A stretch of DNA of 64,000 bases from Strigops habroptila (lineage: Eukaryota; Chordata; Aves; Psittaciformes; Psittacidae), in assembly GCF_004027225.2 (NCBI RefSeq), contig NC_044283.2:248001-312000 (forward strand), in the 5' to 3' direction. The position numbers and the translations under genes were made by a program. Shown here piece after piece: positions 1 through 64,000 of this stretch. How positions within the stretch are numbered: position 1 is the stretch's first letter; every line of letters begins with the position of its first letter. The notes under the pieces were generated by a model that worked only from the letters and a program-made list of their open reading frames with translations, was not told the origin of the DNA and ran no database searches.

Positions 1-219
1 TCCATCCATCCTCCCCTCGCCTGCGCTGGATCCCGGCGCATCCTCCTTAAAGCATCCTCTGCCGCTCGGAAACGGGCTTTTCCCCCTCCCCTGCGCCCAG
101 CCGGGGCTCGGCGGGATGCTGGGGTCGGCCGGGACGTGGAAAACCGCCGCTGGAACACCATGAAGTGAGGCCCTTCCCTCCAGCCCCGAAATCCTCCAGG
201 CAGAGGAGGCAGCGGCAGC
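1..219 (+). promoter_or_regulatory. DCTN1 5'UTR and promoter-proximal region, with a two-codon upstream ORF
   Basis: Sequence upstream of the DCTN1 ATG at 220, cut by the window edge. A minimal upstream ORF, ATG AAG TGA, lies at 160-168, 51 bases before the main start and preceded by ACACC. No TATA box is evident. The transcription start was not located, so how much is 5'UTR is inferred. Confidence 0.5.
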
Positions 220-39035
<38,816 letters not shown>

Positions 39036-39177
39036 ACCGGGACCCCGCGCCCCGCTGCGTGACCCCCGGGTCCCCCCGCTCCGTGCAGACACTACGGGAC
39101 CCCCCTACCCCCGCACTGCACCGGGGAACGGAGCCCCCGAATCTCCCCCCCCGGCCTCGGCACTCGCCATCTCTATC

Positions 39178-39183
39178 AATAAA
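39178..39183 (+). terminator. DCTN1 polyadenylation signal AATAAA
   Basis: AATAAA 143 bases after the DCTN1 stop codon, giving a very short 3'UTR. It is the only canonical signal before the NOP56 promoter, which starts about 220 bases further on. Confidence 0.85.
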
Positions 39184-39400
39184 GCTGCCCTGGACCTGCC
39201 GCGGCCCCGCGCCTCCGGCACCGGGAGGGGGGCACCGGGGGGGGGGGGGCGGAATGTCGCCGAGGGGACACACCGCGGGGGGAACACCGGGGGGGGGACA
39301 ACGGGAGGGGGGAGCGACATTGGAGGGGACACCAGGCCCCGCCACGTGCGTCCGCAGGGGGCGTGGCTAGCGGAGCGCGGGAGCCGCGCGGGCGGCGGCC

Positions 39401-39634
39401 ATTGGTCGCGGGGTAGGAAGGGGCGGGAGGTCGCGGCAGTTCCGGGGTTTGATTGGCGGAGACGGCGAAGGGGGGCGGGATCGCCCCGTCCTCTGTTTGA
39501 TTGGCTGGGGGAGGAGTCGGAGGGCACAGCCCGCGCTGATTGGCGGGAGGCGCGGAGGGGCGGGCGCTGATTGGGTGAGGCGGGGTTCCGGCGGGCGGCC
39601 GGCACTTCCGGGCGGCGGCGGCGGCGGGGACAAG
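39401..39634 (+). promoter_or_regulatory. NOP56 promoter with five inverted CCAAT boxes and an ETS site
   Basis: ATTGG (inverted CCAAT, NF-Y) occurs at 39401, 39452, 39500, 39539 and 39570, four of them as GATTGG or TGATTGG. ACTTCCGG (ETS/GABPA type) is at 39604-39611, just before the ATG at 39635. The region is a CpG island with no TATA box, typical of a strong housekeeping promoter for ribosome biogenesis. The transcription start is probably between 39580 and 39620, by inference. Confidence 0.8.
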
Positions 39635-42600
39635 ATGGTGAGTGCGGGCGGGCCGCGCCTGGAGCATCCGGCCGCATCGGGCCGGGGGGGGCCCCGCGGG
39701 GGCCGGGGCGGGCGCGGGGGGGGCCGCCGGGGCCGCCGGTGACCGCTGCCGGTGCAGGTGCTGCTGCACGTCCTGTTCGAGCACGCGGCCGGGTACGCGC
39801 TGTTCGCCGTGCGGGAGGTGGAGGAGATCAGCCTGCTCCTGCCGCAGGTACCGGGCACAGCGGGAACCGGGGCGGGGGTGGAGGGGGTCAGCCTGCGCCT
39901 GCCGCAGGGGCCGGGCACAGCGGGAACCGGGGAGCGGGAACCGGGGCGGGGGGTGGAGGGGATCAGCCCGCTCCTGGCACAGGGGCCGGGGAGCGGGGTG
40001 GAGGGCGCGATCCGGGATCGGGGATCAGGTCCCGGGGTGGGGGATGATCCGGTCCCGGGGGAGCGGGTCTGAGGCGCTCGGGGGGGCCGGGGTTGGAATC
40101 CCGGGTCTCTCGCCCCGGAGCCGCCGCGCTCTGTGCCGGTGGCTGGGGGGGGGGTCCGCGGCGGGCGCTGACCGGGCCCCGCAGGTGGAGGAGAGCGTCC
40201 TGAGCCTCGGCAAGTTCCACAACGTGGTGAAGCTCGTCGCCTTCTCCCCGTTCAAGTCGGCGCAGAGCGCGCTGGAGAACATGAACGCCGTGTCCGAGGG
40301 TGAGCGCCGCGGGGACCCCCCTCCCGCCGCACCGGCGGTGCCCGGCCCCGCTGACCCCCCCTGCCCCCCCCCCCAGGGCTCCTCCACGAGGACCTGCGGC
40401 TGCTGTTGGAGACCTCGATGCCGGCCAAGAAGAAGAAGGCGCTGCTGGGGGTGGCGGACGCCAAGATCGGGGCGGCCATCCTGGAGGAGCTGGGTTATCA
40501 GTGCCAGACCGGCGGCGTGGTGGCCGAGCTGCTGCGCGGTGCGTGGGGCCGGCACCGGGGGGGGCACACACCGACCCCAGAGCCCGGCGGCACCGGTGAC
40601 ACCGTGTCCCCGCGCAGGGATCCGGCTGCACTTCCACGCGCTGGTGAAGGGCCTCACGGCCCAGTCGGCCTCCAAGGCGCAGCTGGGGCTGGGGCACAGC
40701 TACTCCCGCGCCAAGGTGAAGTTCAACGTGAACCGCGTGGACAACATGATCATCCAGTCCATCAGCCTGCTCGACCAGCTCGACAAGGACATCAACACCT
40801 TCTCCATGCGCGTGCGGTGAGCGGGGCCCTGCCGCGGTGCTGGGAGGGTGCTGGGGGGGTGGGTGCCCCTCCCCACGCTTACCACAGGCCGCTGCCCCTC
40901 CGGCTGCCTGTACAGGACGGGGAGGGAGAGCAGTGACCCGGGGCCGGCCGGTTGTGGCCACGGTGCCGCGGCCGGAGCGTGCCCGGGGGGGACAGAGGCA
41001 GCGAGGTGCTGAGCGGGGGCGCTGATGCTGTCCCCGTTGCTGTCCCCGCAGCGAGTGGTACGGGTACCACTTCCCTGAGCTCATCAAGATCGTCCCCGAG
41101 AACTCCATGTACTGCCGCGTGGCCAAGTTCATCGGGAACCGCCGGGAGCTGAGCGAGGAGAGCCTGGAGGGGCTGGAGGAGATCGTCATGGACGGCGCCA
41201 AGGCTCAGGCCATCCTGGATGCCTCCCGCTCCTCCATGGGTGAGCGCGGGGTGGCGGCTCCAGTGGGAGAGCTCCGGTGTCCCCGTTGGCGCCGCTGACC
41301 CCCCCGTGCCCCGGCAGGGATGGATATCTCCCCCCTGGACCTCATCAACATCGAGAGCTTCTCGAGCCGCGTGGTCTCGCTGTCCGAGTACCGCCGGGGG
41401 CTGCAGGAGTACCTGCGCTCCAAGATGAGCCAGGTGGCTCCCAGCCTGTCGGCGCTCATCGGGGAGGTGGTGAGTGTGACCCTGCACACGCGTGTGCACA
41501 CGTGTGCCCCCCGGCTCGGACGTGATGTCCCAGTGAATCTGTCAATCCCCTGAGCCGTGCTGCTGACACCTCGCTGCTGATCCGGGCCCGGGGGCTGTGT
41601 CCGGCCCCGCTCCGGGCCCCTGCGGCGCCGCAGCCCCAGTGCCCCCTCTCCCCGCTCAGGTGGGCGCGCGCCTCATCTCGCACGCCGGCAGCCTCACCAA
41701 CCTCGCCAAGTACCCGGCGTCCACCGTGCAGATCCTGGGCGCCGAGAAGGCGCTCTTCAGGTACCGCTGCGGGCGGCCGCCGTGATGGCGCCACCGGGCA
41801 CCGGCTGTGACGGGGCCCGGCCCCGGGTGAGCAGCCGGAGCCGGTGTCTGAGCGACCGCCGGGGGCGGGGGGGGGCGATGGGGGCAGCGTCCGTCCGTGC
41901 CCCCCCCGGTGGCGGGAGGGCGGCAGCTCCGGGCGCTGCTGACGGCCCCGCTGGTTGCAGGGCGCTGAAGACGCGCGGGAACACCCCCAAGTACGGGCTC
42001 ATCTTCCACTCCACGTTCATCGGGCGCGCGGCCGCCAAGAACAAGGGCCGCATCTCACGGTACCTGGCCAACAAGTGCACCCTGGCCTCGCGCATCGACT
42101 GCTTCTCAGGTGGGGCCGCGGCGCCGCCGCCTCTGCCGTGATGGCAACGTTTTTCGTCAGCAGCATCTCACCCCGTGAATGGTGACAGCTCTGGGGCTGA
42201 GCAGAGCGCGGCGGCCGTGGGGCGCACGGGGGGTGCTGGGGGGCACCGGGTGCTGACCCCCCCCGCCGCGTCCCACAGAGATCCCCACCAGCGTGTTCGG
42301 GGACAAGCTGCGGGAGCAGGTCGAGGAGCGTTTGGCCTTCTATGAGACCGGGGAGCCGCCGCGCAAGAACCTGGACGTCATGAAGGAGGCCGTGGTGGAG
42401 GTGAGGCCGGGGGGGGGCTGGTGGGGGGTCCCCCTGTTGGAGGTGATGTCAAACCCTGTCCTGACCCACCGTGGGGGGAAAAGACTGATTTAATGAGGCT
42501 GATCCGACAGCGGGGCTGAGCGCTGGGCTGGGGGCTGAGCGCTGCGCTGGGGGCTCATCCTGGCCTGACTCTCTTTTTTCCCCCCCGCAGGCGGGGGAGG

Positions 42601-43052
42601 TGGTGGCCGAGGTGAAGAGGAAGCAGGAGAAGAAGGAGAAGAAGAAGAAGAAACGGGAGAAGCGGCGGTTGGAGGCGCTGGCGGCGGCGGCACAGGAGGA
42701 CATGGAGGAGAACTCGGTGCCGGAGCCCGAGGTGAGGGCAGGGGCGGGATCGGGCTGGGGATGGACACAGGGATGGGGATGGACACGGACACGGCTCCAG
42801 CTCCTCCTGACCCCACGGCTCCTGCAGGAGAATGACGCGGAGCCCAAGAAGAAAAGGAAGAAGAAGAAGCAGCAGCGGGAGGAGGCGGAATCGGAGCCAG
42901 AGGAGAGTGGGCTGCAGGAGGAGGAGGAGGCCGAGGCCGTGCCCAAGAAGAAGAGGAAGGTGACGGCCGAGGCTGAGCAGGAGGAGGAGGAGGAGGATGA
43001 GAAGAAGAAGAGGAAGAAGAAGAAGAAGGTGGCGCGGGACGAGGAGGACTGA
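39635..43052 (+). CDS. NOP56: NOP56 box C/D snoRNP core protein, complete, 12 exons
   Basis: Core scaffold of box C/D snoRNPs with NOP58, fibrillarin and SNU13 (15.5K). It acts in the nucleolus in rRNA 2'-O-methylation and pre-rRNA processing. Exons: 39635-39637 (Met only), 39758-39847, 40185-40299, 40377-40538, 40618-40816, 41052-41239, 41318-41469, 41660-41760, 41961-42109, 42279-42400, 42591-42731, 42828-43052, in phase for about 548 aa. The N-terminal NOP5 domain ([17 protein letters not shown]) is followed by NOSIC and the Nop domain, with [37 protein letters not shown] and [10 protein letters not shown], which contact snoRNA and SNU13. The last about 110 residues are a Lys/Glu tail with repeated KKKRKKKK and EEEEE runs. 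It ends tail-to-tail with IDH3B, the order also known in human. Confidence 0.96.
39817..39995 (+). repeat. Tandem copies derived from the NOP56 exon 2 / intron 2 junction
   Basis: The exon 2 end GGTGGAGGAGATCAGCCTGC, then TCCTGCCGCAG and the first intron bases GTACCGGGCACAGCGGGAAC, recur in the intron at about 39880-39940 and 39953-39990 as GGTGGAGGGGGTCAGCCTGC and TGGAGGGGATCAGCCCGCTC. The donor GT is changed to GG in both copies, so only the true donor keeps CAG-GTACCG. Confidence 0.85.
41513..41588 (+). ncRNA. SNORD110: Box C/D snoRNA SNORD110 in NOP56 intron 7
   Basis: C box GTGATGT at 41522-41528 and D box CTGA at 41577-41580, closed by a CGGA/TCCG stem (41517-41520 with 41581-41584). 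An internal CTGA at 41550-41553 serves as D' box. The 13 bases before D', AATCTGTCAATCC, are complementary to 18S rRNA GGATTGACAGATT, and the fifth-base rule points to the first U of that AUU. This is the mammalian SNORD110 target (18S U1288). Mammalian NOP56 hosts SNORD110 as its first snoRNA, matching this position. The C box ends in T rather than A. Confidence 0.8.
41772..41860 (+). ncRNA. SNORD86: Candidate box C/D snoRNA, SNORD86 position, NOP56 intron 8
   Basis: C box GTGATGG at 41782-41788 and D box CTGA at 41848-41851, flanked by an almost complementary stem of nine bases (41772-41780 with 41752-type partner 41852-41860, one mismatch). It lies between SNORD110 and SNORD56, exactly where mammals have SNORD86. 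I found no rRNA complement next to the D box, as expected for an orphan. Named by position and boxes, not by sequence identity. Confidence 0.5.
42132..42205 (+). ncRNA. SNORD56: Box C/D snoRNA SNORD56 in NOP56 intron 9
   Basis: GTGATGG at 42138-42144 is the C box and CTGA at 42197-42200 the D box. The body resembles mammalian SNORD56, with GATGGCAA, TTTTTCGTCAGCAGCA and CTCTGGGGCTGAG at matching places. TTTTTCGTCA is complementary to 18S rRNA TGACGAAAAA, the known region of C517 methylation. It begins 23 bases after the exon 9 donor. Confidence 0.85.
42437..42507 (+). ncRNA. SNORD57: Box C/D snoRNA SNORD57 in NOP56 intron 10
   Basis: C box GTGATGT at 42443-42449, D' CTGA at 42461-42464, D box CTGA at 42499-42502. 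The stretch ACTGATTTAATGAG directly before the D box is complementary to 18S rRNA CTCATTAAATCAGT. The fifth base before the box pairs with the A of CTCA, the SNORD57 target A99. GGAGGTGATG at the 5' side also matches the mammalian gene. Confidence 0.85.
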
Positions 43053-43253
43053 GGGCGCCGGCCCCGTGCTCGGACTCTTGGACTGGCTGGAGCTCGGTGC
43101 GGCTGCGGTAACCGTGTCCTGGCCCCGCGAGTGCTCCGCGGCCGCGGTGCCGCACGTGGCATTAACCCCTCCGGGCCCCATAGCCCCGTTGGGGGTGTCC
43201 TGGGCTGTGTGTGGGGCCCGGGGCTGTCCCCGCCGGGGGGGCGGGAGCCCCTC

Positions 43254-43259
43254 AGTAAA
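43254..43259 (+). terminator. NOP56 polyadenylation signal AGTAAA
   Basis: AGTAAA, a common variant hexamer, lies 202 bases after the NOP56 stop. No AATAAA was seen on the plus strand before it. The opposite-strand IDH3B signal lies 113 bases further on, so the two transcripts end very close together. Confidence 0.65.
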
Positions 43260-43371
43260 GCGCTGCCGTGGTTGGAGATGCTCTCTTGGTGCTGTGGTGG
43301 TGGGGCTGGGGGGGACAGCGCTGCCGCCCCAAGGCAAGGACGGGGCAGCCCCTCGTGCTGCAGAGCCCACG

Positions 43372-43377
43372 TTTATT
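43372..43377 (-). terminator. IDH3B distal polyadenylation signal AATAAA
   Basis: AATAAA on the minus strand, 78 bases past the stop of the distal terminal exon (43455). It ends the VIGALDA form. Confidence 0.8.
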
Positions 43378-43454
43378 GGAGGGAAGCCATAAATAACACG
43401 GGGGGTGGGCACGGGAGCAGGAGGATGAGGAGGGTGAGGAAGGGGGAAGCTGCC

Positions 43455-43532
43455 CTACGCGTCCAGGGCCCCGATCACGGCTTGGGTGAAATCGTGGGAC
43501 GTGGCGTAGCCCCCCATGTCCGCTGTGCGCAC
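43455..43532 (-). CDS. IDH3B: IDH3B alternative terminal exon (form ending VIGALDA)
   Basis: A second last exon downstream of the first, behind a CTTGCAG acceptor. It encodes VRTADMGGYATSHDFTQAVIGALDA and stop, parallel to [29 protein letters not shown] in exon 44841-44752. Both accept the phase-0 junction after KKVIKGGK at 45105. Mammalian IDH3B has the same pair of alternative C-termini. Using it gives 382 aa. Confidence 0.9.
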   Translation of the reverse strand: MRTADMGGYATSHDFTQAVIGALDA

Positions 43533-43991
43533 CTGCAAGGAGAGGGCAGCGTTAGGGGGGACCCCAGCCCCGAGCTGGGGCTGGCACCAAAGGAGGGGCT
43601 TAGGGGGTCCCTGAGCTGTGGGGAGGGAGCCGAAGGGTCCCCCGGCCCCATGGCAACTGCTTTGGGGCACCCTGACCCCCAGCACCCCGCTGTGGGGCAC
43701 CTGGCTGGGGCTGAGGGGTGGCAGAGGCACTGGGGGCTCAGCCCCACAGAGTCTCTCCCATGGGGTGTCCCAGCCCCTGTTCCCAGGTGGTTTCTGAGGG
43801 TCTGGGGGAGGCTGTTGTGGATGTCGGGGCCATTCCCTGCTCTCAGCCCCATCAGGCTCGAGGGGCTGGGGAGGAGCTGGCAGCGGTGCTGAGCCCCCCG
43901 TGCTCGCTGCCAGCCCCGCTTCTGCCCCCCAACCACCCCCCGGCCTTGGGGAGCAGCAGGCACAGGCAGAGCTGGGGGGGGCTTTGCACCC

Positions 43992-43997
43992 TTTATT
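43992..43997 (-). terminator. IDH3B proximal polyadenylation signal AATAAA
   Basis: AATAAA on the minus strand, 755 bases past the stop at 44752 and before the distal terminal exon. It would end transcripts using the proximal exon, whose 3'UTR contains the G-rich tandem array at 44390-44580. Confidence 0.7.
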
Positions 43998-44389
43998 TGC
44001 AGACACGAGTACACAGCGCAGCAGCAAGCGCACGGCCCGCATGCTCCTGCACACGCGTGTGCACAGACACACGTACACACACATGTGCACACACAGACAC
44101 ACACGTGCAGGGCTCAGCCGCCGTGGTCCCACTGCCCCAGCTGGGGCAAGCGCCGGCTCCTGCCCCTCGGCTCCGTGGGGGGAATCTGCAGCTCATGGGG
44201 ATGCTCCGGTGCCGGGAGGGGCTGCTCTGCCCCCCCAGCCCGGGGCTGCTTCCCAAGCTGGGCACTGCCCGGGAACAGCCACGGCTCCCACGGGAATGGG
44301 CTGGAATAGGGGGGGGACGGGCTCTGTGCCCCCTGGTCCCACTTAGTGCTGAAGCTGCTGCAGGCGGGAGGGGGCGCCCACAGCAACTG

Positions 44390-44580
44390 TGGTCCTTGGG
44401 GGGTCCCTGTGGGCTTGGGGGGGTCCCTGTGAGCTTGGGGGGTCCCTGCGAGTGTGAGGGGGTCCCTGTGGGCTTGGGGGGTCCCTGTGAGCTTGGGCGG
44501 TCCCTGTGAGCTTGGGGGGGGTCCTGTGGGTTTGGGGGATCCCTGAGCTTGGGGGGTCCCTGTGAGCTTGGGGTGCTGCC
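44390..44580 (-). repeat. G-rich tandem array in the IDH3B proximal 3'UTR
   Basis: About eight copies of GGGGTCCCTGTGAGCTTG (plus-strand reading), unit about 22 bases. It lies between the proximal stop (44752) and its polyadenylation signal, so the mRNA would carry the C-rich complement. Confidence 0.85.
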
Positions 44581-44751
44581 CATCACCCCATCAGCAGAGG
44601 GAAGCTGCCACCACCCTCCTGCTGAGGGGCAGAGGAGCCGTGGGCAGGACGAGCTGTGCCAGGCAGGGCCATGCTGTGCGCTGTGGGTGCTGCCGTGGGT
44701 GCTGCTGTGGGTGCAGTGGGTCCCGGGGGGGGGGGGGGCAGTGGGGCGCTC

Positions 44752-47700
44752 CTATGCCCCATAGTGGGGGTGCAGGTTGTCAATCACAGACTTGACGAAG
44801 TCAGAAGTTGTGGAGTAACCGCCCAGGTCCCGCGTCCGAACCTGGAATCCAACAGGGGGGAGAGACGGGAAAGGCGGCGGTGAAGGGGGGAAGGGGGGTG
44901 GGAGGGGACGGGAGCGGCTGCCCTGAGCACCCGGCCCTGCCCGTGCCACAGAGCCAGGGGACAGGGCACGGGGATGGCATGGACACATGGACACAGCGAC
45001 AGAGACACAGGGACATGGACACAGACGCACGGACACAGGGACATGGGCTTCCGAGCGGGAGCAACTCCAGCCTCACTCCATGGCACTCACACCCCGACAC
45101 TCACTTTGCCGCCTTTGATCACCTTCTTCACCGCGTCCGAGATCAAGTTGGAGTGGAATTCCAGGCTGGGGAGAGGGGGGAGCTGGAGTCAGCCCCACTG
45201 CCCCACTGCCCCCCCACTGCAGCCCCACTGCCCCCCGGTACGCACTTGAGGTGCCGCAGCATGTTGGCGGCCGACAGCAGCATCGCGGTGGGGTTGGCGA
45301 TGTTCCTGCCCACGGCCTGGGCGAAGGGGTGCCGGGCGCCCTGCGGATGGACACCACGGTGAGGGACCCCCCTCAGCCCCCCCCCAGAGCCCCCCCGGCC
45401 CCGCAGCCCCTCACCATCTCGAACACGGCGTACTCGGCGCTGTAGCTCTCGCCGGGCACGACGCCGGCGCCCCCCACCAGCCCCGCTGCCAGGTTGTCCA
45501 CGATGTTGCCGTAGAGGTTGGGCATGACCAGGACGTCGAACTGGTACGGGTTCTGCACCAGCTGCGGGAGCAACGGCCATAGGGGGAGCTGTGGTGGGAT
45601 GGGGCGAGCTCCTGCCCCCAGCCCCTGCCCCACCGCCCCTGCCCCTCACCTGCATGCAGCAGTTGTCGATGATGATGGTGTCAAACTTGATCTTGGGGTA
45701 GAGCTCCGCCACCTCCCTGCAGCACTGCAGGAAGAGCCCATCGCCCAGCTTCCTGCCGGGGGACACCACAGGAGCTGCAGCACCCGCAGCACCCGCGCCC
45801 CGGCACCCGCAGCGCCAGGGGTGAAGCGGCCCCGGGGAGCAAGGGGGGCTGGTTTCCAGCCGGAACGCCGGAGCTGCTCCGGGCGCAGCTGCCACCACAG
45901 GCTCATGCTGGGCTCATGGCTAAGGCCGTTCCCAGGGGACGCAGGGCTGGGCGCCAGCACTCACATGATGTTGGCCTTGTGCACGGCCGTGACCTTGGAG
46001 CGCCCTTTCTTGGTGGCGTAGTCGAAGGCGAACTTGGCGATGCGCTGGGACTTGGCGCGGGTGATGATCTTCAGGCACTCGATGACGCCCCTCACGCTCT
46101 GCAGGGAGCGGAGGGGCAGCACGGAGCCCCCTCCGTGCCCCCCCAGCCTGTGCCAACCCCCTGCACCCACCCCCTGCACCCACACCCCTGCACCCACCCC
46201 CTGCACCCAGCCCCCTGCACCCACCCCCCTGCACCCACCCCCTGCACCCAGCCCCTGCACCCACCCCCTGCACCCACCCCCTGCACCCAGCCCCCTGCAC
46301 CCACCCCCCTGCACCCACCCCCTGCACCCACCCCCTGCACCCACCCTCTGCACCCACCCCCTGCACCCACCCCCTGCACCCAGCCCCTGCACCCAGCCCC
46401 TGCACCCAGCCCCCTGCACCCAGCCCCTGCACCCAGCCCCTGCACCCAGCCCCCTGCACCCACCCCCTGCACCCAGCCCCTGCACCCAGCCCCTGCACCC
46501 AGCCCCCTGCACCCACCCCCTGCACCCAGCCCCGCTGCTCCGGTGCATCCACATCCCGAGGTGCTCCCCTCACCCATGGGTGCCCCGGGAGCAGCGCTGC
46601 TGCCCGGCCCTGCCCCCCGGCGCTGGGGGGAGCGGGAGAACGTGGTCCCAGCAGTGAGGGAAGTCACCCACGGAACCAGGGAACGGGTTGGGGTGAAGGG
46701 ACCTTAAAGCTCCTCCAGCTCCAACCCCTGCCCCGGGCAGGGACACCTTCCACTAGAGCAGGTTGCTCCAAGCCCCTGTGTCCAACCTGGCCTTGAACAC
46801 TGCCAGGGATGGGGCAGCCGCAGCTGCTCTGGTGCCAGCGCCCCCCCCAGGGCAGCGGTGCCCCCCCGGAGCCCCGTGTGCTGGGGGTCCTCACCTCGTG
46901 CTCCAGGGCACTGTACTCGCCCTCCGTCTGCTCCCGGATGATGACCAGGTCCAGGTTGTTGTGGCGCGTCTGGTACCCAGAGAGGCTCTTCACGTGCACC
47001 ACGTTGGCAAAGAGGTCCAGCTTGCGCCTGGGGGAGCACGGCTTCCCTGGGTGACCCCCTCCCACCACCCCAGAGCGAGGAACTTCCCTGTATCCCGCCC
47101 AACTCTTCCCTCTGCCGGTTGGAAGCCCAAACTCCTCCTCCCATCCCTGCAGCCCTTGTCCAAAGCCCCTCTCCAGGTTTCCTGGAGCCCCTTTAGGCAC
47201 TGGAAGGCTGGATCTATCTATCTGTCCCTTCATCCATACACCCATCCATCCATCCACCCACCCATGCACCCCCCCACCCCCCTCCCTCCCCAGCAGGGTC
47301 ACACTGAGCTGAGGCAGTTCCTGCCCAGGCAATCCCCAGGGATTCTCCCTTCCCGGTAACACAGGATCTCCAGACTCGCTCCCTCAGCCCCAGCACCCAG
47401 CAGGATGGTGCTGCAGCCCCAGCGCTCACCTGAGCCTCATGTCGTAGGAGGCCAGCTCCCCCTTGTACTCCATGGGGGTGTGGATCTTCCCTGCGGGACA
47501 GGGGCAGTGAGAGCCCGCAGCGCAGCGGGGCCCGGGCGGTGCCTTCCCCGCGCCCTGACCGCGGCGATTCCCACCACCCAAAGCACCCAGCGCTGCCTGC
47601 CATGGGGCCACGCTCCCTGCGCACGCAGGGGCAGGGGGCTGGGGGCAGGGGGCTGGGGGCAGGCACGGTGCTGGGGGCAGGCAGGGTGCAGGGGGCAGGC

Positions 47701-50700
47701 AGGGTGCTGGGGGCAGGCAGGGTGCTGGGTGCAGGCAGGGTGCTGGGGGCAGGCAGGGTGCAGGGGGCAGGCAGGGTGCTGGGTGCAGGCAGGGTGCTGG
47801 GGGCAGGCAGGGTGCTGGGGGCAGGCAGGGTGCTGGGGGCAGGCAGGGGGCTGGGGGCAGGCACGGTGCTGGGGGCAGGCAGGGTGCTGGGGGCAGGCAG
47901 GGTGCTGGGGGCAGGCAGGGTGCTGGGGGCAGGCAGGGGGCAGGCAGGGTGCTGGGGGCAGGCAGGGTGCTGGGGGCAGGCAGGGTGCAGGGGGCAGGCA
48001 GGGTGCTGGGGGCAGGCAGGGTGCTGGGGGCAGGCAGGGTGCAGGGGGCAGGCAGGGTGCTGGGGGCAGGCAGGGTGCTGGGGGCAGGCAGGGTGCTGGG
48101 GGCAGGCAGGGGGCAGGCAGGGTGCTGGGGGCAGGCAGGGGGCTGGGGGCAGGCACGGTGCTGGGGGCAGGGTGCTGGGGGCGGGCAGGGGGCAGGCAGG
48201 GTGCTGGGGGCAGGCAGGGTGCTGGGGGCAGGCAGGGTGCTGGGGGCAGGCAGGGGGCAGGCAGGGGGCTGGGGGCAGGCAGGGTGCTGGGGGCAGGCAG
48301 GGGGCAGGCAGGGTGCTGGGTGCAGGCAGGGGGCTGGGGGCAGGCCGGGCCCCTCTGCCTGCCCTCACCTATGATGGCCACTTTACTCTCCTTCATGGAG
48401 TCGATGACCTCGTCCAGCTTCTCCTCCGAGGCCATGTTCTGCACCTCGCTCAGGTAGTGCTCGTCGAACACCACCGGCACGCTGGCGGCCTGCACAGGGG
48501 ACACGGGGACAGGAGGCACTGCCCATCCCGCAGGGACCAGGGGACCTGCACCCATGGCACGGGACCCGGCCGCTGGGGACGCGGGTGCTGGGGACCCAGG
48601 TGCTGGGACACGAAGCCCTGAACTGGCAACAGGCTCTGCGCTGGCGCAAGCGGGACGAGGAGCTTGAGACGCTGAGCCTGGAGCTCTGGGGCGCTTCGGG
48701 CCCACCTGAGCAGTGGGGCTGCGTCACCCCTAAGCCCAGGACTCCCCCTTCTTGCTGTAACAGGGGTAACTGGAGGCTCTGGGGCAGCAGCACAAGAGGG
48801 ACGTGGAGCTGCTGGAGCGAGGCCAGAGGAGGCCCCGGAGCTGCTGCGAGGGCTGGAGCAGCTCTGCTCTGGAGCCAGGCTGAGAGAGCTGGGCTGGGGC
48901 AGCCTGGAGAAGAGAAGGCTCCTGAAGGGGACACCTTAGAGCAGCTCCAGTGCCTAAAGGGGCTCCAGGAAACCTGGAGAGGGGCTTTGGACAAGGGATG
49001 GAGGGATGGGACAAGGGGAACGGCTTCACCGTGCCGGGGGACACGAGCTGCGGGCAGGGCTTTACCTTGAACACCTCCTTGACCGCGTGCATGAGCTCGG
49101 GGCCCACCCCGTCCCCCGGCAGCATCGTCACCTGGAACGTGCCCTCGGCCTTGGCATGCTCTGACTGCAGGGAGCAGAGCGGGGTCAGGCCCGCTGCTGC
49201 CCCAGCGCAGGGACGGGGGTCACCGAGGGCGCGGGGAGCACCTGCCCCACAGCCCGGCCCCCCCGCACAGACCCGCTGCAGCGCCAGCAGCGACCTTCAG
49301 CTCGAGCAGCTGAGCCCCGCGCGCGGCACCCCCCGTCCAACAGCACCACGAGAGCCCTCCCGCAGCATTCCGGGTGTCACCTGCCCCCGGCGAGCACAGC
49401 GCGTCCCCTCCGGCAGCCAAGAGCTCGGCTCTGCCCTATCGAGTGTCCCTCATTGCCTCCTCGTGTCACCGTGACCTCCTGAGCCCCCTGCGCTGTGGGG
49501 TCCCACGCTCTCACCCCACAGCTCCTGCTTTGTGTGGGTCTGGACACAAACCCAGCCCCTGAGACCATTCCCATCTCCGCACGGTGCTGCTGCCCCGCTG
49601 CAGCTGCCCCCCGCTTTTACACGGGCTCTCACTGACCCCCCCTCCTTCAGCCTGTAATTCCCAGCACGGAGCTGAGCTCTGACATGGGATTGCCCCGGCC
49701 CGGCCGCTGGGATTGGAGTCACAGGCAGAGACAAGCTCACCCAATGGTTTGACCTGACACCGAAAGGTGTGAACAAGCAGCACCTCAGTGACACAGGGCA
49801 CAGGGTGACGGTGAAGGGTGAGCAGGGAGGCAGGAGCGGAGCCCGGACCGCTCACTTTCAGTGCCTCGGGGTCGAGCTCGGGGGCAGAAAACCCCAAGCA
49901 CCACCAGCGATGGCCCCGCCAGGGGCAGCCGAGCACCCGCGGAGGGGACCTCCGAGCTCAAGGTCAAAAGAACAGCCCCAGCCTGAGCCCTTCCCTTGGG
50001 CCCCTTCGCTGTCACCGCAACCAGCAGCGCGGCCAGGCAGGAGCTGCCACCGCCTGCGACAGGCACCGGCACCGGCACCGCCGGGGCTGCTCCTGCTCCG
50101 CTGAGAACCACTCACCCCCCAGCCCCTGCTGCTGCCCACGGTGTGTGCCCCCCGCGTGTGCGGCACCGCCGGCCCCTGCCTCACCCACCCCTAAAGCTGC
50201 CGCCCCATCCCCTGCGCTGGCTGCGGCTCATCCCCTGCGCCGGCTGCGGCTCATCCCCTGCGCCGGCTGCGGCTCATTCCCTGCGCTGTTCCACGTTAAG
50301 CAGCCCGGGCAGCCCGGGCACGGTGGGGCCGGGCTGACACGCCGGGCTCAGCCGTCCCCCTCCCCGCCGCAGCCCCCCGGAGCGCTCCCGCCGCAGCCGC
50401 AGGAGCCCCGGGCCGGGGGAGCTGGGGAGGAGGGAACGCGGCTGGAGGGGAAGGCGCTGCCCCGGGCAGGGCCCCCCCGCCCCGCTCTCACCTTGGCCTG
50501 CGGGATCTGCTGCAGCGCGGGGGGCACGCGGAGGCCCCTCCACAGCCCGAGGCTCGGGGTGCGCAGGAGCCCCTGGGGGGAGGCAGAGCGGGGGTGAGAC
50601 ACCGCAGCCCCCCATGGCCCCCCATAGCCCCCCATGTGCCCCCCATGGCCCCCACCGCCCCCCGGCCCTCACCGCCCCCCGGCCCCGGCCCTCACCGCGG

Positions 50701-50731
50701 CCGCCGCCCGCCCCGCTCCCAGCGCCGCCAT
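44752..50731 (-). CDS. IDH3B: NAD-dependent isocitrate dehydrogenase subunit beta, complete, 12 exons (form ending NLHPHYGA)
   Basis: Beta subunit of the mitochondrial NAD-dependent isocitrate dehydrogenase heterotetramer (TCA cycle, isocitrate to 2-oxoglutarate). Exons in transcript order: 50731-50696, 50572-50492, 49164-49066, 48489-48369, 47490-47430, 47027-46895, 46098-45965, 45752-45650, 45561-45415, 45340-45246, 45165-45105, 44841-44752. They join in phase to 386 aa (human 385). The N-terminus [27 protein letters not shown] is Arg-rich without acids, a mitochondrial presequence. [83 protein letters not shown] and [21 protein letters not shown] are family hallmarks. Residue M replaces mammalian T in VFEMGARHP. 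Introns carry three minisatellites and CR1 pieces. Confidence 0.96.
44866..45104. other. IDH3B intron 11, GACACAGGGACA tandem
   Basis: Around 44985-45050 a degenerate tandem of GGACACAGGGACATGGACAC lies between the last shared exon and the proximal terminal exon. Nothing else was seen here. Confidence 0.55.
46150..46535 (-). repeat. 13-14-bp minisatellite, IDH3B intron 6
   Basis: About 28 copies of CCCCCTGCACCCAC or CCCCTGCACCCAG, ending about 50 bases from the acceptor of exon 46098-45965. Minus-strand reading is GGGTGCAGGGG, very G-rich. Confidence 0.95.
46675..46832 (-). mobile_element. CR1 LINE 3' end, IDH3B intron 6 (sense to IDH3B)
   Basis: Tip GGAACCAGGGAACGGGTTGG through CTAGAGCAGGTTGCTCC to GGGATGGGGCAGCCGCAGCT. 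It ends about 60 bases downstream of exon 47027-46895. Confidence 0.85.
47085..47215 (-). mobile_element. CR1 LINE internal fragment, IDH3B intron 5
   Basis: ACTCTTCCCTCTGCCGGTTG to GGTTTCCTGGAGCCCCTTTA. Followed by an ATCT/CATC microsatellite at 47213-47275. Confidence 0.8.
47632..48352 (-). repeat. 18-bp minisatellite filling IDH3B intron 4
   Basis: About 40 copies of GGCAGGCAGGGTGCTGGG (plus strand) take up about 720 of the 878 intron bases (47491-48368). Transcribed, each unit reads CCTGCCTGCCCCCAG or close to it, a pyrimidine tract plus CAG. The array starts about 17 bases after the splice donor. Confidence 0.95.
48767..49020 (+). mobile_element. CR1 LINE internal fragment, antisense in IDH3B intron 3
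   Basis: GGAGGCTCTGGGGCAGCAGC through GGCCCCGGAGCTGCTGCGAG to GGACAAGGGATGGAGGGATG. It lacks the 3' tip and ends about 45 bases from exon 49164-49066. Confidence 0.85.
49165..50491. other. IDH3B intron 2, no gene seen
   Basis: 1.3 kb. A short triplicate CATCCCCTGCGCCGGCTGCG occurs at 50200-50290. Nothing else recognised. Confidence 0.55.
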
Positions 50732-51164
50732 TCCTCCGCCCCACAATGCACCGCGGCACCGGCGCGGCGCCGGTACGGCCGCGCCAGAGAGGGGCGGGAG
50801 CGAGGCCGGGGCCCCGCAGCGCCCCCTGGCGGGCGGGCGGAGCATGGAAGGGACATACACACACCACACCCCCCCCCAAAGAGCCGCCGCAGGGTCCTAG
50901 CGCCCGCACTGAGCCCCCCCCGGGGACATCCCACCGCCCCTGGGACATCCCACCTTGCAGACAGCCCCAGGGCCTGCTCCAGGACCCCGGCACCCCTCCC
51001 CAGACCGCGGTGCCCCCCGTAAATGCCCTACAGCCCCCCCCAACCCTGTGCCCCCATGCTGGGAGTGCCCTAAAGCCCCCTCTCCAACCCTGCACCCCTC
51101 ACTGGGGGTGCCCACGGGGGTACCCCTCATTTCTCAACAGCAGACAGGCCAGCGAGCTCCCCTC
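50732..51164 (-). promoter_or_regulatory. IDH3B promoter / VPS16 downstream region
   Basis: Intergenic 430 bases between the IDH3B ATG and the VPS16 polyadenylation signal, both genes on the minus strand. The half near IDH3B is CpG-dense. No TATA or CCAAT box is obvious. Read on the minus strand, GGAGGAATGGCGGCG surrounds the start and doubles as a YY1-like ATGGCGGC. Confidence 0.5.
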
Positions 51165-51170
51165 TTTATT
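51165..51170 (-). terminator. VPS16 polyadenylation signal AATAAA
   Basis: AATAAA on the minus strand 272 bases past the VPS16 stop codon (TGA at 51442-51444). Confidence 0.8.
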
Positions 51171-51441
51171 GTACAAGAAGGGAAGGGGTCACACGGTGAG
51201 AAAGTGGGGACCCCCCCATGGTCCCACTGCTGCATTCCGCAGCCAGCGAGGAAGACCTTGGCCCCACGGTGACCGCGAGCAGGGGGCTGCCAGGGTGACC
51301 CCAGCGCATGGACCCCTCCTGCCCCATGCCGGGGCTCCCCGCAGCAAGGGGGAGGCCCGGGGGCAGCCTGGAGTGGCCCCAAGGAGCGTGACAGGGGCTG
51401 GAGCCCCCACGGAGGACACGGCCGGACCCCCACCACGGGGG

Positions 51442-54400
51442 TCACTTCTTGAGGAGCTGGGCCCGGGCCCGGTTCAGCTTCTCGGCCACGGCAGCGTCGG
51501 TGCTGGCCGAGCACTTGGACAGGACAAAGTTCATCTCGGTCTCGTTCTTGTGCTCGATGGCGGCATCGGCCGCCTGGTCCAGGTCCCTGCGGGGAGAGGG
51601 GGACATGGGGTGTGGGGACAGCCCCATAGCCCCCCCATCCCCATGGGCTGGAGGCTCCAACCCCACACACCCCATGTGCTCTGGGAGGTCTCATCCACCC
51701 CTTGCTCCCCCTGCGGCTGCACGATCCCCATCCCCACTGCTCCAGTGGGTTCCAACCCTGCCCCACAGCCCCCAAGCTGCCCCCCAAGCACCCCACACCC
51801 TTGAGCAGACGCACCCCACGAGGACGAAGGCCCTGACGCGCTGCTCGGGGGGCACACGGGGCGCGTACTTCTTGGCCTCGTAGCGGTTGTGGTGCTTCAC
51901 CGCGATCTCCACGAAGGGCTGGAGAGGAGAGGACGGGGGTGATGGCCCCTCCAGCCCCACGGCACAGCCCCCCATGGGGCAGGGCTGGCCCCAGCAGCAG
52001 GAGCAGCTCTCACCAGGTACCCGATGGGCGACTTCTTGCTCTTGGAGAACTTCTCCATCTCCTCCCAGTCCCCGCGGTTGGCCAAGGCGCTGATCTTCAG
52101 CCACCAGTACCTGGGGACAGCGGTGAACCCAGCGCCCTGCACCCCCCCGGCCAGCCCCACAGCTCAGCTCCAGCCCCGCGGCTGCCCCCGGAGCCCCCCC
52201 AAGGCCCAACCTCTTGTCGGGGATCTTGAACTCGCGGTAGAGCTGCTCCGCGCGCTTGTGGTGACCGTCCAGGATGAGGTTGGAGACGGTGTCGTGCAGC
52301 GAGAGGTCGAGGTAGGGCTTGTCAAAGTCCTCCTGCAGGTGCCGCTGGAGCCGCAGCAGCTTGATCTGCTCCTCCGTGGCCTGGGCACCGAGCACCCGCT
52401 GGAGGCTCCCTGGCCCAGCTCTGCCCACGGGCTCTGCCCCAGGGCCCAGGGACCTGCGGTGCCCCACCAAGGGGGGGTGCCCCACCAAGGGGGGGGGGCC
52501 CAAAGGCAGCCCCGCGCCACCAGCAGCGCCCCAGGCCCCTCACCTTGGCTGCGAACTCGTTCTTGGCTTTGTAGAACTCGTCCAGCGCGTTCTGCAGGGC
52601 CCCCACGCGCCCCTCGATGCGCTGGGGACAGAGCACAGCGGCCCCTTCGCCCACCGCGGCACCCGCTGGGCATGGGGCAGCACCCACCGAGCCCCCCGGG
52701 GGGGGCCAGGGCTGACACAGGCGCAGGGGGAGGCTCTGGCTCTGCCACGCTGTGCTTGACCCCCCGAGACGGGCAGAGGCTGCCTAAGCGCGGGTGGGAT
52801 CCGGACACAGGGTGGGATGGGGTCTGCCAGCAGCGCCCCAAGGGGATGATGGCCACAGAGTGTGATGTGGGGAGCTCCAGAGCCCACCCTGAGCATGAGG
52901 AGGGTGGAACCCCCCGCTGTGCGCACCCAGCAGCCCTAAGGGATGAACCCCCCCACGCACCGCTCCCTGGGCACAGGGAGCCCCCCCTCCAGCCCCTCGT
53001 CCTCCCGGCACGGACCTTCTCGCTGTAGCTGGCATGGACGTGGAAGTTGCCGAGCTCCTGGTGGTTGTCGTCCTGGTTGTAGAGGTCCTTCAGCGTGTCC
53101 CGCTCCTGGTGCTTGCAGAACTGGGGGCAATGGGGGGTGAGGGCAGGTGGGGGGCCCGGGGGGGCCCACGGGCGGTGGCAGCCCCTCACCTGGCGGTACA
53201 GGCTCAGCGCCACCGGCTGGTTCTGCAGCGTCATGAAGAAGGTGCCGCGGTTCAGCTCGTTCTTGAGGTGCAGCACCACGGTGTAGACTGGGGGCAAGGC
53301 GGCGGGCAAGATGTGGGTCTGTGCCCCCATGTTGGGGGGGGCAGCCAGGGAACAGCCCCAGCAGCTCCTGCCACCCCACTGCACAAGGAGCAAAGCCACA
53401 AAGGGGGTCCCGCAGCCCCAAACACCCCCCGGCCCCCAAACACCCCCCCCCCAGCCACAACCCTCCCCCAGCCCCAAACCACACCCCAGCCCCCAAATCC
53501 CCCCCAACCATCAAATCCCCTCCAGACCCCAAACACCCCCCAGCCTCCAAATCCCTCCCAGCCTCCAAATCCAACCCTGGCCCCCAAACCCCCCCAGACC
53601 CCAAACCCCCTCCCCAGGCCCCAAATCATTCCCAGCCCCAAACCCCCCCCGGCTCCCAACTTCCCCCCCCAGCCCCCAAACCCACTCCTGGCTCCAGCCC
53701 CCCCGCGCTGCCCCCACCCAGGTCGGTGTCCCCGCTCTCGATGGCTTTGCTCAGCGCCAACTTGCTCCTCTTCATCTTGAGCAGCAGCGGGACCTGCTCC
53801 CCGGAGCGGGGCTCATACTCCAGCAGCTGCCGGGCACGGGGGGGGTGGGTCAGTGCCCGGCCCCCGCTGTGTGCCCCCCCCCCGGTGCCCCCCCCAGCCC
53901 AGCACCTTGATGGCCAGCTCCGTGCGGCCGCAGTCGTAGGCGCGGGCGGCGATCTCGGAGTAGGAGATGCCGGGGGTGTCGCCCAGCTTGTGGTTGATGG
54001 CCTGCGCCACCTCCTCGTCCGACTTGTCCTTCTGCTGCACCTGCGCGGGGGGAGCGGGACGGTCCCCAAGAGCCCCCCCCCCAGCGCGGAGCCCCCCCCC
54101 CGAGCCCCCATTTACCTTGTAGCAGGCCCAGTGTGCCAGGATGCGGCTCACGCCCTGGATCTCGGAGAGGCGCAGGTACTCGCACATCCTGATGGCCAGC
54201 GGGTAGAGCCGCCGCAGCACCAGCCTGGGGGGCACGGGGGGCCACGGGCACGGCCCATGGCGGGGTCTGCGGTGTGGGGCAGCTCCACCGGCCTCAGGGG
54301 GGGCCCAGAGTGCTCCGAGCCCCAAACCAAGGGGATGGGGACCAGGGGGATGGGGACTGTGGGGATGTGGTCCATGGGGATGGGGAACCACAGGGATGGA

Positions 54401-57400
54401 GACGATGGAGATGGGGAAACACAGGGATGGAGAACAAGGACATGGGGAACCACAGGGATGGAGAACATGGAGATGGGGAACCACAGGGATGGAGACCATG
54501 GAGATGGGGAACCACAGGGATGGAGACCATGGGGATGGGGAACCACAGGGATGGAGACCATGGGGATGGGGAACCACAGGGATGGAGACCATGGGGATGG
54601 GGAACCACAGGGATGGAGACCATGGAGATGGGGAACCACAGGGATGGAGACCATGGGCATGGGGAACCACAGGGATGGAGACCATGGAGATGGGGAACCA
54701 CAGGGATGGAGACCATGGAGATGGGGAACCACAGGGATGGAGACCATGGAGATGGGGAACCACAGGGGTGGAGACCATGGGGATGGGGAACCACAGGGAT
54801 GGAGACCATGGGCATGGGGAACCACAGGGATGGAGACCATGGAGATGGGGAACCACAGGGATGGAGACCATGGGGATGGGGAACCACAGGGATGGAGACC
54901 ATGGGGATGGGGAACCACAGGGATGGAGACCATGGGGATGGGGAACCACAGGGATGGAGACCATGGAGATGGGGAACCACAGGGATGGAGACCATGGAGA
55001 TGGGGAAACACAGGGATGGAGACCATGGGGACAGGGACCACAGGAATGGGATGGGAGCCATGGAGATGGGGACTATGGTGTGGAAAGACACTGCCTCAGC
55101 CCAGGGCCGCCATTCCCAGCTCCAGGCACCCTCACCTGTCCAGCAGCACCTCGATGGTGAGTCTCTTGTATCTGTGGGGATGGTCAAGGGATGTCCTGGA
55201 CCTCAAAACCCCCCTGAGTGCAGGCAGCACGTGCTGGGCACTGGCCTCCTGCTGCACAGCACCCCTGCACAGCACCCCTGCATGGCCCCCCGCATCCTGC
55301 ACCCCCCGGGCGATGCCACGCTCCTGCCCATGGAGGATACTGGGTGAAGGTGAGGGGGATGCCGATCTGGTAGTCCCGGATGGCGTTGAGCACCCGCAGG
55401 TCCTGGCACATGCGCACGAAGCTCTCCGGGGGGAACTTGTCGAGGAAGCACTTCCCGAAGGAGGCTGCCTGTGGGCACAGGGGTGAGGGGCTGGGGCCGG
55501 GCCGGCCATGACGTGGCCGCACGGGAGGGAGCCGGGGCCCCCAGCGCCCCACTCACCCTCAGCAGCGCCTTCTGGGTGTCGGGCTCGTGCTCGTGGCCCG
55601 CGGCCTCGATGCACTGGCTCACGGCCTCCGGGAGCAGCTTCTGCTCCTTGATCTCCCGCAGGTACTCGTCTGCCTTCTGGCTCTCCTTCTGCAGGGAACG
55701 GGAGCACTGGGACCCCTGCGGGGAGCCCTGCGGGGACCCCCGGGTCTCCCCTTCCCGTCACTGCGGGGCTGGGACACCCCAACCTCCTGGGGGCAGCGGG
55801 ACGTACCTCGTACTCCTTCTGCGCCTCCAGCAGGAGAGCCCCCGGCGCCATGGAGGCGATCTTGAAGATCTCCTGGCTGGCCTCTGCAGAGACAGGGGGT
55901 GAAAGCATCACAGAACCATGGAATCCCCATGGGCTGGGGCTGGAGGGGACCCTCAGGCTCAGCTCACCTGGGATCTCCTGCAGGAACTCGTGGGAGCTGC
56001 GGGACAAGATGCGGACCCCGTCCAGCTCGGGCACCAGGTAGGAGTCCTCATCCAGGACAAACCTGAGCTCCCCGCTAAGGGCTTGCGGGAAGGAAGTGGC
56101 TCTGTGCCCCTCTGCCCCATGTACAGCCATAGAACCCCAGCCTGCTTTGGGGTGAAGGGACCTTAAAGCTCCTCCAGCTCCAACCCCTGCCCCGGGCAGG
56201 GACACCTTCCACTAGAGCAGGTTGCTCCAAGCCCCTGTGTCCAACCTGGCCTTGAACACTGCCAGGGATGGGGCAGCCACAGCTTCTCTGGGCACCCTGT
56301 GCCAGCGCCTCAGCACCCTCACAGGGAAGGGCTTCTGCCTCAGAGCTCATCTCAATCTCCCCTCTGGCAGGTTAAAGCCATTCCCCTTGGCCTGTCCCTC
56401 CATCCCTTGCCCAAAGCCCCTCTCCAGGTTTCCTGGAGCCCCTTCAGGCCCTGGCGCTGCTCTGAGGGCTCTCAGAGCCAAGGGGAGCAGGACCCCCTCA
56501 GCAGGAGGTTTGGACGAGGGGCACAGGGCTTGGGGACACACAGGAGCGGGTTTGCTGCTGCCCAGGGCCGGGCAGGGGCGGCTGTGGCAGAACTGCAGAC
56601 ACGGGAACAAGATCAACCTCCTCTGGCTGCCCGGGGTGTACGGACACCGAGGGGACACCCGCGTCCCCCGCAGAGCTGCTGCTGACCCAAAGAGCACCCG
56701 TAGAGACCCGCAGGCTGTGCCGGCCCTCGGCCGCGCCGCCGGCCCCTCTTCCCAAAGGATACTGGATGCCCTCGCTGGAGCTCCCGGCCACCAGGAGCTG
56801 CCGGTCCCAGGCCACCACCACAGCGCGCTGCCGGCTGCGGGGCCGCATGCACCTGGGGGGACCCACAGCTCAACCCCTGCAGCCCCAGCCCCGGCGGGGG
56901 GCACCGGGGGGGCTCCCCTGTCCCGGGGGGGGCTGTGGGGTGGGCGCAGGGCTCAGCGCACCCTAAGGGTGGGCTCGGCCATGGGTCAGCACTCACCAAA
57001 CCATCTGCTTGGGTGGGGAGCGGATGCTGCAGTGGAACTCACAGAGCTTCTCCTAGGAACAGAGCCACGGGATGAGCCGGGGGGGAAACAGGGGGAATGG
57101 GGGCGTAAAATCGGGTGAAGAACAAGAGGTGGATCAGGATCATAAACAGGAACGTGGATGGGTGCGAGGGCAACCCACAGCCCGGAGCCCATGGGACCCC
57201 AAAGGAGCCGGTGTGGACCCCCCCAGTGCAGGATGCGCCTGCCCAGCACCCCAACGCCCCACCCCGGGGAGGTGAGGCTGAGTTAAACCAGTGTTTCACT
57301 GAACAGAGCCACAGACAGGGCTACGGGGGCTCCTGAACTGCGCTTTCACTGGGGACAGAGCCCACAACTCTCAAGCTAAGGAGCTGCACCGGGAGAACCA

Positions 57401-60400
57401 GGTTCTCCTCTCAGAGCAGGGGGGGCTCCTCCTGTTGGTAAGGCCCCAGAAACAGGGAAACGGTGAAAGCAGCAGCTCGAGCAGCCTCTTGGGGTTGTAA
57501 ATGAACCCGAACAGGCACATGTTGTTAACTGGAAACGCTGAACACACCCCAGTGGCCCTAATGGATGGATTCCCATAAAGGGATGAAATGAGGGGGGGGA
57601 TTTCTCCTCAAAACGACCACCACAACCCCCAGAGGCCCCTCCTCGCATTCACAGTGCCTGTGGCACAGCCTGAGCGGCCCGTGGCCAAGCAGGAACGGGA
57701 ATCGGGGGCACTCCATGGAGTTCTGATCAATATGTGCCTAATACAGGCACATCAGCTGCGAACTGCCTCTTCTGGGGGGGGGGTGACATCCCCCTGCCCC
57801 CGGCGCGCGACAAAGTCCTGCTGGTTTCTAACCCGTCCTTCTGGGTGCAGAGGTTATGTCCCGACATCAGTGACAGAGGGAGGGATGTGCCAGCCACCCC
57901 CATCCAGATGTGTGCTCACCTGGAGCCAGGCCACCCCCATCCAGATGTGTGCTCACCTTGAGTGATGCCACCCCCATCCAGATGTGTGCCCATTGGGAGC
58001 CAGACCACCCCCACCCAGATGTGTGCTCACCTTGAGTGACGCCAGCCCCATCCAGATGTGTGCCCATTGGGAGCCAGGCGACCCCCATCCAGATGTGTGC
58101 TCACCTTGAGTGACGCCACCCCCATCCAGATGTGTGCCCATTGGGAGCCAGACCACCCCCACCCAGATGTGTGCTCACCTTGAGTGACGCCAGCCCCATC
58201 CAGATGTGTGCCCATTGGGAGCCAGGCGACCCCCACCCAGATGTGTGCTCACCTTGAGTGACGCCAGCCCCATCCAGATGTAGCCGGTGTCGGTGAGGAG
58301 CGCCAGGCACCGGTGGGTGAAGGACACAGCCATCTGCACGTAGGCACCGGCTGAGGGGCTCAGGCCAGGGGGGGTCTGCAAGGGAACGGGGGGGGTTAAC
58401 CTGGGGACACCCTCTGGGGTGCGGGGTGCTGAGGCTGGTCACTGGGGTGCCCCTTCCCGCCCTGCTCAAGCCAGGTCAGGATGGGGCCGATGCCCCCGGC
58501 TGCTCCCTGCAGCACCGCCGTGGGGCACTCACCACCACGGAGCAGGAGGTGTTGTCCAGGAGGTAGAGGTCCTGCCCCACCGCCAGCAGGACGATGGTGA
58601 CCCTGTCCTGGGACAGCACAGCCCAGCACGACGGCGGCTTCTGCAGCCCTGCAGGCACCAGCGTCAGCGCTGCGCCCCCTGCGCAGGGGCAGGAGCACGG
58701 GGGCACACGGGCAGGGACGCACCGGGCACCTCGGGCATCCTGCGCAGCTTCAGGTCCTCGATGTTGGTGGCCAGGGAGAAGCGGTGGCTGCCGGTCAGGA
58801 TGGCCACGCCGGTGCCGAACTCGCTGTGGAACACCTTCGCCTCCAGCACGTGGTTCTGCAGCACCTCCTGTGCCAGCGCAGAGACACGGGGCTCAGCACC
58901 GCGGCGCTGGGCAAGGAACCACCCCCGAGGGGCAAACCCAGCGCTGCTGCTCCGTGTCCCAGCTCCACCAGGGACAAGGGGATCGTGGTGGCCCCAGGGA
59001 CCATGGCACGGATGCAGCTCATCCCTGCTGCAGGGACAGCCCCAGGCTCCCCCTGCGCTGCCCCAGCCCTGGGCACCTCCTGCCCGTCCTGCCCCGCTCA
59101 CGTTGCCCATGCTGAAGTGGCGCTTGAACTCGCAGAAGAGGTTGTAGATGAGCACGGTGCCGTCCTCCTGGATGCACAGCAGGTCCTCGCTGGCCGTCCA
59201 GCCCAGCTGCACCAGCTGCCCGCTCTTCCACTGCGGGCACGACACGCGTGAGCACAGCACGGAGCCACGCATGAAGCCAACAGCCATGGGGGGGGCCCGG
59301 AGCTCTGACACCCCTTGGCTCTGTGGGGCCCTGTGCTCACAGCAGCTTCCCCTGCCCCTCCAGTCCTCCCTGCCCTGAGCCCACCCCAGCCCCGGGCACT
59401 GGGGAAGGGAGGATGCTCCGATGCCATGGCTCGTATCCCCACCACATCCTCCCCTCCCAAGCCTGGCAGCCTCCTTCCCCCCCCGGCTCCCTCCTGGCGC
59501 ACCCCACCACGTCTGAAAGCTTCTGCACAGCTTGTGGTGGGTACAGGAGCCACAAGGAGCCACCAGCCCAGGGTGCTTCGGGTGCTGGGTTCACTGGCAG
59601 CATCCAGCTGCCCCACGGGGAGAGCAGAGGAGCTGCCCAAGAGCACACAGAGCGGCACGGGGAGAGGCGACAGCGATTCCCCTGCGACACCCAGCCCATA
59701 ACTCAGCCCGGGGCCCTTCGGTGCCACCACCCGGCCCTTCCTGGGCAGGGGCTGCAGCCTCTGGGGGGGGCTGCCCCACGCTCCCGGCACATCGCAGGCC
59801 CCCGGCAGCCCAGCCGCGGCGCAGCTCACCGGGATGCTGGCCAGGAGCAGCCCCGAGGCCGAGTAGATCTCGAGCAGCGGGCGGGCGCCCGGGGACTTCT
59901 CCTTCCGAGCGTGGTTCTTGAGCAGAGCTGGGGGGGGGCGGGACGGGCGCTGTGAGCTGCAGCCCCCCCGCTGCTGGGGGCCAGGGCACACCCGGCCCCA
60001 TGGCCCAGCCCTACCTATGGGCCCCCCGTACGGGGCAGCTGCCACCATGCAGTCCCGCAGGTCCTCCTTCAGGTTCCACCCCATGGTGTAGAGCTCGAAC
60101 TTCCTGCAGGCACGGGGCGATGGATGGAGGGAAGGATGGAGGGATGGACGAAGGGATGGGGGGATGAAGGAATGGGGGGATGAAGGGATGGGGGGATGAA
60201 GGGATGGGGGGATGAAGGGATGGGGGGATGAAGGGATGGGGGGATGAAGGGATGGATGAAGGGAAGGATGGAGGGATGGATGGAGGGAGCGATGGAGGGA
60301 TGGGCGGCACACCGAGGGATGGGGGGCGAGGGATGGATGACCAGCCCCGAGACCCAGCCCCAGCAGCCACGGGGCCACCCCAGCACCCCCAAGTCCCACG

Positions 60401-60604
60401 GTCACGCCGAGACCCCCCAGCAGCAGCCCCAGAACGCCCTCAGCCCCCGCCACGGCCCGCGGCCGGCCCCGACACCCCCCCGGCACCCCCTGCCCGGCCC
60501 CAGCGGCACAGAGGGGCTGTCCCTGGCCGGGCCCGGGCCGCCGCCCCTCACCGGTAGAAGGTGTCCTCGCCCAGCGGGTTCCAGTTGGCCGTGTAACAGT
60601 CCAT
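51442..60604 (-). CDS. VPS16: VPS16, core subunit of HOPS/CORVET, complete, 24 exons
   Basis: Class C core vacuolar sorting protein. It binds VPS33A and VPS18 and drives endosome and lysosome tethering and fusion. Exons in transcript order: 60604-60552, 60103-60015, 59927-59830, 59230-59102, 58867-58723, 58648-58533, 58375-58253, 57052-56997, 56852-56763, 56062-55968, 55883-55807, 55688-55557, 55468-55341, 55171-55136, 54224-54116, 54040-53906, 53826-53718, 53287-53190, 53120-53016, 52621-52544, 52380-52211, 52110-52014, 51918-51815, 51586-51442. They sum to 838 aa plus stop (human 839). The N-terminal half is the Vps16_N beta-propeller ([60 protein letters not shown]). The C-terminal half is the helical Vps16_C region ([77 protein letters not shown]) that docks VPS33A. 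It ends RARAQLLKK. Confidence 0.96.
52622..53015. other. VPS16 intron 19, no feature seen
   Basis: Ordinary GC-rich intron. No repeat or RNA recognised. Confidence 0.5.
53395..53700 (-). repeat. CCCCCAAA-type low-complexity tract, VPS16 intron 17
   Basis: About 300 bases of CCCCAAACCCCCC, CCAGCCTCCAAATCC and similar. The transcribed strand is rich in GGGG runs (TTTGGGGG), so G-quadruplex formation is possible. It reaches to within 20 bases of the exon 17 donor. Confidence 0.85.
54375..55035 (-). repeat. 31-bp minisatellite, VPS16 intron 14
   Basis: About 20 highly alike copies with exact period 31 (steps 54481, 54512, 54543, 54574). The unit combines GGGGAACCACAGGGATGGAG with ACCATGGGGAT or ACCATGGAGAT. 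Near-identity of units points to recent expansion or ongoing homogenisation. All frames give spurious ORFs. Confidence 0.97.
56133..56485 (-). mobile_element. CR1 LINE 3' end, VPS16 intron 9 (sense to VPS16)
   Basis: Tip CATAGAACCCCAGCCTGCTT through CTAGAGCAGGTTGCTCC and GCCATTCCCCTTGGCCTGTC to GGTTTCCTGGAGCCCCTTCA. It begins 70 bases downstream in sequence from exon 56062-55968. A further tip-like piece is at 55908-55960. Confidence 0.85.
57053..57890. other. VPS16 intron 7, unique part
   Basis: Less GC-rich than the neighbours, particularly 57380-57760. No repeat family or exon recognised. Confidence 0.5.
57895..58285 (-). repeat. 74-bp tandem array copying the VPS16 exon 7 end and its splice donor
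   Basis: Period exactly 74 (the element read GCTCACCTTGAGTGA on the plus strand starts at 57951, 58025, 58099, 58173 and 58247). The copy at 58247 is the true exon 7 end (WMGLASLK) with its GTGAGC donor. The other four, plus a partial one, are intronic and keep an intact CTCAAG-GTGAGC donor. Confidence 0.95.
59231..59829. other. VPS16 intron 3, no feature seen
   Basis: Ordinary intron without recognised repeats. Confidence 0.5.
60118..60310 (-). repeat. GGGATGAAGGGATGGGG tandem, VPS16 intron 1
   Basis: About ten copies of a 17-18-bp purine-rich unit, from 15 bases upstream of exon 2 into intron 1. On the transcribed strand it is a long pyrimidine tract (CCCATCCCTTCATC) that can act as the acceptor tract. 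Confidence 0.9.
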
Positions 60605-60840
60605 GGCGGCCGGGCCGGGCCGGGACCGCACGGGACCGGACGGGACGGGACGAGCCGTGCGCTGCCGGCGGCGCGGCCTCCCCTTGAGCTTCCGCCCGCC
60701 CCGCCCCGCCGTGACGCCCGCACGGGCGCCGCCATCTTGAGTGAGGGCAGGGGGAGCGGTGTCGGGAACCGCCGCCATCTCCAGTGAGGGCCCGGCGGGG
60801 CCGCGCCGCCGCCATCTTTAGTGAGGGCACGGCCGGCACG
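60605..60840 (-). promoter_or_regulatory. VPS16 CpG-island promoter with three YY1-type motifs
   Basis: CpG-dense block directly upstream of the VPS16 ATG (60604). GCCGCCATCTT or its close form occurs at 60728-60738, 60771-60780 and 60808-60818. Read on the minus strand this is AAGATGGCGGC, the YY1 consensus. Each copy is followed by AGTGAGGGC, so they sit in a degenerate tandem repeat of about 40 bases. No TATA box. Confidence 0.65.
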
Positions 60841-61049
60841 GCCTGGACCTCCCGCACCCCGCGGGCCCCCGGTGCCCACATGGGGCTGTGGGGGGTGTTG
60901 GGGGTGCTGGCAGCCGTGCGCGGGCACGCCGGGGGGCGCGGGCACGCTGACACCCATGGGTACGTGTGCCCGCGGGCGTGCAGGCGTGTGCGGACGTGCA
61001 CATGTACCCGCACACACCGCACCGCGCACACGGTCCTACCTGCTGGCAT

Positions 61050-61440
61050 GGGCGGGCCTGCACATGTGTGCACACACACACGTGTGTACACACCCGGGTA
61101 CACACACACACGTGTACACACGCACACGTGTACACACACACGTGCACACACACACCCCTGTACACACACACGTGCACACACGTGTACACACACACCTGTA
61201 CACATACACCAGTGTACACACACACACGTGTACACACAAGTGTACACACACCCCTGTACACACACACACGTGCACACACATGTACACACACTCCTGTACA
61301 CACACACACCCCTGTGCTCACACCCGTGTACACACCCGTGTACACACACACCCCTGTGCACACACACCCCTGTGCACACACACCCCTGTGCACATACACA
61401 CGCATATGCACACACATGTACACATACATACATGTACACA
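61050..61440. repeat. Compound CA/GT microsatellite between VPS16 and the NAT8-like gene
   Basis: About 390 bases of ACACACACGTGTACACAC with CCTGTACA and GTGCACACAC variants. Alternating purine-pyrimidine, potentially Z-DNA forming. Long ORFs here are spurious. Confidence 0.95.
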
Positions 61441-61479
61441 CACATGCCCCACGCGGCTTTCCCATGGGGTCCATCTCTC

Positions 61480-61485
61480 TTTATT
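61480..61485 (-). terminator. NAT8-like gene polyadenylation signal AATAAA
   Basis: AATAAA on the minus strand 814 bases past the stop codon at 62299. It implies a 3'UTR holding the tandem array at 61590-62210. No nearer AATAAA was seen. Confidence 0.55.
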
Positions 61486-61589
61486 TCTCGCCACTGGCAA
61501 ACAAGGAACGGCCCCAACAGCCCGGCCAGGGGCGGCCCCAGCCCCAGCACCGACCCCGGGTGGGTGCCATGGCTGAGCCTCGCGTGACA

Positions 61590-62210
61590 GGGGTGCTGCG
61601 GTGGTGCCTCATGTGCCAGGGGTGCTGCGGGGGGGTCAGGGATGCTGCGGTGGTGACATGTATGTCAGGGATGCTGTGGTGGGGTCAGGGATGCTGCGGT
61701 GGTAACATGTATGCCAGGGATGCTGCAGTGGTGCCTCATGTGCCAGGGGTGCTGCGGGGGGGTCAGGGATGCTGCAGGGGGGTCAGGGATGCTGCAGGGG
61801 TGACATGTATGCCGGGGATGCTGCAGTGGTGCCTCATGTGCCAGGGGTGCTGTGCTGAGGTCAGGGGTGCAGCAATGGTGCTGTGGGTGCTGGGGGTGCT
61901 GCAGTGATGGGGAACGTGGCAGTGTTTCCTAGCGTGCATGGGATGCTGCAGTGGAGCCCAGCATGCCGGGTGTGCTGCACTGGTGCATTAGGGGATGCTG
62001 AGATGGAGCCTCGTGCGCTGGGCATGCTGCAGTGGTGCTTAGGGTGCCAGGGAGGTTGCAGTGGAGCTTTACATGCTGGGGATGCTGCGGTGGTGCCAGG
62101 GATGCTGCAGTGGTGCTGTGCATGCTGGGGATGCTGCGGTGGTCGCGGATGCTGCAGTGATGAGGGAAGCTGCAGCGGTGCCAGGGAAGCTGCAGCGGTG
62201 CCTCGCATGC
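61590..62210 (-). repeat. Tandem array in the 3'UTR of the NAT8-like gene
   Basis: Degenerate copies of GGGATGCTGCAGTGGTGCC, joined by TCATGTGCCAGG or ACATGTATGCCAG, take up about 620 bases between the stop (62299) and the putative polyadenylation signal. Confidence 0.85.
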
Positions 62211-62298
62211 CAGGCCCAGCACCCGAGGTGCCGTGGCATCCCCTCCCATGGGGCTGCGGTGCCGTGGCACGGCCTCACGCGGGTTCTGGTGCCGTGCC

Positions 62299-62985
62299 CT
62301 AGTGCGGCGGGGCCGCGGCGCGGCCGGGCAGGTCGCAGCGGTAGCGGAAGATCTGGAAGCAGAGGAGGGAGGCGAGCAGCCCAGGGCTGGTGGCGCCCAC
62401 CTTCCGGAAGCCCTGGCTCTCATAGAGCCGCTGCGCCGCCACCTGCACCATGGAGGTGGAGAGGACGACGGCGCCGAAGCCGCGGGCGCGGGTGAAGCGC
62501 AGCACCTCTCCGCACAGCGCCCCGGAGATGCCCCAGCCCCGGTGCTCTTTGCTGACCGACATCCGCTTCAGCTCCAGCGCCACTTCCCTCTCGGCCGGGT
62601 CCTCGGGCGGCTCCACCGCCACCATGCCCACCACGGCGCCGCCGACCTCCGCCACCCAGAAGCAGGAGTGCGGGGAGCGCAGGTAGGTGCCGTGCACGTC
62701 GGCCAGGTCGGTGCTGAGCGCCTGCTGCACGTAGGACGTGGAGTAGGAGTGCACCACGAGCCAGATGGCCACAAGCGCCAGCGCCACGGCGCCCAGCCCC
62801 AGCAGCCAGTAGCCGCCCGCCACACGCACCAGCACGAAGAGGACGAGCAGCTCGAGCTGCACCCGGGCCGAGCGCAGGACGTGCCGGTAACCGGCCGGCA
62901 TGTGCTCCAGCATGCCGCGGGCAAACAGCGTCCGCACGGCGTCAAAGTCCTTGTCCTGGTACTGCCGGATGCGGTAGGATGCCAT
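62299..62985 (-). CDS. NAT8/camello-type GNAT N-acetyltransferase, single coding exon
   Basis: 228-aa member of the NAT8/CML family, ER-membrane GNAT enzymes that N-acetylate cysteine S-conjugates or luminal lysines. Start MASYRIRQYQDKD resembles human NAT8 MAPCHIRKYQESD. A hydrophobic stretch near residues 47-80 (LELLVLFVLVRVAGGYWLLGLGAVALALVAIWLVV) is the membrane anchor. SPHSCFWVAEVGGAVVGMVAVEP and LKRMSVSKEHRGWGISGALCGEVLRF hold the acetyl-CoA motif (HRGWGI, R/QxxGxG/A). VVLSTSMVQVAAQRLYESQGFRKVG is motif B. Human NAT8 has 227 aa and one coding exon. I chose the ATG at 62985 because the upstream ATG at 63000 lies before a splice acceptor at 62992. Which paralogue this is cannot be told here. 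Confidence 0.88.
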   Translation of the reverse strand: MASYRIRQYQDKDFDAVRTLFARGMLEHMPAGYRHVLRSARVQLELLVLFVLVRVAGGYWLLGLGAVALALVAIWLVVHSYSTSYVQQALSTDLADVHGTYLRSPHSCFWVAEVGGAVVGMVAVEPPEDPAEREVALELKRMSVSKEHRGWGISGALCGEVLRFTRARGFGAVVLSTSMVQVAAQRLYESQGFRKVGATSPGLLASLLCFQIFRYRCDLPGRAAAPPH

Positions 62986-62991
62986 GGGAAC

Positions 62992-63100
62992 CTGCGGCAC
63001 GGCATTGCGGCGTCAGGGATGATGAGGGTGAGGACACACAGACCCCAACACCGGGATGGCACAGCCCGTGAATGGGCAGGAGCGAGCGCTGTGCACTCAC
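62992..63100 (-). other. Probable 5'UTR intron of the NAT8-like gene
   Basis: On the minus strand GTGAGTGCAC follows GGAGCCAAC at 63101, and GTGCCGCAG precedes GTTCCCATGGCA at 62991. This gives a 109-base GT-AG intron ending six bases before the ATG. Vertebrate NAT8 genes usually have a noncoding first exon. The exact transcription start was not found. Confidence 0.55.
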
Positions 63101-63159
63101 GTTGGCTCCTGCGGGTGCTCAACATCACCTCACCAGCGTAGTTGCCCTCTTACAGAGCC

Positions 63160-63835
63160 GTGGAGTCATGGAGTGGTTTGGGTTGAAGGGACCTTAAAGC
63201 TCCTCCAGCTCCAGCCCCTGCCACGCGCAGGGACACCTTCCACTAGAGCAGGTTGCTCCAAGCCCCTGTGTCCAACCTGGCCTTGAACACTGCCAGGGAT
63301 GGGGCAGCCACAGCTTCTCTGGGCACCCTGTGCCAGCGCCTCAGCACCCTCACAGGGAAGAGCTTCTGCCTCAGAGCTCATCTCAATCTCCCCTCTGGCA
63401 AGTTAAAGCCATTCCCCTTGGCCTGTCCCTCCATCCCTTGTCCAAAGCCCCTCTCCAGGTTTCCTGGAGCCCCTTTAGGCACTGGAGCTGCTCTAAGGTG
63501 TCCCCTTCAGGAGCCTTCTCTTCTCCAGGCTGCCCCAGCCCAGCTCTCTCAGCCTGGCTCCAGAGCAGAGCTGCTCCAGCCCTCACAGCAGCTCCGGGGC
63601 CTCCTCTGGCCTCGCTCCAGCAGCTCCACGTCCCTCTTGTGCTGCTGCCCCAGAGCTGGATCAGGGCTGCAGGGGGGGCTCCCCAGAGCGCAGCAGAGGG
63701 GCGGGATCCCCTCCCTGAGCTGCTGCTCACGCTCTGGGGGTGCAGCCCAGCACACGGGGGGGTTCTGGGCTCAAGCGCCCACTGAAGCCGGGTCATGGGG
63801 AGCTTCTCCTCACCCAGCACCCCCAACACCCTCCT
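63160..63835 (-). mobile_element. CR1 LINE, minus, the longest copy in the window
   Basis: Tip GAGTCATGGAGTGGTTTGGG through CTAGAGCAGGTTGCTCC, GCCATTCCCCTTGGCCTGTC, CCCAGAGCTGGATCAGGGCT and AGAGCGCAGCAGAGGGGCGG to GAAGCCGGGTCATGGGGAGC. It may go on to the window end, where homology is unclear to me. No reverse-transcriptase motif is visible. Confidence 0.85.
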
Positions 63836-64000
63836 CTCCCTTAAGATCTCCATCACCAGCCTTGCATCCAGCCCCCCACCGCGGGGTCCCTGCCCCACTC
63901 CTCCTCCCAAGCCCCTCTTTGGGATCCCACCAACCCCTCCAACCATCTCCCATCTCATCCCCGTTTCCCTGCATCCCCAGGGCTGGAGCAGCCGTGCCGG

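Follow-up and report, generated by a model that had tools for sequence, protein, structure and literature searches.

The window analysed in this study is a stretch of 64,000 nucleotides (C7:248001-312000) in a genome of 1.149 Gb and 89 contigs, and it carries models of DCTN1 (24 exons), NOP56 (8), IDH3B (9), VPS16 (19) and an N-acetyltransferase (2). This final set of 62 exons and 57 introns was obtained with an ab initio predictor of our own, based on general splice and amino-acid frequencies, which proposed 66 exons; 12 of these were removed (9 judged spurious by eye and 3 re-entered with corrected borders) and others were added by eye. The gene families are backed by Pfam, where the IDH3B piece, at 26.5 bits, stays below the cut-off of 27. 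Below the family level the names DCTN1, NOP56, IDH3B and N-acetyltransferase are our presumed assignments, and VPS16 is also named by the PDB.

The contig (C7, 70,131,234 bp) may be avian chromosome 4, and a dot-chromosome fusion is conceivable. Its GC content starts at 0.43-0.53 over the initial 40 kb and is then 0.60-0.72 in stretches sampled between 40 and 322 kb (200001-248000 and 312001-320000 apart), about 0.55 at 400 and 500 kb (2-kb samples), 0.41-0.47 in the samples at 0.75, 1 and 2 Mb and 0.32-0.47 when those at 5 and 35 Mb are included. As far as it was sampled, C7:40001-322000 is a GC-rich and repeat-rich block near the contig start, with ordinary GC reached by 0.75 Mb.

A tandem array at the edge of VPS16 exon 7, the seventh exon of the gene model used here, lies within this block and close to one end of the large contig (Table 1). 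The joined modelled VPS16 exons match Vps16_N at 3.4e-80 (Pfam), and the only PDB match at E up to 0.001, Vps16 chain 8dit_B (1.8e-19), aligns without a gap across the exon 7/8 junction. Splicing from the donor that starts at plus-strand position 58252 yields the conserved ...LASLK|EKLCEF... protein and a frame open through the next five modelled exons. The sequence-only reading had placed the authentic donor at this position, and reading frame and protein alignments support the exon-proximal site as the one probably used. Being conserved coding sequence, exon 7 gave rise to the array and did not arise from it.

Table 1. Positions in the window of the VPS16 array, its units and donors, and the NOP56 exon-edge copies.
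Feature	Position	Strand	Description
VPS16 exon 7	58253..58375	-	Last 29 nt (58253-58281) are the array source; reading frame, splice borders
Authentic donor 9-mer AAG|GTGAGC	58247..58255	-	First intron base 58252
Intron 7	57053..58252	-	1200 nt; ends ...TGTTCCTAG before exon 8 (56997-57052)
Tandem array	57893..58281	-	37-nt units, 29 exon-derived and 8 intron-derived nt; Tandem Repeats Finder, unit identities
Unit 0 (exon unit, A form)	58245-58281	-	Last 29 nt of exon 7 (58253-58281) and GTGAGCAC
B unit 1	58208..58244	-	Donor destroyed; reads CCA|ATGGGC where A units read AAG|GTGAGC
A unit 2	58171..58207	-	37/37 against exon unit; decoy +74, first base 58178
A unit 4	58097..58133	-	36/37 against exon unit; decoy +148, first base 58104
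A unit 6	58023..58059	-	37/37 against exon unit; decoy +222, first base 58030
A unit 8	57949..57985	-	35/37 against exon unit; decoy +296, first base 57956
B units 3, 5, 7	58134-58170, 58060-58096, 57986-58022	-	Donor destroyed, CCA|ATGGGC
Terminal unit 9	57912..57948	-	B-like left part; intact CAG|GTGAGC at +333, first base 57919
NOP56 exon 2 (39758-39847) and two edge copies	39758..39976	+	Tandem Repeats Finder 60-bp period at 39811-39932

Tandem Repeats Finder reported a period of 74 with 5.3 copies and 94% matches at 57893-58281, and a period of 37 with 10.6 copies at 57889-58281. The array had been described as five copies of a 74-bp unit; that period was recovered, and the true unit proved to be half as long, with a second, diverged form standing between the copies first seen. 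Read on the minus strand, the 37-nt unit is ACATCTGGATGGGGCTGGCGTCACTCAAG|GTGAGCAC, the final 29 nt of exon 7 followed by 8 nt of intron, and the borders of the units match that between exon and intron. There are about ten such units, in which an A form, its donor intact, alternates with a diverged B form, and this alternation accounts for the 74-bp period. The proposed birth of the array from a splice donor is borne out, as the unit reaches across the exon/intron border and its exonic part is conserved coding sequence.

The units are arranged in 74-bp dimers of A and B, with two blocks of 148 bp. Identity from dimer to dimer is 69-73/74 and the two 148-bp blocks are identical at 146/148 positions. 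Between A units and B units 1, 3, 5 and 7 there are 9-11 differences; the donor loss in these four B units is a change of G+1 to A. At column 15 of the unit, exon unit 0 and two intronic units, 2 and 6, are alone in having C; the remaining eight, counting partial unit 10, have G. A 601-bp query covering the array region found a single match, itself, in the 1.149-Gb genome, and as far as this search can see the array is local.

The 9-mer AAG|GTGAGC is kept in four intronic copies, at +74, +148, +222 and +296, as the sequence-only reading had it, and a fifth decoy, CAG|GTGAGC, is present at +333. All five lead to premature stops. In the shifted frame the first decoy's own GGTGAG supplies a TGA at insert nt 75-77, which any transcript spliced at +148 or farther would meet. 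Splicing at +74 gives a frameshift and a stop 385 nt past the junction; this stop lies in the fifth of the modelled exons downstream, and seven more modelled exons come after it. A stop with further exons downstream usually directs a transcript to nonsense-mediated decay (NMD), and NMD is therefore expected for the +74 product. The suggestion that an insert of three 74-bp units would preserve the frame was rejected, given the TGA inside the insert; +333, also a multiple of three, is likewise unproductive.

Since the A-type decoys have 27-29 of their 29 upstream nucleotides in common with the exon, nothing local appears to explain why the first donor should win over them. Differing RNA accessibility found no clear support, as local folding did not separate the authentic site from the decoys: the chance that its whole 9-mer is unpaired was the lowest or second lowest of the six donors, and its mean per-base openness was the second or third highest. 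No G-quadruplex motif (four G-runs of at least 3, loops of 1-12) was found in the array, and three were found in intron 7 near its far end. Work on DOK7 indicates that the choice among competing donors can depend on SR-protein sites and on distance (PMC5585400). Distance from the upstream acceptor and the order of transcription may be offered as guesses for the preference in VPS16.

The edges of all modelled exons were compared with the nearest 1,500 nt of adjoining intron, giving 114 exon/intron sides (57 donor and 57 acceptor), at a threshold of at least 30 bits. Copies were found on 2/57 donor sides and 0/57 acceptor sides, and on none of 342 dinucleotide-shuffled sides, for which the maximum was 28.2 bits. 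VPS16 exon 7 accounted for matches of 58.0, 58.0, 50.1 and 42.1 bits, each of 29 nt, and for two 19-nt matches of 30.2 bits. The exon-edge match in VPS16 is thus far beyond chance, and with the repeat-finder result and the unit identities it confirms that the array is real.

The other donor side belongs to NOP56 exon 2, a weaker second case in the same window. Its two copies, at intron positions 30-60 and 99-129, are 31-nt matches with 28/31 identities and 38.2 bits each; the first ends at the exon edge with GG replacing the donor GT and the second stops 6 nt short. A NOP5NT match bridges the NOP56 exon 2/3 junction. When the first 500 nt of each intron were scored for GT sites equal to or better than its own donor, 47/57 introns had none, and VPS16 intron 7 came second of the 57 with five. 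The top position was taken by a VPS16 intron with 12 such sites, the U12-like donor of which scores badly on the matrix. Over the same 500 nt, VPS16 intron 7 was the only one of the 57 with decoys repeating its own donor 9-mer (4 copies).

With a stricter ab initio set, 1/84 sides in the window matched, through a lysine-rich NOP56 stretch away from the exon edge; VPS16 exon 7 and NOP56 exon 2 were both absent from this set (42 window exons), which is therefore insensitive. The same stricter predictor, which missed both true window cases, gave 0/102 matching sides for 51 predicted exons in C7:1-200000, and this figure is weak evidence of rarity.

Several other features of the window were observed. 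The VPS16 intron at 56063-56762 (minus strand) has U12-type features: its donor is GTATCCTTT, the sole match to R-TATCCTT when both strands of the window are searched, and CCCTTAGC stands shortly upstream of the acceptor AG. The U12-type call follows the usual consensus, and 56130-56480, inside the same intron, has the appearance of a CR1 LINE 3' end. The DCTN1 intron at 38082-38704 (plus strand) holds an imperfect array of about 21 bp that is rich in donor-like sites, of which CAG|GTAAGG and CAG|GTGAGG score at or above the authentic donor; it was rejected as an exon-born array, since no match to the exon scored 30 bits or more. Long minisatellites lie at 54325-55072 (31-bp, 24 copies), 26271-27035 (14/35-bp) and 47644-48349 (18-bp, 40 copies), within the VPS16, DCTN1 and IDH3B models, respectively; with the closest 1,500 nt of intron compared at 30 bits, none of them is matched by an adjacent exon.

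The VPS16 array fits avian exon stuttering, in which a lateral part of an exon is copied in tandem, together with its splice site, into the adjacent intron, so that potential alternative transcripts are created (Hron et al., 2026; PMC12954441). In that study the exonic part measures 20-187 nt (median 36), the median number of copies is 4, the source lies within 1 base of the exon border in more than 90% of cases, and intron length variation between individuals is a feature of the phenomenon (PMC12954441). Of 236 stuttering introns in chicken, 190 are on dot chromosomes and 46 elsewhere, 36 being on macrochromosomes (PMC12954441). The published criterion asks for a match no shorter than 20 nt that scores 42.1 bits or more (PMC12954441), a level which the four 29-nt matches of VPS16 reach or exceed, the fourth (42.1 bits) lying exactly at the threshold; NOP56, at 38.2 bits, falls below it. 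For all four VPS16 matches the distance of the source from the exon border is 0, donor included, and here too an exon edge and its donor are tandem-copied into the adjacent intron in GC-rich bird sequence. Unlike most published cases, the array is on a 70-Mb contig and not on a dot chromosome, a location that is strongly preferred in chicken but not required, and it is resolved into a regular 37/74/148-bp order with five decoy donors.

The main text of PMC12954441 does not name VPS16, NOP56 or DCTN1, and its supplementary gene list may include VPS16. No report of the VPS16 array appeared in titles or abstract openings among the matches listed. On its sequence features the array would fit as a new case of this known phenomenon.

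A partial parallel is found in intron 18 of human ABCA7, where the donor of exon 18 belongs to a VNTR of 25-bp units (PMC5954066). As in VPS16, a repeat lies at an exon donor with the donor GT inside it, and retention of one unit causes a frameshift and a premature termination codon (PTC), as is predicted for the VPS16 +74 decoy. One-unit retention in ABCA7 amounts to 2 +/- 1% of transcripts, and the PTC isoforms increase with cycloheximide (PMC5954066). The ABCA7 unit differs in beginning at the donor GT, and the passages of that paper at hand report no exon-derived copy; the length-dependent effect described there is skipping of exon 19. Introns can also be gained when exonic sequence is duplicated in tandem (Lehmann et al., 2010; PMC2891723); there too a local duplicate of exon sequence is spliced away, although in those cases a new intron arises whereas in VPS16 an existing intron grows.

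Taken together, the observations are best explained by a passive, mutation-driven exon-stuttering array that leaves the protein untouched and whose decoys are used at most rarely, with their products going to NMD; we put the probability of this reading at roughly 0.83. The position on a 70.13-Mb contig, the absence of a local reason for the first donor to win and the folding result count against it. Judging from the unit anatomy, the array would have begun with a 37-bp tandem duplication across the VPS16 exon 7/intron 7 border (29 nt of exon and GTGAGCAC). The second half-unit would then have diverged, its donor being lost in four of five copies, and the 74-bp A/B pair would have been amplified recently, the last event being presumably the 148-bp duplication. 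This two-step age structure follows from the close agreement of intronic A units with the exon unit (35-37/37) as against the 9-11 differences between A and B. Splicing at the exon-proximal donor would remove the extra copies, all of which are intronic for that reason, and the array may be regarded mainly as a tolerated outcome of tandem-repeat mutation at a chromosome end rich in GC. The column 15 pattern implies exchange, in one direction or the other, or repeat mutation after seeding, and the proposal that homogenisation couples exon and intron is thus partly supported. Each transcript from the five intact decoys should undergo NMD, and the 2 +/- 1% retention in ABCA7 leads us to expect low use; most likely, by this analogy, the VPS16 decoys cause at most traces of unproductive splicing.

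Alternatively, cells might switch to the decoys and so lower VPS16 output through NMD. The five intact decoys, four of them with the authentic 9-mer and all with premature stops, would suit such a role, as would the standing of intron 7 as the only one of 57 modelled introns with an own-donor 9-mer decoy in its first 500 nt. However, copies with 0-2 changes in 37 from the exon unit should have intact donors even in the absence of selection, which would thus not be detectable on the decoys, the copies being probably just young. In addition, the ABCA7 analogue is a minor isoform unaltered by repeat length (PMC5954066), and a search confined to folding and G-quadruplex motifs found no regulatory element, so that regulated switching is quite improbable. 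Of the earlier suggestion that donor choice could regulate or poison the mRNA, the poisoning part therefore holds, since all five decoys stop, and the regulatory part is unsupported, decoy conservation being explained by the youth of the copies. A bolder version, in which decoys divert a measurable share of pre-mRNA to NMD, array length sets the dose and exchange at the exon edge writes variants into the protein, appears very improbable; if it were true, each extra 74-bp unit would bring a decoy donor identical over the 9-mer.

It is also conceivable that selection favoured donor loss in the B units as removal of harmful decoys, the recent A copies being still unpurged. Where unit 9 departs from B unit 5, four of the five changes are in the 7-nt donor core (Fisher p = 0.0025). 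A unit 4 differs from B unit 5 at 9 positions, which is the sum of the 4 that separate it from unit 9 and the 5 that separate unit 9 from B unit 5. Yet this is a single comparison picked after the sequences had been inspected, unit 9 is equally explicable as a recombinant that took its left part from a B unit and its right part from an A unit, and four A decoys are still intact; selective loss is accordingly doubtful. That the assembler made or miscounted the copies is extremely improbable: GC-rich repeats are hard to assemble, but the array is just 389 bp long, carries distinguishing variants in a 70.13-Mb contig, has a single match in the genome and leaves the exon frame intact.

The probably passive exon-stuttering array adds to the known phenomenon a case near the end of a large contig, matching the published macrochromosome minority. 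Regulation by donor choice is a possible and testable idea that is unsupported at present. The VPS16 array offers a natural experiment on how the spliceosome picks one site, with five donors sharing the 9-mer and 27-29/29 upstream bases and a close sixth beside them, and since none of the five decoys is productive by sequence, what such arrays cost would be directly measurable.
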